From: Clostridium sp. | Lineage (GTDB): Bacteria > Bacillota > Dethiobacteria > Dethiobacterales > Dethiobacteraceae | Direction: 5' to 3' | DNA length: 64,000 bases | Assembly: GCA_018335695.1 (NCBI GenBank) | Contig: JAGXRV010000074.1 | Coordinates: forward strand, 1-64,000 | Translations under genes and position numbers: made by a program | The notes under the pieces: generated by a model | The model's database searches: none | What the model saw: the letters and a program-made list of their open reading frames with translations, nothing else | What the model was told of the DNA's origin: nothing | Part shown: positions 1 to 64,000 of the stretch, piece by piece | Layout: every line of letters begins with the position of its first letter | How positions within the stretch are numbered: position 1 is the stretch's first letter

Positions 1-11
1 TCGGTAACAAC

Positions 12-41
12 TTGACAAAGGAGGGCAACTTTATCTACAAT
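12..41 (+). promoter_or_regulatory. Sigma-A promoter of the thi operon
   Basis: TTGACA at 12-17, an 18-nt spacer and TACAAT at 36-41 give a near-consensus vegetative promoter. It lies just upstream of the TPP aptamer, so the riboswitch would be the first part of the transcript. Confidence 0.7.
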
Positions 42-58
42 GTAAGTAATTGAAGAAA

Positions 59-210
59 CCTAGGGGTACTCGCAAGCGCGAGTTGAGAGGCAAGGGCGAT
101 AAACTTGGCCAACTCTTTGAACCTGAGATGGGTAATACCAGCGGAGGGAAGGATCGGGCAGACGGTAAAAATGCCGGCATTTACCGTGGACAGCAGGGTC
201 CACGGTTTTT
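59..210 (+). promoter_or_regulatory. TPP riboswitch (THI element) with intrinsic terminator
   Basis: The conserved THI-box blocks are present in order: a TAGGGGT start near 61, GTTGAGAGG near 83, CTCTTTGAACCTGAGATGGG around 114-132, then TAATACCAGCGGAGGGAAG to about 151. Downstream is a terminator hairpin, CCGTGGAC (184-191) with GTCCACGG (198-205), followed by five T. A competing hairpin (about 162-187) shares the CCGT bases with the terminator stem, so the two are mutually exclusive. The family senses thiamine diphosphate. Here it should stop transcription of thiESGH when the cofactor is plentiful. Confidence 0.92.
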
Positions 211-240
211 ATGTCTTTATTTCAAACCGGAGGGTGAGTT

Positions 241-873
241 ATGAAAAATTTAGATTTGTCTCTATATGTAATCAGCGGGCAATGTTTTACTCCCGATCGG
301 GAATTGCTGAAGGTGATGGAGGATGCTCTGGTTGGTGGCGCCACAGTCATTCAGTTGCGCGAAAAAAATATGACTGTCAGGGAAATGGTGGAAGTTGGCA
401 GCAAACTTCAGGAGCTGGCTCGACGGTATTGCGCCACTTTTATTATTAATGACCATGTAGATGTTGCTTTAGCGATTGATGCTGACGGAGTACATCTTGG
501 TCAGGATGATCTGCCTGTTAGCGAAGCTCGGGCAAAACTCGGGTCTAAAAAAATCATCGGTCTTTCCACTCATTCTTTGGAACAGGCACTGGCGGCCGCC
601 GCTTTGCCGCTTGACTATCTGGGTGTTGGTCCGGTTTTTACTACACCCACCAAACCTGAAGCGCTGCCGGTAGGCTTGGAGTTGGTTGCGAATGTGTCAC
701 GCCGGTTAACAGTCCCTTTTGTGGCTATCGGGGGGATTGATGAAACCAATCTTGAACAGGTTCTTGACGCCGGTGCCAGCAATGTCGCAGTTATTAGGGC
801 GGTTGTAGCCGCCGAAGATGTTGTGGGAGCAGCAAGAAGGTTTAAGGCGCGTATTGCGGCAAAAAAAGCGTAA
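241..873 (+). CDS. thiE: Thiamine-phosphate synthase ThiE
   Basis: Joins HMP-pyrophosphate and the thiazole carboxylate phosphate to give thiamine monophosphate in the cytosol. The 210-residue protein has the usual length and TIM-barrel motifs: QLREK (38-42), IINDHVD with the Asn70-Asp71 pair, HLGQDDLP (85-92), the diphosphate-binding segment GPVFTTPTK (130-138) and FVAIGGI near 166. The ATG follows GGAGGG with good spacing. It is the first gene after the TPP riboswitch and heads the thiazole operon thiE-thiS-thiG-thiH, so it should be repressed by thiamine diphosphate. Confidence 0.95.
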   Translation: MKNLDLSLYVISGQCFTPDRELLKVMEDALVGGATVIQLREKNMTVREMVEVGSKLQELARRYCATFIINDHVDVALAIDADGVHLGQDDLPVSEARAKLGSKKIIGLSTHSLEQALAAAALPLDYLGVGPVFTTPTKPEALPVGLELVANVSRRLTVPFVAIGGIDETNLEQVLDAGASNVAVIRAVVAAEDVVGAARRFKARIAAKKA

Positions 874-953
874 GTTAAGCGGGTGTTTTCCGGACTGCCT
901 GGACATACGGCAGTTAAGGGTCTTTCAGCGCAAAAAGCAAGGAGGAAACAGAG

Positions 954-1157
954 ATGGTTTGCGTAAAAGTTAACGGCCGGCAGGAAAAAGTGCCGGAGAA
1001 TTGTACAATAAAACAGTTATTAAGCCAAAAGGAGCTTGACGCATCCTATGTGGTAGTGCAGTTAAACTTTGAGATTATCGAGCGTTCTTTATTGTCGGAA
1101 ACCATCTTAAACGAAGGAGACCAACTTGAAATTTTGAAATTTTTGGGAGGTGGTTGA
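954..1157 (+). CDS. thiS: Sulfur carrier protein ThiS
   Basis: A 67-residue ubiquitin-fold protein ending in Gly-Gly-Gly. The C-terminal Gly-Gly is the end that is adenylated and then thiocarboxylated to carry sulfur to ThiG. The start AATGGTTTGCGTAAA-type context follows AAGGAGG at 941-947. The gene runs directly into thiG. No ThiF-type adenylating enzyme lies in this operon, so activation must come from a gene outside the window. Confidence 0.9.
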
Positions 1158-1159
1158 GC

Positions 1160-1927
1160 TTGGCTAAAGATTTGCTAACAATCGGTAATTCCTCAATCTC
1201 AAGCAGATTATTCCTTGGCACAGGCAAAATTCCGCTGCCAAAAATGAAGCAGGTAATTGAGGCTGCCGGGACGCAGGTTGTGACTGTCGCTTTGCGTCGT
1301 GTTGACTTTGATCAGCGCGAGGAAAATATTTTAGATTTTATTCCAGACGGAACGATTGTCATGCCTAATACTTCAGGCGCACGTACAGCCGCAGAGGCTA
1401 TCCGGCTGGCTCACATTGCCAGAGCTGGCGGCTGCGGCGACTGGGTGAAAATCGAAGTGATCTCCGATCAAAAATATCTGTTGCCCGATAATTACGAAAC
1501 TTTAAAAGCCACCGAACAATTGGTGAAGGATGGGTTTACCGTGCTTCCGTATATGTCGCCTGATTTGATGGTGGCAAAATCGCTGGAAGCGGTTGGGGCA
1601 GCGGCTGTGATGCCACTAGGGGCACCAATCGGCACCAACCGAGGCTTAAAATTGAAGGAGCTTATCAATATTATCATTGAAGAGTGTCATGTGCCGGTAA
1701 TAGTGGATGCCGGAATCGGCAGACCGAGCCATGCGGCGGAGGCAATGGAAATGGGGGCATCGGCAGTATTGTTAAACACTGCTATTGCCACAGCCGATGA
1801 TGCGGTAGCGATGGCACGGGCGTTTCGCTTAGCGGTAGAGTCGGGGAGATTAGCTTATTTGGCGGGAATGGGTGGGGAAACGAGTTATGCCCGTGCCAGT
1901 TCACCTTTGACCGGTTTTCTTGATTAA
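1160..1927 (+). CDS. thiG: Thiazole synthase ThiG
   Basis: Condenses 1-deoxyxylulose 5-phosphate, dehydroglycine and ThiS thiocarboxylate to the thiazole phosphate. The 255-residue TIM barrel has the Schiff-base lysine in DWVKIEV (about residue 97), and the phosphate-binding segments PIGTNRG and GIGRPSHA are visible. Two TTG codons could start it, at 1154 (overlapping the thiS stop) and at 1160. The GGGAGG at 1145-1150 is only 3 nt from the first but 9 nt from the second, so 1160 is preferred. It is probably translationally coupled to thiS. Confidence 0.93.
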
Positions 1928-1939
1928 GGTGGTGTTCTG

Positions 1940-3073
1940 ATGAGTTTTGCACAGTACATGGAGCGTTATGACCGGCAGGAATTTTGGCAGGGACTTGAAT
2001 CAACAGATAGCAGTAAGGCAAGGATGCTCCTGGCTAAGGAAAGCATCTCTCCCGCAGATTTCCTCTTGCTCCTTTCTCCTGCGGCGGAAACTTTGCTTGA
2101 GCCCATGGCTCAAAAAGCCAGGCTGTTGACTATTAAGCATTTTGGTCGGAATATCTTGCTTTATACACCGCTTTATCTGAGCAATTACTGTATCAATCAG
2201 TGTCTTTATTGCCAATTTCACGCCGGGAAGCAGATTGTTCGGGAGCAGTTGAGCATTGACGAAGTGGAAGCCGAAGGCAAAAGTATTGCTGCCACAGGCA
2301 TTAGACATTTGCTCCTTTTAACCGGGGAGTCCTGTACTCACGCTACTACCGCTTATCTGTCAGACTGTCTTCGGATACTTCAGCCTTATTTCGCATCCCT
2401 TGGTCTTGAGATTTATACTTTAAGTGTCGAAGAGTATGCGCAGATGATTCAGTCAGGGGCAGAGAGTCTTACTCTTTACCAAGAAACTTACCGGCAGGAG
2501 AGTTATGCCAAGCTTCATCTTGCCGGTCCGAAGCGTGACTATTTCAATCGTTTGCACGCAGCGGAAAGAGCCTGCCAAGCCGGGATGCGTCGGATTAACA
2601 TCGGAGCCTTATTTGGGCTTGCCCCTTGGCGGCAGGAAGCTTTTTGGGCAGGTTTGCACGCTTATTATTTGCAAAAGCAATACCCTGCGACTGAAATTGC
2701 TATCTCTCTGCCAAGGGTTCGTGCAAGTCATGAGGGCTTTAGCGTTCCCTGCCCGGTAAATGATAAAGAATTGGTGCAGATTCTCTTGGCTTTTCGTCTT
2801 TTCTTGCCCCAAGCCGGCATTACTATCTCTACCCGTGAACGTGCGCAGTTGCGTGATCATCTTTTGCCTTTAGGTGTAACTACCATGTCAGTAGGTTCAA
2901 AAACTACGGTAGGCGGTTATTTTGCCGCAGAAAAAAAAGGCAATCAGCAGTTTCCCGTTGCTGATGAGCGGGGAATAGGGGAAATAAAAGAAATGATTAG
3001 GCGGCAGGGCTATCAGCCGGTAATGAAAGACTGGCCACATGGAGTCAAGGCGATGCCTGCGGGCGGTGCTTAA
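1940..3073 (+). CDS. thiH: 2-Iminoacetate (dehydroglycine) synthase ThiH, radical SAM
   Basis: Cleaves tyrosine with S-adenosylmethionine to supply dehydroglycine to ThiG. This is the oxygen-sensitive route used by anaerobes, as opposed to ThiO of aerobes. The radical-SAM CxxxCxxC motif is Cys84, Cys88 and Cys91. The length of 377 residues fits ThiH rather than the longer HydG, and the HydG C-terminal CxxC cluster-binding tail is absent. It lies 12 nt after thiG with GGTGG before the ATG and is the last gene of the operon. Confidence 0.93.
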   Translation: MSFAQYMERYDRQEFWQGLESTDSSKARMLLAKESISPADFLLLLSPAAETLLEPMAQKARLLTIKHFGRNILLYTPLYLSNYCINQCLYCQFHAGKQIVREQLSIDEVEAEGKSIAATGIRHLLLLTGESCTHATTAYLSDCLRILQPYFASLGLEIYTLSVEEYAQMIQSGAESLTLYQETYRQESYAKLHLAGPKRDYFNRLHAAERACQAGMRRINIGALFGLAPWRQEAFWAGLHAYYLQKQYPATEIAISLPRVRASHEGFSVPCPVNDKELVQILLAFRLFLPQAGITISTRERAQLRDHLLPLGVTTMSVGSKTTVGGYFAAEKKGNQQFPVADERGIGEIKEMIRRQGYQPVMKDWPHGVKAMPAGGA

Positions 3074-3091
3074 AAAAAAGAGGCTAAAAAC

Positions 3092-3120
3092 TTGATTTTA
3101 CAAGGAGAATGTGTTACTAT
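3092..3120 (+). promoter_or_regulatory. Promoter of tRNA-Arg
   Basis: TTGATT (3092-3097), a 17-nt spacer and TACTAT (3115-3120) end 8 nt before the first base of the tRNA. This fits a dedicated stable-RNA promoter between thiH and the tRNA. Confidence 0.6.
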
Positions 3121-3128
3121 CTCTTTAC

Positions 3129-3205
3129 GCGCCCGTAGCTCAGTCGGATAGAGTAACTGACTACGAATCAGGAGGTCGGAGGTTCGAATCCTCCCGGGCG
3201 CGCCA
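3129..3205 (+). tRNA. tRNA-Arg(ACG)
   Basis: A 77-nt cloverleaf. The acceptor GCGCCCG (3129-3135) pairs fully with CGGGCGC (3195-3201), then comes discriminator G and an encoded CCA. The T stem GGAGG/CCTCC around TTCGAAT is perfect. The anticodon loop is CTACGAA, anticodon ACG, which is normally edited to ICG by TadA; tadA itself lies 2 kb downstream. The outermost anticodon-stem pair is an A/G mismatch. Confidence 0.95.
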
Positions 3206-3736
3206 TTTAGAAAAGCTTGAACCATGAGAGCTTTTTGCCCTTGTGGTTTTTTCGTGCGCTTGACTTGGCGTAAAAATTATTGCTACATGTTCATCCTGCT
3301 GATAGAATGTTTTAAGAGTGAAGGGAGGTTGCCCAATGTTAAAAAAGTTTCAATTGCATGATGGTTCTTAGGTCATTGACTTATTGGGTGTTTTATGGTA
3401 AGTTGGCGTAGGCGGTAACATCCCTGAATCGTTTTGGTTTTACCCAAACCCATTATGCCACAATCGCGCTGGGTACCGCTGTTGGAACTACTTTTGCCAT
3501 GGTTAGGAGGTGATAGTGTGGACGCCGATCCTAGTAGTTTATCAGGCAATTTCAAAGAACCGAACAGAACTATTGGGAAGGGCATGCACTATTACCTCAT
3601 TGAGTCAGCTTGGATTTGATTATAATTCACTTGGTCATTCCTTCTGCCACTTAATGGGCTTACGTATTGCTGTCTGTTTCCTTTATGTTCTGATGCGGAA
3701 AGGAAAAATGGCGCAATATGTTCAAGTCTTTTTTAT
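3206..3736. other. Gene-free stretch, possibly a decayed membrane-protein gene
   Basis: About 530 bases lie between the tRNA and mgtE with no convincing gene. Translation around 3430-3500 and 3510-3740 gives two membrane-like pieces in different frames (GFTQTHYATIALGTAVGTTF and a later stretch with GLRIAVCFLYVLM), separated by stops. This looks like the frameshifted remains of a transporter-type gene, but I do not recognise the family and the pieces could be chance. No riboswitch was recognised ahead of mgtE. Confidence 0.3.
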
Positions 3737-3754
3737 TTGACAGGAGGTTTCATC

Positions 3755-5095
3755 ATGACATTAAAAGAACTTACGAAGCTCTCATCAATGAAGGATTACG
3801 CAACCCTTAAAAACGTATTATCAGAGATGTTTGCTGCCGATATTGCAGAGCTTCTGGAACACACTGATGATAAAAACTCAATCCTCGCTTTCCGTCTTCT
3901 TTCAAAGGATATGGCCGTTGATGTTTTCGCGCACTTGTCGACTGAAAAACAATCTGCAATTTCCAAGCTTACCAACGAAGATGAACTGTCTGAAATAGTA
4001 AACGGATTGTTTTTCGACGATAAAATTGACTTTCTAGAGGAAATGCCGGCTAATCTAGTTAAGAAGATACTCAAAAATTCTACCGAAACCGAAAGAAAGC
4101 TTGTTAACCAATTCCTGAAATACCCCAATAACTCCGCAGGCTCTTTGATGACCATTGAGTTCGTTGATTTAAATAAACAGATGACTGTGGCACAGGCATT
4201 CGAAAGAATACGTACAACTGCTCTCGATAAGGAAACAATATATACCTGCTATTGCGTTGATTCACACAGAAAGCTTGAAGGATCGGTATCACTCAAAGAT
4301 CTTATCATGGCCTCACCGGAAACTGTAATTGAAGATATTATGCGCAAAGAGTTAGTATCGGTAAATACTCATGAAGATCAGGAATATATTGCTTCTGTGT
4401 TCAAAAAATACGATTTATTGAGCCTGCCGGTGGTAGACCATGAACGTAGATTAGTTGGAATAATCACCGTAGATGATGTGGTCAAGGTGATTGAGAAAGA
4501 AAATACCGAGGACTTTTATCTGATGGCGGCAGTTCACGGCACTACCATGAAGGATAAATTGTTGCAGGTTTCTGTGCTTAACGCCATACGCTTCCGCCTC
4601 CCGTGGCTTATCATAACTCTTTTTGGCGGACTGCTTGCGGGCGGCGTTATCGGAGTTTTCGAGGAAGCGTTGACTGCCGTCATTGTGCTGGCGATGTTTA
4701 TACCGGTAATTATGGATATGGGTGGCGATGTAGGTATTCAGACTTCGACGATTGTCATCAGGGGTCTGGCAACCGGAGATATCAATAATAAGAATGTTTG
4801 GAAATGTCTTATGCGAGAAGTAGTAATCGGGATAACGATGGGTGTCATTTGTGGTGTTGTAATTGGCGCAGCGGGTCAACTATGGCAGGGTGTACCCATG
4901 ATAGGCGTAGCCGTAGGCGGCGCTATGATTGCCACTATTACCGTGTCATCTTTTGTTGGTGCTTTTATGCCTGTAATATTTGATCGTTTCGGGGTTGATC
5001 CCGCCGTTGTGTCAGCACCGCTTATAACTACCATAAAAGACATCACCGGTCTTGTTATTTATTTCGGCATTGCAACTTTGGTCATGGGAATATAG
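3755..5095 (+). CDS. mgtE: Magnesium transporter MgtE
   Basis: Membrane Mg2+ channel gated by cytosolic magnesium. The 446-residue protein shows the family order: an acidic helical MgtE-N domain (about 1-125, with FAADIAELLEH), a CBS pair (about 130-250, with SLMTIEFVDL and LPVVDHERRLVGIITVDDV) and a C-terminal five-helix channel domain (about 280-446) containing RLPWLIITLFGGLLAG and MDMGGDVGIQ. ATG 3755 is chosen because GGAGG at 3743-3747 is well placed; an upstream in-frame TTG at 3737 lacks a ribosome site. It is monocistronic. Confidence 0.93.
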   Translation: MTLKELTKLSSMKDYATLKNVLSEMFAADIAELLEHTDDKNSILAFRLLSKDMAVDVFAHLSTEKQSAISKLTNEDELSEIVNGLFFDDKIDFLEEMPANLVKKILKNSTETERKLVNQFLKYPNNSAGSLMTIEFVDLNKQMTVAQAFERIRTTALDKETIYTCYCVDSHRKLEGSVSLKDLIMASPETVIEDIMRKELVSVNTHEDQEYIASVFKKYDLLSLPVVDHERRLVGIITVDDVVKVIEKENTEDFYLMAAVHGTTMKDKLLQVSVLNAIRFRLPWLIITLFGGLLAGGVIGVFEEALTAVIVLAMFIPVIMDMGGDVGIQTSTIVIRGLATGDINNKNVWKCLMREVVIGITMGVICGVVIGAAGQLWQGVPMIGVAVGGAMIATITVSSFVGAFMPVIFDRFGVDPAVVSAPLITTIKDITGLVIYFGIATLVMGI

Positions 5096-5184
5096 GGGAA
5101 ATTAAAAGGCAAGGTGTGTAATTCTGTTCTCGGCGGTCTAGGCAAGTTTGATTGCAGGCTATGCACAGGGATTAATGTAAATGC

Positions 5185-5214
5185 TTGACTAAGTCTGTGA
5201 GCTTGGGATATACT
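5185..5214 (+). promoter_or_regulatory. Promoter upstream of the tadA leader
   Basis: TTGACT (5185-5190), an 18-nt spacer and TATACT (5209-5214). The first gene downstream is tadA, but a terminator-like hairpin lies between. Confidence 0.55.
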
Positions 5215-5294
5215 GTTTGTGGTTGGCTATGTAGTTATGCTCTTCTTTTTTCGCAGGCTCGGTTTGCGCTGTTTGCCGGTTGTTTCGGCAGCTA

Positions 5295-5325
5295 AAAATG
5301 CCAATGCTTAACGCATTGGCATTTT
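5295..5325 (+). terminator. Hairpin with short T run before tadA
   Basis: AAAATGCCAATGC pairs perfectly with GCATTGGCATTTT around a 5-nt loop. It could end the leader transcript begun near 5220 or act as an attenuator of tadA. Confidence 0.7.
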
Positions 5326-5353
5326 ATCAATGATGCGGTTGAGAGTGATAAGC

Positions 5354-5803
5354 TTGACAGACCAGGAATTTATGCACGAGGCACTCTTCGAGGCCCGTAA
5401 AGCTTTTGATAAAGGAGAGGTGCCAATCGGCGCGGTACTTGTTCTTGACAGACAAATCATAGCTCGGGGTCATAATTTGCGTGAGGAACATGCAGATCCC
5501 ACAGCTCATGCTGAGGTTGTAGCTTTGCGGGAAGCGGCAAGAAGGCTTGGGGGCTGGCGACTGTCAAATACTACGCTCTACGTCACTATCGAACCTTGCC
5601 CTATGTGTGCCGGCGCTTTGGTTCAGGCACGGGTATCCCGACTTGTTTACGGTGCCTTGGATTTAAAAGCGGGTGCTGTTCATTCTCTTTATGCTATTAC
5701 TGAAGATGATCGTTTAAATCATCGGCTTGAAGTTACAGGCGGTATTTTGGCCGAAGAGGCTGCCAAGCTGATGCAGCAATTTTTCCGGAGCCGTCGTAAG
5801 TAG
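5354..5803 (+). CDS. tadA: tRNA-specific adenosine deaminase TadA
   Basis: Converts A34 to inosine in tRNA-Arg(ACG), whose gene lies upstream. The zinc-dependent cytidine-deaminase fold is shown by AHAEV (zinc His52, catalytic Glu54) and PCPMCAGAL (zinc Cys82 and Cys85). From TTG 5354 the protein has 149 residues, the usual size. In-frame ATGs at 5330 and 5333 directly abut the hairpin and have no ribosome site, so TTG with GAGAGTG upstream is preferred, though not with certainty. Confidence 0.92.
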   Translation: MTDQEFMHEALFEARKAFDKGEVPIGAVLVLDRQIIARGHNLREEHADPTAHAEVVALREAARRLGGWRLSNTTLYVTIEPCPMCAGALVQARVSRLVYGALDLKAGAVHSLYAITEDDRLNHRLEVTGGILAEEAAKLMQQFFRSRRK

Positions 5804-5867
5804 CAGAAAGTTTATAATTTCAGTTTTTTGGAAAGCGTTTTTCTGCTTCGGCAGTCAAACTATATAC

Positions 5868-5956
5868 GGAGGGGTATCGAAGTGGTCATAACGGGGCTGA
5901 CTCGAAATCAGTTTGCGAGCAATCGCACGCGGGTTCGAATCCCGCCCCCTCCGCCA
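5868..5956 (+). tRNA. tRNA-Ser(CGA)
   Basis: An 89-nt class II tRNA. GGAGGGG (5868-5874) pairs with CCCCTCC (5946-5952), followed by G and CCA. The anticodon stem-loop CTGA-CTCGAAA-TCAG gives anticodon CGA for UCG. A long variable arm (GCGAGCAATCGC) and a perfect T stem CGGG/CCCG are present. Confidence 0.96.
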
Positions 5957-5989
5957 TTTTGGGGCTTTTAGCCCCACCAGCAATCCAAG

Positions 5990-6018
5990 GCCTGTTAAAT
6001 ATACGACAGGCTTTTTTT
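5990..6018 (+). terminator. Terminator after tRNA-Ser(CGA)
   Basis: GCCTGT (5990-5995) pairs with ACAGGC (6006-6011), followed by seven T. Confidence 0.8.
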
Positions 6019-6049
6019 GTGCGCGCGCGGTATGCGCGACCTTGTGGAG

Positions 6050-6172
6050 AACACTAATTTACCGACAAATATAATTTTTTGTCGGTAAATTAGTGTTGAC
6101 ATCACCCCATGCTCTTTGTTATAATAACGCCAAAATACCGACGTTTGTATGTTTTTGTCGGTGATTTAGTGG
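6050..6172 (+). promoter_or_regulatory. Promoter with operator repeats for the abiEi-like gene
   Basis: A perfect inverted repeat with 20-bp arms (6050-6069 and 6078-6097) ends on the -35 box TTGACA (6096-6101). An 18-nt spacer leads to TATAAT (6120-6125). Downstream of the start, TACCGAC (6136-6142) and GTCGGTGATTTAGTG (6157-6171) repeat the right arm with few changes. The arrangement fits autorepression by the winged-helix protein encoded next. Confidence 0.85.
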
Positions 6173-6180
6173 TGATTCAA

Positions 6181-6774
6181 ATGGATAAAAATGAACTTAA
6201 AAAAGTATTTGAAAGCAACAACGGGGTGCTTAAAACCTCGCAGCTTTCTTCGCTTAAAATCGACTCCACGGATATAAAGCGTCTGATCAAAAACGGAGTT
6301 ATTGAAAAAATCAAGACAGGGTATTATCGTTTTCCATCGGACGATCTAGACGAAGCGGCCATTGTTGCCCGCCTCTTTCCTGATGGTGTGCTCTGGCTTA
6401 ATACCGCTCTTTTCTATTATGGATACAGCGACAGGACGCCAATGCAATGGGATATCATCATAAGTAAAAATGCTTCCCGCTCCCGGTTCAAAATGGATTA
6501 TCCTCATGTAAACCCGTTCTTTGTAACACCGGAGCGCCTCTCTTACGGTGTAACCACTATAGAGATTGATGGTTGTATTATGAAAATCTTTGACCGGGAC
6601 AGGCTTATTTGCGAGTGCCTCAAATACGAATCTGACATGGATAAGGAAACTTTTAATAAAGCGGTTCAGGCATACCTCACTGATCCAAAAAAAAATATTA
6701 AGAACCTTCTGGCTTATGCCAAGCGCAGAAAAGCGACAAAGCGGATGTATGATGTTATAGGGGTGTGGCTGTGA
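6181..6774 (+). CDS. AbiEi-like antitoxin / transcriptional repressor
   Basis: A 197-residue protein with an N-terminal winged-helix domain (about 1-50; LKTSQLSSLKIDSTDIKRL then NGVIEKIKTGYYRF), as in the AbiEi_4/type IV antitoxin family, followed by the family's C-terminal domain with FDRDRLICECLKY. AbiEi proteins repress their own promoter by binding inverted repeats and counter the nucleotidyltransferase toxin AbiEii. ATG 6181 is chosen since the DNA-binding domain starts there; the upstream reading frame runs through the operator. Its stop overlaps the GTG of a truncated abiEii. The gene lies in a small island after tRNA-Ser. Confidence 0.82.
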   Translation: MDKNELKKVFESNNGVLKTSQLSSLKIDSTDIKRLIKNGVIEKIKTGYYRFPSDDLDEAAIVARLFPDGVLWLNTALFYYGYSDRTPMQWDIIISKNASRSRFKMDYPHVNPFFVTPERLSYGVTTIEIDGCIMKIFDRDRLICECLKYESDMDKETFNKAVQAYLTDPKKNIKNLLAYAKRRKATKRMYDVIGVWL

Positions 6775-6821
6775 TAGATATAGGTGCTTCAGTAATTGCA
6801 AGGAGGTTGGATAATGGGTAA
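6771..6821 (+). pseudogene. Stump of an abiEii-type toxin gene
   Basis: A GTG overlapping the stop of the antitoxin gene (GTGA) opens a frame reading VIDIGASVIARRLDNG, then TAA. The start IDIGASVIARL is typical of the N-terminus of AbiEii-family nucleotidyltransferases from Bacillota, as I recall them. The rest of the roughly 250-300 residue toxin is missing. The overlap is what a translationally coupled abiEi-abiEii pair would have. The stump also contains the AAGGAGG ribosome site of the following HNH gene. Confidence 0.55.
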
Positions 6822-7359
6822 GCGAAATTCTTTAACTCAGCAGCTTGGCGTTGGCAAAGGCAGATTTAAGAAAGCTATACTTGATGGCTTGCTTTTATCC
6901 AATAACGATCCTTCGGCTTATGAATATAGTTTCAAGCAATTCAATAACTGCTGTGCGTATTGCGGAATGAGTGGCGATACAATTCAGTTATCGGCGGATC
7001 ACTTGATACCATCATCAAAAGGTGGTCGATTCATTAAGGGCAATATTATCCCTGCCTGTCAAAAATGCAATTCTCTCAGGCGTGATTTAACTCTTGAGGA
7101 ATTTGTTTCGGATAAATCCGTTTTAGAGAAAATCAAACATTTTCAAAGTCTACATAAAATATCTCAATCGGAAATAAACCTTGGCAACGAATTAGGCGAA
7201 AACGGCAAAATGATACTTAAGCAGCTTGATATGGCTCTGATCTTACTTCGTGATGTTGCAAGAAATGCTATCCGAGCAAATGAAACAAACAAGGAAATTC
7301 CGCTTAAAGAATGGGTCGATGAGCTAAAAGAAATAACTAAAAAGTACGGACTCATATAA
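6814..7359 (+). CDS. HNH endonuclease
   Basis: A 181-residue protein with an HNH nuclease core. CAYC (Cys47, Cys50) forms the first zinc knuckle half, SADHLIPSSKGG carries the catalytic His63, Asn77 lies in KGNIIPAC, and the second knuckle is CQKCN (Cys82, Cys85, Asn86). The flanking helices do not match a restriction or homing family I can name. ATG 6814 follows GGAGG at 6802-6806. It sits where the abiEii toxin would be expected and shares the antitoxin's transcript, so it may be a replacement effector or simply a mobile nuclease. Confidence 0.85.
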   Translation: MGKRNSLTQQLGVGKGRFKKAILDGLLLSNNDPSAYEYSFKQFNNCCAYCGMSGDTIQLSADHLIPSSKGGRFIKGNIIPACQKCNSLRRDLTLEEFVSDKSVLEKIKHFQSLHKISQSEINLGNELGENGKMILKQLDMALILLRDVARNAIRANETNKEIPLKEWVDELKEITKKYGLI

Positions 7360-7664
7360 CCAACGTTACTACTACAGCGACATGGAGCATAACACCATGC
7401 CTTTTTTTGATTTATATTTTTTGCGCAGCTTGTGTAAATAAGGGAGTATGCGTAGACGATAAAGCAAAATTTTAATTTAAGCACATAATCCTTGTAACAA
7501 TAAGCATTTTGTGCCATTATTAAAATGCAAGAGAGGCTTTGTCGGGTTTGAAGAGGAAACATTTTGGAAAATTAGTACATCGTAAAATTCTGCCACGTGC
7601 ATTACGTGATTTGGTCGACCTATTTGAATAGACACTGTGTTCAAAAGGGAAGGGGTTGGGGATT
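7360..7664. other. Intergenic stretch after the HNH gene
   Basis: About 300 bases, mostly AT-rich. A short open frame from a TTG near 7549 (LKRKHFGKLVHRKILPRALRDLVDLFE) ends at 7632; it lacks a ribosome site and a recognisable family. No clear terminator or RNA is seen. It marks the right edge of the island. Confidence 0.4.
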
Positions 7665-8156
7665 ATGGCTAAAGATGAGTCTTTTGATGTTGTTTCCAAA
7701 GTGAATATGCAAGAAGTAGACAACGCGATTAACCAGACGAATAAGGAAATACAGCAGCGCTATGACTTTAAGAACAGTAAGGCTGCTGTAAGTCTGGAAG
7801 AGGATGCTTTGAAAATTGTGGCTGAAGATGATTTTAGATTAAAAAGTGTAATTGATATTTTGCAGACAAAATTGCTGCGCAGGCAAGTGCCAATTCAAAA
7901 TTTGGATTACGGTAAGCTGGAAAATGCCGGAGGCGGTACGGTGCGGCAGATGATTAAGTTAAAACAGGGTCTTGAAGTAGAGACGGCCAAACAGATAATC
8001 AAGGATATCAAAGGGTTGAAGTTAAAGGTTCAATCGCAAATTATGGAAGACCAAATTCGGATTTCCGGGAAAAATCGGGACGACCTGCAGCAAGTCATCG
8101 CGTTTCTAAGAGAGCAAGATTACGGCCAGGAATTGCAGTTTACTAATTATAGGTAA
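7665..8156 (+). CDS. YajQ-family nucleotide-binding protein
   Basis: A 163-residue protein matching the YajQ/UPF0234 family along its length: DESFDVVSKVNMQEVDNA at the start, QQRYDFKNSKAAV, and RISGKNRDDLQQVIAFLR near the end. The family has two ferredoxin-like domains and in some bacteria binds cyclic di-GMP and acts with a transcription factor; here the role is unknown. ATG 7665 follows GGGAAGGGG. It appears monocistronic with a terminator 45 nt downstream. Confidence 0.9.
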   Translation: MAKDESFDVVSKVNMQEVDNAINQTNKEIQQRYDFKNSKAAVSLEEDALKIVAEDDFRLKSVIDILQTKLLRRQVPIQNLDYGKLENAGGGTVRQMIKLKQGLEVETAKQIIKDIKGLKLKVQSQIMEDQIRISGKNRDDLQQVIAFLREQDYGQELQFTNYR

Positions 8157-8201
8157 CAGCCCACGCTCAGTCCGGCTGAAAAAGAAGATGTTCTAGCCTC
8201 C

Positions 8202-8226
8202 GCCCCCTGAAATGTGGGGCTTTTTT
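8202..8226 (+). terminator. Terminator after the yajQ-like gene
   Basis: GCCCC (8202-8206) and GGGGC (8216-8220) are followed by six T. Confidence 0.75.
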
Positions 8227-8311
8227 ATTGCTTCTGAAAAAGATTTAACTTGCCAGAATTAATTGTATTCTATAATATTTATTCAGGGAAACAAACTTGG
8301 AGGTGGAAGTA

Positions 8312-10009
8312 GTGATTTTATTAAACCCAAGCCAGCTGCAGGATAGCTGTGGCGATGAGGCAACGCGCGAAATAGTCTTGAAAGTAGTTGCTTTCTTTGA
8401 GGATAAAGGTAAAAGGCAGTTGAAGAAGGATGACCGGGAACGGGTTTGGTATGATGACCTTATCCAATTTTTTAAGGAAAACGAGCTTTTATACACATTG
8501 CTGACACCACCGCAATATGGTGAGGGCCAATGTCGCTGGGATACTTGGCGAAATTGCGCATTTAACGAGGTGTTGGCATTCTATGGCCTTCATTATTGGT
8601 ATACCTGGCAGGTTTCCATCCTTGGGCTGGGACCGATTTGGATGAGTCGTAACGAGGGGGCGAAACGGAAAGCGGCTCAGCTTTTAAAAAATGGGGAGCT
8701 GTTTGCCTTTGGTTTGTCGGAGCGACAGCATGGCGCTGATATCTACGCAACTGAGATGAGACTCTCGCCACAGCCGGATGGAAGTTTTCTGGCCAATGGA
8801 GAAAAGTATTATATCGGCAATGGTAATGCAGCAGAGATGGTTTCCACCTTTGGGAAGATGGGTGAGAGCGGAGAGTATGTGTTTTTTGTGGCCAACTATC
8901 GAAACCGAAAGTATGAACTTGTCAAAAATGTAGTGAATTCCCAGTCCTATGTGGCAGATTTTAGGTTGCACGATTACCCTGTGTCGGAGAGCGACCTTTT
9001 ATCACAGGGTGAAGAAGCATGGGACGCAGCCTTAAATACTGTAAATGTGGGCAAATACAACTTAGGTTGGGCATCTATTGGCATCTGCACTCACGCTTTT
9101 TATGAGGCAATAAATCATGCGGCTAATCGTCGGCTTTACGGCATGTATGTTACAGATTTTCCGCATGTAAGGCAAATGTTCACAGAGGCCTATAGCCGCT
9201 TAGTTGCCATGAAACTTTTTGCGCTGCGGGCCGCAGATTATATGCGGGCTGCTTCTCCGCAAGACAGGCGGTATCTTTTATATAATCCTACGGTGAAAAT
9301 GAAAGTTACAACCCAGGGCGAGGAAGTAATTAATTTGCTCTGGGATGTGATTGCGGCAAAAGGTTTTGAGGCAGATACATATTTTGAAATGGCTGCCAGG
9401 GATATCCGCGCGTTGCCAAAGCTGGAAGGGACTGTTCATGTTAATATTGCGCTGATTGTTAAATTTATGGCTAACTATTTCTTCAACAGCGCCGTCTATC
9501 CGGAGTTGCCAAAGCAGGATCAGCCAGCTAATGACGATTTTTTGTTTGCGCAGGGACCTGCGCGGGGTTTAAATAAAATATGTTTCCACGATTATAATCT
9601 TGCTTACGAGAGCAGGGATTTGCCCAATATCGTAGTGTTTCGGGAGCAGATAGCATTGTTTAAAAATATGTTGGCTAAGGCTACGCCTGATGAAGCACAG
9701 CGTCAGGACACAGATTTTCTTTTGGGGTTGGGTGAAATTTTCACACTGATAGTTTATGGGCAGTTGATTTTAGAAAACGCTGACATTTATCAATTAGATG
9801 ACGACTTGGTTGATCAGATTTTTGATTTTATGGTCAGAGATTTTTCCAAATTTGCTCTTCAGCTTTACAGTAGGCAGGGTAGCACCGAAGCTCAGATGGA
9901 GTTATTGCAGAAAATGTTCCGTAAGCCTGTGGTAAATGGGGAGCGCTACCGGAGAGTTTGGGAAACTCAGGTTTATGCTTTAAATGGTGCTTATGAAATG
10001 AGCGAGTAG
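8312..10009 (+). CDS. Acyl-CoA dehydrogenase-family protein
   Basis: A 565-residue flavoprotein-type sequence. The acyl-CoA dehydrogenase fold is seen in an N-terminal helical region (1-120), a beta domain with FAFGLSERQHGADIYAT (the family's flavin/substrate loop) and GEKYYIGNGNAAEMVSTF, and a C-terminal helical domain with NHAANRRLYGMYVTDFPHVRQMF. It is longer than the usual 380 residues, with about 150 extra residues at the C-terminus, as in the ACAD10/11 or DUF-extended subfamilies. No fatty-acid genes surround it, so the substrate is unknown. GTG 8312 follows GGAGG at 8299-8303. Confidence 0.8.
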   Translation: MILLNPSQLQDSCGDEATREIVLKVVAFFEDKGKRQLKKDDRERVWYDDLIQFFKENELLYTLLTPPQYGEGQCRWDTWRNCAFNEVLAFYGLHYWYTWQVSILGLGPIWMSRNEGAKRKAAQLLKNGELFAFGLSERQHGADIYATEMRLSPQPDGSFLANGEKYYIGNGNAAEMVSTFGKMGESGEYVFFVANYRNRKYELVKNVVNSQSYVADFRLHDYPVSESDLLSQGEEAWDAALNTVNVGKYNLGWASIGICTHAFYEAINHAANRRLYGMYVTDFPHVRQMFTEAYSRLVAMKLFALRAADYMRAASPQDRRYLLYNPTVKMKVTTQGEEVINLLWDVIAAKGFEADTYFEMAARDIRALPKLEGTVHVNIALIVKFMANYFFNSAVYPELPKQDQPANDDFLFAQGPARGLNKICFHDYNLAYESRDLPNIVVFREQIALFKNMLAKATPDEAQRQDTDFLLGLGEIFTLIVYGQLILENADIYQLDDDLVDQIFDFMVRDFSKFALQLYSRQGSTEAQMELLQKMFRKPVVNGERYRRVWETQVYALNGAYEMSE

Positions 10010-10051
10010 CCAGGTTTTGACCTGCCTTTTAAATTTGGCAGCATTAGCTAC

Positions 10052-10080
10052 TTGAAAAAGAGCTAAAAGAGTAGTAGAAT
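10052..10080 (+). promoter_or_regulatory. Promoter of tRNA-Ser(GGA) and possibly SRP RNA
   Basis: TTGAAA (10052-10057), a 17-nt spacer and TAGAAT (10075-10080), 60 nt before the tRNA. Confidence 0.6.
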
Positions 10081-10140
10081 ATATTAATGTCGAGGTGGAT
10101 TCCTTGCTTTTGAAAAAGTGAGGTTTCGATTTTGTACTCC

Positions 10141-10236
10141 GGAGAGATGGCTGAGCTGGACGAAGGCGCTCGCCTGGAAAGCGAGTAGATGGGGCAAAAC
10201 CTTGTCTCGAGGGTTCGAATCCCTCTCTCTCCGCCA
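10141..10236 (+). tRNA. tRNA-Ser(GGA)
   Basis: A 96-nt class II tRNA. GGAGAGA pairs with TCTCTCC (10226-10232), then G and CCA. The anticodon arm CTCGC-CTGGAAA-GCGAG gives anticodon GGA. A long variable arm and the T arm GAGGG-TTCGAAT-CCCTC are clear. Confidence 0.97.
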
Positions 10237-10256
10237 TATTTTTCTATAAAGTTTGG

Positions 10257-10521
10257 TCGTGCTAGATGGGGAGGTAGCGGTGCCCTGTACCTGCAACCCG
10301 CTATAGCAGGGTCGAATTCCTGTCCCCGGCCCCGGATTTTAGGGTCTGACCCCGGTAAGTGGTGTTGACGGTCGGGTCTCGTGCGGCGCAAGTTTGTAAA
10401 CCCCGTCAGGTCCGGAAGGAAGCAGCGGTAAGCAAGTTCTTGCGGGTGTTACGGGGTAGCCTGGTTTGAGCTAACTACCAGGGTAACGCCTGGGAAAACG
10501 GGTCAAAGGCGGGTGCACGAT
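10257..10521 (+). ncRNA. ffs: Signal recognition particle RNA, large bacterial type
   Basis: About 265 nt. The Alu-domain start GTGCTAGATGGGGAGGTAGC and the core GTCAGGTCCGGAAGGAAGCAG of helix 8 (about 10405-10425) are both diagnostic. The ends TCGTGC (10257-10262) and GCACGA (10515-10520) pair. This is the long 6S-like form with an Alu domain found in Bacillota, which works with Ffh in membrane-protein targeting. It lies between tRNA-Ser and dnaX as in Bacillus subtilis (scr). Confidence 0.97.
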
Positions 10522-10535
10522 CATTAACTTTAAAG

Positions 10536-10565
10536 AATTCCCCTTTAAATTTGGGGAATTTTTTA
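10536..10565 (+). terminator. Terminator of the SRP RNA
   Basis: AATTCCCC (10536-10543) pairs with GGGGAATT (10553-10560) and a T run follows. Confidence 0.85.
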
Positions 10566-10591
10566 TTGCACGGCAAATAATATGAGCGCTG

Positions 10592-10637
10592 CCCTCACCC
10601 TACCCTCTCCCAGAGGGAGAGGGAATTTTGTAACATG
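10592..10637 (+). repeat. Palindromic intergenic repeat (CCCTCTCCC type)
   Basis: CCCTCTCC (10603-10610) and its complement in GGAGAGGG form a hairpin followed by AATTTTGTAA. The arrangement (C-rich arm, G-rich arm, then AATTTTGTA) resembles the units near 23240 and 63050, suggesting a related dispersed palindrome. Confidence 0.5.
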
Positions 10638-10729
10638 ATGAATATTTGCCAAAAGTCAGGATAGTCTAGAGGATTTTCGGACGCAAGCGCTGAATTAGGA
10701 GTTAGAAGGAAGACGGCGGGTGGTTTTGT

Positions 10730-12268
10730 ATGTATCAGGCACTTTATCGGCAATGGCGTCCACAGGTTTTTGCTGAGCTGGTGGGACAGGAGCATGTGGC
10801 CAGGACTTTGCAAAATGCTTTGGAACAAGAGCGGTTGGCTCATGCCTATTTGTTTTGCGGCCCGCGCGGCACCGGTAAAACTAGCGTGGCGAGAATTCTT
10901 GCGAAAGCAATTAACTGTGAGGCCGGTCCGGCTCGTGAGCCGTGCAATCTATGTGCAGCTTGTCTCGGTATTCAAGCGGGGCGTGTTATGGATGTGCTGG
11001 AAATTGACGCAGCTTCAAACCGCGGAATTGATGATATCCGGGAATTGCGCGAAAAAGTTCGCTATGCGCCGGTAGAAGTACGTTACAAAGTGGCTATAAT
11101 AGATGAAGCGCATATGTTGTCACAAGAAGCCTTCAACGCATTGCTTAAAACCCTGGAGGATCCTCCCAGCCGAGTGCTGTTTGTCTTGGCCACTACGGAG
11201 CCGCATAAGCTGCCGGCAACCATAGTTTCGCGTTGTCAAAGATTAGATTTTCATCTGATTGGTATTGCGGAAATTGCTGAGAGGCTGCGTTCCGTCGCCC
11301 GGTCGAACGGTCGCACGATCAGCGAAGATGCTGTATATTTGCTTGCAGAAGAGGCAAACGGCGGACTGCGAGATGCGCTCTCTTTGTTGGAGCAGGTTTT
11401 GGCTTATTCTTCCGGTGAGGTAGAGCAGGAAGATGTTTTGGCAGTTTTGGGTGCCGTGGGCAGAGATGTCTTTCATTTGTTGACGGAGGCTTTGCTGCGG
11501 CGGGATTTGTCGGCTGCACTGTTTTTGCTTGATGATGTTGCTGTTGCCGGAAAGGATCTGTACCATTTTACACAGCAGGCAGTTCGTTATTACCGCGATT
11601 TGATGGTAGTCTTGGCATGCGGCAAAGAGGCTGAGCGGCTGAACATTGGACCTGACTGGTTGCAGCCGCTGACAAAACAGGCGGAAGCGTTGGGGATGGG
11701 GACAATCGGCGGCATATTGGCTGAGCTGCATGGGTTGCTGGCGGAAGTACGCTGGACAACTCGTCCCCGTCTTCTCTGGGAGTTGACTATTTTCCGTCTC
11801 TTTTTGTCAGGTGGAGGGGCGGCGCAGCTTGCGCCTGAGGCGAATGTTGTGACGATACAATCTGCCGCAGCGGAAATTAGCAGACCGGAGCAGTCTGCCG
11901 CAGCGACTGAAAAGATTCAGCCCCTGCCCAGTTTGACACGGATGTGGCCCCGGGTTATGGAGCTTCTAAAAAAAGAAAGCGTTAAGACGCATGCATTATT
12001 GCTATCAGGCGATGTGGGTTTTCGTGACGGCAGTACTTTGGAGGTGCGTTATGAAGCGCAGATCCATTGTGAAATGATGGACAGTCCTGAAAATAAGAAG
12101 CCGTTACAAGCTGTGTTAAAAGAAGTTTTTGGTGTGGAGCTTGCTGTCTGTTGTGTAAAAGTGACAAACGGCAGCGGAGCTGTTACTGTTGAAAAAGATC
12201 CGGAAGAAATGTTTAGTTCTGCAGTGGAAATATTTCACGGACAGGTGATTGACGAATTGAACAGATAA
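10730..12268 (+). CDS. dnaX: DNA polymerase III subunit gamma/tau DnaX
   Basis: Clamp-loader ATPase of the replisome. The 512-residue protein has Walker A GPRGTGKTS (44-52), the zinc module Cys63/Cys72/Cys75/Cys78, Walker B IIDEAHMLS (about 124-132) and sensor-1 ATTEPHKLPATIVSRCQ, then domain III and a variable C-terminal tau region (about 375-512). A run of seven A at 11968-11974, near codon 413, is a possible slippage site that would give a shorter gamma form. It starts the dnaX-ybaB-recR operon; only a weak G-rich ribosome site precedes the ATG. Confidence 0.96.
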   Translation: MYQALYRQWRPQVFAELVGQEHVARTLQNALEQERLAHAYLFCGPRGTGKTSVARILAKAINCEAGPAREPCNLCAACLGIQAGRVMDVLEIDAASNRGIDDIRELREKVRYAPVEVRYKVAIIDEAHMLSQEAFNALLKTLEDPPSRVLFVLATTEPHKLPATIVSRCQRLDFHLIGIAEIAERLRSVARSNGRTISEDAVYLLAEEANGGLRDALSLLEQVLAYSSGEVEQEDVLAVLGAVGRDVFHLLTEALLRRDLSAALFLLDDVAVAGKDLYHFTQQAVRYYRDLMVVLACGKEAERLNIGPDWLQPLTKQAEALGMGTIGGILAELHGLLAEVRWTTRPRLLWELTIFRLFLSGGGAAQLAPEANVVTIQSAAAEISRPEQSAAATEKIQPLPSLTRMWPRVMELLKKESVKTHALLLSGDVGFRDGSTLEVRYEAQIHCEMMDSPENKKPLQAVLKEVFGVELAVCCVKVTNGSGAVTVEKDPEEMFSSAVEIFHGQVIDELNR

Positions 12269-12285
12269 ATGAAGGAGGTTTTTAG

Positions 12286-12603
12286 ATGAATGGCAATATG
12301 GGCAATATGATGAAGCAAATTCAGAAGATGCAAAAAGAAATGCTGAAAATGCAGGAGGAATTACAACAGAAAACAGTGATGGCCTCAAGCGGCGGTGGAA
12401 TGATACGTGTGGAGGTTAGCGGCAAAAAAGAATTGGTTAGCCTAACTATTGACCCTGAGGCTGTAGACCCGGCTGATCTTGAAATGTTGCAGGATATGAT
12501 TATGGCTGCGGTAAATGAAGGTTTGCGTAAAGTGGAAGAGATGATGACAGCGGAGATGCAAAAACTCACCGGCGGTTTAAACCTGCCCCCCGGGTTGTTC
12601 TAA
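12286..12603 (+). CDS. YbaB/EbfC nucleoid-associated protein
   Basis: A 105-residue DNA-binding protein. Methionine- and glutamine-rich helix at the start (MGNMMKQIQKMQKEMLKMQ), then the family block VEVSGKKELVSLTIDPE and a final helix ending in LNLPPGLF, characteristic of YbaB. It sits 17 nt after dnaX with AAGGAGG and before recR, the standard gene order (yaaK in Bacillus subtilis). Confidence 0.95.
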   Translation: MNGNMGNMMKQIQKMQKEMLKMQEELQQKTVMASSGGGMIRVEVSGKKELVSLTIDPEAVDPADLEMLQDMIMAAVNEGLRKVEEMMTAEMQKLTGGLNLPPGLF

Positions 12604-12622
12604 AACGGACGGAGGTTAGTGC

Positions 12623-13219
12623 GTGTATTATCCCGAACCGATTGCTCGTATGATTGAAGCATTTCAGAAATTGCCCGGGGTCGGGCCAAAGACAGCACAA
12701 CGTTTAGCATTTTTTGTTCTTTCGCTGCCGCGAGAAGAAGTGGTGACGATGGCAAGGGCTATGGTGAATGCACGGGATAAAACGCGCTATTGTCAAAGTT
12801 GCGGAAATTTTAGCGACGACGAAACCTGTTTTGTTTGTCGTGATTCCCGCCGTGACCGCTCCTTGCTTTGTGTTGTTCAGGATCCACGCGATGTGTTAGC
12901 TTTAGAGCGGACACGGGAGTTTAAAGGTCTTTATCATGTTTTGGGCGGCGCAATTTCCCCTATCGACGGCATCGGTCCTGACCAGCTTCGCATTCGGGAG
13001 TTGCTAACAAGAATAAGCGAGGGGTCATTCCGGGAGGTTGTTTTAGCCACTAATCCCAATGTCGAAGGAGAGGCCACAGCGCTTTATATCGCCCGGATTT
13101 TAAAGCCGCTTGGGCTGCGTGTCACACGTATTGCCCATGGGCTGCCGGTAGGCGGCGACTTGGAGTATGCAGATGAGGTTACTCTTTCGCGCGCCATGGA
13201 AGGTCGGCGTGACTTCTAG
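12623..13219 (+). CDS. recR: Recombination protein RecR
   Basis: Works with RecO and RecF in loading RecA at gaps. The 198-residue protein has a helix-hairpin-helix (LPGVGPKTAQRLAF, 18-31), a C4 zinc finger (Cys57, Cys60, Cys69, Cys72), a Toprim domain (LLCVVQDPRDVLALE, and NPNVEGEATALYIA) and a C-terminal Walker-B-like strand with GLPVGGDLEYADEVTLSRA. GTG 12623 follows GGAGG with a 7-nt gap. It is the third gene of the dnaX operon. Confidence 0.97.
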   Translation: MYYPEPIARMIEAFQKLPGVGPKTAQRLAFFVLSLPREEVVTMARAMVNARDKTRYCQSCGNFSDDETCFVCRDSRRDRSLLCVVQDPRDVLALERTREFKGLYHVLGGAISPIDGIGPDQLRIRELLTRISEGSFREVVLATNPNVEGEATALYIARILKPLGLRVTRIAHGLPVGGDLEYADEVTLSRAMEGRRDF

Positions 13220-13278
13220 TGTTTATATAGGTTGATTTGCTAATAACTGTGGATAATAAGGTGTTAAAAAGATAATTT

Positions 13279-13304
13279 CGCCGGATGCTCCGGCGAGTTT
13301 TTTT
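13279..13304 (+). terminator. Terminator of the dnaX-recR operon
   Basis: CGCCGGA (13279-13285), a TGC loop and TCCGGCG (13289-13295) are followed by seven T. Confidence 0.88.
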
Positions 13305-13423
13305 TGCAAAAAAACCGGACGACTGTAACAAATTTTGGGGCAATTGAATTGGAATAGGAAAGAATTGGACAACATATAGATTACTAACCGGATAGCAATT
13401 TGTCTGGAGGAGGAATCAATTTG

Positions 13424-13744
13424 ATGAGAGTAGTCTTACAGAAGCAAGTGCTCGCTTTCTGGGCAGCTCTGTTGTCCAAGCTTTCACCGGTAGAGGAGTC
13501 CATGGGGACAAAGGAGAAAGATTTTTTTGAACTGGTCGAAGAAGCTCGCCTTGAGTGGTGGGCAGCGGCGACTCATTTTAATCATGTGACAGATCACGAT
13601 TTGGTAGATTATGCTATTTATGCGATGGATGCGGCGGAACGAAAGTATACTTTCTTACTGAAAAAAGCTGACAAGGAGGGTTACAGGCTGCCGGCTACAA
13701 TTGATGCATTGCGTGAAAGGAGGATTGCCCGTGCCAACAATTGA
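13424..13744 (+). CDS. YaaL/DUF2508 family protein
   Basis: A 106-residue protein of unknown function placed between recR and bofA, exactly where yaaL is in Bacillus subtilis. The segment EARLEWWAAATHFNHVTDHDLVDYAIYAMDAAERKYTFLL is typical of DUF2508. It is mostly helical with no signal or membrane segment. ATG 13424 follows GGAGGAGG; TTG 13421 is an alternative. Its end overlaps the start of bofA by 14 nt, so translation is probably coupled. Confidence 0.85.
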   Translation: MRVVLQKQVLAFWAALLSKLSPVEESMGTKEKDFFELVEEARLEWWAAATHFNHVTDHDLVDYAIYAMDAAERKYTFLLKKADKEGYRLPATIDALRERRIARANN

Positions 13745-14003
13745 CCTTAATGTGATATTGGCTGCGGTTTTTGGTTTGTTCGTGTTATATTTTGTGGGCA
13801 AAATGCTGGTAACGCCGGTTAGGTTTGCGGTCCGCGTGATGTTGAGCGGGATTTTGGGCGCTGTTTTGATTTTAGTTTTTAATCTGGTAGGATCTTTATT
13901 TGGTGCGGTAATCGGTGTTAATGCGTTTACCGTTTTAGTGGTAGGTTACTTAGGGCTGCCCGGGTTGGCCATGCTGCTTTTGTTGCAACAGATGTTAGCA
14001 TAA
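13731..14003 (+). CDS. bofA: Pro-sigma-K processing inhibitor BofA
   Basis: A 90-residue membrane protein with hydrophobic segments around 10-25, 40-60 and 68-88. The family segment FNLVGSLFGAVIGVNAFTVLVVGYLGLPGLAMLLLL is conserved in position. In Bacillus BofA, with SpoIVFA, holds the SpoIVFB protease inactive in the outer forespore membrane until sigma-K is needed. GTG 13731 follows AAGGAGG and lies inside the end of the yaaL-like gene. Confidence 0.92.
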   Translation: MPTIDLNVILAAVFGLFVLYFVGKMLVTPVRFAVRVMLSGILGAVLILVFNLVGSLFGAVIGVNAFTVLVVGYLGLPGLAMLLLLQQMLA

Positions 14004-14021
14004 AGCAATTTTCGACACAGC

Positions 14022-14051
14022 TTGACGCTATACTGAAAACAATGGTATAAT
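14022..14051 (+). promoter_or_regulatory. Sigma-A promoter upstream of the oxidoreductase cluster
   Basis: TTGACG (14022-14027), 18 nt, then TATAAT (14046-14051). The leader to the first gene is about 170 nt. It holds an open frame of 43 codons from GTG 14059 without a ribosome site, which I do not call as a gene. Confidence 0.65.
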
Positions 14052-14229
14052 TTGGATTGTGGCTAATCTTATTAAGACTTCTTGTGAAATTAAGGAGCTG
14101 TCGTTTTATTCAGATCAGTTTGTGTACGGCCCGGATGAGCTAAATGGCGTATCTAGGGTCGTTTTTCTTGTAATGAAGTGTTTGATTTAGGACAAGCTAA
14201 AGCTGGTATCAGCAAAAGGAGATATTCAG

Positions 14230-14886
14230 GTGCGCATTATGGAAGCATATGTGGGAGAATATGCCAGCGGAAAGAGTGAAGTAGCGATTAACCGAGCTTT
14301 GTCTTTGCTTGGCGGTGAACTGCCGGTGACATTGGTCGATCTGGATTTAGTAGAACCTTTTTATACGCTAAGACCGCTAAAGCGGGAGTTGGAAGCCATG
14401 GGCTTGGATGTTATTGCTTGGGAGACGAAAGATGTGCTGGGTTTTGGTGAAACAGGCTCTTTGTTGATGCCGCAAATGCGCTGGGCTCTGCAGAGAGAGG
14501 GCCATGTGATTATTGATGTCGGTTACGGTGTCTCAGGCAGTCGGGTGTTTAATATACTTGAGGGATTTGCAGCATCGGAGCTTAAAGTTTTTGCTGTGCT
14601 AAATGTTTCCCGGCCAATGACGGCTAACCTGGAAGATATTGTTGAATATTTACAGGGGTTTGAGCGGCTTGATGGACTGGTAAACAATACACATCTTGGC
14701 GACGAAACAGATTTAGCCGTAATCAATCAAGGTGTAGAACTTGGTGCAGCTGTAGCGGAAGTTTTGGGGATACCTGTTATCGCAACTGCTGTGGAGGAGC
14801 GTTTCCAGACTCAATTGGGCAGCGTGGACCGGCGCGGAAATCCTATCCGTTACTTGAAACGGTATATGGAAAAAGCCTTTTGGTAG
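14230..14886 (+). CDS. P-loop ATPase linked to 2-oxoacid oxidoreductase
   Basis: A 218-residue protein with a Walker A motif GEYASGKSE (9-17), VTLVDLDLVEPFY as a deviant switch region, and VIIDVGYGVSG as the Walker B strand, so a SIMIBI/ParA-MinD-like NTPase. No membrane segment. Function is unknown; similar ATPases, from memory, sit directly upstream of 2-oxoacid:ferredoxin oxidoreductase genes in other Bacillota, so a maturation or regulatory role is possible. GTG 14230 follows AAAGGAG. Confidence 0.7.
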   Translation: MRIMEAYVGEYASGKSEVAINRALSLLGGELPVTLVDLDLVEPFYTLRPLKRELEAMGLDVIAWETKDVLGFGETGSLLMPQMRWALQREGHVIIDVGYGVSGSRVFNILEGFAASELKVFAVLNVSRPMTANLEDIVEYLQGFERLDGLVNNTHLGDETDLAVINQGVELGAAVAEVLGIPVIATAVEERFQTQLGSVDRRGNPIRYLKRYMEKAFW

Positions 14887-14948
14887 CAAGAAGTGAATCA
14901 GATTTTTTGTCATTAAAGCGGAATTATTTAGCCGGGAGGCGTTTGCAA

Positions 14949-16034
14949 ATGGATAAGCTGAGCAAAGCGGAAAAAAGAGTATTTATGACGGGGAATGAGG
15001 CTGTGGCTTGGGCGGCGGTGGCAGCAGGAGCTGAAATTATGAATGGGTATCCGATTACGCCGCAGAATGAAATCATGCACTACTGGACAAGGTTGGCTCC
15101 CAAGTTTAACAAAAAGTTTTTGCAGACGGAGGACGAGCTCTCTGCCGGTTTTACTACTATCGGCGGTGTGCTGGGAGGCAAAAAAGTTTTTTCTGCTACA
15201 GCCGGTCCGGGAACCACGCTCTTCCAGGAACCTTTGTCTATGGCTGAGATGATGCGTATTCCCATGGTTTTAGTGGTACAACAGCGAGGCGGTCCTTCTA
15301 CAGCTACTGTGATTTACTCCCAGCAGGAGGTAAACATGGTGACATTTGGCGGGAACGGAGAAGGATGGCGGATAGTCTATTCCACCTCCTCCCACCAAGA
15401 GTTATATGATTATACGATTAAAGCGTTTGACGCCGCTTGGAAATATCGCTTTCCCGCCATAATCCTGGGGGATGGTTATCAGGCAAAAATGCGCGAGTCG
15501 CTGCTGATGCATGATCCGCAAGAGCGGGGCACTGCACTTGTGCAGCCTGAGGCTTTTTTGGGCAAACCGGGTTTGCCCGGCAGAGACCGTCCGGCAGACC
15601 ACCTGCGTAACGCCTTTAGTGTTGAGGAGGAACTGTTTGAGGCAGCTATGAATATTCAACGGGAGTACGATCAAATGGCAGCAGAAATTGTTGAAGCAGA
15701 TTTTCAGCAGATTGATGATGCAAAAGTGGTGATCGTTGCCCATGGGGTCGTTAGCCGTGCGGCAGTCGCGGCCATGAACCGCCTGCGGGCTAAAGGTTAT
15801 AATGTTGGTTACTTTCGCCCGGTAACACTTCGTCCTTTCCCGGAGAAACAGTTACAGGCTGTTGCTGAAAAATGCAGCAATTTTCTGCTTGTGGAATCAG
15901 CGCTTGGACAATTGGCACGGCTTTTTAAGGAAGCGCTTTTTAATGTACCTGTGAAAACTTTTCAGACAATCTATAAGCCGGGCGTTGGTATTACTGCAGA
16001 GGAAATCGTGGAGCATATCGAGAGCCATAGCTAG
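14949..16034 (+). CDS. 2-Oxoacid:ferredoxin oxidoreductase, alpha subunit
   Basis: Oxidatively decarboxylates a 2-oxoacid to acyl-CoA with ferredoxin as acceptor. The 361-residue subunit has the pyrimidine-binding domain marks: GYPITPQNEIMHYW near 34, EDELSAGFTTIGGVLGGKK, and SATAGPGTTLFQE. The C-terminal transketolase domain includes VVIVAHGVVSRAAVAAMNRLRAKGYNVGYFRPVTLRPFP. Four-subunit VorB/KorA-type enzymes act on branched-chain oxoacids or 2-oxoglutarate and sequence alone does not settle which. ATG 14949 follows GGGAGG; the reading frame extends upstream without a ribosome site. Confidence 0.92.
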   Translation: MDKLSKAEKRVFMTGNEAVAWAAVAAGAEIMNGYPITPQNEIMHYWTRLAPKFNKKFLQTEDELSAGFTTIGGVLGGKKVFSATAGPGTTLFQEPLSMAEMMRIPMVLVVQQRGGPSTATVIYSQQEVNMVTFGGNGEGWRIVYSTSSHQELYDYTIKAFDAAWKYRFPAIILGDGYQAKMRESLLMHDPQERGTALVQPEAFLGKPGLPGRDRPADHLRNAFSVEEELFEAAMNIQREYDQMAAEIVEADFQQIDDAKVVIVAHGVVSRAAVAAMNRLRAKGYNVGYFRPVTLRPFPEKQLQAVAEKCSNFLLVESALGQLARLFKEALFNVPVKTFQTIYKPGVGITAEEIVEHIESHS

Positions 16035-16049
16035 AAAGGTGGGAGAAAA

Positions 16050-16805
16050 ATGGCTGAGCGTTTAGCAATGCCTAAATCATGGCGCCTGGAATCCAAACCA
16101 CATAAATTTTGCCCCGGCTGTGGCCATGGGATGGTGCTCAAAGTGTTGGGTGATGTGATTGATGAACTGGCTATTCAAGAAAAGCTTATTTTTGGGGTTG
16201 ATATCGGTTGTTCCTTGCTGGCCTGGGATTTTTTTGATGTGGATACTGTGCAAACACATCATGGCCGTACCAACCCGGTGATGGTAGGTATTAAACGAGC
16301 CAGACCGGAGCTTCTTTGCATTGCTTATATGGGAGATGGCGGTGCCTATGCCATCGGTTCACAACATTTGGTAAACACTGCTTTTCGTAATGAAAAGATT
16401 ATGGCTATTGTGGTAAATAACTGCAACTATGGAATGACGGGAGGCCAGATGTCACCGACTACGCTTCCCGGTCAGAAAACGGAGACCTCTCCTTACGGAC
16501 GTGATATGAAGGAAACAGGCAGCCCCACACTAGGTCCGGAAATGGTGGCGGCGATTGCTTCACCAGGTGCATATGTGGCACGTGGGAGCGTTACTAATCT
16601 TAAGCAGTTAAAGAAATTCATGAAAAAAGCTGTGGAAAATCAATTGGCGGGCAATGGTTTTTCTTTCCTCGAGGTAATTTCTTGCTGTCCCACTAACTGG
16701 CGGACAAATGCTAAGCAGACGTGGGTTTTTATGGAAGAAGAGATGGCCGGCTATTTTAAAATTGGCGAATTTCTGACGGCGGAAAAAGATGAGGGGAACA
16801 GCTGA
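16050..16805 (+). CDS. 2-Oxoacid:ferredoxin oxidoreductase, beta (TPP) subunit
   Basis: Thiamine-diphosphate-binding subunit of 251 residues. CPGCGHGMVLK near 25 and the Mg/TPP motif GDGGAYAIGSQH to NNCNYGMTGGQMSPTT (about 93-136) are present. It lies 15 nt after the alpha gene with GGTGGGAG before the ATG. Its stop overlaps the next start (TGATG), so the operon is tightly coupled. TPP dependence connects it to the thiamine operon at the start of the window. Confidence 0.94.
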   Translation: MAERLAMPKSWRLESKPHKFCPGCGHGMVLKVLGDVIDELAIQEKLIFGVDIGCSLLAWDFFDVDTVQTHHGRTNPVMVGIKRARPELLCIAYMGDGGAYAIGSQHLVNTAFRNEKIMAIVVNNCNYGMTGGQMSPTTLPGQKTETSPYGRDMKETGSPTLGPEMVAAIASPGAYVARGSVTNLKQLKKFMKKAVENQLAGNGFSFLEVISCCPTNWRTNAKQTWVFMEEEMAGYFKIGEFLTAEKDEGNS

Positions 16806-17485
16806 TGGCTAAATTGATTAAGATTGCCATTGCAGGAGAAGGCGGCCAAGGAGTTCAATCAATCGGGGATATCTTAGCTGAAGCCGGTAACGAAGAGGGC
16901 AAAGAAGCTTTGTATATTCCTAACTTTGGCATAGAACAGCGCGGAGGTGTTTCGCTTGCCTTTGTGCAGATTTCTGAGGAACAGATTGGTTCTCCTAAAT
17001 TTCAGACTGCAGATATAGTGATTGCTCTTAGCGAACGGGCTGTGGCAAGAACGCTTCAGTATGTTACTCATAATACCCTTTTTGTGTATGACAGCTCTTT
17101 GATTTCACCGCCGGAAGTGGCTGACGAAGTAATCGGGCTTCAGTCCTATGATACTGTGGCGCCTGAAGCGCAAGCCGGCAAAATAGGCAGGCAGGCAAAA
17201 TCCAAAGAGGAGTCACTGCCGCAAAATGCTAAGCAATTGATTGGTATTCCGGCAACTGCTATCGCTCAAAAAGAACTGCACCCACGTGTATTTAATATGA
17301 TTATCTTGGGGGCAACTGTGCGGGCGGCAGGCATTGTCGAGATGAAGACGATTGAGAAAGCGCTTGAGTCGAAATTGGGCAAAAAATTCACGGACAACCC
17401 CAAATTGCGGGAATTGAATTTTAACGCACTGCAAAAAGGCGTTGAATTGATGGATACTGCGTTGCGGGAGGAAGGAAAAGTATGA
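16805..17485 (+). CDS. 2-Oxoacid:ferredoxin oxidoreductase, gamma subunit
   Basis: A 226-residue catalytic-domain subunit. IAGEGGQGVQSIGDILAEAG at the start and NFGIEQRGGVSLAFVQIS are the family's signature segments. A later block, RVFNMIILGATVRAAGIV, is also typical. It is longer than the common 180-190 residues, with an insert around 110-150 containing a lysine/glutamine-rich stretch. The start overlaps the beta stop and its own stop overlaps the ferredoxin start (ATGA). Confidence 0.92.
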   Translation: MAKLIKIAIAGEGGQGVQSIGDILAEAGNEEGKEALYIPNFGIEQRGGVSLAFVQISEEQIGSPKFQTADIVIALSERAVARTLQYVTHNTLFVYDSSLISPPEVADEVIGLQSYDTVAPEAQAGKIGRQAKSKEESLPQNAKQLIGIPATAIAQKELHPRVFNMIILGATVRAAGIVEMKTIEKALESKLGKKFTDNPKLRELNFNALQKGVELMDTALREEGKV

Positions 17486-17760
17486 GCAGGAAAACTTTTC
17501 GCAAACTGCAATATGAAGGAACAAAAGGCTGTTTTAACATTTCTCCCGACCTCTGCAAAGGTTGCGGCTTGTGCAAAGAAAAGTGCCCTACAGATGTTTT
17601 GGACTGGGGTAAGGAGCTGGGAGTTTACGGGACACCGATTATTGTTCCTGCGCGCTTAGAACAATGTATCGTTTGCGGTATTTGTGAATTGGTTTGTCCC
17701 GACGCCGCAATTTTGATCGAAAAAAAAGAGAAAGAGAAAAAGAAAGCCAAAAAGTCGTAG
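17482..17760 (+). CDS. 2-Oxoacid:ferredoxin oxidoreductase, delta (ferredoxin) subunit
   Basis: A 92-residue two-cluster ferredoxin. First [4Fe-4S] site Cys25/28/31 with Cys35, second Cys62/65/68 with Cys72, in the CxxCxxCxxxCP pattern. The lysine-rich tail (EKKEKEKKKAKK) is unusual but common in such subunits. It passes electrons from the TPP subunit to external ferredoxin. It is the last gene of the four-subunit operon; no clear terminator follows. Confidence 0.94.
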   Translation: MSRKTFRKLQYEGTKGCFNISPDLCKGCGLCKEKCPTDVLDWGKELGVYGTPIIVPARLEQCIVCGICELVCPDAAILIEKKEKEKKKAKKS

Positions 17761-17881
17761 AACATAGAGGCTGCAGCCGGACTGCCTTATATTGAAAGCA
17801 TTTTTTGCGACTCTTGCCCTTTTGCCCAAGCAGGCAATGTGGTACAATGAAGATGAAAAACAGTGAAAGAAGTGGGTTTTT

Positions 17882-18280
17882 GTGAAGTGGAAAAAGGGAG
17901 ACTTGCTGGTTGTCTTTGGCGTTTTGCTTGTGGCACTTGGGCTGATGGCCGTCAGAGCCTTGCCTGCAAGTACCGGCGACCGTTTATTGCGTGTCGAGCT
18001 GGATGGCGTTTTGCTTGAGGAAATTCCTTTTAATGAAGCAGACGTTGAGAAGTTTCCTATCGAGTTTCCCTCCGGAACGGCGACAGTAGAAATTGTCGGC
18101 GGTCGTGTCAGAGTGCTGCCCATGCCTAAGGAAACCTGTCCGCTGGGGATTTGTTCTTCCATCGGCTGGGTTGAACAAGCTGGAGATGCCATTGTCTGCC
18201 TGCCAAACCGTTTGGTTTTGACGGTAGTGGGTGGGGAGGTTAATGAGGTTTGGGACTCGGTCGACGGAGTGACTCGTTAG
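17882..18280 (+). CDS. NusG domain II-containing membrane-anchored protein
   Basis: A 132-residue protein with an N-terminal membrane segment (about 7-27) and a secreted-side beta domain of the NusG_II type. Conserved Cys86 and Cys91 in CPLGIC and Cys106 in AIVCLPNRLVLTV are hallmark residues. The family is often found next to Gx transporters or Rnf/FMN-linked membrane redox genes, but none is here. GTG 17882 has only a weak GAAAGAAG upstream. It abuts the next gene (stop TAG then GTG), so both form an operon. Confidence 0.78.
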   Translation: MKWKKGDLLVVFGVLLVALGLMAVRALPASTGDRLLRVELDGVLLEEIPFNEADVEKFPIEFPSGTATVEIVGGRVRVLPMPKETCPLGICSSIGWVEQAGDAIVCLPNRLVLTVVGGEVNEVWDSVDGVTR

Positions 18281-18775
18281 GTGGACAAGAAAAAGAAGAC
18301 AATTTTGGTTAGCGCCTGTTTATTGGGCGCTCGCGTTAATTATTGCGGCGGTCATAATGAACATTTAGCCGTCCGCCTGCTAAGGGAAAAGGCCGTCTTG
18401 ATTCCGGTTTGTCCTGAACAACTGGGAGGGTTGGCAACACCGAGGCCGGCTGCGGAAATTAAGGGCGGCACCGGGAAAGATGTTTGGAGCGGATCAGCTA
18501 AAGTTTTGACGGTGACAGGAGAAGATCGGACGGAGGCGTTTAAGCGTGGCGCCAGGGAAGTCTGGCTGCTGGCCGAGGTCTTAGGTGCCGAAGCAGCGCT
18601 TTTAAAGGCTCGGAGTCCTTCATGCGGTCATGGTGAAATTTATGATGGAACTTTTAGAGGCGTCAAAATTGACGGAGATGGAATAACAGCGGCCTTCTTG
18701 CTCGGGCAGAATCTGCCCGTTTTCAGCGAGGATGAGCTGGCGCTTTGCGAAAAGTGGCTGTCAACTCAGTACTGA
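18281..18775 (+). CDS. DUF523/TudS-family protein, 3' end altered by an IS
   Basis: A 164-residue protein with the three conserved cysteines of the DUF523 (TudS thiouracil desulfurase-like) family: Cys13 in SACLLG, Cys44 in CPEQLGG and Cys115 in SPSCG, which in TudS bind a [4Fe-4S] cluster. The coding end lies inside an insertion sequence. The last shared codons are WLST; before insertion the protein would have ended WLSTGES, and it now ends WLSTQY. The loss is at the tail only, so function is probably kept. GTG start directly after the previous gene. Confidence 0.85.
   Translation: MDKKKKTILVSACLLGARVNYCGGHNEHLAVRLLREKAVLIPVCPEQLGGLATPRPAAEIKGGTGKDVWSGSAKVLTVTGEDRTEAFKRGAREVWLLAEVLGAEAALLKARSPSCGHGEIYDGTFRGVKIDGDGITAAFLLGQNLPVFSEDELALCEKWLSTQY
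18757..18766. repeat. Left target-site duplication of the DruA element
   Basis: GCTGTCAACT, identical to 21577-21586 on the other side of the element. Confidence 0.75.
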
Positions 18776-18848
18776 CGCATGAGTAACAAACCTTGCTGTT
18801 TGCATCGGGTTTAATGTATTAGCAAAAAAATTTTATCGCAAAAAGGAC

Positions 18849-18877
18849 TGGACAAGCTTAAAAACGTATGAGATAAT
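18849..18877 (+). promoter_or_regulatory. Internal promoter of the DruA element
   Basis: TGGACA (18849-18854), 17 nt, GATAAT (18872-18877), 35 nt before the first gene of the element. Confidence 0.5.
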
Positions 18878-18911
18878 AGTGTGGAGAAACTGTAACAGGG
18901 AGGCCCGCACT

Positions 18912-19814
18912 ATGGCTGATACTTCGAACAAAAACACCATCTTGCTGTTTGGACGGGACTTTACCGAACTTGATCTTTGGATTGTAAAAGAGACTGTTCG
19001 CCGGTATCCCCGGCTCTCCCAGAATGAGCTGGCCCACACCATCTGCGAGAACCTGAAATGGTTTGCCCCAAATGGCAACAACAAAGTCGATTCCTGTATA
19101 CAGCTTTTACGAAAACTGGAATCGCAAGGCGTTATTAAATTACCGGCAATACGGAGTAAAAGAGTACCAAAGGATCAACGTATTGCGCCCACATTGCAAA
19201 CAGACGCACCTGCTGAGATTGTGGCAGACTTATCCCAGATCGGCATCCAGGTTCAACCTGTACGGGAAGCTTCCCAGATGCGTCTGTGGAATGAGTATGT
19301 GGAGCGATATCATATTCTGGGATACAAACGTCCTTTTGGCGCCCATCAACGGTATTACATCCTTTCCGGTCAGGATCAACCCCTTGGGTGTATCCTGTTT
19401 TCTGCCGCTGCCTGGGCGCTGGAAGCCCGGGACCAATGGATTGGATGGACAGAAACTGACCGCAGCAAGAGGCTGCACCTGGTTGTTAACAATACCCGTT
19501 TTCTCATCTTCCCGTGGGTCCACGTTAAGAACCTGGCTAGCAAAGCCTTATCCTTAGCTGTCAAGCGTATCGGTTATGACTGGCAGGACCGTTATGGTTA
19601 CAGCCCGGTGTTGCTGGAAACCTTTGTAGATCCGGAGGAATACCGGGGTACTTGTTACAAGGCAGCGAACTGGATACTGTTAGGATGGACAGCGGGACGA
19701 GGGCGGATGGATCGGCACACACAATATCTGTCTACTCCCAAACATATCTACGTGTATCCCCTGCATCGCGATTTCCGGGCAATCCTGCGCGGAGAAAGCG
19801 GGGGTGACCAATGA
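18912..19814 (+). CDS. DUF4338 (DruA-like) protein of an insertion sequence
   Basis: A 300-residue protein. An N-terminal winged-helix-like region (about 10-75, with YPRLSQNELAHTICENL) is followed by the DUF4338 core: YVERYHILGYKRPFG, ARDQWIGW, VVNNTRFLIFPWV, VKNLASKALSLA, PVLLETFVDPEEYRGTCYKAANW and GRGR. This is the domain of DruA, found in Druantia anti-phage systems. Here it overlaps a transposase gene by ATGA and both lie between the terminal repeats, so it is more likely an accessory transposition protein than a stand-alone defence gene. ATG 18912 follows GGGAGG. Confidence 0.8.
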   Translation: MADTSNKNTILLFGRDFTELDLWIVKETVRRYPRLSQNELAHTICENLKWFAPNGNNKVDSCIQLLRKLESQGVIKLPAIRSKRVPKDQRIAPTLQTDAPAEIVADLSQIGIQVQPVREASQMRLWNEYVERYHILGYKRPFGAHQRYYILSGQDQPLGCILFSAAAWALEARDQWIGWTETDRSKRLHLVVNNTRFLIFPWVHVKNLASKALSLAVKRIGYDWQDRYGYSPVLLETFVDPEEYRGTCYKAANWILLGWTAGRGRMDRHTQYLSTPKHIYVYPLHRDFRAILRGESGGDQ

Positions 19815-21364
19815 GCGAAACCGTCCTCGAACGTCGTGAACGGAGGAGGAAACAACAGGAGCTTAGAGAACAGTTGAAAAGGCTGGGGATACAATATCCC
19901 CGCACCCCCACTCTTCCGAACCGCAAGTCTGTCCATAAAACAACAGAGGAAGAACAGGAAGCAGTACAGGCTGCCACCGAAGAGAAGCTCAAAACTGCAT
20001 ATCAATTGCTGCCGGTGCTGTTAGAAAAATTATCCTGCGTTCCCGACCCCCGGGATCCGAAAAAAATCAAACACCAGATGTCAGTGATGATGCTCTATGG
20101 TATCCTCTTGTTTATGTTTCAACTCGCGTCACGGCGGAAAGGGAATGAAGAATTAACCGGCCCCCAGTTGAGGGAAAACCTGTGCTCCCTTTTTCCGTAT
20201 CTGGAGGAAATGCCGCACCAGGATACCCTGTGCCGCCTGTTGGAAGAGCTGGATGTGGACCAGATTGAAGGCAGTTACTTAGATTTGTTGAGGCACTTAA
20301 TCCGCAGAAAGAAGTTTCGGCATCTTCTGCGCAAGAACAGGTATCTTGTAGCCATTGATGGCACACAAAAATACGTCATGAAGGAATGTTGGGACAAACG
20401 CTATCTTTACCGCAAGATCCAAGGCAAAGATGGGGAATGGGAGTATTACGCCTACGTGCTGGAGGCAGTCCTGGTGTTTGCCAATGGCATGGTACTGCCG
20501 CTGATGAGCGAGTTTCTGGAGAACAGTGAGGAACTGGTGGCGGTTGAGGATTATGAGAAATGGAAACAGGACTGCGAACTGAAGGCCTTCCACCGTCTAG
20601 CCAAGCGATTAAAGCAGGCGTTTCCAAAACTGTCCCTGACCCTTCTTCTGGACGGACTGTACGCCAACGGGCCGGTCATGGAAGCCTGCCGCAAAAACAA
20701 GTGGGAATTCATGATCGTGCTCAAAGACAAATCACTGCCCTCGGTATGGAAAGAAGCGGAAGGCCTGATACGTCTGGATACCGAAGAAGAGTACCAACTA
20801 AAACGGATGTGGCAGGGCCGCAGGCAAATATTCCGGTGGGCCAACGGGCTTGAATATGACTATGGTGTTAACCGGCGCAAATCGCTGATAATTCATATTG
20901 TGGTGTGCGAGGAAGCTTTTGAAGAAATCGATGCCAAAACAGGATTCGTCGTAACAAAAACCAGCCGCCACGCCTGGATTTCCAGTAACCCCATGGAGCG
21001 CAAGAATATCCATGAACGCTGTAATCTGATAGCTCGGAAACGGTGGCTACAGGAGAATAACATATTGAAAGAAAAGCACCAGGGCTACAGTTATGAACAC
21101 ATCTTCTCCCATAACTGGAACGCCATGAAGGGCTACCACCACCTGATGCATATCGCTCGCATGATAAACGAGATGGCCCTTCATTCCGTCTCCCTGATTG
21201 AACATGTCAAAGAGGTTGGCATTCAGTCATTCATTAAAAAGTTCTACATAGCAATGGTCTACACAAAGTTGGACACAGGGCGGATTCGGCGATTGACTGA
21301 GTTGCCTGGTCAATTACGACTGGTGCAGGAAGAAAATTGGAGAACAAGCAGGTTGGCGGCATAA
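19811..21364 (+). CDS. DDE transposase (IS4-superfamily-like)
   Basis: A 517-residue transposase. A charged N-terminal region (1-70) precedes a DDE catalytic domain: first Asp in VAIDGTQKY, second Asp in LTLLLDGLYANG, and Glu in RWLQENNILKEK, which fits the R-x3-E-x6-K part of the IS4 signature (the preceding Tyr is replaced). HNWNAMKGYHHLMHIARMINEMA closes the domain. The subfamily is uncertain. The full-length reading frame and intact ends suggest the element may be active. Confidence 0.85.
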   Translation: MSETVLERRERRRKQQELREQLKRLGIQYPRTPTLPNRKSVHKTTEEEQEAVQAATEEKLKTAYQLLPVLLEKLSCVPDPRDPKKIKHQMSVMMLYGILLFMFQLASRRKGNEELTGPQLRENLCSLFPYLEEMPHQDTLCRLLEELDVDQIEGSYLDLLRHLIRRKKFRHLLRKNRYLVAIDGTQKYVMKECWDKRYLYRKIQGKDGEWEYYAYVLEAVLVFANGMVLPLMSEFLENSEELVAVEDYEKWKQDCELKAFHRLAKRLKQAFPKLSLTLLLDGLYANGPVMEACRKNKWEFMIVLKDKSLPSVWKEAEGLIRLDTEEEYQLKRMWQGRRQIFRWANGLEYDYGVNRRKSLIIHIVVCEEAFEEIDAKTGFVVTKTSRHAWISSNPMERKNIHERCNLIARKRWLQENNILKEKHQGYSYEHIFSHNWNAMKGYHHLMHIARMINEMALHSVSLIEHVKEVGIQSFIKKFYIAMVYTKLDTGRIRRLTELPGQLRLVQEENWRTSRLAA

Positions 21365-21576
21365 CAAACATACACAGGCAGAACCAAAGTAAGCTCGCCA
21401 CAGGATCCGTCTGCCCGTTGAAGGCGCCGGACCAGCTACACGCGTAGAAGAAATTTAGTAATAGAGGATTTGGCGTAACAGGCCAGCAATTTTCGGTGAA
21501 AAAGATGCATAACAGCTACTAAAGCGTCACTTTCCCGCTTAGCGGGATTCTTAAAAAATGTTCACGCGTCAGGTCT

Positions 21577-21586
21577 GCTGTCAACT
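21577..21586. repeat. Right target-site duplication of the DruA element
   Basis: GCTGTCAACT, matching 18757-18766. It pairs with AGTTGACAGC at 21593-21602, the surviving palindrome. Confidence 0.75.
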
Positions 21587-21594
21587 GGAGAAAG

Positions 21595-21623
21595 TTGACA
21601 GCCGTCCGTGTTTTTGTTACGAT
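21595..21623 (+). promoter_or_regulatory. Sigma-A promoter of guaB
   Basis: TTGACA (21595-21600), a 17-nt spacer, TACGAT (21618-21623). The -35 box lies in the right arm of the palindrome that the insertion sequence interrupted. The promoter itself is intact. Confidence 0.75.
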
Positions 21624-21644
21624 GAAGCAAATTTTACAAGTTAG

Positions 21645-23126
<1,482 letters not shown>

Positions 23127-23161
23127 ATTGTTTCGGAAATTAGCCGATTTTTGGAAAAATG

Positions 23162-23184
23162 CCCTGCCCTTTGCAGGGTTTTTT
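23162..23184 (+). terminator. Terminator of guaB
   Basis: CCCTGC (23162-23167) pairs with GCAGGG (23173-23178), followed by six T. Confidence 0.85.
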
Positions 23185-23213
23185 ATTGGGGGTGATTTGT
23201 CCCACTCGTCCAC

Positions 23214-23455
23214 GCGACCACCCCGCCCTTGCGGGCACCCCTCCACCGGAGGGGAATTTTTGTAGCAGAAAATTTTTCCGACGTAATGGGTGGTATCGCA
23301 GGGTGAGTCCTTTTTGGGCGGGTTCGAAACACTCCTCTACCAAAGGGTGCTCAGGGCCAGCAGGCCCGCCGAAGGGGAGGTAGCCCGTAGGGACGGGTTT
23401 GAAATCCGCCCTGCAAGACGCGTTAGCTGACAGAAAACATAAAGCGTCTTTTTTA
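23214..23455 (+). repeat. Dispersed palindromic repeat module, copy A
   Basis: Starts GCGACCACCCCGCCCTTGC, continues with a CCCTCC/GGAGGG hairpin and AATTTTTGTAG, and ends with CCTGCAAGACGCGT-AGCTGA-AGAAAAC and a T run. Copy B at 63020-63192 has the same start and end. Copy A is about 70 bp longer, with an extra segment between two CGGGTT-GAAA motifs, as if a piece was inserted or duplicated. No coding content is seen. Confidence 0.7.
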
Positions 23456-23519
23456 TTATCTCAGGAAGGAACGAGTATTTTGCAGGTAAAAACTAAATTG
23501 TGTGGAAAAGGATAACGAT

Positions 23520-24941
23520 ATGAATCAGACACGTTTACCGATTTGGGAACAAGTAAAAAAATATCAATCGAGTGACCGCGTCTGGTTGCACTTTCCTGGG
23601 CATGGAGGCGGATTGGGGCTGCCGGCAGGTGAAGCGGCCGCCGCTTTTGCGGCAGTGGCTCGGCTTGATTTGACGGAACTGCCTGAACTGGATGATTTGC
23701 ACAATCCAACCGGTGCTATTGCGGAAGCCCAGGAGTTGGCGGCAGACGTTTGGCATGCTGATAAAACCTATTTTCTTGTCAATGGCAGCAGTGCCGGTGT
23801 GCTAGCGATGGTGCTTGCTGCCTGTAGTCCAGGCGACTTGATTCTTGCGCCGAGAAATGCCCATAGTTCCTTTTATCACGCGCTTATTCTCTCCGGTGCG
23901 ATGCCGCGCTATCTCCCTGTGGTCGAGCAAGACGGCCTCTCGCTTAATGTGACGCCAAAAGCCGTCCAAGAGGCTTTTGCGCGCCATCCTCAAGCCAGAG
24001 CGTTTTTTTTGACGAGCCCGGGTTATAATGGTATTTGTGCTGAGGTGACAGAAATTGCCGAGATTGTGCGTAGCTATGGAGCCTTGTTGCTTTTAGATGA
24101 GGCTCATGGTGCTCACTTGGGTTTCTCTCACAGCCTGCCGGTCTCGGCAGGCCACTTGGCTGACGTTCGTGTTCAGAGCTGGCATAAAACGTTAGCTGCG
24201 CTGACTCCCGGAGCGGTGCTTCATCAACACGGGGTGCGCCTAGACCAGCACCGTCTGCGTTCTGCTCTGCAGCTCGTGCAAACGAGCAGCCCTTCATACC
24301 CGTTACTCCTTTCTCTGGACACGGTACGGAGAGAAATGGCATTGAACGGGAAGGCTGTTGTTGATGAGATGGCAGAAAAAGCCGGACAACTACGCTTTGC
24401 CTTAGCTAAGTTGCTGCCCGTGCTGACAGAATCTGACCTTGTATCTGCAGTTTTTCAGCTCGATACCACGCGGGTTACAATTTTGACAAGCGAGATGGGG
24501 GTTAGCGGTTTTGCAGCCGCCCGTCTGTTAACTCAATTAGGGATTGATCTGGAAATGGTTCAAGCGGGAGCTCTGCTTGCCGTAGTAGGACCAGGCTTCC
24601 AGGTGAAGAACATAGAACGGCTGGTTAGCGCTTTCAGCTCTTTAACGCAGCAGAAATCTGACAGGCGCAGACTTCTTCCTCCTTTGCCGCAAGCCGATGT
24701 TGTATTGTCACCGCGAGAAGCATTTTACTCTGCTTCTCGCTATGTCGCACTTCAGGATGCAAGAGGCCAAATAGCTGCTGTTACGGTAGCAGCATATCCG
24801 CCCGGGATGCCGCTTGTGGCACCGGGCGAGCGAATTACTAACGAAGTAGTTGACTATCTGCAACTGGCAAGCCGTGCCGGCGTCTGCTTTCGCGGTCTTG
24901 ACGGGGAGGGTAGGATCAAGATTTGCGGATTAGAGAAATAA
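23520..24941 (+). CDS. Orn/Lys/Arg decarboxylase-family PLP enzyme (YaaO-like)
   Basis: A 473-residue fold-type I PLP enzyme. FPGHGGG near the start, LHNPTGAIAEAQELAA, NGSSAGVLAMVLA, LLLDEAHGAHLGFS and the PLP lysine in VQSWHKTLAALT mark the Orn/Lys/Arg decarboxylase family. Position directly before tmk matches yaaO of Bacillus subtilis. The substrate cannot be told; arginine or lysine are the usual ones. ATG 23520 follows AAAGGA; a GTG at 23502 is in frame but has no ribosome site. Confidence 0.85.
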   Translation: MNQTRLPIWEQVKKYQSSDRVWLHFPGHGGGLGLPAGEAAAAFAAVARLDLTELPELDDLHNPTGAIAEAQELAADVWHADKTYFLVNGSSAGVLAMVLAACSPGDLILAPRNAHSSFYHALILSGAMPRYLPVVEQDGLSLNVTPKAVQEAFARHPQARAFFLTSPGYNGICAEVTEIAEIVRSYGALLLLDEAHGAHLGFSHSLPVSAGHLADVRVQSWHKTLAALTPGAVLHQHGVRLDQHRLRSALQLVQTSSPSYPLLLSLDTVRREMALNGKAVVDEMAEKAGQLRFALAKLLPVLTESDLVSAVFQLDTTRVTILTSEMGVSGFAAARLLTQLGIDLEMVQAGALLAVVGPGFQVKNIERLVSAFSSLTQQKSDRRRLLPPLPQADVVLSPREAFYSASRYVALQDARGQIAAVTVAAYPPGMPLVAPGERITNEVVDYLQLASRAGVCFRGLDGEGRIKICGLEK

Positions 24942-24951
24942 GAGGTGGGTT

Positions 24952-25581
24952 ATGAAGAAAGGATATTTTGTCAGTCTGGAAGGTCCAGATGGCGCGGGCA
25001 AGACTACCCAGGGGCTCCGTTTGGCTGCCGCTGCCAGAGCGCTTGGTGTTGATACAATTCTTACCCGGGAGCCGGGGGGTACTTCCTTAGGCGATGCGGT
25101 GCGAGAAATCCTGCTTGAGCCGGCCTTTCGGGAAATGGTGCCGCTGACGGAGGTTTTCTTATATGCGGCGGCGAGAGCCCAGTTGTATCATGAAGTGATT
25201 GCGCCGGGACTGGCAGCCGGCAATTTCCTGCTCTGTGACAGATTTATTGATTCCACGCTTGCGTATCAGGCCTATGGCGGAAAGATGGATTTTGATTTTG
25301 TCTTGCAGACAAATTTGCGGGCTATTCAAGGCAGGCTGCCTGATAAAACTTTTGTGCTAGACCTTGATCCTGCGAACGGATTGGCTAGGCGAGGTGGCGG
25401 TGCCGCCGATCGTGTGGAACAAAAGCCGCTCTCTTTTCACAGTCGGGTACGGGAAGGCTTTTTACTTTTGGCGCGCCAATTCCCGCAAAGGATTGTGGTG
25501 TTAGACGGAAGCGCGCCGCAGGATGAACTGACAGACATCATTTGGAGCATTGTGTGCCCTGAGCTAGAAAAACTGCGTTAG
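24952..25581 (+). CDS. tmk: Thymidylate kinase
   Basis: Phosphorylates dTMP to dTDP. The 209-residue protein shows the P-loop GPDGAGKTTQ (11-20), TREPGGT with the substrate-binding Arg, the DRF motif (LLCDRFIDSTLAYQ) and the lid region. The gene sits 10 nt after the PLP enzyme with AGAGGTGG and before holB, the standard Bacillota order (yaaQ and yaaR are missing between them). Confidence 0.96.
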   Translation: MKKGYFVSLEGPDGAGKTTQGLRLAAAARALGVDTILTREPGGTSLGDAVREILLEPAFREMVPLTEVFLYAAARAQLYHEVIAPGLAAGNFLLCDRFIDSTLAYQAYGGKMDFDFVLQTNLRAIQGRLPDKTFVLDLDPANGLARRGGGAADRVEQKPLSFHSRVREGFLLLARQFPQRIVVLDGSAPQDELTDIIWSIVCPELEKLR

Positions 25582-25624
25582 GCAGTCATTTTGTGGTATA
25601 ATAAGATAACTCATGAGGTTAGTC

Positions 25625-26632
25625 ATGAACTGGAAAGATATTCACGGACGTCAACAAATTCTCCGTGCATTGCGGGCAGCACTGGCAAGCGGCAATGTGC
25701 CGCACGCTTATCTTTTTTGCGGGCCGGAGGGAATCGGTAAAAAAACGCTGGCAAAGGCTTTGTCGTCAGCGCTCGTTTGCCAAGAATCTTTGGGGGAGCC
25801 GTGCGGAAGTTGTCCGGACTGCAAGCAAAGCAAGACTCTCTCTCATCCGGATATTCACTGGATTACGCCGGATGGGAATAAGTCCCTGAAAATCAGTCAG
25901 ACGCGTGAAATTAAAAGAGCGGCTTATTTTAAACCGCATGAAGCGCGCTATCAAGTCTTTATTGTGGAGCGGACAGAAACATTAACGGCAGAGGCAGCCA
26001 ACAGTCTGCTTGTGTTGCTAGAAGATCCGCCGCCGCAGTCTGTTTTTATTTTGCTGGCGAATAGTTCGGCGGCTCTTTTACCGACAGTAGTCTCGCGTTG
26101 CCAGCTTTTTCAACTGCCCAGACTTGATAATGATAGTTTGATTAATATTTTGAATGTGTCAGGCAGTCAGCTTTCTTTGGCGGAATCTAAGCGGATCGTC
26201 CATGCTGCTGCGGGGATACCGGGTCGTGCGCTGCTTTTGGCGCGGGAGGATCGGCAGAAGTCGTATGCTGAGGCTGTGGAGTTGCTTAGGCAGCTTCTGG
26301 CAAATGAGTCTATTATTGTTTTGGCAGATAAGTTGGCGGCAGATGATAATCTTTTGTTGTCGCTGGAAGCGTTGTTGACAGTGCTGCGTGATACTATGGT
26401 ACTCCGCTCTGCCGGAAACAACCGTCTGATTATGCCGATAAATGATGGAGTCAGCTTGGATTCTTTGCCGGCCAACTTATCCTTGTTTAACTGCATGGCA
26501 GCAACAGAAGTAATTTTGAAATTAGAAAAAGATCTGCAAATTTCGGTGAATGTGCGGCTGGCTGTTGAGAAAGCCTTGCGCAGGCTTAAGGAGGTATTTG
26601 ACAATGTTGACGGTAGCGGGGATACGCTTTAA
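25625..26632 (+). CDS. holB: DNA polymerase III subunit delta'
   Basis: Clamp-loader subunit of 335 residues related to DnaX. A P-loop variant GPEGIGKKTLA, a zinc-type Cys cluster (CQESLGEPCGSCPDC), VIEV-like FIVERTETLTAEAANSLL and the SRC motif VVSRCQLFQLP are present. ATG 25625 is preferred to ATG 25613 because TGAGGTT lies at the right distance before it. The end overlaps the next gene by 29 nt. Confidence 0.93.
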   Translation: MNWKDIHGRQQILRALRAALASGNVPHAYLFCGPEGIGKKTLAKALSSALVCQESLGEPCGSCPDCKQSKTLSHPDIHWITPDGNKSLKISQTREIKRAAYFKPHEARYQVFIVERTETLTAEAANSLLVLLEDPPPQSVFILLANSSAALLPTVVSRCQLFQLPRLDNDSLINILNVSGSQLSLAESKRIVHAAAGIPGRALLLAREDRQKSYAEAVELLRQLLANESIIVLADKLAADDNLLLSLEALLTVLRDTMVLRSAGNNRLIMPINDGVSLDSLPANLSLFNCMAATEVILKLEKDLQISVNVRLAVEKALRRLKEVFDNVDGSGDTL

Positions 26633-27320
26633 GAAAGCAGGTAAAATATATTACTTTGATCCGGATGAGAATGAGTTAGTAAGAGGCGCATTTGCTATTG
26701 TGGAAACATCCCGTGGATTAGAGTTTGGAGAAGTGGTGGTTGCTCCGAAGGAAGTGGCGGATGAGGAAGTTGTTCAACCTTTGAAGAAAGTTGTTCGTAC
26801 TGCCAGTGAAGAAGATTGCCAGAAGATTTTGGAAAATCGGCAGAAAGAAGAGGAAGCCTTTGAGCTGGCGCTGCAAAAAATCCACGAACATAACCTTGAA
26901 ATGAAGTTGGTCGATGTGGAATATACTTTCGATCGCTCCAAAATCATTTTTTATTTCACAGCCGACGGACGAGTGGATTTTCGTGAACTTGTTAAAGATT
27001 TAGCAACTATGTTTCGTACTAGAATCGAGTTGCGGCAAATTGGTGTGCGTGATGAAGCAAAAATGGTGGGCGGTCTTGGTCCCTGTGGCAGAATCTTGTG
27101 TTGTCATACTTTTCTGGGAGAATTTGAACCGGTTTCTATCCGTATGGCAAAAGACCAGAATTTGTCGTTAAATCCAACAAAGATCTCCGGAGTCTGCGGA
27201 CGCCTGATGTGTTGTCTGCGCTACGAGTCGGACGCCTATGATTTAGCCCGGGCGGAAAATAAACTTCTAAAGCAGGCCAAAGGAGAGCTGTCTGCTATTG
27301 ATGATAGGATTATTGAATAA
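26604..27320 (+). CDS. ricT: PSP1-domain protein RicT (YaaT)
   Basis: A 238-residue PSP1 protein. In Bacillus YaaT works with YlbF and YmcA on RNase Y-dependent mRNA processing and influences Spo0A phosphorylation and sporulation. Conserved cysteines are in GPCGRILCCHTF (Cys161, 166, 167) and GVCGRLMCCLRYE (Cys198, 203, 204), the iron-sulfur ligands of the family. The start lies within the end of holB and follows AAGGAGG with a 9-nt gap. The usual neighbour yabA is absent. Confidence 0.93.
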   Translation: MLTVAGIRFKKAGKIYYFDPDENELVRGAFAIVETSRGLEFGEVVVAPKEVADEEVVQPLKKVVRTASEEDCQKILENRQKEEEAFELALQKIHEHNLEMKLVDVEYTFDRSKIIFYFTADGRVDFRELVKDLATMFRTRIELRQIGVRDEAKMVGGLGPCGRILCCHTFLGEFEPVSIRMAKDQNLSLNPTKISGVCGRLMCCLRYESDAYDLARAENKLLKQAKGELSAIDDRIIE

Positions 27321-27347
27321 TTTCGTCATTTTTATGGGGGGAGTCCC

Positions 27348-28175
27348 ATGCCCGGTATCTTATATTTGTGTCCAACGCCTCTTGGCAATATGGAGGATAT
27401 TACATTGCGCGTTCTGCGTGTCCTGGGCGAAGCAGATAAGGTAGCGGCCGAGGATACGCGGCGTACCCGGAAACTTTTAAACCATTTTAAGATTCAGGCA
27501 CCGCTTACCAGCTACCATGAGCATAATAAATTCAAAAAAGGAGCAGTGATTCTCGCCTGGCTCCAAGCGGGGCTGCAGGTAGCTCTTGTTAGTGACGCGG
27601 GAACCCCTGGCATTGCGGATCCAGGAGAGGATTTAGTAAAAGGAGCACTCAGTAACGGCATTCAGGTTGTTTCTTTGCCTGGTCCGGTAGCGGCAGTTAC
27701 CGCACTGGTGGCCTCGGGTTTGCCTTCTGTACCCTTTGCATTTTACGGTTTCTTGCCGGCGCGTGGTTCAGAGAGGAAAGCGACTGTCAGTAGAATTTTG
27801 GATGAAGATAAAACTGTGGTTTTTTACGAAGCTCCTCACAGGTTAGTTAAAACGCTGACGGAGCTTCAGGCTGACGAACAGAACCGCCAGGTGGTTGTGG
27901 CGCGCGAATTGACCAAGATTTATGAGCAATTTGTCAGAGGCACACTTACTGAAGTGCAAGCACATTTTTCCGCAAACGAACCGCGAGGGGAATGTACTGT
28001 GCTGTTAGCGGGCAAAGGTAAAAAACTTTGCTTGGCAGAGCCGGCAATGCTTGTTGAAGATTTGCTTAAGGAAGGGTTAACAAAAAAAGAAGCCATTCGA
28101 GAAGCGGCTAATCGTCTAAAGCTGCCTCGCAATGACGTGTACAAAAGAGTGTTGGAAAAAAATAAGGACAGTTAA
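27348..28175 (+). CDS. rsmI: 16S rRNA 2'-O-ribose C1402 methyltransferase RsmI
   Basis: SAM-dependent methyltransferase of 275 residues. The tetrapyrrole-methylase fold motifs are clear: LCPTPLGNMEDITLRVLRVL, AAEDTRRTRKLL, YHEHN, LVSDAGTPGIADPGEDLV, LPGPVAAVTALVASGLP and FYEAPHRL. ATG with GGGGGGAG upstream. It follows ricT as in Bacillus (yabC) and converges on the abrB-like gene. Confidence 0.96.
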   Translation: MPGILYLCPTPLGNMEDITLRVLRVLGEADKVAAEDTRRTRKLLNHFKIQAPLTSYHEHNKFKKGAVILAWLQAGLQVALVSDAGTPGIADPGEDLVKGALSNGIQVVSLPGPVAAVTALVASGLPSVPFAFYGFLPARGSERKATVSRILDEDKTVVFYEAPHRLVKTLTELQADEQNRQVVVARELTKIYEQFVRGTLTEVQAHFSANEPRGECTVLLAGKGKKLCLAEPAMLVEDLLKEGLTKKEAIREAANRLKLPRNDVYKRVLEKNKDS

Positions 28176-28187
28176 ACTGCCCTTATT
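28161..28187 (-). terminator. Terminator of the abrB-like gene
   Basis: AATAAGGACAGT and ACTGCCCTTATT form a hairpin with one mismatch overlapping the rsmI stop. On the minus strand it is followed by a run of seven T, so it mainly serves the minus-strand gene. Confidence 0.6.
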
Positions 28188-28425
28188 CTGCCGCCATTTT
28201 ATTGATGCATTCTTGACAAACAATACGGCCGCTGTGACGCTTCACTTGGTCGGTGCTGCCGCAGAACAGGCAACCCGGCTCATATTTTTTCAGGATGATT
28301 CTTTCGTTGTCAACGAAGATTTCAAGTGAGTCTTTTACCGCAATTCCTAAAGTCTTCCGCAGTTCAATAGGAATAACAACACGCCCAAGCGTGTCCGCTC
28401 TGCGCACAATTCCAGTAGATTTCAA
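28183..28425 (-). CDS. AbrB-family transition-state regulator with zinc ribbon
   Basis: An 80-residue protein. The SpoVT/AbrB DNA-binding domain (about 1-48; STGIVRRADTLGRVVIPIELRKTLGI) is followed by a short tail with Cys52, Cys55, Cys70 and Cys73, a likely zinc ribbon, unlike Bacillus AbrB which has a plain C-terminal domain. The start is a TTG preceded by GGGGGAG; a neighbouring TTG one codon upstream is also possible. Gene position matches abrB in front of metS. In Bacillus AbrB represses post-exponential genes. Confidence 0.9.
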   Translation of the reverse strand: MKSTGIVRRADTLGRVVIPIELRKTLGIAVKDSLEIFVDNERIILKKYEPGCLFCGSTDQVKRHSGRIVCQECINKMAAE

Positions 28426-28462
28426 CAATATCTCCCCCTGCTCAGCATAATTCGACAAACAT

Positions 28463-28491
28463 AGTATACAAGCAATTTCCAAAATAAGCAA
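28463..28491 (-). promoter_or_regulatory. Promoter of the abrB-like gene
   Basis: On the minus strand TTGCTT (28491-28486), a 17-nt spacer and TATACT (28468-28463). Confidence 0.65.
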
Positions 28492-28520
28492 GTATCTTTT
28501 TCCAGTTTGTGTGTATAATC

Positions 28521-28550
28521 TTGCCTTTGGAGATCATTTTTTGTTATAAT
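28521..28550 (+). promoter_or_regulatory. Promoter of metG
   Basis: TTGCCT (28521-28526), 18 nt, TATAAT (28545-28550). The leader is only about 40 nt, so no T-box precedes metG. Confidence 0.65.
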
Positions 28551-28599
28551 AAGCTATCTTGCCAAAGATGGTTTTCTATCTAATAAAGGAGTGTCTGTT

Positions 28600-30558
28600 T
28601 TGCATAAAAAGACATTTTATATCACTACCCCTATCTACTATCCAAGCGATAAATTACATATTGGTCACTCGTATACTACTGTAGCCGCCGACGTCATGTC
28701 GCGCTTTAAAAGGCTTACAGGCTATCAAGTTCACTTTCTTACAGGCACGGATGAGCATGGTCAAAAAATAGAGCGGCAGGCACAGCAGGTTGGCAAAGAA
28801 CCACAGGTTTTTGTTGATGAAATTGTTATTTGGATTAAAAAGTTGTGGAATATCTTTGACATTTCTGCAGATGATTTCATCCGTACTACAGAAGAGCGCC
28901 ACAAAAACTCTGTACAGAAAATATTTCAGCGATTTTATGAACAGGGTGACATCTATAAGTCCAAGTATGAAGGATGGTATTGCACTCCTTGTGAAGCATT
29001 TTGGACAGAGCGTCAGTTGGTTGATAAGAATTGTCCTGACTGCAAGCGCTCGGTAGAGTTGGTAGCGGAAGAAAGTTACTTTTTTAGAATGAGCAAATAT
29101 GCCGACAGGCTGATTGATTACATTGAAAAGAATCCGGATTTTATTCAACCGGTTTCCCGCAAGAATGAAATGATTAATAATTTTCTTAAACCCGGCCTGG
29201 AAGACTTGTGTGTCTCCCGAACTTCTTTTAGCTGGGGGATTCCTGTGCCGTTTGATCCGGAACATGTGATTTATGTTTGGCTTGATGCGCTCAGCAATTA
29301 TATCACCGCATTAGGCTATTTATCGGATGACCAAAGCAAAATGCAGACTTTTTGGCCGGCTGATGTACAGTTAATCGGCAAAGAGATTGTCCGCTTTCAC
29401 ACTATCTATTGGCCTATCTTTCTGATGGCGCTGGGGCTTGATCTGCCTAAGCGAGTTTTTGGCCATGGCTGGTTGCTTCTTGAAGAAGGAAAAATGTCAA
29501 AATCTAAAGGTAACGTAATTGATCCCGAAGTGCTAATCAAACGATACGGTTCTGATGCCATTCGTTATTTTTTGATGCGAGAAATACCTTTTGGCGCGGA
29601 TGGTCATTTTAGTGAAACAGCTTTGATTCAGCGTTTGAACTTCGATTTGGCCAATGATTTAGGAAATCTACTAAACCGCACATTAGCCATGCTTAATAAG
29701 TATTTCGGGGGAAGAGTTCCTTCCTCTGGCAACCGGGAAGTGTTGGACCAGGAGTTATGCGGTATGGCGGTTGCCTTGTCTGGCGTCATGGAGCAGTTAA
29801 TGGATCAGCTGCAGTTTTCCAACGCGCTTGCTGAGTTATGGAAATTTATCGGCCGAGCAAATAAATACATTGATGAAACGGCTCCGTGGGCTTTGGCTAA
29901 GGCAGGACGTCAAGAACGCTTAGCTACTGTAATGTATAATCTGTTAGAAAGTATTCGGATCGTTTCAGTTTTGCTTTTGCCGTTTATGCCTCGTACGCCG
30001 GAAAGAATTTGGCAGCAGTTAGGGATTGCCAGCGAGACAGATATTCAGAGTTGGGAGAGTATCAGGCAATTTGGCGGGCTTCCGAGCGGAACGCAAACTG
30101 TGGCCGACTGCGAAGTACTATTCCCCCGTTTGGAATTGACGGAAGAGGGAGGCGCCCCGGTTCGTCAGGCAACAAAAAAAGATAAGCCGCCGGCAGCAGC
30201 AAAGGAGGCGTCAAAGGTGGAAGAGGCAGAAGGCCTGATTTCTATAGAAGAATTTGGGCGTGTTGATTTGCGCATGGTAGAGATTATTACTGCAGAGAAA
30301 GTTGAAGGCGCTGATAAATTATTGAAACTTACCGTCAGCCTTGGGGAAGAAGAGCGTCAGGTTGTAGCTGGAATTGCCAAGCATTATGAGCCGGAATCAC
30401 TGCTTGGTAAGAGAGTGTTGTTTGTGGCAAACTTGAAGCCGGTTAAACTGTGTGGGCTTCGCTCAGAGGGGATGCTGCTTGCGGCAGCAGATGAGCAGGG
30501 AAATTTAGCGTTGATCACTACAGAGAGGCCCATCAGTCCAGGCAGCAAGGTGAAATAA
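28600..30558 (+). CDS. metG: Methionyl-tRNA synthetase
   Basis: Charges tRNA-Met. In this 652-residue class I enzyme the HIGH motif is at 20-23. Two zinc-knuckle pairs follow (CTPC and CPDC), then KMSKSKG near 303 and an alpha-helical anticodon domain. After a charged Ala/Lys linker (about 520-545) there is a C-terminal EMAP/Trbp111 tRNA-binding domain (FGRVDLRMVEIITAEKVEGADKLL). TTG 28600 is chosen because AAAGGAG lies 8 nt upstream; GTG 28591 would overlap it. Confidence 0.96.
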   Translation: MHKKTFYITTPIYYPSDKLHIGHSYTTVAADVMSRFKRLTGYQVHFLTGTDEHGQKIERQAQQVGKEPQVFVDEIVIWIKKLWNIFDISADDFIRTTEERHKNSVQKIFQRFYEQGDIYKSKYEGWYCTPCEAFWTERQLVDKNCPDCKRSVELVAEESYFFRMSKYADRLIDYIEKNPDFIQPVSRKNEMINNFLKPGLEDLCVSRTSFSWGIPVPFDPEHVIYVWLDALSNYITALGYLSDDQSKMQTFWPADVQLIGKEIVRFHTIYWPIFLMALGLDLPKRVFGHGWLLLEEGKMSKSKGNVIDPEVLIKRYGSDAIRYFLMREIPFGADGHFSETALIQRLNFDLANDLGNLLNRTLAMLNKYFGGRVPSSGNREVLDQELCGMAVALSGVMEQLMDQLQFSNALAELWKFIGRANKYIDETAPWALAKAGRQERLATVMYNLLESIRIVSVLLLPFMPRTPERIWQQLGIASETDIQSWESIRQFGGLPSGTQTVADCEVLFPRLELTEEGGAPVRQATKKDKPPAAAKEASKVEEAEGLISIEEFGRVDLRMVEIITAEKVEGADKLLKLTVSLGEEERQVVAGIAKHYEPESLLGKRVLFVANLKPVKLCGLRSEGMLLAAADEQGNLALITTERPISPGSKVK

Positions 30559-30561
30559 ATA

Positions 30562-31353
30562 ATGAACTTAATCGATACACATGCACATTTAACTGATAAC
30601 CGTTTTGCCCATGACTTAGATGAAGTATTGTTGCGTGCTGAGAAGTCAGGCGTCAGGGCGATGATTAATGTGGGTTATGATTTGCCGTCGTCACGGCGTT
30701 GCGTGGCACTTGCTTCTAAGAGAGAGATGTTTTTTGCGGCAGTTGGTATTCATCCGCATGAGGCAGCCAAGGCGAGTAAGCAAGCTCTTGTTCAGCTAAG
30801 GCAATTAGCTCTCGGCGGGAACGTGGTCGCGCTTGGAGAAATCGGACTTGACTACTATTACAATCATTCCCCACGCAATCTTCAACAGCAGTTGTTTCGT
30901 CAACAGATTCGTTTGGCCAAATCCCTCTCTTTGCCGATTATTGTCCATGACCGTGATGCTCATGAAGATGTTTTGACTATTTTAAGGGAAGAAGGTGCGG
31001 AGACTGTAGGAGGAGTCTTGCACTGTTTTTCCGGTGATCGCAATTTCGCGCTCCGCTGTCTCAGTTTAGGTTTTCATCTTTCTTTGGCGGGGCCGATTAC
31101 ATTTAACAATAGCAGAGATCTGGCGGCGGTGGCGGAAATTGTTCCCGCAGATAGACTGCTTTTGGAAACTGACGCTCCATATCTTGCGCCCGTTCCTTAT
31201 CGCGGCAAAAGAAATGAACCAGCCTATTTGCTCGCGGTGGCTGAAAAAGTTGCAACTCTTCGCGGTATAACTGTTGAAGAATTAGCTGACAGCACAACCG
31301 AGAATGCTAAAAAATTATTCAGATTGGAGATTAGAGGAAATTGCGGTGCATAA
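30562..31353 (+). CDS. tatD: TatD-family metal-dependent DNase
   Basis: A 263-residue TIM-barrel hydrolase. Metal ligands are seen in IDTHAHLTD (His-x-His), GEIGLDYYYN, PIIVHDRDAHED, VLHCFSGD and LLETDAPYLAP. Family members are 3'-5' exonucleases or D-aminoacyl hydrolases. It begins 3 nt after metG and overlaps the frame upstream of the next gene, as tatD/yabD does after metS in Bacillus. Confidence 0.93.
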   Translation: MNLIDTHAHLTDNRFAHDLDEVLLRAEKSGVRAMINVGYDLPSSRRCVALASKREMFFAAVGIHPHEAAKASKQALVQLRQLALGGNVVALGEIGLDYYYNHSPRNLQQQLFRQQIRLAKSLSLPIIVHDRDAHEDVLTILREEGAETVGGVLHCFSGDRNFALRCLSLGFHLSLAGPITFNNSRDLAAVAEIVPADRLLLETDAPYLAPVPYRGKRNEPAYLLAVAEKVATLRGITVEELADSTTENAKKLFRLEIRGNCGA

Positions 31354-31414
31354 ATTTGGAAATAAAGGCCATAAATATTTATCAGGCAGCAAAATAAGAA
31401 GAGGGGGGATGAAC

Positions 31415-32446
31415 GTGACCCTTCCCGGGTGGTGTAGCAAGCTAAAAGTTATGCAGATAATGGGAAAAGGGCTGTTAATTGTTTTTCTGCTGGTTATTTT
31501 TTCCTTGGTTGTTTACCCTCGAGTAACTACAAAACAGGTTGTTTTAGTTGTGGACGGCAAAGCAGGGCAGGTTTTAACCGGTGCTGAAACGGTTGGCCAA
31601 GTTTTGGCAGAGAGCGGTCTGTTTCTTAGAGAGAACGATTTGCTGACGCCTGCGCAGGAGACTGAGCTGAAAAGGGGCATGGAAATTCGGCTGCAAAGAG
31701 CCGTGCCGCTTTTTTTGCAGGTTGACGGACGAACAACTCTGGTTTATTCCAACGCGAATACTACAGCAGAGTTGTTGAGCGAATTAGGTATTTCGTTGGG
31801 ACAAAACGACCGGGTTACGCCCGGCTTGAATCAACAGTTGGCAGAAGGCGCTAAAGTGCATGTCAGCCGTGTTCGCAGGGAAGTCTCTCGTAAAGAAGTA
31901 GCTATTCCTTTTAAAACGCAACAAAAAAATGATCCTGAGTTAGCCAGCGGACGTCGTAGAGTGGCTGTTGCCGGAAAGCCCGGAACGATGGTTCGGAGCT
32001 ATGAAGTTGTTTATGTTGACGGTCAAGAGGAAGAGCGTAACTTTATTGAGGAAAAGCGGGTATCTGAACCGGTCGACAGTGTTGTTTATGTAGGAACCAA
32101 GAAGGTGGCGCCGGTAATCACTGCCAGTGCCCGAGATGGTCGTCGGGTCAGCAAGGTGATGGAAGGATTGGCTTCCTGGTATGGCGCTGATTTTCAGGGA
32201 AATAGAACGGCCTATGGAGATATTTTTGATAAGAACAAATTAACAGCAGCTTCTCCTTCACGGGCAATGGCCGGAAAAATGGTGCGCGTTACTTATTTAA
32301 GGAGCGGTCGCAGCGTCGATGTTTTAATTAATGATTATGGTCCGCATATTCCGGGGAGAATAATTGACCTCTCGATGGCGGCGGCTCGTGCCATTGGCAT
32401 GCTTTCTTCCGGTGTCGGCAGAGTAAGGGTGGAAGTATTAGAGTAG
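31415..32446 (+). CDS. YabE-like cell-wall protein: DUF348, G5 and RlpA domains
   Basis: A 343-residue exported protein with a membrane anchor (about 14-33), two DUF348 repeats (VLVVDGKAGQVLTGAETVGQVL and LFLQVDGRTTLVYSNANTTAELL), a G5 domain (KEVAIPFKTQQKNDPELASGRRRV) and a C-terminal double-psi barrel. The last domain reads GLASWYGADFQGNRTAYGDIFD and ends INDYGPHIPGRIIDLSMAAARAIGM, which is RlpA-like, whereas YabE of Bacillus ends in a 3D barrel. It probably acts on peptidoglycan. GTG 31415 fits the G-rich ribosome site better than ATG 31409. Confidence 0.83.
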   Translation: MTLPGWCSKLKVMQIMGKGLLIVFLLVIFSLVVYPRVTTKQVVLVVDGKAGQVLTGAETVGQVLAESGLFLRENDLLTPAQETELKRGMEIRLQRAVPLFLQVDGRTTLVYSNANTTAELLSELGISLGQNDRVTPGLNQQLAEGAKVHVSRVRREVSRKEVAIPFKTQQKNDPELASGRRRVAVAGKPGTMVRSYEVVYVDGQEEERNFIEEKRVSEPVDSVVYVGTKKVAPVITASARDGRRVSKVMEGLASWYGADFQGNRTAYGDIFDKNKLTAASPSRAMAGKMVRVTYLRSGRSVDVLINDYGPHIPGRIIDLSMAAARAIGMLSSGVGRVRVEVLE

Positions 32447-32473
32447 GCAAGGTGTCATTAATGCAAAAAATCT

Positions 32474-32496
32474 AATCCGGGCTGCCCGGATTTTTT
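32474..32496 (+). terminator. Terminator after the yabE-like gene
   Basis: AATCCGGG, a CTG loop and CCCGGATT are followed by T residues. Confidence 0.85.
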
Positions 32497-32564
32497 CTTC
32501 TGTCTCACCCTAGTATGGGAACCAGCTTTTTATGGGGCATGTGTGTAATAAAGGAGTATGGATA

Positions 32565-33425
32565 ATGGTTAAATTGTCAAATCCGGCAAATGTTGCAAAT
32601 CTCTTGGCACAGCAAGGTATACGTCTGAAAAAAAAATGGGGACAAAACTTTTTGGTAGACGAAAATATCTTGCAGAAAATTGTAAGCACAGCAAATCTTG
32701 AGCCGACGGATTTTGTACTGGAAATCGGACCGGGCATCGGATCCTTGACTCAGAAGCTGGCTGAAAAAGCAAAGGCAGTTACTGCAGTGGAAATTGATGC
32801 GCGCCTGTTGTCCGTATTACAGGTAACACTTGCGGATTATGATAATGTTTATCTTATTCATCAGGATGCTATGGATGTAGACTGGAGAGCAAACTGTTCG
32901 CGGAAACCGGTCAAACTGGTGGCAAACTTGCCCTATAATGTGGCAACACCGCTTTTTTACCGCTGGCTTAAAGAATATCGGGATTGTTTCTCGCTGTTTG
33001 TTTGTATGGTGCAAAAGGAAGTTGCCCAGCGGATAGTTGCGCAGCCCGGAGGGAAGGAATACGGAGCGCTTTCCGTGCTTTGTCAATATGCAGGTCGCTG
33101 CGAAATCGCTTTCTATGTGCCAAGAACAGTGTTTTTCCCCAGGCCGGACGTTTCTTCTGCTGTAGTCAAAATAACTCCGGCAGTCAGCCCAAGATATGAC
33201 GCCGGTGATGAGCCGTTCTTTTTTCGGTTGGTTGATGCCGTATTCTCTCAGAGGCGTAAAACTTTGCTTAACACAATACATGCCTCACTGCCATTTTCAA
33301 AAGAAGAATTGGCTGAAGTTGGTGTTGCGACAGGCATTGACATGTCAAGGCGCGCAGAGACGCTAAGTGTCGAAGAGTTTGCAAAAATTTCACGTTTGCT
33401 TTATACTATAAGCGGTGGCATCTGA
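32565..33425 (+). CDS. rsmA: 16S rRNA dimethyladenosine transferase RsmA/KsgA
   Basis: Dimethylates A1518 and A1519 of 16S rRNA. The 286-residue protein has the N-terminal KKKWGQNFLVDENIL, SAM motif I LEIGPGIGSLTQKL, motif IV LVANLPYNVATPL and FPRPDVSSAVVKI. ATG 32565 follows AAGGAG. It comes after the yabE-like gene, but the primase-like rnmV gene normally between them is missing. Confidence 0.96.
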   Translation: MVKLSNPANVANLLAQQGIRLKKKWGQNFLVDENILQKIVSTANLEPTDFVLEIGPGIGSLTQKLAEKAKAVTAVEIDARLLSVLQVTLADYDNVYLIHQDAMDVDWRANCSRKPVKLVANLPYNVATPLFYRWLKEYRDCFSLFVCMVQKEVAQRIVAQPGGKEYGALSVLCQYAGRCEIAFYVPRTVFFPRPDVSSAVVKITPAVSPRYDAGDEPFFFRLVDAVFSQRRKTLLNTIHASLPFSKEELAEVGVATGIDMSRRAETLSVEEFAKISRLLYTISGGI

Positions 33426-33446
33426 GAAAACGTTTGGAGGTGCAAG

Positions 33447-33929
33447 ATGAACATTAGTTTTCACAGCCCTTCCCGCGGCAATTTAACTCTAGATGAAACA
33501 TACGCTGAGATTATGGCCTATATAGCCGAAAATCCAAAAGAGCAATACAAACTGATTTTCGGGACCGATTCTCATCCACACCATCGTCGGGAGGTTTGTT
33601 TTGTTACCGCGATAATAATTCACAGGGTAGGAAAAGGTGCTCGCTATTTTTATCGGCGTCAACGCCACAACTATATGTCAAGTCTGCGTCAGCGAATCTA
33701 TTATGAGACTTATCTGAGCTTGGAAGTGGCTACGCTTGTAACAGCCAAACTTGCAAAAGGAGTTTATCCGCGGCTGAATATTGAAATCCATCTTGATGTG
33801 GGTGAAAAAGGTGATACTAAAGAACTTATTCGTGAAGTGGTAGGGATGGTAATCGGCAGCGGTTTTCAGGCTTGTATTAAACCTGATTCGTACTGTGCCA
33901 CAAAGGTAGCTGATAAATACACAAAATGA
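33447..33929 (+). CDS. YkuK-like ribonuclease H-like protein (DUF458)
   Basis: A 160-residue protein. IFGTDSHPHHRREVCFVTAIIIHR resembles the first strand pair with an acidic residue of RNase H-like folds, and IEIHLDVGEKGDTKELIREVVGMVIGSGF carries the second acidic site. This matches the DUF458/YkuK family of unknown function. ATG follows GGAGG. It is directly downstream of rsmA and ends in a terminator. Confidence 0.8.
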   Translation: MNISFHSPSRGNLTLDETYAEIMAYIAENPKEQYKLIFGTDSHPHHRREVCFVTAIIIHRVGKGARYFYRRQRHNYMSSLRQRIYYETYLSLEVATLVTAKLAKGVYPRLNIEIHLDVGEKGDTKELIREVVGMVIGSGFQACIKPDSYCATKVADKYTK

Positions 33930-33944
33930 GTTCTTTGCATGCTT

Positions 33945-33966
33945 ACGCCTTTAGGCGTTTTTTTGT
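33945..33966 (+). terminator. Terminator after the ykuK-like gene
   Basis: ACGCC (33945-33949) and GGCGT (33954-33958) around TTTA, with a seven-T run. Confidence 0.8.
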
Positions 33967-33970
33967 TTCT

Positions 33971-34780
33971 TTAGTTCAGCAAGTGGCCGGCAAGAAACTG
34001 CTGCAGCAGATCAAGTCGTCTCTTTTTGTGATAGCCTAGATAAGCTTTCCCTTCATAATTCCGGCTGCGTGTTTCTTTTTTGGCCAAAGCAAGAGCTTCC
34101 AGGCAGTCGCCTGCAATGGTATCAACAATTTGTTTACTATGTGTGCTGTTTTTAATTTGTGAACCGAGGCAGATATGCGGAATTTCGCCGACAATACGGA
34201 TGTCTAGGTTGGCAAAAGAGGCATGGACTAGCAGCGTGGGAGGCACGCAAAAGTCTTCCCAAGGAGTCAGTGATAACAGACGTCTTGACACAAGATGGGG
34301 GCCGTGTGATGGGGAAGCAATGCCAATATCGTTGTAAATACCAAGCTCTTTATTGAGTAAACGCCGGAAAAAGAAAAGTGGTTCGTTAAGCGTTTCAATA
34401 GGAGGACTTTGCGGGTAGCAATTTACAAGAGCCAGATCGGGGCTTTCCGCTGCCGTTTTAGCTAATATTTCGGAAAGTTGGCTGGTTATTTCTCCGACCA
34501 AATCGCCATCAATAAACAGGGCATGTGCGGCAGTGCTTTCGTAAACCAGTTTTGCTCCTATTGCTCTTGGCACATCAATCCCAAGCGCTTCTTTAAAACG
34601 GAGAACACTAATTTTTGCCGTATTCTCATGATAAACGGACTCCACTTCTGCTTGTGTGCTTTGGTTGGAACCGTTTTCGACTACGAAAATCTTTGTTATG
34701 GAAGGGAGAGCCAGGAGGCGCCTGAGCAGGCCGCCCACCCTCAATTCCTCATTGTGAACAGGAACTACAGCTGCAAACAA
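33971..34780 (-). CDS. Family 2 glycosyltransferase-like protein
   Basis: A 269-residue protein. FAAVVPVHNEELRVGGLLRRLL starts a GT-A fold, FVVENGSNQST is the nucleotide-binding turn, and ALFIDGDLVGEI carries the DxD-like metal site. No membrane helices are seen, so it is a soluble transferase; donor and acceptor are unknown. The start is TTG 34780, preceded by GGAGGAG on the minus strand. It lies alone and opposite to its neighbours, between rsmA-ykuK and yabG. Confidence 0.75.
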   Translation of the reverse strand: MFAAVVPVHNEELRVGGLLRRLLALPSITKIFVVENGSNQSTQAEVESVYHENTAKISVLRFKEALGIDVPRAIGAKLVYESTAAHALFIDGDLVGEITSQLSEILAKTAAESPDLALVNCYPQSPPIETLNEPLFFFRRLLNKELGIYNDIGIASPSHGPHLVSRRLLSLTPWEDFCVPPTLLVHASFANLDIRIVGEIPHICLGSQIKNSTHSKQIVDTIAGDCLEALALAKKETRSRNYEGKAYLGYHKKRRLDLLQQFLAGHLLN

Positions 34781-34921
34781 ATAGATCTCCTCCTGCCAAC
34801 AGTATATTATAATCGTCGGCAAATGAGCATAGCGGTCAGACACAAATGCGGCTTCGCTCTCATATATATGCAGTGTATAATAACGCGTGGCTATGGTTAG
34901 CAGGAAGGCAGGTGCTAAAAT

Positions 34922-35776
34922 GTGAGCTTTTCCGTAGGCGACATTGTGGGGCGAAAATCGTATGGAATGGACATTATGTTCAAAATTATTGCAATTGACG
35001 AAAGCAAACAGGAAGCAGTCCTAAAAGGCTTAAATATGAGATTGCTGGCAGATGCTAAACTCTCTGACTTAAAATTTCCAGAACCTATGGTTTTGCAAAA
35101 TTATCGTTCTCGCTCGGACCATGCGCAAAAAGAATGTATTACAAAAATTTATCGGCGACGTGGTTTGGAGAGAGAACAGACACGTAGTATCAGCGGCAGG
35201 GCGCCGGATGAATTTTTTGAGTTGCCCGGTAAAATTTTGCATCTGGACGGTGACGAAGATTATCTTGCGGAGTGTCTTAAGGCATATCACTCCCTGCAAT
35301 TGGATGCGACAGGTTTTTATATTCCTGAAAAAGAGCAGCCTCATAAAATTTGGAGCCTTCTGCATAAGCACAGGCCGGATATTTTAATAATGACCGGGCA
35401 TGATGCCTATATTAAAACGAAAAGAAATTTTCAAGATATCAAGAGTTACCGCAATTCACAGTACTTTGTGGCTGCCACTTTAAAGGCAAGGCAGTATGAG
35501 CCGGGGAAAGATGAGCTGGTAATTTTTGCAGGAGCCTGCCAGTCGCATTATGAAGCCATTCTTGCTGCAGGCGCCAATTTTGCGAGTTCACCGCAGCGCG
35601 TTTTAATCCACGCTTTAGACCCGGTCTTTATCATGGAAAACGTGGCTTATACTTCTATAAACAGTTCAGTCAATATTTATGAAGTTATTAGGCATACTAT
35701 CACCGGCTTAGATGGTATAGGAGGAGTCGAAACACGGGGGAAATTCCGTTTGGGATTGCCTAAATCTCCTTATTAG
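34922..35776 (+). CDS. yabG: Sporulation-specific protease YabG
   Basis: A 284-residue cysteine protease that processes spore coat proteins in the mother cell. The N-terminal SH3-like segment FSVGDIVGRKSYGMDIMFKI and the catalytic region with DILIMTGHDAYIKTK and VIFAGACQSHYEAILAAGANFASSP are typical. In Bacillus it is sigma-K-dependent; no clear sigma-K promoter was found here. GTG 34922 has AAGGCAGG upstream. Position before veg is conserved. Confidence 0.93.
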   Translation: MSFSVGDIVGRKSYGMDIMFKIIAIDESKQEAVLKGLNMRLLADAKLSDLKFPEPMVLQNYRSRSDHAQKECITKIYRRRGLEREQTRSISGRAPDEFFELPGKILHLDGDEDYLAECLKAYHSLQLDATGFYIPEKEQPHKIWSLLHKHRPDILIMTGHDAYIKTKRNFQDIKSYRNSQYFVAATLKARQYEPGKDELVIFAGACQSHYEAILAAGANFASSPQRVLIHALDPVFIMENVAYTSINSSVNIYEVIRHTITGLDGIGGVETRGKFRLGLPKSPY

Positions 35777-35819
35777 GCCTCTATGCCCCTGCTTTGCAAC
35801 ATTCAGGCGCAAAAAAATC

Positions 35820-35849
35820 TTGACATAAGCTAAAATCTGCTGATATAAT
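35820..35849 (+). promoter_or_regulatory. veg promoter 1 (upstream)
   Basis: TTGACA (35820-35825), 18 nt, TATAAT (35844-35849), a full-consensus sigma-A promoter. Confidence 0.8.
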
Positions 35850-35862
35850 AAAGTTTCATAAT

Positions 35863-35891
35863 TTGACAATATTCTTGTAGTATGTTAGAAT
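35863..35891 (+). promoter_or_regulatory. veg promoter 2 (downstream)
   Basis: TTGACA (35863-35868), 17 nt, TAGAAT (35886-35891), 42 nt downstream of promoter 1. Confidence 0.8.
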
Positions 35892-35923
35892 AGCAGTGTA
35901 AACAACGTCTGGGGTGATAAACA

Positions 35924-36190
35924 TTGGCAGCCGGTACTTCATTACTGCAAATCAGGCGTAGCCTGGAATCCCATGTCGGACAGAAAATTCGTTTGCGTGC
36001 CCATCGCGGACGTCGGAAAACTTTGGAGAAAGTTGGCGTTCTGGAGAATACGTATCCATCGATTTTTGTCGTAAGAATTGATGAACCGAATTATAACCAG
36101 CGTCTTTCCTTCTCATATGCCGATGTTCTGACAGAGACAGTGGAACTGACCCTTGTACACAAAGATGAAAAAACAAAACATCCTGCCTAA
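35924..36190 (+). CDS. veg: Veg protein
   Basis: An 88-residue basic protein matching Veg: SLESHVGQKIRLRAHRGRRKTLEKVGVLENTYPSIFVV, with YADVLTETVELTL near the end. In Bacillus subtilis Veg is very highly expressed and stimulates biofilm genes. The TTG start follows GGGGTGAT. Two consecutive near-consensus promoters precede it, consistent with high expression. A strong terminator follows. Confidence 0.94.
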   Translation: MAAGTSLLQIRRSLESHVGQKIRLRAHRGRRKTLEKVGVLENTYPSIFVVRIDEPNYNQRLSFSYADVLTETVELTLVHKDEKTKHPA

Positions 36191-36205
36191 GTTCAGTATT
36201 TATTT

Positions 36206-36237
36206 AAAAAAGCGCAGCCACAAAGCTGCGCTTTTTT
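36206..36237 (+). terminator. Terminator of veg
   Basis: AAAAAAGCGCAGC pairs with GCTGCGCTTTTTT around a 6-nt loop; symmetric A/T tails make it work in both directions. Confidence 0.88.
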
Positions 36238-36349
36238 AATACCAGAAAATAATATGGAAGTATTTTTTGCAGATAATGCGATTGCAAAGACTGTTTGGAC
36301 ATATTTTATTCATCCTTGCATAGATATTTAAAGATTTCAGTGTCGGCTG

Positions 36350-36379
36350 GACACACTTTGGCAGGTTAACTCATATAAT
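36350..36379 (+). promoter_or_regulatory. Candidate mother-cell promoter of the first SPOCS gene
   Basis: CATATAAT (36372-36379) matches the sigma-E -10 consensus CATAYAMT in all positions. GACACACT lies 14 nt upstream and matches the -35 in five of eight positions. A sigma-K reading (CATANNNT) is also possible. Confidence 0.45.
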
Positions 36380-36469
36380 TAAGCGGGTGATGCCTTGTGA
36401 AAGGAGGCGTGGGACACTTTTCCGTTATTTGCATATAGTGTAGGAAATTAACTGAAGGGGGGATGAAAC

Positions 36470-38167
36470 ATGGGTAAAGATGATCACGTTAAGCCGCTAG
36501 AATGCATAACCGAATTGCTGAAAGTGGAGCAGGTTGTGGGCGAAAATGCTACGCAGACTTCAGTAATTCGGGATATTACCCTGCCGGGGAGAGTAAGAAA
36601 AATCACTGAAGTAGATACTACTCTTCGTGATGTGCGGGGGCGCGTGATTGAAAACAAAGTGGTTGTGGAAGGAATCGTCCATAAACAGATTTTTTATGTA
36701 GATGATGATACCGGCCAGTTGAAGGAGTATACTGTGCCGGACGAGCGCTTCGTTCAGTTTGTGGACGTTCCCGGTGCGCTGCCAGGCATGAATGTGCAAA
36801 TACATTCCAGGGTAGAATTTGTTGGTCACGATTTTATACGCGAAATTTGTTTTGACCACAAGAAACCTCATCATGACAAGAATGGTCACCATAATAATGA
36901 TGATAACAATAAGTATGATAACATTGATCACGATAATGATCACGATCATGATTATCACAAAAAGGATTACGGTAAAGAGTGCCACAAAGGTCACCACTAC
37001 GAAAAAGTTGAGTCGCTATATCGCCAGACGGTTATCCTGGAAATTTTTGCAAAAGTGACAGAGTCAATCCAATTAAACGTTGTGGTTGACGTAGTAGGAA
37101 TTGACGAAAAAAGAATCCAGACTGAACTTTTAAAAGTGGAGAGCGTAATCGGAGAAGGCGCATCCCAGGTGGCTGTAACTGCAGACATTAGGTTTAATCG
37201 GCCCGCACGAAAGATTAAAAATATAGATTCTGAAATTCGTAATCTGGTTTCCCGGGTAATCGAGGATAAAGTGGTTGTGGAGGGCGTGCTCCACAAGCAA
37301 ATTTTCTTTGTGGGTTTAGAAAATGACATAGTCTTTGAGGTGTCCGTCGATGAAAAATTCACTCACTTTGTAGATATTCCCGGTGCATTTCCCGGCGCCA
37401 ATGTGCAAGTCTATCCACGGGTTGAATTTGTTAATGTGCAGATAGATGCCTACGACCCCACATTCGGCAAACAGACTGCTATCATTGACATCTTTGTCAA
37501 GGTAACGGAGACTGTGCAGGTTGATGTGGTCACCGACATTAAGGATGTAAAAGTTACAAAAGAGTTGCTAAAAGTGTCCCAGGTTGTCGGCGAAGGAGTT
37601 CGTCAGCAAACTATTGTGGCGGATCTTACAGCTCCGGCTCCCGCCAGAAAAATTGCCGGCCCGCCGGACACTCGCTTTGAAAACATCGTGACTAGGGTCA
37701 TAGAGAACAAAGCTGTTATCGAAGGAGATTTGGTTAAACAAGTATACTTCGTTCGTGACGGTGATTTTCCTGAGGTGCTGGAGTTTGAAGTCCGTGAACA
37801 CTTCACCAGTTTTATTGATATACCTGGAGCTTTGCCAGGTCAGGTTGTCCAGGTCTATCCGCGGGTAGAGTTTACTGACTTTGAAATTGATCCCTACGAC
37901 CACAGGCATATCCGCCAGACTTCTGTGATCGAAATCTTTGTAAAAGTTACAGAATTTGTTCAGATTGAAGTGGTCATTGACTGTGATGTGAAACCGGTTC
38001 CTGCCGTGACTGTCTATGTCGTACAGAAAGGCGACACGCTCTTTAAAATTGCTGCACGCTTTAGCACCACAGTAGCTGCCATCCTATCGGCAAATCCTGA
38101 TATTAAAGACCCAAACTTGATTTTCCCGGGACAGAAGATTCTTATCCCGGCACCTCCAAAAGGATAA
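36470..38167 (+). CDS. Three-SPOCS-repeat, LysM spore-coat-type protein with His/Asp-rich insert
   Basis: A 565-residue protein with three SPOCS (DUF3794) repeats, each with ELLKV-Q/E-SVVGE, a VIE-KVVVEG-HKQIFFV core and FVDIPGA-PG-NVQVYPRVEF, at about 15-200, 215-370 and 375-505, then a LysM domain (about 512-562; VYVVQKGDTLFKIAARF). An insert at 129-176 in the first repeat is dominated by His, Asp, Asn and Lys. The architecture is SipL-like, for which a coat-morphogenesis role is known in Clostridioides. A mother-cell-type promoter precedes it. Confidence 0.85.
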   Translation: MGKDDHVKPLECITELLKVEQVVGENATQTSVIRDITLPGRVRKITEVDTTLRDVRGRVIENKVVVEGIVHKQIFYVDDDTGQLKEYTVPDERFVQFVDVPGALPGMNVQIHSRVEFVGHDFIREICFDHKKPHHDKNGHHNNDDNNKYDNIDHDNDHDHDYHKKDYGKECHKGHHYEKVESLYRQTVILEIFAKVTESIQLNVVVDVVGIDEKRIQTELLKVESVIGEGASQVAVTADIRFNRPARKIKNIDSEIRNLVSRVIEDKVVVEGVLHKQIFFVGLENDIVFEVSVDEKFTHFVDIPGAFPGANVQVYPRVEFVNVQIDAYDPTFGKQTAIIDIFVKVTETVQVDVVTDIKDVKVTKELLKVSQVVGEGVRQQTIVADLTAPAPARKIAGPPDTRFENIVTRVIENKAVIEGDLVKQVYFVRDGDFPEVLEFEVREHFTSFIDIPGALPGQVVQVYPRVEFTDFEIDPYDHRHIRQTSVIEIFVKVTEFVQIEVVIDCDVKPVPAVTVYVVQKGDTLFKIAARFSTTVAAILSANPDIKDPNLIFPGQKILIPAPPKG

Positions 38168-38196
38168 TGTAGCATCATTGATGCTACATTTTTTTA
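38166..38196 (+). terminator. Terminator between the SPOCS genes
   Basis: AATGTAGCAT and ATGCTACATT with a 5-nt loop and a T run. Confidence 0.88.
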
Positions 38197-38208
38197 TTTA
38201 CTTGATTA

Positions 38209-38238
38209 GTAAACTTTTGTCTATCCTTAGCATACGAT
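38209..38238 (+). promoter_or_regulatory. Candidate sigma-E promoter of the second SPOCS gene
   Basis: GTAAACTT (six of eight matches to GKMATATT), a 14-nt spacer, CATACGAT (seven of eight matches to CATAYAMT). Confidence 0.45.
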
Positions 38239-38264
38239 AGCAACGGAAGGCAGGGGAATTCATA

Positions 38265-39824
38265 ATGAGCAAAGAGCCGGAACAAAAAAAGCGTATATTA
38301 CCGTTGATTTTGACTGAGGGGAGTACTGCTATAACAGTACCTCTGACATGGTCACTGCCGGGGAATGTGCCGCAGTTTGATGAGCCGGAACTGACGGTAG
38401 TGGATGTAAAAGCGGTTGCTTTATCCGGAGAAGTAGTGGCAGAAGTAGTTATCGAACAGCTGACATTTTATCTCAATGAAGAAACTGGGTTGGTGGAAAA
38501 GCAGATCGTCACGCACCTGTTAACCGAGCTGTTACAAGTGCCTATCGCAAAACCGGGTAATCGGGTGATTGCGCATGTTGACGTGGGGGTGCTTGGAGGC
38601 TGGCGGACGGAACGCTTCAATCTGCGTGGGCAAAGAGCAACGATACTTAAAGGTGAATGTAAGCTTTTTGTCAGCTATACAGTACTTGGTGACCAGGAAG
38701 TTTTTATTTATAAGACTTCCGGTTTTGACGGTGAAGCGCTGTCGGAAACAGTAGAAGTGGAATCTCTGCAGAGTTGCTATCAGGAAGTTATCGATTTATC
38801 ACTAGCGCTGGAAATGAATGCCACTCCTAAAAGTATGGGGGAAGTGAGCGGATATTTCAGAAATGCTAAAGTCACACCAATGTGTGGTTGGGTCAAGATT
38901 GAAGGTGAAATTGCTGCCACAGTCCCATACTTAACTGAAAATGAGCAGACAAATTGTGAAGTATTTGTCTTTCCGGTAAAATATTTCCTTGAGGCAAATA
39001 CAGCCACGGCTGAAATGGATGCGGAAGTGACGGGAGATGTAAAATTTTTTACTTGTCTGCGTGAACCCGCTGAAAGAACGGGGATACTAAGAGGCTTGCT
39101 ATATCTGGAGGGACGGCTTAGTCTGCTGGAACATCTGGGAGTGACAGTCAGAAGCCGGAATCATCCTGCCGGTTTCCAGCATAATTTGCCCCATCATCAT
39201 CATCATAAGCCTTTTCTGTTGGAAGAAGTTATTGCCATGGGTTCATCGCAGACGCTGATACAGCGCGAAATATTTTTTCCCCGTCGCGTGCGTGGCGTGC
39301 GGGAACCGGTCGATGCTCAAGTTAGAAATCTACAGCATGAAGTAATCCCAAACAAAGTCATTGTGAAAGGTATATTACGCAAGCAGATTTATGCTATTGA
39401 TGCTGAAACAGGCACAGTCTTTGCGGTAGACGTTAATGAGAATTTTGTCCATTTTGTTGACGTTCCAGGCGCTTCGCCCGGGATGCGTGCTCATGTTAAG
39501 GCGCGCGTAGAATTTGTGAAGGTGGATATTAATCCCGGAGGCGAATTGGCGCGGCAGGTAACAATCATTGAAATTACTGTCAAAGTTACCCGATTTATGA
39601 AAAAGGAAATAGCGGTAGACAATCTCTGGCCGGTTTTCCCGTGGCAGCCCGTGAAGCCTATGCCTCCGCATCCAGTGGCAAAAACATATATTGTTCGTTC
39701 AGGCGATACAATCTGGAAAATAGCAAATATGTTTGGCGTATCCATGGATGCGATTATTGCAGCAAATAACCTTACAAATCCTAATTTAATCTTTCCGGGG
39801 CAACAATTGATAATTCCGAAATAA
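38265..39824 (+). CDS. Second SPOCS-LysM spore protein
   Basis: A 519-residue protein with the same SPOCS-LysM plan but a diverged N-terminal half (about 1-300). A clear SPOCS repeat is at about 320-450 (IPNKVIVKGILRKQIYAI, FVHFVDVPGASPGMRAHVKARVEF), and a C-terminal LysM at about 470-519 (TYIVRSGDTIWKIANMF). A short HHHHH stretch lies at about 313-317, in the linker before the repeat. It is 100 nt after its paralogue but has its own promoter and an upstream terminator. No signal peptide, consistent with assembly from the mother-cell cytosol. Confidence 0.83.
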   Translation: MSKEPEQKKRILPLILTEGSTAITVPLTWSLPGNVPQFDEPELTVVDVKAVALSGEVVAEVVIEQLTFYLNEETGLVEKQIVTHLLTELLQVPIAKPGNRVIAHVDVGVLGGWRTERFNLRGQRATILKGECKLFVSYTVLGDQEVFIYKTSGFDGEALSETVEVESLQSCYQEVIDLSLALEMNATPKSMGEVSGYFRNAKVTPMCGWVKIEGEIAATVPYLTENEQTNCEVFVFPVKYFLEANTATAEMDAEVTGDVKFFTCLREPAERTGILRGLLYLEGRLSLLEHLGVTVRSRNHPAGFQHNLPHHHHHKPFLLEEVIAMGSSQTLIQREIFFPRRVRGVREPVDAQVRNLQHEVIPNKVIVKGILRKQIYAIDAETGTVFAVDVNENFVHFVDVPGASPGMRAHVKARVEFVKVDINPGGELARQVTIIEITVKVTRFMKKEIAVDNLWPVFPWQPVKPMPPHPVAKTYIVRSGDTIWKIANMFGVSMDAIIAANNLTNPNLIFPGQQLIIPK

Positions 39825-39859
39825 CTGGCAACTTTCACCATGTAAACGGATTTTCCTGA

Positions 39860-39884
39860 CAGCGGCTTTGGCGGCCGCTGTTTT
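39860..39884 (+). terminator. Terminator after the second SPOCS gene
   Basis: CAGCGGC (39860-39866) pairs with GCCGCTG (39874-39880), followed by TTTT. Confidence 0.75.
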
Positions 39885-39928
39885 GTTGTTATTTGCTCAA
39901 ACTCAAGCAGTTTCTCGCAAGATGGCTT

Positions 39929-39957
39929 TTGTCAGAGTTTGCCGCATAGTCTATAAT
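39929..39957 (+). promoter_or_regulatory. Promoter of the LysM-CAP gene
   Basis: TTGTCA (39929-39934), 17 nt, TATAAT (39952-39957). Confidence 0.7.
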
Positions 39958-40005
39958 GGAAAATGTGAAGTTATGTTAACAATTTAAAAAAAGGAGTGTG
40001 CTTTT

Positions 40006-40845
40006 GTGTATAAAAAAAGGACGAGCTTTCTTTCACTGGTGCTGTTAATCACAGTTTTACTGATGTCTTTCTCATCTACTGTTAACGCCTTAACGTTTAC
40101 AAATACATTGACTGTCCGCCATGTTTTTCGGTGGACTCCCAGCGGATGGCAGAGGGTTTCTTCACCGCTGATCTTAGTTGGGAATACAAGCCAAATTGCT
40201 TTATACAGAGTGCAGTCAGGCGATACATTGCAGCGTATCAGCTCGCGTTTCAATACGACTGTTGCAGAGCTGATGCGGCTGAATCGTTTGACAAACACAA
40301 CTATTGTTGTGAATCAGCTATTGCTTGTGCCTCGTCCTCAAGCTCAACCTGCTCCCCAACCCCAACCGGCGCCTCAGCCTCAACCCGCGCCACAACCCCA
40401 GCCTGCGCCTCAGCCTCAACCTGCTCCTCAGCCGCAGCCGACGCCCTCCAGTCAATTGAATCAGTTTGAGCAGAGAGTTTTTGAGCTGACCAATCTGGAA
40501 CGGCAAAAACATGGAATAGCGCCGCTGCAAATCGATTTAGCTCTTTCTCAGGTAGCCAGACTAAAGTCGCAGGATATGCACGATGCCGGCTATTTCGCGC
40601 ACAATTCTCCGCTGTATGGCTCACCCTTTGATATGATGAGGCGCTTTGGCATAGCTTTTCAAACCGCAGGGGAAAATATTGCCGCCGGACAGAGAACCCC
40701 TGAAGATGTGGTAAGGGCTTGGATGAATAGCCCGGGACATCGAGCGAACATTTTAAACAGCAGATTTACTCATTTTGGCAGCGGTTATTTCAGCGGACCC
40801 AACGGTTTTGGTCATTACTGGACGCAAATGTTTGTCGGCCGCTAG
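40006..40845 (+). CDS. Secreted LysM and CAP-domain protein
   Basis: A 279-residue protein. A signal peptide (about 1-29, cleaved near VNA) leads to a LysM domain (about 66-110; YRVQSGDTLQRISSRF). A Pro/Gln/Ala-rich repetitive linker follows (about 112-148), then a YkwD/SafA-associated CAP domain (about 155-279; NLERQKHGIAPLQID, GYFAHNSPLYG, GENIAAG, WMNSPGHRANILN, GSGYF). Spore-associated and wall-bound CAP proteins of Bacillota have this plan; activity is unknown. GTG 40006 follows AAAAAGGAG. Confidence 0.87.
   Translation: MYKKRTSFLSLVLLITVLLMSFSSTVNALTFTNTLTVRHVFRWTPSGWQRVSSPLILVGNTSQIALYRVQSGDTLQRISSRFNTTVAELMRLNRLTNTTIVVNQLLLVPRPQAQPAPQPQPAPQPQPAPQPQPAPQPQPAPQPQPTPSSQLNQFEQRVFELTNLERQKHGIAPLQIDLALSQVARLKSQDMHDAGYFAHNSPLYGSPFDMMRRFGIAFQTAGENIAAGQRTPEDVVRAWMNSPGHRANILNSRFTHFGSGYFSGPNGFGHYWTQMFVGR
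40340..40446 (+). repeat. Pro/Gln-coding tandem repeat
   Basis: About 100 bp of near-tandem CCTCAGCCTCAACC-type units inside the LysM-CAP gene encode QPAPQPQ repeats. Confidence 0.8.
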
Positions 40846-40862
40846 ACAAAAGCAGTTAAAAG

Positions 40863-40890
40863 GAGCGTCAGGCTATTTTGCCTGACGCTC
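40863..40890 (-). terminator. Terminator of the L,D-transpeptidase gene
   Basis: GAGCGTCAGGC and GCCTGACGCTC form an 11-bp hairpin, spanning the last codons and stop of the minus-strand gene; a short T run follows on the minus strand. Confidence 0.7.
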
Positions 40891-41406
40891 TTCGAATATT
40901 GGAATGAGAAGCATTTTGCCGGGATGAAGGTAGCGCGGGTGTTTAATTTTATTAAACTGAATCAGTTGTTCCGGCGTTATCTTGAAGCGGCGCGCAATAG
41001 TTTCCACCGTATCTCCTGGACGGACATAATAGATATCTTTACCGATGTGTTCAGGGACTTTTACCGCATCCTCACGATCAAAAATAATCACAGGGGTGCC
41101 GATGGGGACAAGCGGATAAATTTCTTCCACATCCTCGTTATACATCCGAACGCATCCTGCGGTAGCGGCGGTGTTGATGGTCCAGGGGTTAAAAGTGCCA
41201 TGGATGCCATGGCGCTGGTAAGTAAACGCCATCCAACGTGTGCCTAAGCCGGGATGAGGACGAGGATTTTTTTCATAAACTTTATATTCACCCAACGGTG
41301 TAGGCGTTGCCGGTTTGCCAATGGCAATGGGAAATGTTTTGTAATACTGTCCTTGCTGGTAAAAGGTCAGTTTTTTCATTAACCGATTAACTTCTATTTT
41401 GGTCAT
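40873..41406 (-). CDS. L,D-transpeptidase (YkuD) with LysM domain
   Basis: Cross-links peptidoglycan or modifies spore cortex. The 177-residue protein has a YkuD domain with RHGIHG (66, 69) and the catalytic TAGCVRMYN (Cys85, Arg87), and a C-terminal LysM (about 127-170; YYVRPGDTVETIARRF). Domain order is reversed relative to Bacillus YkuD, where LysM is N-terminal. There is no signal peptide in this reading, as in some spore L,D-transpeptidases. The ATG follows GGGAGAG on the minus strand. Confidence 0.9.
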   Translation of the reverse strand: MTKIEVNRLMKKLTFYQQGQYYKTFPIAIGKPATPTPLGEYKVYEKNPRPHPGLGTRWMAFTYQRHGIHGTFNPWTINTAATAGCVRMYNEDVEEIYPLVPIGTPVIIFDREDAVKVPEHIGKDIYYVRPGDTVETIARRFKITPEQLIQFNKIKHPRYLHPGKMLLIPIFEERQAK

Positions 41407-41625
41407 GTTCTGCTCTCCCGTTTTACGTATTTTTTATAATATCCTATGTAGGAACGGGATGTTCTGACATTCAGGTAATAAAAGTTGGAATTAGCCAGAG
41501 TTAATCTCTGCTTTGGAAGAGGTATTTTAACCAAGATGTGGAATAGTAAAGCACGACTTATGGTTTTGTCTTTGTATACACCGAATAGTTTCTTGCGACG
41601 TGCCTGGGCAGATGGAGGGAAAAGG

Positions 41626-42660
41626 GTGAAAGAATTAGCCGGTTTGCAGGATGTTCAAGAGTTAAAGATAGAGAGTGACAGGCTAGTGCATTCGGCGACA
41701 CATGAAGAAATTCTTGCCGGTTCCACCACAGATATTTATTTTATTCGTACACTAGAGATTTTAAGGAGTGCTGGAAAATCCGAGACTGAGGTGACCGCTG
41801 AAATCTTTGCGAGTCAGCCCGGTGTATTATGCGGCATAGAGGAGGCCATTCAGCTTTTAAAGAATAAAGATGTAAAGATATGGGCGCTGGGGGAAGGGGA
41901 AGAATTTGAGCAAAAAGACGTAGTCATGCGGATTCAAGGTCAATATAGCCGTTTTGGTATTTATGAGACAGCAATTCTTGGCATGCTGGCCAGCGCCAGC
42001 GGTTGGGCTACAGCAGCCCGGCGTTGTAAAACGATAGCCGGAGAGAAAAAAGTTTATTGTTTTGGGGCAAGACATGTTCACCCTGCTGTGGCACCTGTGA
42101 TGGAACGAGCTGCTATAGTGGGTGGAGCAGACGGTTGTAGTTGTATCCTTGGTGCAAAGTTAGCCGGTCAAAAACCGGTTGGTACTGTGCCCCATGCAGC
42201 AGTGTTGATTGTGGGCGATACTGTTGAAGTTGCGCTAGCCTATGATAGTGTAATGCCAAAAGAAGATCCGCGGATTATCCTCGTGGATACTTTTAAAGAC
42301 GAGGCGGAAGAAACTTTACGTGTTGCCGAGGCTTTAGGTAAAAAACTGGCGGGAATAAGGTTAGACACACCGAGAGAGCGGGGTGGCGTTACCCCGGAAT
42401 TGGTTAGGGAAATCCGCGTCCGCCTGGATCAGGCTGATTTTAGTCAGGTAAAAATATTTGCTTCAGGAGGCTTAAACGAAGAAAGAATACCTCGTTTAAG
42501 TGAAGCCGGGGTAGATGCGTTTGGAGTAGGTAGTTTTATCTCCCGTGCTCCTGCAATTGACATGACTATGGATATTAAAGAGGTGGAAGGCAAACCCATG
42601 ACGAAACGTGGTCGTATACCGGGAATTACTGAGTCACCCCGTTTGAAAAAGATTTTCTAA
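41626..42660 (+). CDS. pncB: Nicotinate phosphoribosyltransferase
   Basis: NAD salvage from nicotinate. The 344-residue TIM barrel-type protein includes TTDIYFIRTLEIL, FGARHVHPAVAPVMERAA, LVDTFKDEAEETL, GIRLDTPRERGG and a final ASGGLNEERI-GVGSFISRAP, as in the short archaeal/clostridial PncB lineage. GTG 41626 is preferred since GGAGGGAAAAGG precedes it; the open frame extends to 41485 without a ribosome site. It is followed 27 nt later by a histidine kinase. Confidence 0.88.
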   Translation: MKELAGLQDVQELKIESDRLVHSATHEEILAGSTTDIYFIRTLEILRSAGKSETEVTAEIFASQPGVLCGIEEAIQLLKNKDVKIWALGEGEEFEQKDVVMRIQGQYSRFGIYETAILGMLASASGWATAARRCKTIAGEKKVYCFGARHVHPAVAPVMERAAIVGGADGCSCILGAKLAGQKPVGTVPHAAVLIVGDTVEVALAYDSVMPKEDPRIILVDTFKDEAEETLRVAEALGKKLAGIRLDTPRERGGVTPELVREIRVRLDQADFSQVKIFASGGLNEERIPRLSEAGVDAFGVGSFISRAPAIDMTMDIKEVEGKPMTKRGRIPGITESPRLKKIF

Positions 42661-42687
42661 GATTTTTGGATTCTGGGGGTCGATGCG

Positions 42688-44334
42688 ATGATACATGATT
42701 CGCGGGAAGATTTTTTTCTGCAGTTGTTGGCTGATTATGTGCTTTTAAATGAAATGTTGGCAGGAAATAATGCTGAACAGTTCTTGCGAAAAATCGGGAT
42801 TAAATACGGGATGCGGCTGGAAGATCGCTACCGCTCAGCTTCTGATTATTCTGAAAATTTAACTGTTGAGCAGTTTAGCGAGTTGATTTTAAAATTTGCG
42901 CAGAGTATCGGCGGAGAATATGTGTTGCAGGCAGCAGACGAAGAAAAAGTGGTTATTTACTGTTACAGATGTCCATTCGGTCATGTTGTGCTAAAAACAC
43001 CGGTATTATGCTCTGCATTGACAGCCTTATTTGGAGGGATTGCCTCCCGCAATTTTACTTATAGTAAAGTAAACAGAGAACATTCTATCGCTAAAAAAGC
43101 CGCCAACTGCCAAATTGTGATTTATTTGCAGGAGACGGAGGCGGCATTGGCTGCGGCGGGGAATGTTTTCGCCGACAGAGCTGTTGGCTATGTGCTGACA
43201 CCTGCTGAGATAGATTTGATGAACAATGAAGTTCTTGCCGGCAACAACATCTATCATAAATATGTTGCCAGTTTCGAAAGTCTGAAAAGCAAGCATCAGT
43301 TTTTGGAAACTGAATACAATCAACTACGTAATGAAATATTTTCAGATTTAGGGTTGGGTGTATTAACCGTAAATGAAGCAGGTAAAATTACATATGTTAA
43401 TAAAGAGGCCCAGGAATTATTGCCGGTGGCGGAAGATTGGGATGTCGGCGGCACAAAAGTTTTTCAGGCTCTATTGCAGGAGACGTTGACTAAACATACG
43501 CATTTTAGACAGCATTCGGTGCAAATTCCAGTTTCCGGTGAGGCACGTGAATATTCGGTAAATACTGCGCCACTTTTTCATGAAGAGGGTGGGCTAAGCG
43601 GAGCAGTCTGTGTTTTTCAGGATGAAACTCAAAAAAGGGCATTGGAGAATGAGCTTTTGCAGATGGAAAAGTTTTCTCTGGTGGCGGAGTTGGCTGCCGG
43701 CATTGCGCACGAAATTCGCAACCCCATTACAACGTTGCGCGGATTTTTGCAGATCTTAAGCAAGGAATTTAAGCATGAGACTAAAGGCGCCGAATATTGC
43801 ACGATGATGATTGAAGAGATTGATCGTGCCAATAGTATTCTTAAAGAATTTTTGCTCCTGACAAAGCCGACTGCTCCAAAGATTCGGGAAGTAGATTTGC
43901 ATGTAGTGTTGGAAGAGATATTTTTATTGATCGAAAGCAAGTCTTTGCTGGAAAACGTAGAACTCCGCAAGTGTTATGCGAAAAAGCTGCCTCTTGTCAA
44001 GGTCGACCCAGCGCAGATGAAACAGGTATTCTTGAATTTGGCTACTAACGCAATCCAGGCTATGCCTGATGGTGGTTACCTGACTATTTCTACATCGGAA
44101 GAGAAAGGAAAAGCGGTGGTTAGGTTCAGTGATACTGGTCTGGGCATGGAAGAAAGTCAGCTCAAGAAAATTTTCGATCCGTTTTTTTCTACCAAGGAAC
44201 AGGGAACCGGCCTGGGCTTGACAGTTTCCTATCGGCTGATTGAAGCTCATTATGGCAAGCTCTATGCGGAAAGCACTCCAGGCAAAGGCTCTGTCTTTAC
44301 AGTGGAATTGCCTGTGTTTCACAACGATGAATAG
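42688..44334 (+). CDS. Sensor histidine kinase with MetOD1-like and PAS domains
   Basis: A 548-residue soluble kinase. The N-terminal region (about 1-165) carries YRCPFG, reminiscent of methanogen output domain 1; a coiled segment (about 185-215) leads to a PAS domain (about 215-310; LGLGVLTVNEAGKITYVN). HisKA has the phospho-His in AGIAHEIRNPITTLRGF (about 345), and HATPase_c has NLATNAIQAM, DTGLGM and GTGLGL. It has no membrane segment and no partner response regulator nearby, as for orphan sporulation-type kinases feeding Spo0F or Spo0A. Confidence 0.85.
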   Translation: MIHDSREDFFLQLLADYVLLNEMLAGNNAEQFLRKIGIKYGMRLEDRYRSASDYSENLTVEQFSELILKFAQSIGGEYVLQAADEEKVVIYCYRCPFGHVVLKTPVLCSALTALFGGIASRNFTYSKVNREHSIAKKAANCQIVIYLQETEAALAAAGNVFADRAVGYVLTPAEIDLMNNEVLAGNNIYHKYVASFESLKSKHQFLETEYNQLRNEIFSDLGLGVLTVNEAGKITYVNKEAQELLPVAEDWDVGGTKVFQALLQETLTKHTHFRQHSVQIPVSGEAREYSVNTAPLFHEEGGLSGAVCVFQDETQKRALENELLQMEKFSLVAELAAGIAHEIRNPITTLRGFLQILSKEFKHETKGAEYCTMMIEEIDRANSILKEFLLLTKPTAPKIREVDLHVVLEEIFLLIESKSLLENVELRKCYAKKLPLVKVDPAQMKQVFLNLATNAIQAMPDGGYLTISTSEEKGKAVVRFSDTGLGMEESQLKKIFDPFFSTKEQGTGLGLTVSYRLIEAHYGKLYAESTPGKGSVFTVELPVFHNDE

Positions 44335-44356
44335 CGCGTAAAGCGCTTTTTTTTTT
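44333..44356 (+). terminator. Terminator of the kinase gene
   Basis: AGCGC (44333-44337) and GCGCT near 44343 around a short loop, followed by ten T. Confidence 0.75.
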
Positions 44357-44432
44357 ACCCAACCAGCAGAAGAACGAAATCGCTGCGCGATGGCTTTTCT
44401 AATGACAACTTCGCAAATATTTTTGTATAAAT

Positions 44433-44507
44433 GAAAAAGTATGCCAATTCTATGGTATTGTTTAGTCACCACAACAAAACAAGCCAAGAAAAGGAGCATA
44501 CTTTTTC
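44433..44507. repeat. Inverted repeat at the left of the IS91-type element
   Basis: Perfect 12-bp arms GAAAAAGTATGC and GCATACTTTTTC, 51 nt apart, upstream of the recombinase gene. Confidence 0.7.
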
Positions 44508-44619
44508 TCCATGATTATACCACAACCTCAGCTAACGAAACAGATAATTTTCCAAGCAGGTAGAGGCCCTCCTGAGCACAGTATTAGCTGGATTACACTT
44601 TACACAGGAGGGAAAGCCA

Positions 44620-45495
44620 TTGAAAGATTACCTAGGAGAAATTGAACTATATTTTGAGTTGAGAGGGATCCCTGAGTCCTCACAGGAATCGCATCGTAGA
44701 AGGATTCTTGCTTTTATTCTATTCATACAGGAGAGGCACACGAGCTTAGGGAATGTTACGGAAAACGATGTTCAGCAGTACATTCTACATCTAAAGAGAA
44801 AAAAAGGCCTCTCCCCCGGTACGATAAACAACTACATCTCATCGATTCGATTTTTTTACACACATGTACTAGAAAAAGAGTGGAACGCGAAGAAAGTCCC
44901 CCGGATGAAACGGATCAAAAAGTTTCCCCTGACACTTCCCAAGGAAGAAGTGTTGGCCATTCTAAACGCCACAAAGAATGTAAAACATAAAGCCATCTTA
45001 GTACTGCTTTATGGAAGCGGCCTTCGCGTTTCCGAAGTTGCCAAGCTAAAAATCAGCGACATCTGCAGCAAAACCATGCGAATCCGAGTGGATGGCGCAA
45101 AACATGGGACAAACCGTTACACGATTTTATCCGAAACGGCTTTGCATGTACTCCGACAATATTTCAGGGAAAAGCGCTCTGGCCTACCTTACCAGATGGA
45201 TGACTGGCTCTTCCCCGGGCAAAATCACCATGAACATATTAACGTAAAGACCATTAAAAACACCATAATTAAGCTACGAAATCACTTGAATTTGGATAAA
45301 AAGGTGTCCGCCCATACGCTAAGGCACTGCTTTGCCACCCATGCGCTGGAAGATGGCACTAATCCCGTTTTCATTCAGCAACTTCTAGGGCATAAACACT
45401 TAAGCACAACTTCCATGTATCTGCACATGACATCAAAGAGCCTGATGGGTATTCGCAGTCCGCTAGACACGGAGCAGAAAGAGCGGACATCATGA
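44620..45495 (+). CDS. Tyrosine recombinase of an IS91-type element
   Basis: A 291-residue XerC/D-like recombinase. An N-terminal core-binding domain (1-95) and a catalytic domain with Arg136 (GSGLRVSEVAKL), Lys161, His232-x2-Arg235 (AHTLRHCFATH), His258 (LGHKHLSTT) and nucleophile Tyr267 (MYLHM) are all intact. The gene is directly joined to an IS91 transposase by an ATGA overlap, an association known from some IS91-family elements. The start is TTG at 44620 after GGAGGGAAAGCCA. Confidence 0.87.
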   Translation: MKDYLGEIELYFELRGIPESSQESHRRRILAFILFIQERHTSLGNVTENDVQQYILHLKRKKGLSPGTINNYISSIRFFYTHVLEKEWNAKKVPRMKRIKKFPLTLPKEEVLAILNATKNVKHKAILVLLYGSGLRVSEVAKLKISDICSKTMRIRVDGAKHGTNRYTILSETALHVLRQYFREKRSGLPYQMDDWLFPGQNHHEHINVKTIKNTIIKLRNHLNLDKKVSAHTLRHCFATHALEDGTNPVFIQQLLGHKHLSTTSMYLHMTSKSLMGIRSPLDTEQKERTS

Positions 45496-46631
45496 GTACG
45501 GTGCAGGATATTTTTATGAGGTTCCATGACTCCTATTTAGAACAAGCGAAACCTACGCATCAACAGGCCAAAGTGGCCTCAGCAATTAAGCGCTGCAAAA
45601 CCGCTTCCTTAGGCGGCCATGTTTGCGGCTGTGAGGAATGTGGTCATTTATCTATTCACTACAACTCTTGCCGAGACCGACATTGCCCGATGTGTCAGGA
45701 GGTCAACAAAGTTATCTGGGTGGATCAGCGCAGGCAAGATATTTTAAATGCCCCGTACTTCCATCTTGTTTTTACGGTACCTCAAGAACTTCACACCCTG
45801 ATTTACCAGAACCAAAAACGCCTTTATCCTTTGATGTACAAAGCAGTCGCCGAAACTCTCACGGAGCTGTCTGCCGACGAAAAGTATCTTGGTGCCCAGA
45901 TTGGTTTCTTCTCTCTCTTGCATACCTGGGCACAGGATTTGCATTATCATCCTCATATTCATGTGGTTGTGTTAGCCGGAGGGCTAACACATACAAATCA
46001 ATGGAGAAACAGCAGCAAAAAGTTTTTTATCCCTGCCAAGGTTCTGTCCAAAAAGTTCCGGGGTAAGTTCTTACATCACCTAAAAAAGTTGTATGCCAAA
46101 GACAAGTTATCGTTTTTTGGCAGCATGGAGCATATCCGGGAAAACAAGGCGTTTCAGCAGTTAGTGGATACCTGTTATGAAAAGAAGTGGTATTCGTATG
46201 CCAAAGAAACGTTCGCGGGGCCTGAGGCTGTTGTTCAGTATTTAGGGCGGTACACTCACCGCATTGCCATCTCCAACGCCAGAGTCGTTACCATGGATGA
46301 GGATCGTGTTACCTTCCGCGTACGGGACCGGAAAAACGCCGGAAAGACAAAAAACATCTCCCTATCCGGTGTTGAATTCGTACGGCGCTTTCTGATGCAT
46401 GTGCTTCCAAGAGGCTTTGTCAAAGTCCGCTACTACGGACTTTTGGCCCACCGGAACAAGCAGACTAAGTTAAAGCTCTGCAGAAAGCTGACCGGGTCCC
46501 CGGTGTGCAAACCCAAATTTGAAGGGCTGAAAGCTGTAGATGTTCTCAGCCTATTATTGAAACGTGATGTAACCCTTTGTCCGGATTGTCAGATGAAACT
46601 GACCAACATTCGTTTAGGGTCTTCACCATAG
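45492..46631 (+). CDS. IS91-family rolling-circle transposase (HUH, Y1)
   Basis: A 379-residue transposase. N-terminal zinc-binding cysteines (Cys45/47/50 and CRDRHCPMC at 60-68), the HUH motif HPHIHVVV (His155 and His157), and a C-terminal catalytic tyrosine within QYLGRYTHRIAISN (Tyr250 or Tyr254) fit the IS91/IS1294 Y1 group. The reading frame is intact. It overlaps the recombinase by 4 nt. Confidence 0.9.
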   Translation: MSTVQDIFMRFHDSYLEQAKPTHQQAKVASAIKRCKTASLGGHVCGCEECGHLSIHYNSCRDRHCPMCQEVNKVIWVDQRRQDILNAPYFHLVFTVPQELHTLIYQNQKRLYPLMYKAVAETLTELSADEKYLGAQIGFFSLLHTWAQDLHYHPHIHVVVLAGGLTHTNQWRNSSKKFFIPAKVLSKKFRGKFLHHLKKLYAKDKLSFFGSMEHIRENKAFQQLVDTCYEKKWYSYAKETFAGPEAVVQYLGRYTHRIAISNARVVTMDEDRVTFRVRDRKNAGKTKNISLSGVEFVRRFLMHVLPRGFVKVRYYGLLAHRNKQTKLKLCRKLTGSPVCKPKFEGLKAVDVLSLLLKRDVTLCPDCQMKLTNIRLGSSP

Positions 46632-47002
46632 AGGACAGAAACTAAATATCTTTTACCATGCCTGTTTGGGGGAGGGGGGAATTATGCCCGTCGGAGGTAT
46701 TGTTGACCCTTTAAACAGGATTAAATGGTAAAAAGACATTAGTTTAGCATCAACCAAGAGGAAAAGAAAAAGATTCAATCCCCATAGCTGAGTGCTCAGC
46801 GACTTCATTCTTCTGGACAATCAAAAATTTTGCGCAAGAAAGCAAGAGGCCCAGCTGTCGGCATCTAACCAACAGTTGGGCCCTATTACGCGCAAAACTT
46901 CCGATTGATCCCTTTAAGAACCGTCCCCCTGGTTGGGGGCATAGGATGCTTGGGCAGTGGTAATTCTATCAAGTGTGGGATTTTCTCCGGAGGTGCTTAA
47001 GC
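46632..47002. other. IS91 right flank with hairpins
   Basis: About 370 bases without a gene. They contain inverted repeats CTTTTACCAT/ATGGTAAAAAG (46650 and 46725) and CCTGTTT/AAACAGG (46661 and 46713), a nested hairpin at 46828-46897, and a small CCCCC/GGGGG hairpin near 46923-46940 just before cphB. Confidence 0.7.
46828..46897. repeat. Nested two-stage palindrome
   Basis: Outer arms TTTTGCGC (46828-46835) and GCGCAAAA (46890-46897), inner arms GCCCAGCTGT (46849-46858) and ACAGTTGGGC (46872-46881, one G-T pair). It could be the terminus of the IS91-type element or a terminator. Confidence 0.65.
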
Positions 47003-47830
47003 GTGACCCGGCAAAAAAATGGAAGCTTAGTAGTGATAGGCGGTGCGGAAGATAAGGAAGGAGACTGCAAAATTTTACATCGTTTCTTTCGTTTGTGCGG
47101 CGGGCGGGAGGCAAGAATCATAATCTTGTCGACTGCCAGCACAGACCCGGGCGCCGGAGAACAATACGGCGCTATTTTCACTGATTTTGGGGCTGATGAT
47201 GTGCGGATCTTGGCTGTTTCAAGCAGAAAGGAAGCAAACCATGGTGAATTTAAGCAAATAGTTGCTGATTGCAGCGGTATTTTTTTTACCGGCGGTGATC
47301 AGTTGCGGATTACTGGAATTCTTGGTGGCAGCAGATTGGGCGATGCCCTTCGCCATGCCCATGACCGAGGAGCGGTAGTGGCCGGCACAAGCGCCGGAGC
47401 ATCTGTTATGAGCGAAACAATGCTAGTTGGGGGAGTAGATGATGCCACTCCAAAAAAAGAGATTATTAGGATGGCACCCGGCCTGGGTTTATTGCGTCAG
47501 GTGGTGATCGACCAGCATTTTGCCCAACGGGGGCGTATTGGCAGATTGCTTTCTGCGGTAGCATATAATCCTGAAATGCTTGGTGCCGGCATAGATGAGG
47601 ATACGGCGCTTTTAATCAGTGAAGACGGTGTGTGCGAGGTGGTCGGTTCCGGCACTGTTACTATAATTGACGGACGGAATGTGGCTCATTCAAATATTTC
47701 GGAGTCACGCCCCGGCCAACCTCTGGCATTAACAAATATTTGTTTACATATTCTTGCCGAACAGTATTGTTTCCATTTGAACAAACGCAATGTTTTTTTG
47801 CCTGAGACTAAGGAGGAAACAGGTAGATGA
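47003..47830 (+). CDS. cphB: Cyanophycinase
   Basis: Serine-type exopeptidase that releases beta-Asp-Arg dipeptides from cyanophycin. The 275-residue protein has SLVVIGGAEDKEG, FFTGGDQLRIT, the nucleophile Ser in GTSAGASVM and GLGLLRQVVIDQHFAQRGRIGRL with the catalytic His. GTG 47003 follows GGAGGTG at 46989; the frame extends upstream without a ribosome site. The stop overlaps the cphA start (ATGA), so storage-polymer synthesis and breakdown genes are coupled. Confidence 0.95.
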   Translation: MTRQKNGSLVVIGGAEDKEGDCKILHRFFRLCGGREARIIILSTASTDPGAGEQYGAIFTDFGADDVRILAVSSRKEANHGEFKQIVADCSGIFFTGGDQLRITGILGGSRLGDALRHAHDRGAVVAGTSAGASVMSETMLVGGVDDATPKKEIIRMAPGLGLLRQVVIDQHFAQRGRIGRLLSAVAYNPEMLGAGIDEDTALLISEDGVCEVVGSGTVTIIDGRNVAHSNISESRPGQPLALTNICLHILAEQYCFHLNKRNVFLPETKEETGR

Positions 47831-50487
47831 ATATCAGGGAGATTCAGTTTTTTGCAGGGCGAAATATATATAGTCATCGTCCTGTGATGAAGATGCTTCT
47901 TGATTTGGGAGAGAGAAGATTATATCGTACAGATAGTATTTTTGCAGCCCGTTTGCTTGCAATGCTGCCGCGCCTGGCGGAACATTTCTGCTCTCGTCGT
48001 TATTCGGGAGGCTTCGTGGAGCGCCTTGAGGAAGGAACATATTTAGGTCATGTCATTGAGCATGTTTTTCTGGAGCTGCAGAGCATGGCAGGGATGGAAG
48101 CGAAGTATGGGAAAACTATGAACAGGGATGATGACTTAACGGAAGTCATCTGTGAATACATTTGCCGTCAAGCTGTCAGAGGGTTGGCTCTTGCAGCTAT
48201 ACGTGTGGTTGCTGCGGCGTTAAACGGTGACACTGTTAATATTAATAAATCGGTAGCCAAAGCAAGAAAGACAGCGCTTCGATTTTTGCCGGGACCGAGT
48301 ACTGAAGCCATTCTGCAGGCGGCGCGAAGGCGCGGCATTCCGGCTCAGCAACTGGCGGAGGGCAGCAGTTTGTATCGTCTTGGAACCGGAAAATATCAGA
48401 AAAGAATTTTTGCCAGCATAAGTGAGGGGACAGGCTGCATTGCTGTGGAGATTGCCGGTAATAAACCGTTAACAAAGAATATTTTGGAACAGCATGGCTT
48501 ACCGGTGCCGCCGGGCATAGTGGTTCGCAGCAAGAATGAAGCCTGTCGGGCGGCAAGATTTTTAGGCTTTCCTGTAGTGGTAAAGCCGGACAACGGCAAT
48601 CAGGGTAAAGGCGTTTCATTAGAAATTTGCTCCAACAATGAAGTTGTTAAAGCATTCGAGGCTGCTGCAGTTTATAGTTCGACCGTTTTGATTGAAAAGT
48701 ATTTATCCGGCAGGCATTATAGATTGTTGGTTGTCGGCGGTGAGCTGGCAGCAGCCGCCGAACGCATACCGGCTCACGTTTTTGGCGATGGGTTGCAGAA
48801 TATTTTTCAACTTGTACAGCAGGAAAACAAAAATCCGTTGCGCGGCGAAGGGCATGAAAAGCCGCTTACCAAGCTTAAGCTTGATTCAGCCGCCTTAGCT
48901 TTGCTGGCAAAACAAGGATTGTCACTTACTTGTGTGCCTAAGCCGGGACAACAGGTCTGGCTGCGAAAAAATGATAATCTTTCTACCGGTGGGACAGCCA
49001 GCGATGTTACCGACTTGGTACATCCGCTCCAAGCTCAGCTTGCTGTACGTGCGGCTTCAGCAGTCGGTCTTGAAATTGCCGGAGTTGATCTGATTATGCA
49101 GGATATCAGTGCTCCCCCGGAAAGTCAACACGGAGCAATTATTGAAGTTAATGCTGCGCCCGGTCTGCGGATGCACCTTTACCCGAGCCAAGGTGAGAAA
49201 AGGGATGTTGGTCAGAAGATTGTCGAGCTGCTTTTCCCGCCGGGCACTATTTGCCGCGTGCCTGTATTTAGTGTTACCGGGACAAACGGCAAAACAACTA
49301 CTGCAAGGATGCTAGAGTTTGCCTTGCGCCGCCATGGGCTTTCCCCGGGGCTGTGCTGTACCGATGGTATATATTTTAAAGGTCAGTTGATACAAAAAGG
49401 CGACTTAACAGGACCTGCCGGCGCCGAAACTGTTTTGGCCAACCCAGCTATTGACGTGGCTGTGCTGGAAACGGCCCGTGGCGGAATTATTCGCCGCGGC
49501 CTTGGTTATGACCGAGCTGATGTGGCTGTAATCTGCAATCTTCGCGAAGACCACTTGGGTCAGGACGGGATTGAGACTATGGCTGAGTTGGCTCATGTGA
49601 AGAGTTTGGTGGCAGAAGCAGTCTATTCTACCGGCACAGTAATCCTAAATGCGGATGATGGGTATGTAAACGATTTTGCTGCAGTCTGTTGGGCAGAAAT
49701 CATTTACTTTAGCGTGCAGGCGGACAACATGCTCATGAGGCGTCATTTGAGCAATGGAGGCAGAGCTGTTTTAGTAAGGCAGGGTGCCATCGTGGCTGCA
49801 GAAGGAGAGCGCGTTTTGCTGATGGGCCGAGTTCGTGAATTTGCTGTAACTTTGGGTGGCAAGGCAATTCACCAGGTAGAAAATTTGCTGGCCGCGCTAG
49901 CAGCGTTATGGGCATATGGCTTGGCTCCCAGACAGGCGGGACAGTATTTGCGGGATTTTGCCACTTCCCTCCTTGATAATCCGGGAAGAACCAATTTTTA
50001 CCATGTAGGCGGTATCCGGATATTAGTTGATTATGGTCATAATGCCGACGGAATTTTAAAGCTGGGGCATTTGGCAAGAAAATTGAAAGCAGGTCGCGTA
50101 ATCGGGGTGGTCGGTGTGCCGGGAGATCGTTGTGATCTGCTGATCGAATTGGCGGGGAAAGCGGCAGGACACTGTTTTGACTATTTAATTATTAGAGAAG
50201 ATCAGGATTTGCGCGGCCGACAGCCGGGCGAGGCAGAAAAGCTCTTACTGGGCGGCGCCTTAGCTGCAGGAATGGCCAGAGAGAGCATTTTTTTGCAACG
50301 TGAAGAGCGCTTGGCTGTCAAAAAAGCAATCTCTATTGCCAATTCCGGAGATATGGTTGTAATATTTTATGAAAAGCTTGAGCAAGTATTGGCAGAAATC
50401 GTGCAGCCGGCTGCCGATACAGCACTGCGTTTGCCGCAAATCGAAAATTCTTCCCAGGATGTTGGCTTCCCCGGATCGTTATCGTAG
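47827..50487 (+). CDS. cphA: Cyanophycin synthetase CphA
   Basis: Makes multi-L-arginyl-poly-L-aspartate, a nitrogen store. The 886-residue protein has an N-terminal domain (1-160), an ATP-grasp domain (about 210-470; NKPLTKNILEQHGLPVPPG, VVVKPDNGNQGKGV, IIEVNAAPGLRMHLYPSQG) and a C-terminal Mur-ligase domain with GTNGKTTT at 485-492, LETARGGIIRRGLGYD and NLREDHLGQDG. The order is as in CphA of cyanobacteria and some Clostridia. It directly follows cphB. Synthesis uses ATP, aspartate and arginine. Confidence 0.96.
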   Translation: MNIREIQFFAGRNIYSHRPVMKMLLDLGERRLYRTDSIFAARLLAMLPRLAEHFCSRRYSGGFVERLEEGTYLGHVIEHVFLELQSMAGMEAKYGKTMNRDDDLTEVICEYICRQAVRGLALAAIRVVAAALNGDTVNINKSVAKARKTALRFLPGPSTEAILQAARRRGIPAQQLAEGSSLYRLGTGKYQKRIFASISEGTGCIAVEIAGNKPLTKNILEQHGLPVPPGIVVRSKNEACRAARFLGFPVVVKPDNGNQGKGVSLEICSNNEVVKAFEAAAVYSSTVLIEKYLSGRHYRLLVVGGELAAAAERIPAHVFGDGLQNIFQLVQQENKNPLRGEGHEKPLTKLKLDSAALALLAKQGLSLTCVPKPGQQVWLRKNDNLSTGGTASDVTDLVHPLQAQLAVRAASAVGLEIAGVDLIMQDISAPPESQHGAIIEVNAAPGLRMHLYPSQGEKRDVGQKIVELLFPPGTICRVPVFSVTGTNGKTTTARMLEFALRRHGLSPGLCCTDGIYFKGQLIQKGDLTGPAGAETVLANPAIDVAVLETARGGIIRRGLGYDRADVAVICNLREDHLGQDGIETMAELAHVKSLVAEAVYSTGTVILNADDGYVNDFAAVCWAEIIYFSVQADNMLMRRHLSNGGRAVLVRQGAIVAAEGERVLLMGRVREFAVTLGGKAIHQVENLLAALAALWAYGLAPRQAGQYLRDFATSLLDNPGRTNFYHVGGIRILVDYGHNADGILKLGHLARKLKAGRVIGVVGVPGDRCDLLIELAGKAAGHCFDYLIIREDQDLRGRQPGEAEKLLLGGALAAGMARESIFLQREERLAVKKAISIANSGDMVVIFYEKLEQVLAEIVQPAADTALRLPQIENSSQDVGFPGSLS

Positions 50488-50553
50488 AAGGAATTGGCAG
50501 ATATGCAGCGAATCTATTAGACGTTTGTTATGTTAAAAATATGCAGGTACAAG

Positions 50554-51399
50554 ATGATTGTGACGGAAAAGGCTTATGCCAAAATTAACTTAATTCTGGA
50601 TATAGTGGCAAAACGACCTGATGGCTATCATGAGATTAGGACGATTATGCAAAGTCTTTCCTTGTCAGATACGATAACCTTATCGGAGAATCGTCAGGGG
50701 AAGATTTCACTGGAATGCAATCTGACGGAAATTCCCTTAGATGCCGGAAACTTAGCCTGGCAGGCTGCCAGCTTGATTCAGGCTGAGTACGGAGTGACAA
50801 AAGGCGTTCACATTAGTCTGAATAAAAGGATTCCTGTGGCAGCGGGATTGGCGGGCGGCAGTTCAAATGCCGCCGCCGTGTTGCGTGGGTTAGTTCGTTT
50901 ATGGGGACTGACTCCTAAGCAAGGAGAGCTTTCCGCTTTGGCGGCAAAGTTAGGATCGGATGTTCCGTTTTGCCTTTCCGGCGGCACAGCGCTGGGGACC
51001 GGCCGCGGAGAATTAGTAACTCTGTTGCCTTCGTGTCCTCATTTTTATGTTGTCTTGGCAAACCCCGGGTTCCCAGTGTCTACAGCCGACGTCTATCGAA
51101 ATTTTCGCTTCGAGGGCACCAAAACAAGACCGGATATTGACGGGATGATTACAGCCATTGGCAGTGCTGAACGGAGCGCAATTACAGTACGTCTTGCCAA
51201 TGTTTTGGAGTCTTCAACCTTTTCACTCTACCCACTTGTGCAAGAATTAAAGAATAAAATGGGACAAACGGGAGCTGCCCTAATGTGTGGAAGCGGCGCA
51301 ACAGTCTTTGCTTTATTCACAGCGTTTGCGCCTGCTTGGAGTCTGCAGCAAACATTATTAGCTGCCGGAACTACGGTTTGGCTGACAGAAACGATTTAA
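50554..51399 (+). CDS. ispE: 4-Diphosphocytidyl-2-C-methyl-D-erythritol kinase
   Basis: GHMP kinase of the MEP isoprenoid pathway. In this 281-residue protein, AYAKINLILDIVAKRPDGYHEI opens the fold, PVAAGLAGGSSNAAAVLRGL is the ATP loop and MCGSGATVFALF the final motif. ATG 50554 has GCAGGTACAAG upstream and begins at the conserved N-terminus; ATG 50530 is in frame with no ribosome site. It starts the origin-proximal block continuing to spoVT. Confidence 0.95.
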   Translation: MIVTEKAYAKINLILDIVAKRPDGYHEIRTIMQSLSLSDTITLSENRQGKISLECNLTEIPLDAGNLAWQAASLIQAEYGVTKGVHISLNKRIPVAAGLAGGSSNAAAVLRGLVRLWGLTPKQGELSALAAKLGSDVPFCLSGGTALGTGRGELVTLLPSCPHFYVVLANPGFPVSTADVYRNFRFEGTKTRPDIDGMITAIGSAERSAITVRLANVLESSTFSLYPLVQELKNKMGQTGAALMCGSGATVFALFTAFAPAWSLQQTLLAAGTTVWLTETI

Positions 51400-51421
51400 A
51401 ACTGACAGGAGGGCTAACAGG

Positions 51422-52171
51422 ATGTTTGATGTCGTAATTCTGGCCGGCGGCGGAAAAGAGAAAGAATTGATCGAATATACCGGCTTGCCAAACAAAGCTT
51501 TTATTCCGATTCATGGTAAACCGATGTTGGCATATGTGCTTGAGGCACTGAAAAAGACGGGTGAAGTAGGCAGAATCGTGGTGGTAGGTCCGGTAAATGA
51601 GTTAGCACCTCTAATTGAGTGCTATGGAATCCTCGCCGTGCCTGAAGCTCGTAATGTGCCGGAAAATTTACGGAACGGCGTTGCCGTCCTTCAACCTAAA
51701 GCCCACTTTCTGATTGTTGCCGCAGATCTGCCGTTTTTGAAAGCCGAGGCTGTAAGTAGTTTCCTTGAGCAATGTAAGCCTTACGAATTGGATTTTTATT
51801 ACCCGATTGTGAGTAAAAAAGATAACGAACAGCGCTTCCCCGGGGTGAAACGGACATATGTGAAACTCCGAGAGGGTACTTTTACAGGAGGCAATTTATT
51901 TTTACTTAACCCTGCTGGCTTAAATAATGCACTTTCTCGACTTGAGCAGGTTTTTTCTCTCAGGAAAAGTCCGATAAAATTGGCCGGACTGTTGGGAAGT
52001 AAGTTTATATTTCGCTTTATCTTTAGAATGCTTACTCTGTCTGAACTGGAGGCACGCTTTTCCGTCTTGTTTGCTTTGAGCGGGAAGGCTGTGATTACCC
52101 GCTTTCCTGAAATAGGTACCGATGTAGATAAACCTTCTGATCTGGAGTTGGCAAAAAGGGAATTATTGTAA
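51422..52171 (+). CDS. MobA-like nucleotidyltransferase-family protein
   Basis: A 249-residue GT-A fold protein with VVILAGGGKEKE at the start, IPIHGKPMLAYVLEAL, the metal-site VAADLPFLKAEAV, and TDVDKPSDLELAKREL at the end. This is the NTP_transf_3 family. The product is unknown; such genes sit between ispE and spoVG in several Clostridia in place of purR/yabJ, as I recall. ATG follows AGGAGG. Confidence 0.75.
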   Translation: MFDVVILAGGGKEKELIEYTGLPNKAFIPIHGKPMLAYVLEALKKTGEVGRIVVVGPVNELAPLIECYGILAVPEARNVPENLRNGVAVLQPKAHFLIVAADLPFLKAEAVSSFLEQCKPYELDFYYPIVSKKDNEQRFPGVKRTYVKLREGTFTGGNLFLLNPAGLNNALSRLEQVFSLRKSPIKLAGLLGSKFIFRFIFRMLTLSELEARFSVLFALSGKAVITRFPEIGTDVDKPSDLELAKRELL

Positions 52172-52202
52172 TTAGCGACTTGTTAAATATTTCCTAGCCG
52201 AA

Positions 52203-52230
52203 GCAGGAATTTTTCTCTTCTTGTGGAAAT
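52203..52230 (+). promoter_or_regulatory. Sigma-H promoter of spoVG
   Basis: GCAGGAATT (52203-52211) matches the sigma-H -35 consensus RnAGGAwWW in full. After 11 nt, GTGGAAA (52223-52229) matches RnnGAAT except for the last base. Sequence and spacing resemble the well-known Bacillus spoVG promoter. Confidence 0.65.
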
Positions 52231-52272
52231 AGCACTGGGAAGCAGACTGAGGCTGGGAAAGGCGGTGATATC

Positions 52273-52548
52273 ATGAGGGTTACCGATGTTAGAATCAGGA
52301 AAATGAATAGTGACGGAAAGATGAAAGCGATTGTCTCAATTACCTTGGAGCATCAATTTGTTGTTCATGACGTGCGGGTAATCGAAGGTAATAACGGGCT
52401 ATTTGTAGCCATGCCCAGTAAACGGACGCCTGACGGAGAATTTAAAGATATTGCTCATCCGATTACATCAGAGACGCGTGAGATTATTCAGTCAGCCGTT
52501 CTTGTGGCGTACGGTTCAGAACTAGAGAGGGAATTAGTCGGAGCGTAA
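52273..52548 (+). CDS. spoVG: Septation/RNA-binding regulator SpoVG
   Basis: A 91-residue protein of near-invariant sequence: [64 protein letters not shown]. SpoVG binds nucleic acid and affects septation and cortex formation in sporulation. The ATG follows GGCGGTGATATC. A sigma-H promoter lies 45 nt upstream and a terminator downstream. Confidence 0.97.
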
Positions 52549-52552
52549 TTCC

Positions 52553-52575
52553 GGAGCAGAGAGCTCCTTTTTTTT
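52553..52575 (+). terminator. Terminator of spoVG
   Basis: GGAGC (52553-52557) and GCTCC (52563-52567) with eight T. Confidence 0.85.
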
Positions 52576-52580
52576 GTCCT

Positions 52581-52609
52581 TTGACAAATATTAACTGGCA
52601 ATTTAGTTG
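52581..52609 (+). promoter_or_regulatory. Possible promoter of glmU
   Basis: A perfect TTGACA (52581-52586) after the spoVG terminator, but the -10 at 17 nt (TAGTTG) is weak. Confidence 0.4.
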
Positions 52610-52655
52610 CTTTTGTGAGGCACAATTATTTTAGAGCGGCAAGGAGGAGAAATAA

Positions 52656-54038
52656 TTGACTGAAGTGACAGCCGTGATTCTTGCAGCAGGCGAAGGAAAA
52701 AGGATGAAGTCAAAATATCCGAAAGTGCTCCATCAAATCTGTGGTCGTCCGTTGCTTGGCCATGTGCTTGCCGCGCTGGAAGATCTTTGTACAGAAAAAA
52801 TTGTGGTGATAGGCCATGGTGCAGCAGAAGTAAAAGCTGCATTCGGTAGTTCTGTCCGCTACGCGCTGCAGGAAGAACAATTGGGAACGGGTCATGCGGT
52901 AATGCAAGCAGCCCCATTGCTTTCCGGCAGGGGAGAAGTAATGGTGGTCTGTGGTGACACGCCGTTGCTTTCTTCAGAGACGCTTGGCGAACTGCTAAAA
53001 GAGCATAGGCGAACAGGAGCAGCCGCTACCGTGCTTACAGCGCTTGTGCCGAATCCTTTTGGGTATGGGAGGATTATCCGTTCTGCCGCCGGTGCGCTGG
53101 AAAAGATTGTGGAAGAAAAAGATGCTGATGACCGGGAGAAGGCAGTCGCGGAAATTAATACAGGTACGTACGTTTTTGCAGCAGAGCTGCTGCTTGATGT
53201 GCTTAAGCGCTTGAGCAACAAGAATTCCCAAGGGGAATATTATCTGACAGATTGCATTGCCCTCTTGATTGGCAAGGGACTGAGGGTATCCTCGTTTTGT
53301 CTGGAGGACTATCGTCATGCTCTTGGTGTAAATGACCGTAATCAACTTGCTCAAGCAGCCTTCCTGCTTCGACAACAGATAAACCAACGCTTGATGAATT
53401 CCGGAGTAACCATGGTAGACCCGGCTGCTACTTATGTCGATATAGATGTCCGTGTGGGGCCGGACACTACCCTTTTTCCCAACACCAGCTTGCTTGGTTC
53501 GGTGGAAGTGGGTATGGGGTGCAGCATCGGCCCCAACACAGAAATTAAAGATAGTATTCTTGGCGACAATGTGACTGTGCGGCACTCGGTGCTTAGTGGT
53601 TGTAAACTGGCTGATAATGTAACCGTAGGTCCGTTTGCTCAGTTGCGTCCTGAAACGGTGTTGCGTGAGGGAGTAAAAATAGGCAATTTCGTTGAAATTA
53701 AAAAGTCAGATATCGGTAAAAATTGTAAGATACCTCACCTGTCTTATGTGGGTGACGCTCAAGTTGGCAATCATGTTAATCTTGGAGCGGGAACTATCGT
53801 AGTTAATTATGACGGAAAGGAAAAACACTGCACAGTAATAGGCGACCAAGCATTTGTCGGTTGTAATAGCAATTTGGTGGCGCCGGTAACTATCGGCAAA
53901 GGCGCATTTGTGGCTGCCGGCTCAACCATCACTAAAGACGTACCGCCCGGAGCGCTTGCGTTGGCAAGAGCAAAGCAGGTAAACAAAGATAAACTGGCAG
54001 ACCGCTTTATTGAAAGCGGAAAGAGTGACGATTTTTGA
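52656..54038 (+). CDS. glmU: Bifunctional GlmU (GlcNAc-1-P uridyltransferase / GlcN-1-P acetyltransferase)
   Basis: Last two steps to UDP-GlcNAc for cell wall. The 460-residue protein has an N-terminal pyrophosphorylase with LAAGEGKRMKSKYPKVLH and VVCGDTPLLSSETL, and EINTGTYVF. The C-terminal left-handed beta-helix (about 250-450) carries GDAQVGNHVNLGAGTIVVNYDGKEKH and GCNSNLVAPVTIGKGAFVAAGSTI. The TTG start follows AAGGAGGAG. Position before prs is conserved. Confidence 0.97.
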   Translation: MTEVTAVILAAGEGKRMKSKYPKVLHQICGRPLLGHVLAALEDLCTEKIVVIGHGAAEVKAAFGSSVRYALQEEQLGTGHAVMQAAPLLSGRGEVMVVCGDTPLLSSETLGELLKEHRRTGAAATVLTALVPNPFGYGRIIRSAAGALEKIVEEKDADDREKAVAEINTGTYVFAAELLLDVLKRLSNKNSQGEYYLTDCIALLIGKGLRVSSFCLEDYRHALGVNDRNQLAQAAFLLRQQINQRLMNSGVTMVDPAATYVDIDVRVGPDTTLFPNTSLLGSVEVGMGCSIGPNTEIKDSILGDNVTVRHSVLSGCKLADNVTVGPFAQLRPETVLREGVKIGNFVEIKKSDIGKNCKIPHLSYVGDAQVGNHVNLGAGTIVVNYDGKEKHCTVIGDQAFVGCNSNLVAPVTIGKGAFVAAGSTITKDVPPGALALARAKQVNKDKLADRFIESGKSDDF

Positions 54039-54112
54039 CGAACGAGGCAGGAGATCGCGTATTAAAAGCGAACATTCAATCTCTGTAAGTTTAAGAGTCG
54101 GGAGGGTATGGC

Positions 54113-55054
54113 GTGTATCGAGGGCGAAAACTGCAGATCTTTAGCGGTACGGCGAATATGCAGCTGACGGAAGAAATAGCCGAACATGTGGGTGTGCCCC
54201 TAGGGCAGGTGGAAGTGAAACGCTTTAGTGATGGTGAAATTAGTATTTATATCGGGGAAAGCGTGCGCGGCTCCGATGTTTTTATTGTCCAGCCTATTAG
54301 CTGTCCGGCTAACGAGAATTTAATGGAATTGCTGATTATGATGGATGCGATGAAAAGGGCCTCGGCCAAAAGCATTAATACTGTTTTGCCTTACTATGGT
54401 TATGCGCGCCAAGATCGAAAAACCAGAGCAAGGGATCCTATCACAGCAAAGTTAGTGGCAGATTTGCTCACTACTGCCGGCGCAGATCGTGTGATTGCCA
54501 TGGATTTGCATGCCGGCCAGATTCAGGGTTTCTTTAATATCCCGGTAGATCATTTAAAAAGTCTGCCGATATTAGCAAAATATTTTCAGCAAAAGGTATT
54601 TGCCGATGCAGTCGTCGTATCGCCCGACGTGGGTGGAGTGACGCGAGCCCGCGAATTGGCAGAGCGGCTGCAGTTGCCGATTGCCATTATCGATAAACGG
54701 CGACCGGAGCCAAACGTGGCGGAAGTGATGAATATTATCGGTAAAGTAAAGGGCAAAACTGTGATTATGATTGATGATATTATTGATACTGCCGGAACGA
54801 TCTCGCTTGGCGTTCACGCCCTTTTGGAGCAGGGGGCAAAAGAAGTCTATGTCTGTTGTACGCATCCGATATTATCCGGGCCGGCGTTAGAGCGTTTGGA
54901 AAAGGCGCCGGTTAAAGAGATTATTGTTACTAACACTATTCCTCTTGAGGGAAAAAAGTTGGACAAGATTCGCGTCCTCTCTGTGGCATCGCTCATTGGT
55001 GATGCTATTATCAGGATTCATGAAGAGCTCTCTGTTTCTAAACTGTTCGACTGA
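54113..55054 (+). CDS. prs: Ribose-phosphate pyrophosphokinase
   Basis: Makes PRPP for nucleotides, His, Trp and NAD. In this 313-residue protein, [18 protein letters not shown], the ATP flexible loop [33 protein letters not shown] with the metal His, and the PRPP loop [14 protein letters not shown] are all present. GTG 54113 follows GGGAGGG. The ctc/rplY gene that normally separates prs from pth is missing. Confidence 0.97.
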
Positions 55055-55098
55055 GGAAACTAAGCCAGCCTATGTAGTAGGGGGATAACTAAGAGGAT

Positions 55099-55725
55099 AT
55101 GAACAGGAATACCAAAACGGAGACGATTATTATTTTTGGCCTGGGTAATCCCGGCCAAAAATATTTGCTTGCAAGGCATAATGTGGGATTTCGCACGGTG
55201 GACTGTATCAGCATTGCTGCAAAGATTCCTTTGTATAAAATGAGTCACCAGGCATACTGGGGTAAGGGTCAATTCGCAGGCAGTGACGTGGTGCTGGCTA
55301 AGCCCATGACTTATATGAATAACAGCGGTCTGGCAGTCGCTGCTCTCTGCGGCAATTTTGGTGTTTCTCCTGAGAGGATATTGGTCGTCTATGACGACAT
55401 GGATTTATCGCTTGGCACATTACGTCTGAGACCTCAGGGGGGAAGCGGTGGCCATAATGGGCTAAAATCAATTATTTATCAGTTACAGACCGAATCATTC
55501 CCGCGCATGCGAATAGGCATTGGCCGCTCTCCGTCAGCCGAGGTGGCAAATTATGTATTGGAAAGTTTTTCTCAAGCTGAGGAGGAAGTTTTGTCAGTGA
55601 CGTTAAATCACGCAGTCAAAGCAGCAGCTTTATTTATTGAAGAGGGAATCACGGCGGCCATGAACCGCTATAATGTAAATGTCAAAAAAAATCCTTTACA
55701 AGCGGCTGAAGACATGTTAAAGTAG
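55099..55725 (+). CDS. pth: Peptidyl-tRNA hydrolase
   Basis: Releases peptides from peptidyl-tRNA lost from ribosomes. The 208-residue protein has FGLGNPGQKYLLARHNVGFRTVD with the catalytic His, KPMTYMNNSG, DDMDLSLGTLRLRPQGGSGGHNGLKSI and RMRIGIGRSP. It is 44 nt after prs and about 390 nt before pheA. A charged tail of about 15 residues extends past the usual end. Confidence 0.96.
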   Translation: MNRNTKTETIIIFGLGNPGQKYLLARHNVGFRTVDCISIAAKIPLYKMSHQAYWGKGQFAGSDVVLAKPMTYMNNSGLAVAALCGNFGVSPERILVVYDDMDLSLGTLRLRPQGGSGGHNGLKSIIYQLQTESFPRMRIGIGRSPSAEVANYVLESFSQAEEEVLSVTLNHAVKAAALFIEEGITAAMNRYNVNVKKNPLQAAEDMLK

Positions 55726-55744
55726 ATCCAAACATCAAAGTGAA

Positions 55745-56019
55745 AAGACAGTGATGGAGAAAAGTAAGGCATTTACGGTCTCACAGGGAGGGAACGCCAT
55801 TGACTGAGAGCGTCCCGGATGCGTTTTGCCCCAAGTTCCCTCCGGAGTCGCAGGCTGAACCGCTGAGTAGGCCGAGCCGGGAATCCCTCCCGTTATCCCG
55901 GGACAGGTCTCGGAAAACGTGATGTTTTCCCGCACCTGCGATTGAGTGAGCGCGACTTCGCGCTAAATTGGGTGGTACCGCGGAAGATACCCCGTCCCTT
56001 TTCTGGGTCGGGTTTTTTT
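55745..56019 (+). promoter_or_regulatory. T-box leader of pheA, probably tRNA-Phe-responsive
   Basis: A classic T-box: AGTAAGG of stem I near 55764, ACTGAGAGCG of the distal loop near 55803, GAGTAGGCCGAGCCGGG of stem II/III near 55864, and the antiterminator core GGGTGGTACCGCGG (55970-55983), complementary to the uncharged tRNA acceptor end. A terminator hairpin CCCGTCCC/GGGTCGGG (55991-56012) with seven T follows. TTC at 55836-55838 lies where the specifier is expected and would select tRNA-Phe, in keeping with the gene downstream. Confidence 0.9.
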
Positions 56020-56111
56020 GTTGGGCAAAAACAGCAAGCACTAATGAGTTTTGTCGGCAAACAAGATGTTGACGGCAAGTTGAAGAAGCAAAAAATGGGA
56101 GGTGTGTCGTC

Positions 56112-56939
56112 ATGTTAACCAGTATAGCCTATCTTGGGCCGGCAGGGACATTCTCCGAAGAGGCGGCTAAGCGCTTTGCCGGCATTTTAGGAGAAGAATG
56201 TCAGCTTACAGCGTGTGCCACTATTACCGCCTGCGCCGATGCGGTGGAGGACGGGGTGGTGCAATATGCTGTTGTCCCGCTGGAAAATTCTTTGGAAGGT
56301 TCTGTCCACGAGACGCTAGATATTTTGACTACAGGGCTGCAACTAATGATTGTCGCTGAACTGGTTTTAGTAATTAACCACGCGTTGTTAGTAGTCCCGG
56401 AGCATACGGGAAACATTAGTAAGGTCTATTCCCACCCTCAGGCGTTAGCGCAGTGCAGGAGTTATTTGCGCCGTCAATGGCCTGATGCACAGTTGCTGCC
56501 TTTGTTAAGCACTGCGGATGCTGCTGCGTTTGTAGCACGTGAAGGGGCGGGCATTGCAGCCATCGGCAGCATAAATGCCGCGAATCAGTACGGTCTGCGG
56601 GTATTGGCGAAGGAAATCCAGGACAGTGAAAACCAGACACGTTTTGTTGTTTTAGGAAAAGGAACGGCAATGCCGGGCGAATTATTGAAAACTTCGCTGT
56701 TATTTTCTGTGAAGAATGTGGCCGGTAGTTTATTCGCTGTGCTTCAAGCCTTTGCCGCAAATGAGGTAAACTTGACACGGATTGAATCACGCCCGGCAAA
56801 GCGACAATTGGGGGATTATATCTTCTTTGTGGATTTGGACGGTTCTCCTGACGATCCTCATGTAAAAGCTGCGCTCAGGCAAGTCGCTGCCAACGCGGTG
56901 ATGCTAAAATTATTAGGCTCTTATCCGGTTCTCGTTTGA
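56112..56939 (+). CDS. pheA: Prephenate dehydratase
   Basis: Converts prephenate to phenylpyruvate. The 275-residue protein has a PDT domain (AYLGPAGTFSEEAAKRF, VVPLENSLEGSVHETLD, NQTRFVVLGKG) and a C-terminal ACT domain (about 195-275; LFAVLQAFAANEVNLTRIESRPAKRQLGDYIFFVDLDG) carrying the ESRP phenylalanine-binding motif. No chorismate mutase domain is fused. It is controlled by the T-box upstream, so expression should rise when charged tRNA-Phe falls. Confidence 0.96.
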   Translation: MLTSIAYLGPAGTFSEEAAKRFAGILGEECQLTACATITACADAVEDGVVQYAVVPLENSLEGSVHETLDILTTGLQLMIVAELVLVINHALLVVPEHTGNISKVYSHPQALAQCRSYLRRQWPDAQLLPLLSTADAAAFVAREGAGIAAIGSINAANQYGLRVLAKEIQDSENQTRFVVLGKGTAMPGELLKTSLLFSVKNVAGSLFAVLQAFAANEVNLTRIESRPAKRQLGDYIFFVDLDGSPDDPHVKAALRQVAANAVMLKLLGSYPVLV

Positions 56940-56944
56940 TGTTG

Positions 56945-56974
56945 GCATAAATCCAGGCAATCCGGCTAATAATA
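56945..56974 (+). promoter_or_regulatory. Candidate sigma-F promoter of fin
   Basis: GCATA (56945-56949) matches the sigma-F -35 GYWTA. After exactly 15 nt, GCTAATAATA matches the -10 consensus GGnrAnAnTw in all but one position. Confidence 0.5.
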
Positions 56975-57023
56975 GGTGGAAGTGATATACGGAGGCTGTC
57001 ACCGTTCACTAAAGAGGTGAAAA

Positions 57024-57254
57024 ATGCTGATTGTCTGGATCTGCCGAAACTGCGGGCGCAGAATGGCGAGTGTGGAAGCATCTCAAAATAGCCCCCGGGT
57101 GTCTGCGTTGACGGCGCAGGCGGAAGACGATATAATAGAAATTGACAGTTCGGGGAATATGACTATTTACCTTTTGTGTGAGGACTGTCTGGAAACCATT
57201 GGCCCGGAGGAAGAAAGTGGCGTTATCTTTTTGCGCGGACCGGAAATTCATTAG
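57024..57254 (+). CDS. fin: Fin-like anti-sigma factor (YabK family)
   Basis: A 76-residue protein with two zinc-ligand pairs, Cys7/Cys10 (CRNCG) and Cys52/Cys55 (CEDC), and the Fin pattern CRxCG-xxxxxSxE ... DDIIEIDSSGNMTIYLLCEDCLETI. In Bacillus subtilis Fin inhibits sigma-F in the forespore to allow the switch to sigma-G, and its gene lies between pth and mfd, as here. Identification is by cysteine pattern, length and position. A candidate sigma-F promoter precedes it. ATG follows AAGAGGTG. Confidence 0.75.
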   Translation: MLIVWICRNCGRRMASVEASQNSPRVSALTAQAEDDIIEIDSSGNMTIYLLCEDCLETIGPEEESGVIFLRGPEIH

Positions 57255-57354
57255 TCAACCGGTTATAGATTGCAGAGGCCTTGTGAAAAACAAGGTCTAT
57301 TTTATGTTTTACTGCAGATTTAATCTCTCGGCTAAAACTACGGGAGGGCACTAA

Positions 57355-60300
57355 ATGCTTAGAAAACTTGCGGCTGAACTATTGTCTATCCCGCAGCTTG
57401 CGCCGCTTTTTGCCGGCTTGGAAGGCACGTCGAGAGCCCAGTTGGTTTATGGCTTGGATGATAGTGCCAGAAATCTTTTAATGGCAGCCGTGCGAATCCA
57501 AACAGGCAGGCCTGTGCTTTTAGTGGCGCATGATTCGCTGCAAGCTATAAAAATTTATGAAGACCTGCTTGCCATTTTTAAAGAAGAAGAAGTTTTTTAC
57601 TTCCCTTCCCGGGATTTGCTTTACGGGTATACACTGCTTTCTGCCAGCGGCGAAGCAGCGGCGCAAAGAATAGCTGTGTTGAAGGCGCTGGCAGCCGGAA
57701 AAAACATTTTTGTTGTAACAGCCGTTTCGGCATTATTGACAAAAATGGCTCCGTTTGCGCCATGGCAGAATGCCTGCTTCTCTATCTCCCGTGGTCAGCA
57801 GCTATCATTGGATTCTTTGCTCTTGGCACTGACTGCTGCAGGTTATGAGCGTGTGGAGATTGTGGACGTTCAGGGTCAGCTTTCGCTCAGGGGAGGCATC
57901 TTGGATATTTTCCCGATAGGGGAATCCTATCCCTATCGGCTGGAATTTTTTGGTGACGTTGTAGATTCGATTCGCTCCTTTGATTTGCAGTCGCAACGTT
58001 CACGCGAAACAGTCTCATTATTGGAGGTCATTCCTGCCAGGGAGATGGTAGTGGGCGAAGTTCAGCGGGCGGATGCGTCTGTTGCGCTGCAGGCAGAAAT
58101 GCGGCTGCTTGCCGAACAGGCAGGCAAACGGGTTAGTGCCGAAGCGGGAGAGCGTCTGCGCGAAATGGTGACGGAACATCTGGAACTGATTAATGAGGGA
58201 GCTTATTTCCCCGGCATGGAGCAGTATTTGCCTTATTTCTACGCTAAAGCTACATCGCTGCAAGACTATTTTCCTAAAGAGACTTTGCTTTTTCTGGATG
58301 ATCCGCTTCGCTGCCTGCAGGCGGCGGAACAACTTCTTAGTCGGTTAAGTGAGATGCAAAGCACGCTATTGGCGCAAGGAGATATTCTTCCCAGTCAGGC
58401 AGAGCCGGCATGGACGTATGAGGAAGTTTTGACTAATCCAGCCCGACAGCTTGTTGCCTTTTCATTGTTTACTCATAGCAGTATTCACCACTCTTACCGA
58501 CGGGTTATCTCGCTTAGTGCAAAGCCTGTTCCGCGCTTTCTCGGTCATTGGGAAATTTTTACTGAGGAAGTAAACCATTGGCGCAGGCAGGGTTATCGGA
58601 CGGTAATCCTTACCTCGTCACGCGAACGCAGCACAGGAATCATTGATGTGTTGGCTGATAAAGATATTCCCGCTCATTACACTCTCGCTGAGCCGGAGTT
58701 TCTTCCCAGAACTGTTACACTTTTACACGGCACACTTGAGGCTGGTTTTGTAATTCCGGCAGTGAAATTAGCTGTGCTGACAGAACAGGATATTTTGCCA
58801 CAAAAGAAAAAACGCCGACGGATTAAAGGTAAAGAGGGCACATTGGTTGGCGATTATCAGGAACTGCAGATTGGCGACCATGTGGTACATGAACAGCATG
58901 GTATAGGGCAATACCTGGGGTTGCGTACTTTGACCGTAGGGGGTATGCATCGCGATTACCTGCATATCCAGTACGCCGGCAATGATAAGCTTTATATCCC
59001 TATAGAACAAATTGACCTTGTGCGTAAATATATCGGAGTCGAAGGGAAAAAGCCAAAATTACATGCTTTGGGCGGTGGTGAGTGGAGTAGAGCGAAAGCT
59101 CGTGTTCAGGCTTCTGTACAGGAATTAGCCAAAGAACTGCTCTCTCTTTATGCTGCAAGAGAAAGTGAACCCGGCCATCAGTTTTCCCCGGATCATCCCT
59201 GGCAGAAAGATTTTGAGGCAGCCTTCCCATATGAAGAAACTCCGGATCAATTGCAGACCATTAAAGAAGTTAAGGAGGCCATGGAAAAAATACAGCCTAT
59301 GGATCGCCTCCTCTGTGGAGATGTGGGCTACGGAAAGACAGAAGTCGCTTTGCGAGCAGCTTTCAAAGCGGTAATGGACGGGATGCAGGCGGCATTTTTG
59401 GTCCCCACTACCGTTTTAGCACAGCAACATTATCGTAATTTTATAGAAAGGCTGGCAGGGTTTCCTGTAACAGTAGGTATGCTAAGCCGTTTTCAAAGTG
59501 CCGCAGAACAAAAAGCTACTCTTTGCGGATTGCGGGAAGGGCAGATTGATTTAGTAGTCGGCACTCATCGCCTGCTCTCCCGGGATGTGCGCTTTAAAAA
59601 TTTGGGAATTCTGGTGGTTGATGAAGAGCAGCGCTTTGGAGTCCGTCATAAAGAGCGAATAAAGATGTTAAAGAAAAATTTGGATGTATTGACTATGACG
59701 GCTACGCCCATTCCCAGGACACTCCATATGTCGATGGTGGGTGTCAGGGATATATCTGTGATTGAAACGCCCCCTGAAGATCGTTATCCGATTCAAACCT
59801 ATGTTTTGGAGTACGCCGATACGTTAATTCGGGAAGCAGTAGGACGGGAATTGAGCCGTGGAGGCCAGGTATATTTTGTGCATAACCGGGTACAATCGAT
59901 TGATCGATGGGCGGCCAAGTTGAGAGAATTGTTGCCGGGCGTACGTCTGGCGGTGGCGCACGGGCAGATGGCAGAAGACCGATTGGAAGAGGTAATGCTT
60001 GGCTTTTTGCACGGAGAATATGATGTGCTGCTTTCTACTACTATTATTGAGGCGGGTCTAGACATCCCAAATGTTAACACTATTGTTATTCATGACGCCG
60101 ACAAATTCGGTTTGGCACAGCTCTATCAGTTGCGAGGTCGTGTAGGCCGCTCCAACAGGATTGCTTATTGTTATCTTACGTATCAAAAAGATAAAGTGTT
60201 GACGGAGATCGCAGAAAAAAGGCTGCAGGCAATCAAAGAGTTCACTGAACTAGGTTCCGGCTTTAAAATTGCGTTGCGTGATTTGGAAATCCGTGGTGCC

Positions 60301-60888
60301 GGTAATATCCTGGGCCCGGAGCAGCATGGTTTTATGATGACGGTTGGTTTTGATTTATACGTTAAACTGTTGGAAGAAGCCATCCGCACCTACCAGGGCG
60401 AAGCACGAGTAAAGAAAGTTCCTGCGAGAATTGAAGTGCAGGCCGACGCTTACCTTCCGACGGGTTATATAGCAGACGCAAGGCAGAAAGTCGCTTTCTA
60501 TCAAAAAGTGGCCGCTGTGGAGAAAATCGAAGAGATTGCTGAAGCAAGAGAAGAGCTTTCTGACCGCTATGGCCCTTTGCCTTTTGCGGCGCAAAATCTG
60601 TTAAGTGTGGCGCACATCAGACTGTTGGCTGAGGAACTGCACATTTCAGTCATCAGCGAAGAAAAGGGTGAATTGCAAATCCGTTTTACAGCGCAAGCAT
60701 CTTTTACTGCAAATGAACTGCGGATCATTTCCCAAAAATACGCCGGTCGGTTGGTCGCGAGCACCGGCAAGCAGTTTCTGTTGTCCCTTCGCCACAATTC
60801 CAAGTCGGGTGCAGAACGTTTGTCCCTCATTTTAGCATTTTTGAACGACCTAAAAAAACTTGCAAAAAATTTGAGTCCTCAAGTATAA
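57355..60888 (+). CDS. mfd: Transcription-repair coupling factor Mfd
   Basis: Removes stalled RNA polymerase and recruits UvrA. The 1,177-residue protein has the UvrB-homology module (1-500), the RNA polymerase interaction domain (GDHVVHEQHGIGQYLGL, about 505-570) and helicase motifs: GDVGYGKTEVALRA (Walker A), VVGTHRL, DEEQRFGV (DEEQ), TATPIPRTL, STTIIEAGLDIPN and QLYQLRGRVGRS. The TRCF domain is at the C-terminus. It is followed by the PrsA-like gene 36 nt later, then spoVT, as in other Bacillota. Confidence 0.98.
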   Translation: MLRKLAAELLSIPQLAPLFAGLEGTSRAQLVYGLDDSARNLLMAAVRIQTGRPVLLVAHDSLQAIKIYEDLLAIFKEEEVFYFPSRDLLYGYTLLSASGEAAAQRIAVLKALAAGKNIFVVTAVSALLTKMAPFAPWQNACFSISRGQQLSLDSLLLALTAAGYERVEIVDVQGQLSLRGGILDIFPIGESYPYRLEFFGDVVDSIRSFDLQSQRSRETVSLLEVIPAREMVVGEVQRADASVALQAEMRLLAEQAGKRVSAEAGERLREMVTEHLELINEGAYFPGMEQYLPYFYAKATSLQDYFPKETLLFLDDPLRCLQAAEQLLSRLSEMQSTLLAQGDILPSQAEPAWTYEEVLTNPARQLVAFSLFTHSSIHHSYRRVISLSAKPVPRFLGHWEIFTEEVNHWRRQGYRTVILTSSRERSTGIIDVLADKDIPAHYTLAEPEFLPRTVTLLHGTLEAGFVIPAVKLAVLTEQDILPQKKKRRRIKGKEGTLVGDYQELQIGDHVVHEQHGIGQYLGLRTLTVGGMHRDYLHIQYAGNDKLYIPIEQIDLVRKYIGVEGKKPKLHALGGGEWSRAKARVQASVQELAKELLSLYAARESEPGHQFSPDHPWQKDFEAAFPYEETPDQLQTIKEVKEAMEKIQPMDRLLCGDVGYGKTEVALRAAFKAVMDGMQAAFLVPTTVLAQQHYRNFIERLAGFPVTVGMLSRFQSAAEQKATLCGLREGQIDLVVGTHRLLSRDVRFKNLGILVVDEEQRFGVRHKERIKMLKKNLDVLTMTATPIPRTLHMSMVGVRDISVIETPPEDRYPIQTYVLEYADTLIREAVGRELSRGGQVYFVHNRVQSIDRWAAKLRELLPGVRLAVAHGQMAEDRLEEVMLGFLHGEYDVLLSTTIIEAGLDIPNVNTIVIHDADKFGLAQLYQLRGRVGRSNRIAYCYLTYQKDKVLTEIAEKRLQAIKEFTELGSGFKIALRDLEIRGAGNILGPEQHGFMMTVGFDLYVKLLEEAIRTYQGEARVKKVPARIEVQADAYLPTGYIADARQKVAFYQKVAAVEKIEEIAEAREELSDRYGPLPFAAQNLLSVAHIRLLAEELHISVISEEKGELQIRFTAQASFTANELRIISQKYAGRLVASTGKQFLLSLRHNSKSGAERLSLILAFLNDLKKLAKNLSPQV

Positions 60889-60924
60889 TGGAGGTATGCT
60901 CAAAATTAGAAGGGAAGTGCACTT

Positions 60925-61896
60925 ATGCTTTTTAAACAAAAAGGTGTAATATTTTTAATTGCAGCTTTAGTGCTTGGAGCAGTTATTTTTGCCGTAGTCG
61001 GTTACAGCGGCCAAGGCTCCAGGGCTGTAGTTGCAGAGGTTAACGGAGAAAATATTACTCGCGGAGAACTGGATACGTATATTAATGTCTTGCGTTTGTT
61101 TATGCCGAACTTGGAGCCCATGTTAGGTGATGAGACCCGCCGTCCCATGCTGGAGGGTCAGATACTTGATGCTATGGTGGAAAACTTGTTGCTTAAGCAA
61201 GCGGCAGCACAGTTGGGTATTACTGTGACCGAGGCAGAGATGCAAGGATTCTATGAGATGTCGCGGGCACAGATGATCGGTCAAGCCTTTGCATCCGAAG
61301 AAGAAATGATGGCAAGGTTGCAAGAACTTGAAATCAGCGAAGAAGCTTTAATTGCATTTATCGGCAACGGAATCTATATCGAAAAAATGGAAGGTCACTT
61401 CATCAACGCTGCCACAGATGAAGAGATTCAGCAGTTTTTAACCGAAAATCCTGCCTACGGTGAAAATCCGACGATGCTGGAGTTGAGCCATATTTTGCTT
61501 GCAACGGAAGAGGAAGCGCTGGCAGCCAGAGAGCGGCTTATGGCAGGCGAAGATTTTGGTGATCTTGCGGTGGAATTATCAACAGACCCATCGGCTAAAA
61601 ACGAAGGTCAGCCGGGCTTCCGCGGTTACTTGGGTGCCGATATTCCGGAGGTTAACCAGATGTTTGTGGAAGAATTTATGGCAGGTGCCAATAAGATTGA
61701 AAATGACGGAGAAATTTCCCCTCCTGTGGAGAGTCAGTTCGGTTGGCATTTGATTAAGTTGCATAAACGAGTGCCTAGTACTGAACTTAGCCCAGAAGAA
61801 GCCCGGCAAAATGCGGCTAGAGCCCTTGGCACACAAAAGGCGGCTGAATTTATGCAAACATTTGAAGCAGAAGCTCAGGTGGAGAGAAGACTCTAA
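60925..61896 (+). CDS. PrsA/SurA-like peptidyl-prolyl isomerase
   Basis: A 323-residue exported foldase. An N-terminal membrane anchor or signal (about 8-27) is followed by a SurA_N-like helical domain (about 38-165) and a parvulin domain (about 180-290; LELSHILLATEEEALAARERL, FGDLAVELSTDPSAKNEGQPGFRGYL, ESQFGWHLIKL). No lipobox Cys is present, unlike Bacillus PrsA, so it is anchored by the transmembrane segment. It assists folding of exported proteins. ATG follows AAGGGAAG. Confidence 0.9.
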   Translation: MLFKQKGVIFLIAALVLGAVIFAVVGYSGQGSRAVVAEVNGENITRGELDTYINVLRLFMPNLEPMLGDETRRPMLEGQILDAMVENLLLKQAAAQLGITVTEAEMQGFYEMSRAQMIGQAFASEEEMMARLQELEISEEALIAFIGNGIYIEKMEGHFINAATDEEIQQFLTENPAYGENPTMLELSHILLATEEEALAARERLMAGEDFGDLAVELSTDPSAKNEGQPGFRGYLGADIPEVNQMFVEEFMAGANKIENDGEISPPVESQFGWHLIKLHKRVPSTELSPEEARQNAARALGTQKAAEFMQTFEAEAQVERRL

Positions 61897-61924
61897 AGCA
61901 AAAACCCTTCCTTTTTGCCTCAAG

Positions 61925-61955
61925 TGAATAAAATATTTCCCCTCGATATATACTA
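61925..61955 (+). promoter_or_regulatory. Sigma-G promoter of spoVT
   Basis: TGAATA (61925-61930), an 18-nt spacer and TATACTA (61949-61955) match the sigma-G consensus gHATR-18-CATWHTA except for the first -10 base. spoVT is a sigma-G gene in Bacillus. Confidence 0.65.
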
Positions 61956-62007
61956 TCACTAGAGGTTAAGAATGTAATTATGTGAAGAAAAAGGAGGGGA
62001 AGTCTGC

Positions 62008-62562
62008 TTGAAGGCAACAGGGATTGTGCGCAGGATCGATGACTTGGGACGTGTTGTTATCCCCAAGGAGATTCGCAGGACTCTAAGGATTCGCGAGGGC
62101 GACCCTTTAGAAATTTTTGTCGACCGAGACGGCGAAGTGATTTTAAAGAAATACTCGCCGATTGGTGAATTGGGTGATTTTGCCCAGGAATATGCCGATT
62201 CTCTTTATGAAGCGATGGGACATATTGCGCTTATCGCCGACAGGGATACGATTATTGCTGTTGCAGGTGCACCTAAGAAGGAGTTTATGGGCAAACCACT
62301 TTCTCCTGCGGTGGAAAAAGTGATGGAAACCCGTAAAAGTATTCTCATCACCTCTACTGCGGAACACAAGTTTTATAAAGATGTGGATGAGGAAAATGCT
62401 CCAAAATTTACTGCGGAAGTGATTGCTCCGATTGTTTCCGGAGGGGATCCCATCGGCGTTGTCCTTTTTGGCACAAAAGAAAAGGATGCGAAAATGAGCG
62501 ATCTTGAGTTAAAACTTGTGGAAACTGCGGCAGGATTTTTGGCTAAACAGATGGAGCCGTAA
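62008..62562 (+). CDS. spoVT: Stage V sporulation regulator SpoVT
   Basis: A 184-residue forespore transcription factor. The AbrB-type DNA-binding domain (1-50; ATGIVRRIDDLGRVVIPKEIRRTLRIREGDPLEIFVDRDGEVILKKY) and a GAF-like C-terminal domain (about 55-180; ALIADRDTIIAVAGAPKKEFMG, GDPIGVVLFGTKEKDAKMS) match SpoVT fully. TTG 62008 follows AAAGGAGGGG. It modulates sigma-G-dependent genes. Confidence 0.97.
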   Translation: MKATGIVRRIDDLGRVVIPKEIRRTLRIREGDPLEIFVDRDGEVILKKYSPIGELGDFAQEYADSLYEAMGHIALIADRDTIIAVAGAPKKEFMGKPLSPAVEKVMETRKSILITSTAEHKFYKDVDEENAPKFTAEVIAPIVSGGDPIGVVLFGTKEKDAKMSDLELKLVETAAGFLAKQMEP

Positions 62563-62594
62563 TGTTATTCACGCGAGTAATTAAACTTAATTAG

Positions 62595-62633
62595 AGAGGA
62601 AGCAGTAACTGTGGTTGCTGCTTCTCTGTTTTT
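62595..62633 (+). terminator. Terminator of spoVT
   Basis: AGAGGAAGCAGTAAC and GTTGCTGCTTCTCT form a long stem followed by a T-rich tail. Confidence 0.8.
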
Positions 62634-62904
62634 CCTACCCCTTGCGGCTATGCATTTTTTATTGACGCAAAAGAAGCATGGGAAATGATCATTTCTCATG
62701 CCAGGAAATTATCTCAAAATACGGAGAGTTTTTTAGGTATTGCCTCCTTACCCAGCTGCGAAGCGCAATTCTTGCTAACATGCCAAAATCTCCGGGCAGA
62801 TTGCAAATGAACCGTTGGCATGTTTTAAAGCTGTGAATCGTGGTTCGCTGATCGTTGCTTTCACTTAACGCTCGCTCCAGCATTCTGATAGTCTGCAGTT
62901 CACT
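62634..62904. other. Unassigned stretch after spoVT
   Basis: About 270 bases. Short open frames on both strands (for example minus 62689-62883) have no ribosome site and match nothing I know. No RNA or promoter is evident. Confidence 0.4.
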
Positions 62905-63192
62905 GAAAGAAAATTATTCCCCTCCTGTGGAGGGGTGGCGCAAAGCGCCGGGGTGGTTACCTCCTGTGGAGTTTCTGCCTTTTTGAGGCTTGTATTCTGT
63001 GAGTTTGTTGAGGCGGTATGCGACCACCCCGCCCTTACGGGCACCCCTCCAAGGGAGGGGAATTTTTGTAGTAGGAAATTTTATAGTTTCCAACGCAATG
63101 ATGGATGTTGCAAGGCGACTCCTTTTCGGGCGGGTTTGAAAGCCGTCCTGCAAGACGCGTCAGCTGATAGAAAACGCGTAGCCTCTTTTTCA
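62905..63192. repeat. Palindromic repeat cluster, copy B of the dispersed module
   Basis: Copy B (63020-63192) begins GCGACCACCCCGCCCTTACGG and shares its start and its CCTGCAAGACGCGT-AGCTGA end with copy A at 23214-23455. Just upstream, 62917-62955 (GGAGGGGTGGCGCAAAGCGCC then GGGGTGGTT) is a related unit in the opposite direction, so the two units face each other across about 65 bp. Confidence 0.7.
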
Positions 63193-63275
63193 TACGATAA
63201 GAACAATTAGTCCTATGCGCAGGCAGATTTTTCCGATATAATTTTATGCAACTGCCGTTGCATTGGAGGGAGTTC

Positions 63276-63707
63276 ATGCGTACGCTGCAAGTTGTGGTTA
63301 TCATAGGTGTTTTATTGCTGCCTTTGCGAGTTGCGCAAGGCTGGCCTGTCTTTGCCGAGCGGGTAGGCCAGCCTTGCGCAACTTGCCACCAGCCAGGCTT
63401 TACCGCCCTCGCTCCCTTTGGCGAGGCATTTCGTCAGGAGAATTACCGTTGGCCTGGAGAAGATGAGCCTACCGATTCTCCACCCCGCAGGCTGATGGTT
63501 TTTAATTTGAGCATGCTCTTATTGAACGGCATTTTTGCGGCGCTTTTTATTGGTGCCGCACTGGCAGCCGTTTTCCTGCAGCGCAAATATAAAAAAATCG
63601 CAAGAGGGCGTTGGCATCACCGCCTAGCGATTATTGGCTCCTGGTTTGCTTTCATTCATATCGTTCTGGCTGTTTTGCAGCGCTTCTTCGGTATCGTTTT
63701 AATTTGA
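63276..63707 (+). CDS. Small membrane-bound c-type cytochrome-like protein
   Basis: A 143-residue protein. A signal or anchor segment (about 3-20) is followed by an exported CATCH haem-c motif (Cys34, Cys37, His38), then two membrane segments (about 78-103 and 120-143) with HHRLAIIGSWFAFIHIVLAVLQR rich in His. The plan is a small single-haem membrane cytochrome of unknown role. ATG 63276 follows GGAGGG. A 19-bp inverted repeat lies inside the gene before the haem motif. It overlaps the minus-strand TAXI gene at its end by 9 nt. Confidence 0.75.
   Translation: MRTLQVVVIIGVLLLPLRVAQGWPVFAERVGQPCATCHQPGFTALAPFGEAFRQENYRWPGEDEPTDSPPRRLMVFNLSMLLLNGIFAALFIGAALAAVFLQRKYKKIARGRWHHRLAIIGSWFAFIHIVLAVLQRFFGIVLI
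63329..63383. repeat. 19-bp perfect inverted repeat inside the cytochrome gene
   Basis: Arms at 63329-63347 and 63365-63383 (AGTTGCGCAAGGCTGGCCT and its complement) with a 17-nt loop, ending a few codons before and within the CxxCH motif. Confidence 0.85.
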
Positions 63708-64000
63708 ACCGCCTTCTGTTTGTTGATACTCGGGGGGAAGCAGATGTTCGGGTATTTCAATGCCTTGCTCTTTGTAGTAACGAATGGCGCCCGGATGCAA
63801 AGGGATGATATAGATATTGTTTAAATTTTGGACAAGCGTTTCTTTAGCTGCAGCGTGTTGCGTCACCATATATTCGTTGTTCTCCATCACTGCTTTCACC
63901 AGTTCATAAGCCATCTGGTCATCCAGGAATTTGCTGGCGATGGCCACATTCCATACACCGAAAGTCTGCAAATCGTTTTTCAGGGCTTTATACGTGCCGG
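63699..64000 (-). CDS. TAXI-family TRAP transporter solute-binding protein, 3' part
   Basis: The C-terminal 100 codons of a TAXI solute receptor; the gene runs past the end of the window. YKALKNDLQTFGVWNVAIASK, DDQMAYELVKAVMENNEYM and IPLHPGAIRYYKEQGIEIPEHLLP are typical. Such proteins bind small organic acids outside the cell and hand them to the TRAP membrane subunit. Only the 3' end is seen, so the start, signal peptide and length cannot be judged. It overlaps the cytochrome gene tail to tail. Confidence 0.88.
   Translation of the reverse strand, partial: GTYKALKNDLQTFGVWNVAIASKFLDDQMAYELVKAVMENNEYMVTQHAAAKETLVQNLNNIYIIPLHPGAIRYYKEQGIEIPEHLLPPEYQQTEGGSN

Follow-up and report, generated by a model that had tools for sequence, protein, structure and literature searches.

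The window (the whole 64,000-nucleotide stretch of DNA that we analysed) contains an abiE locus next to a tRNA-Ser gene in which the antitoxin gene abiEi is followed by the first codons of the toxin gene abiEii, an HNH endonuclease gene, a fragment of a second toxin-antitoxin pair and a yajQ-type gene (Table 1). A genome of the same genus, Dethiobacter sp. CROMO_SB3 (G003; contig JAGXTL010000110.1), carries tadA, tRNA-Ser, abiEi, abiEii and yajQ at the same place, and the two sequences align by blastn from 5168 to 6803 and then again from 7646.

Table 1. Features of the abiE locus, with coordinates in the window
Feature	Position	Strand	Evidence
tRNA-Ser (cga), edge of the variable locus	5868..5956	+	ARAGORN; G001 has different genes after the same tRNA
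20-nt perfect inverted repeat, first AbiEi operator-like pair	6050..6097		repeat search; identical in G003
abiE promoter-like site, TTGACA-N18-TATAAT	6096..6125	+	promoter scan, 12/12
Second operator-like inverted repeat, related to the first	6126..6175		repeat search
abiEi, intact antitoxin/repressor, 197 aa	6181..6774	+	PADLOC AbiEi E 1.6e-69; 98% identical to G003 protein
abiEii stump: 11 true AbiEii codons (6771-6803), 5 foreign codons and TAA	6771..6821	+	alignment with intact G003 AbiEii
Shine-Dalgarno AAGGAGG across the junction (AAGG on the AbiEii side, AGG on the HNH side)	6800..6806	+	sequence and homology break at 6803
HNH endonuclease gene, 181 aa	6814..7359	+	Pfam HNH_5 E 1.5e-10, HNH E 5e-9
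Remnant: 3' end of Phd/YefM antitoxin and 5' end of ParE/RelE toxin	7524..7625	+	L100 match, tblastn
yajQ-type gene, right flank; G003 homology resumes at 7646	7665..8156	+	blastn

AbiEi is an antitoxin with a wHTH (Pfam AbiEi_4, E 8e-7), a feature that the locus has in common with AbiE type IV systems (AbiEi/AbiEii; PF13338, PF08843). The two inverted repeats flank the predicted abiE promoter and are operator-like, with AbiEi as their putative ligand. A similar arrangement around the promoter is found in the AbiE system of Streptococcus agalactiae, in which the second gene likewise overlaps the antitoxin stop by 4 nt (PMC3985639), as the stump frame does here (abiEi stop at 6772-6774). The promoter-like site also occurs, with small changes, in G015, L059 and L060. 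The preliminary description of this DNA had called the antitoxin and its operators intact, and this proved correct: AbiEi is full-length, and the 161 bp upstream of abiEi do not differ between the window and G003. Beyond the tRNA, an Rfam search returned nothing relevant. Unlike AbiE type IV systems, however, the window locus has no nucleotidyltransferase beside AbiEi, AbiEii being cut to 11 codons.

The frame that overlaps the antitoxin stop runs for 16 codons from GTG 6771 to TAA 6819-6821 (VIDIGASVIARRLDNG). At the DNA level, its first 11 codons (VIDIGASVIAR) do not differ from those with which the complete 299-aa AbiEii of G003 begins (Pfam AbiEii, E 5e-44), and the same start recurs in G015, L059 and L060, whose AbiEii proteins are 90-92% identical to that of G003. 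Because these codons match an intact AbiEii at the same locus and the start recurs elsewhere, the frame is a true remnant of the toxin gene and not a chance match. The homology breaks at 6803, after codon 11 counted from the GTG; at the break both sequences read GCAAGG, followed by AGGTTGG in the window versus CTTAAAAAT in G003. The last five stump codons (RLDNG) derive from the HNH side. The preliminary description was therefore right that the frame keeps the toxin's start, which matches G003 base for base over 6771-6803, and its concern that a full-length toxin might align with this start only by chance is excluded by the shared locus and the DNA identity. The stump that it gave as 16 codons is that long as a frame, but just 11 codons are AbiEii and the other five come from the HNH side. 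The HNH ribosome site that it placed inside the stump does start within the frame, but it straddles the junction. That HNH was inserted as an intron or homing element can be rejected, since the 3' part of AbiEii is missing from the sequence that follows.

The HNH gene starts at ATG 6814, 39 bp past abiEi and with 7-nt spacing from the Shine-Dalgarno. Alignment with phage HNH proteins indicates that the HNH core and the zinc cysteines are present (C47/C50/C82/C85, H63, N77 and N86), and all seven residues are invariant among the aligned proteins. Its nearest counterparts are small HNH proteins of phages (L083, L089 and others), to which it is 27-38% identical in the alignment. Like free-standing phage HNH endonucleases (L083, L089; PF01844/PF14279), it has an IPACQKCN core, zinc cysteines and a small single domain, although its identity to them is low and its C-terminal region is longer. 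It thus resembles a phage-type free-standing nuclease, with activity predicted from these motifs. No close homologue was found in the genomes, phages or plasmids searched. Protein searches of 200 genomes of relatives, 398 of the phylum and 98 of the class (overlapping sets) gave matches to the domain only, often in IscB or in other larger proteins with an HNH domain, and none over the full length. A scan of genome contigs for the protein gave 78 pattern matches with no relative among them, and the DNA of the HNH segment had only trivial matches of 34-45 bp to phages and plasmids. The AlphaFold model of the protein is of low confidence (pLDDT 56).

The HNH segment extends from AbiEii codon 11 to the C-terminal end of a Phd/YefM antitoxin. 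The fragment downstream of HNH is 81% identical over 94 bp (E 4e-18) to positions 830-923 of L100, whose genes were assigned by Pfam, and covers the end of the antitoxin gene and the beginning of the toxin gene in a Phd/YefM-ParE type II pair; the window retains only this non-functional fragment. In G003 (L047), the sequence between the abiEii stop and yajQ corresponds to the promoter and opening codons of that L100 antitoxin gene (77%, E 4e-10). From these matches, it looks as if the window and G003 keep different pieces of one decayed type II pair between abiE and yajQ. A search for an empty site found no match to yajQ in G001 or G002, and in G001 the site is occupied by other genes after the same tRNA-Ser. 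There (L192), the tRNA is followed by a short ORF and then by a nucleotidyltransferase-like ORF running into transposase-like sequence, both named by eye from translations. Different genes follow this tRNA-Ser in different species, and the site looks like a hotspot.

We examined 88 AbiEi loci on contigs (80 from genome contigs and 8 from viral contigs), as well as further AbiEi relatives from whole genomes (200 relatives and 398 genomes of the phylum, overlapping sets). AbiEii was counted as kept if at least 230 aa aligned directly downstream of AbiEi, which was so in 69 of the 88 contig loci. AbiEii is truncated or missing, with unrelated genes behind, in at least 12, and 7 loci are cut by or lie near a contig end, with under about 630 bp following abiEi. 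Genes following toxin-less AbiEi include hsdM (L138), a ResIII-type protein (L150), an XRE-cupin regulator (L149), a FAD-binding protein (L063/L125) and a phosphopantetheinyl transferase (L022), among others. An HNH gene related to that of the window accompanies AbiEi in none of the 88 contig loci and in none of the whole-genome loci examined, and none of the 8 viral loci has an HNH gene. A whole-genome search with the AbiEi of L150 as query brought back the same genomes and added little.

The hsdM case is informative about how such arrangements might arise. At L138 (2428-5635), hsdM lies 41 bp after abiEi with no abiEii between them, and L120 (from 4001) has the order abiEi-abiEii-hsdM with an hsdM 56% identical to that of L138. 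Because L120 retains the toxin gene, L138 is best read as a toxin deletion that moved the next gene up to abiEi, and the window can be explained in the same way. L138 and L150 also share the tidy look of the window, in that a mini-frame follows abiEi and its stop touches the next start codon. At L150 (4001-7490), abiEi is followed by a short mini-frame and then by the ResIII-type protein, which starts at a TAATG overlap.

The comparison with G003 establishes that the toxin was lost relative to this sister species, and likewise the junction, the intact antitoxin and promoter, and the decay of the adjoining Phd/ParE pair. On this evidence, we consider it likely that abiE lost its toxin by a recent rearrangement, that AbiEi is now an orphan, and that HNH is present by promoter capture rather than as a new toxin neutralised by AbiEi. 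The starting point would have been an abiE type IV toxin-antitoxin locus with both genes complete, next to tRNA-Ser. A recent rearrangement would then have brought the ribosome-binding site of HNH directly behind codon 11 of abiEii, the deletion probably having occurred at a short shared AAGG microhomology. The rest of the toxin would thereby have been removed, abiEi left as an orphan antitoxin and autorepressor, and HNH made the second gene of an AbiEi-repressed operon. HNH very probably shares the AbiEi-repressed promoter, judging from the layout, which also suggests co-transcription and possible translational coupling via the stump stop that overlaps the HNH start. An HNH gene downstream of an intact AbiEii occurs in no genome examined, and the order of genes before the event is therefore a reconstruction. 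The preliminary description had offered decay with a nuclease gene adjoining by chance as one of two explanations; it fits best, toxin loss behind AbiEi being recurrent with different genes next in line. Its further suggestion that HNH now stands under the old control is plausible to the extent that the layout sets the gene behind the AbiEi-controlled promoter.

Besides the lack of such a genome, two observations count against this reading. One is the tidiness of the join (a strong Shine-Dalgarno, 7-nt spacing, the overlap of stop and start, and an intact HNH motif), for which selection for expression could be a reason; the other is the undecayed state of abiEi itself. Five abiEi changes were assigned to the window branch, three of which alter the protein, and one to the G003 branch, which does not; these numbers are too small to infer relaxed selection. 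Orphan antitoxins, including those of type IV, are common (PMC7192599, PMC10790755), as in Klebsiella, where many retain the non-toxin flank only (PMC7192599). The AbiEi of the window, homologous to that of the intact G003 pair at the same locus and lacking its toxin, likewise keeps the antitoxin and upstream flank with the toxin-side context replaced. It differs from the orphans described (PMC7192599, PMC10790755) in that the intact parent is known from a sister genome and in that the next gene begins 39 bp further on and has a Shine-Dalgarno of its own at the junction.

The timing of the toxin loss was addressed by comparing divergence from G003 along the locus. Most of tadA differs by about 4%; the figure falls to about 1% between about 5768 and 6803 and stands at about 5% in yajQ. 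Synonymous differences number 3 in 197 codons of abiEi, compared with 26/162 for yajQ (p 3e-7) and 11/158 for tadA (p 0.01). Because synonymous divergence in abiEi is far below that of the flanks, the abiE segment was probably common to both lineages more recently than the flanks were, and the toxin loss itself is recent. The same gradient and the low synonymous divergence would also suit a different history, in which a G003-like tadA/tRNA-abiEi segment recombined in beside an HNH gene already resident there, through homology on the left and an AAGG microhomology join on the right, so that this lineage never had the full toxin. We regard this as unlikely. Exchange of the entire abiE followed by a separate deletion of the toxin should produce the same drop in divergence, a single genome does not allow one event to be told from two, and neither a donor nor a resident HNH locus was found.

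It is improbable that the AbiEi-repressed promoter now drives the phage-type HNH as part of a functioning defence or toxic unit regulated by AbiEi, a change of partner begun by the deletion. Even less credence can be given to the toxin swap offered as an option in the preliminary description, whereby HNH replaced AbiEii as the toxin or abortive-infection effector and AbiEi both controls and neutralises it. The operon position, the Shine-Dalgarno and the overlap of the stump end (6821) with the HNH start (6814) speak for a swap, as do an AbiEi and operators that are intact and almost unchanged from G003. However, no AbiEi-HNH pair exists among the AbiEi loci examined, let alone one conserved in independent genomes, and this is the outcome that the preliminary description had named as refuting its idea; the searches of 200, 398 and 98 genomes gave no match over the whole HNH protein, and the AbiEi loci that lack the toxin elsewhere are followed by different genes. 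HNH is a lone relative of phage HNH proteins, and the swap is not borne out. Moreover, the only known target of AbiEi antitoxicity is the nucleotidyltransferase AbiEii, by a mechanism described as non-interacting (PMC3985639), and none of the titles and abstracts examined connects AbiEi with a partner of the HNH type. The idea that AbiEi neutralises HNH is without support. A misjoin of the HNH segment into the abiE locus during assembly or binning is hardly credible even for a draft genome of 101 contigs, as both sides run into the same flanks as in G003 and the fragment downstream of HNH comes from the kind of Phd/ParE module that has left a different piece in G003.

The window provides a clean and recent case of a toxin-antitoxin operon losing its toxin, with an intact parent in a sister genome, an exact junction and the next gene apparently under the antitoxin's promoter. 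Seen beside the contrast between abiEi-hsdM and abiEi-abiEii-hsdM, this case suggests that neighbouring genes may regularly come under an autorepressed promoter when a toxin is deleted. Such captured promoters could be raw material for new regulated defence units.

Several other AbiEi loci have their own peculiarities. At L074 (2096-2986), a 296-aa ORF without a Pfam match lies right after the AbiEi gene and is possibly a very divergent toxin. At L071 (from 2640), a SIR2-like ORF (named by eye) lies downstream of abiEi and a short disrupted AbiEii start. Further AbiEii remnants within the genus add to the case for toxin loss. L203 (G001, contig C39) holds an internally deleted AbiEii remnant of 82% identity. 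The nearest other AbiEii copies in the window's own genome (G000) are divergent and on other contigs: L204 (C8) is a remnant with a 110-aa stump, and L201 (C51) is a divergent AbiEi-AbiEii pair.

Follow-up and report, generated by a model that had tools for sequence, protein, structure and literature searches.

Organization of the locus

The window, i.e. the complete stretch of DNA analysed here, comprises 64,000 nucleotides of a contig assigned to Clostridium sp. (JAGXRV010000074.1). Between tudS (18281..18775, plus strand), which encodes a protein of the 2-thiouracil desulfurase family, and guaB (21666..23126, plus strand; IMP dehydrogenase, TIGR01302), it harbors an insertion sequence of about 2.8 kb, of which the draft assembly contains only one copy. 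The element spans 2,811 bp (18767..21577, plus strand); these borders are given by three loci without the element (L003, L004, L005) and by the termini CAG...CTG, which resemble those of its relatives. The left terminal inverted repeat is CAGTACTGACGCATGA (18767..18782, plus strand), and the right one, which reads CAGACCTGACGCGTGA on the minus strand (21562..21577), is the end facing the guaB promoter. Related elements have the termini CAGnnCTGACGCATGA...TCATGCGTCAGnnCTG, i.e. CAG...CTG, with the consensus CAGnnCTGACGCATGA at both ends.

The first gene of the element is druA (18912..19814, plus strand), whose reading frame is open already from a GTG at 18879. Its product belongs to the DruA family: PF14236 (DUF4338) scores 163.8 bits with a cut-off of 27 (Pfam E = 6.6e-48). 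The AlphaFold model (pLDDT 80) consists of an N-terminal helical, HTH-like part and a GNAT-fold domain, for which Foldseek matches GNAT acetyltransferases; a GNAT fold has also been assigned to DUF4338 in the literature (PMC10853773), in agreement with this prediction. The second gene (19811..21364, plus strand) codes for a DDE transposase of 517 aa with a predicted Tn5-like fold and weak similarity to ISAs1 and IS1380. A sequence search of the PDB with DruA and the transposase yielded nothing useful.

Reconstruction of the pre-insertion site

A preliminary description of this locus had rebuilt the site as it should have looked prior to the insertion. Its prediction can be compared with three genomes of the same genus that lack the element (G007, G008, and G009, corresponding to the loci given above): the predicted sequence GTGGCTGTCAACTGGAGAAAGTTGACAGCC is uninterrupted in each of them, the three are identical across the whole junction, and none deviates from the expected sequence. 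In agreement with the same proposal, TudS ends with WLSTGES* in all three element-free congeners and with WLSTQY* where the insertion is present, the final codons (GES* to QY*) now being derived from the element. The reconstruction is thus confirmed, and the element truly transposed into the site between tudS and guaB.

One detail had to be corrected. The 10-bp direct repeat GCTGTCAACT exists as described at 18757-18766 and 21577-21586, but the true target duplication has a length of 9 bp, CTGTCAACT, with its left copy at 18758..18766 and its right copy at 21578..21586, as deduced from the empty sites. Because related elements end with CAG...CTG and are flanked by 9-bp duplications, the tenth base (G, 21577) must be assigned to the element as its final nucleotide. 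Among ten intact elements, the duplication is exactly 9 bp long in nine and matches in 8 of 9 positions in one; based on these duplications and on the relatives' termini, a 10-bp duplication was discarded.

Also in accordance with the earlier reading, the element entered the left arm of a hairpin and altered the tail of TudS: the arms GGCTGTCAACT and AGTTGACAGCC of an 11-bp perfect palindrome are fully complementary. The original left arm lies at 18756..18766 (plus strand), and the right arm is now split off by the element. As the duplication repeats the left arm, a palindrome of 10 of 11 bp (GCTGTCAACT-GGAGAA-AGTTGACAGC, 21577..21603) is still located upstream of guaB, where it overlaps the -35 box, and nothing was lost there. 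The empty-site sequence folds well as an RNA (z = -4.9).

From this hairpin it had been concluded that the element favours palindromic or terminator-like targets. The perfect 11-bp stem of the window site speaks for such a preference, but it is the only long stem among the ten sites rebuilt from intact elements; the other nine possess stems no longer than those of shuffled sequence. In addition, a terminator scan at the window target found no terminator, and guaB in other genera of the family has retained the promoter with a different palindrome. Shuffle comparison, terminator scan, and the guaB genes of other genera led us to reject palindromes or terminators as the target signal; a preference of this kind is very improbable. 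In the window, palindrome and guaB promoter overlap, the -35 box TTGACA being contained in the right arm. Palindrome and change of the TudS tail are incidental; what the targets have in common is the position of a predicted promoter, not palindromy.

Two observations concern guaB itself. Upstream of guaB in L006-L019, which belong to other genera, the -35 box forms part of the loop of another hairpin (GGACAG-TTGACAC-CTGTCC). Between genera, the hairpin was remade, but the promoter was kept. Further, the guaB gene at L022 (G017:C5, a draft genome) has a chimeric appearance: it contains runs of N and a segment of foreign guaB, and probably results from misassembly.

Promoters at a fixed distance from the right end

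The predicted guaB promoter is TTGACA-N17-TACGAT. Its -35 box (21595..21600, plus strand), which is conserved in the family, starts exactly 17 nt past the right end of the element; the -10 box TACGAT follows with a spacer of 17 at 21618..21623 (plus strand). This arrangement, i.e. right end, 17 nt, a TTGACA-like hexamer, and a TATAAT-like hexamer at normal spacing, was first noticed in the flanks of about nine to fifteen relatives from other species and was then tested on new copies.

For this purpose, 45 distinct right ends were compiled by searching eleven genomes with an element-end pattern and by protein searches in class and phylum; the reversed end pattern gave no matches in the same eleven genomes. 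The mean combined -35/-10 score was 8.53 of 12 at offset 17, compared with 4.11 (sd 0.33) at the other 199 offsets. A score of at least 8 was reached at offset 17 by 29 of the 45 right ends and by 1.5% at each of the other offsets; 20,000 draws of random offsets never exceeded 5.0. When only the 22 right ends were considered that are set by gene order, i.e. by the transposase gene, the values were 8.82 and 4.05 (z = 11). A second, independent set of 81 new unclassified ends resulted from a pattern search of 98 genomes of the class. Here, offset 17 was again the best of 200, with a score of 6.09 versus 3.90 (sd 0.19). After a classification of solo ends by eye, which was guided by their inner sequence, a promoter was found at offset 17 in 17 of 27 right-type and in 2 of 27 left-type ends (Fisher p = 3e-5). 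The pattern is valid for transposases of 42-54% identity. Syntrophaceticus schinkii Sp3 carries numerous copies of the family.

The sequence logo contains zero information at the first 9 positions, which are the duplicated bases, and shows clear TTGACA and TATAAT boxes; the insertion point itself is without consensus. About a third of the right ends (e.g. L024, L095, L326) lack a clear promoter at offset 17, and in a few cases a promoter occurs at a different offset, such as 14 in L104. Right ends without a clear promoter may be degraded, may use other sigma factors, or may be true misses.

One might argue that the element inserts at random and survives only beside promoters, where the host was helped or spared. 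Insertion just upstream of a promoter would indeed be mild, but survival of this kind cannot yield an offset that is precise to a single base (17, not 16 or 18) together with a fixed polarity across many genera. Owing to this one-base precision, we discarded this explanation, which has a negligible probability.

Age and nature of the targeted promoters

The empty sites of the window element contain the guaB promoter. Further evidence comes from G009, a genome of the same genus that contains 137-bp miniature derivatives of the element: four of their empty sites were found in G000 (the genome of the window), G007, or G008, and in all four the same promoter was already in place. The predicted promoters pre-date the insertions. 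Likewise, TTGACA is not merely a feature of the insertion sequence, as the flanks vary between sites and the empty sites contain this motif. Two further target loci of G009, L118 and L125, are not rebuildable, as their two flanks originate from different places in congeners; these copies have probably recombined. Note that miniature elements that retain both family ends and measure about 137 bp occur many times per genome, namely as L117-L126 in G009/G028 and as L306-L334 in G080.

According to Rfam, five of the targeted promoters lead directly into tRNA genes (L071, L104, L146, L152, L159). Others precede a T-box leader (L065), a lysine riboswitch (L149), and a cobalamin riboswitch (L036), and OLE RNA lies behind the targeted promoter of L185, which is the empty site of a miniature element. 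In L149, the end lies at 3221, followed by the -10 box, whose last base is at about 3267, and by the riboswitch, which starts at 3303. Judged from flanks and empty sites, this family of insertion sequences with DruA and a Tn5-fold transposase very probably inserts at sigma-A-type promoters with base-pair precision. Its fixed distance and orientation with respect to promoters that were apparently there earlier would place it in a promoter-targeting class.

Classification of the transposase

The model of the transposase (pLDDT 67) has its best Foldseek match in Tn5 transposase (1mm8, E = 8e-9). Of the putative DDE residues, D183 and D281 are invariant and E421 is nearly so. The predicted Tn5-like DDE fold and the conserved acidic residues, as well as the CAGnnCTGACGCATGA terminal repeats and the target duplications, which measure 9 bp in nine of ten intact elements, assign the element to the IS4/Tn5 type. 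IS50 also makes a 9-bp duplication. The fold is shared with Tn5/IS50 of the IS4 superfamily at the level of the model, with an identity of only about 10%; in contrast to Tn5/IS50, the element studied here encodes the extra protein DruA and presumably chooses promoter-anchored targets. To our knowledge, target choice of this kind is not known from Tn5.

Other assignments fit less well. The NCBIfam equivalogs of IS1380 and ISH3 reach 25 of 180 bits and 21.6 of 225 bits, respectively, which does not place the transposase in either family. With the ISAs1 family, it shares a match to PF13808 (DDE_Tnp_1_assoc; 6e-11, residues 72-154), and a fusion of DruA with an ISAs1-type transposase exists in the same genome. 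However, PF13808 is the only model that passes its cut-off, there is no NCBIfam ISAs1 match, the remaining transposase is not ISAs1-like according to Pfam and NCBIfam, and ends and layout differ. Detectably related, with 22-27% identity, are ISNCY transposases such as Gloeothece WP_013335080. These differ in that no DruA was found nearby and in that the ends are CAGCAATT in the related elements of Calothrix, Nostoc, Anabaena, and Saccharobesus.

Target choice

Directly supported by the data are the 9-bp duplication, the fixed distance of 17 bp, the polarity, the earlier promoters, and the lack of a consensus at the cut. These properties fit a transposition complex that cuts with a stagger of 9 bp and leaves the right end oriented towards the promoter, at 17 bp from the -35 hexamer on its upstream side. 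To find its target, this complex would dock on RNA polymerase that occupies the promoter, contacting sigma region 4 or the alpha CTD. With the -10 box set at -12 to -7, the 9-bp duplication falls at about -52 to -44. The C-terminal domains of the alpha subunits of RNA polymerase bind in this zone, to which the UP element belongs. As the core promoter is left intact, an insertion would be near-harmless to the downstream gene.

In the main rival explanation, the -35 box would be read directly, by the transposase or by DruA, either of which would recognize TTGACA-like hexamers of naked DNA at a distance of 17 bp from the cut; promoters would appear because intergenic hexamers of this type mostly are promoters and insertions within genes were lost. 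The distance to the -35 box is fixed, whereas the position of the -10 box varies by one base (spacers of 17 and 18), which puts the ruler at the -35 box. This is what a direct reading predicts; docking on promoter-bound polymerase leads to a fixed distance to the -35 box as well. More in favour of the rival are sites with a -35-like hexamer alone (L033, L039, L101, L156) and two relatives without DruA (roughly 25% identity): L368 of Saccharobesus has TTGACA and a weak -10 box, and L372 of Nostoc has TTGGCA with no -10 box found, both at offset 17. The -10 boxes argue against it. A -10 box matching in at least 4 of 6 positions accompanies 20 of the 24 targets with a good -35 box, but only 20 of 100 TTGACA-like hexamers in intergenic regions of the window. 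Moreover, docking on the polymerase would account for hits at promoters that combine a poor -35 box with a good -10 box: among the 16 targets whose -35 box is poor, six possess a -10 box of at least 5 of 6 matches, compared with a background of 1.4%. Hence, reading of naked DNA is possible, but we would not expect it, and promoter-anchored insertion in conjunction with docking on the promoter-bound polymerase is, as a joint statement, slightly favoured. Taken as the best overall explanation, an insertion sequence anchored at promoters, for which polymerase docking is inferred, has in our estimation a probability of about 0.8.

A different question is which protein would confer specificity. DruA is frequent in Bacillota, where it was found in 42 of 398 genomes; its partners, encoded next to it or fused to it, are several different transposases, including those of DruA-IS66-like and DruA-Tn5-like elements. 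DruA could therefore be a targeting factor that brings promoter targeting to unrelated transposases of the ISAs1 type, the Tn5/IS50 type, and others. An unrelated element from the genome of the window would fit this idea: L242 (G000:C29:3500-11500, minus strand 2418-4488) is a fusion of DruA with an ISAs1-type transposase, is flanked by the 9-bp duplication CGGAGAATG, and resides 18 bp upstream of the T-box promoter TTGCAT-N17-TATACT, which is retained in its empty sites in G008 and G009. Similarly, L255 has TTGACA-N17-TATGAT at offset 19. On the other hand, no promoter was found at other DruA-ISAs1 copies (L243, L265, and L369/L370 from Thiodictyon), and a tendency towards a -35-like hexamer at offset 17 persists in relatives of the transposase that lack DruA (two of five with at least 5 of 6 matches). 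A targeting role that DruA carries from one transposase to another is thus rather unlikely; DruA, rather than the transposase, may or may not carry the specificity. The most far-reaching version of the polymerase model, in which the holoenzyme on promoters guides a widespread family, the insertions map active promoters to the base pair, and DruA acts as a transposon helper in targeting, is slightly less likely than not.

Comparison with other mobile elements and with Druantia

As a rule, bacterial insertion sequences choose their targets loosely or follow a DNA motif at the cut. In the family described here, no consensus exists at the cut; instead, the cut keeps a distance to the -35 box that is constant to the base pair, and the polarity is constant as well. 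The literature searched contained no description of a bacterial insertion sequence that targets promoters with base-pair precision, which is weak evidence given a partial coverage without ISfinder. The nearest functional analogy is with the yeast retrotransposons Ty3 and Ty1, which are targeted by Pol III factors: in both cases, insertion is precise to the base pair, occurs at a fixed distance from the promoter, and leaves the promoter intact. The machineries are unrelated, however, as Ty3 and Ty1 are eukaryotic retroelements and the element described here is a bacterial DNA transposon that would use sigma-A promoters. If the polymerase is the guide, the family would constitute a host-factor-directed bacterial transposon that spares neighbouring genes, and thus a bacterial counterpart of Ty3/Ty1 targeting. 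Under the same premise, its insertions would provide a map of real promoters in uncultured Bacillota derived from sequence only, among them those of tRNA operons, T-box and riboswitch leaders, and OLE RNA, and the element could be developed into a promoter-finding tool.

DruA is better known from Druantia phage defence. The protein studied here belongs to the same Pfam family (PF14236) as Druantia DruA, with a score far above the cut-off, but its gene resides on an insertion sequence bounded by terminal repeats. Apart from druA and the transposase gene, this element contains no genes, in particular no DruE helicase or other Druantia genes, and is not a Druantia defence system. DruA thereby gains mobile elements as a second setting. 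A literature search for DUF4338 in transposition found nothing, a weak negative in view of its partial coverage. In phages no DruA was found, and viral contigs contained one distant copy (L366) without recognisable ends. Two further arrangements of DruA were observed: in G008 (C27; L244:2420-4693), it is fused to a Tn5/IS50-like transposase in a protein of 757 aa, and in the genome of the window a DruA domain (G000:C14:16691-17233) lies within an open frame of 1,203 aa.
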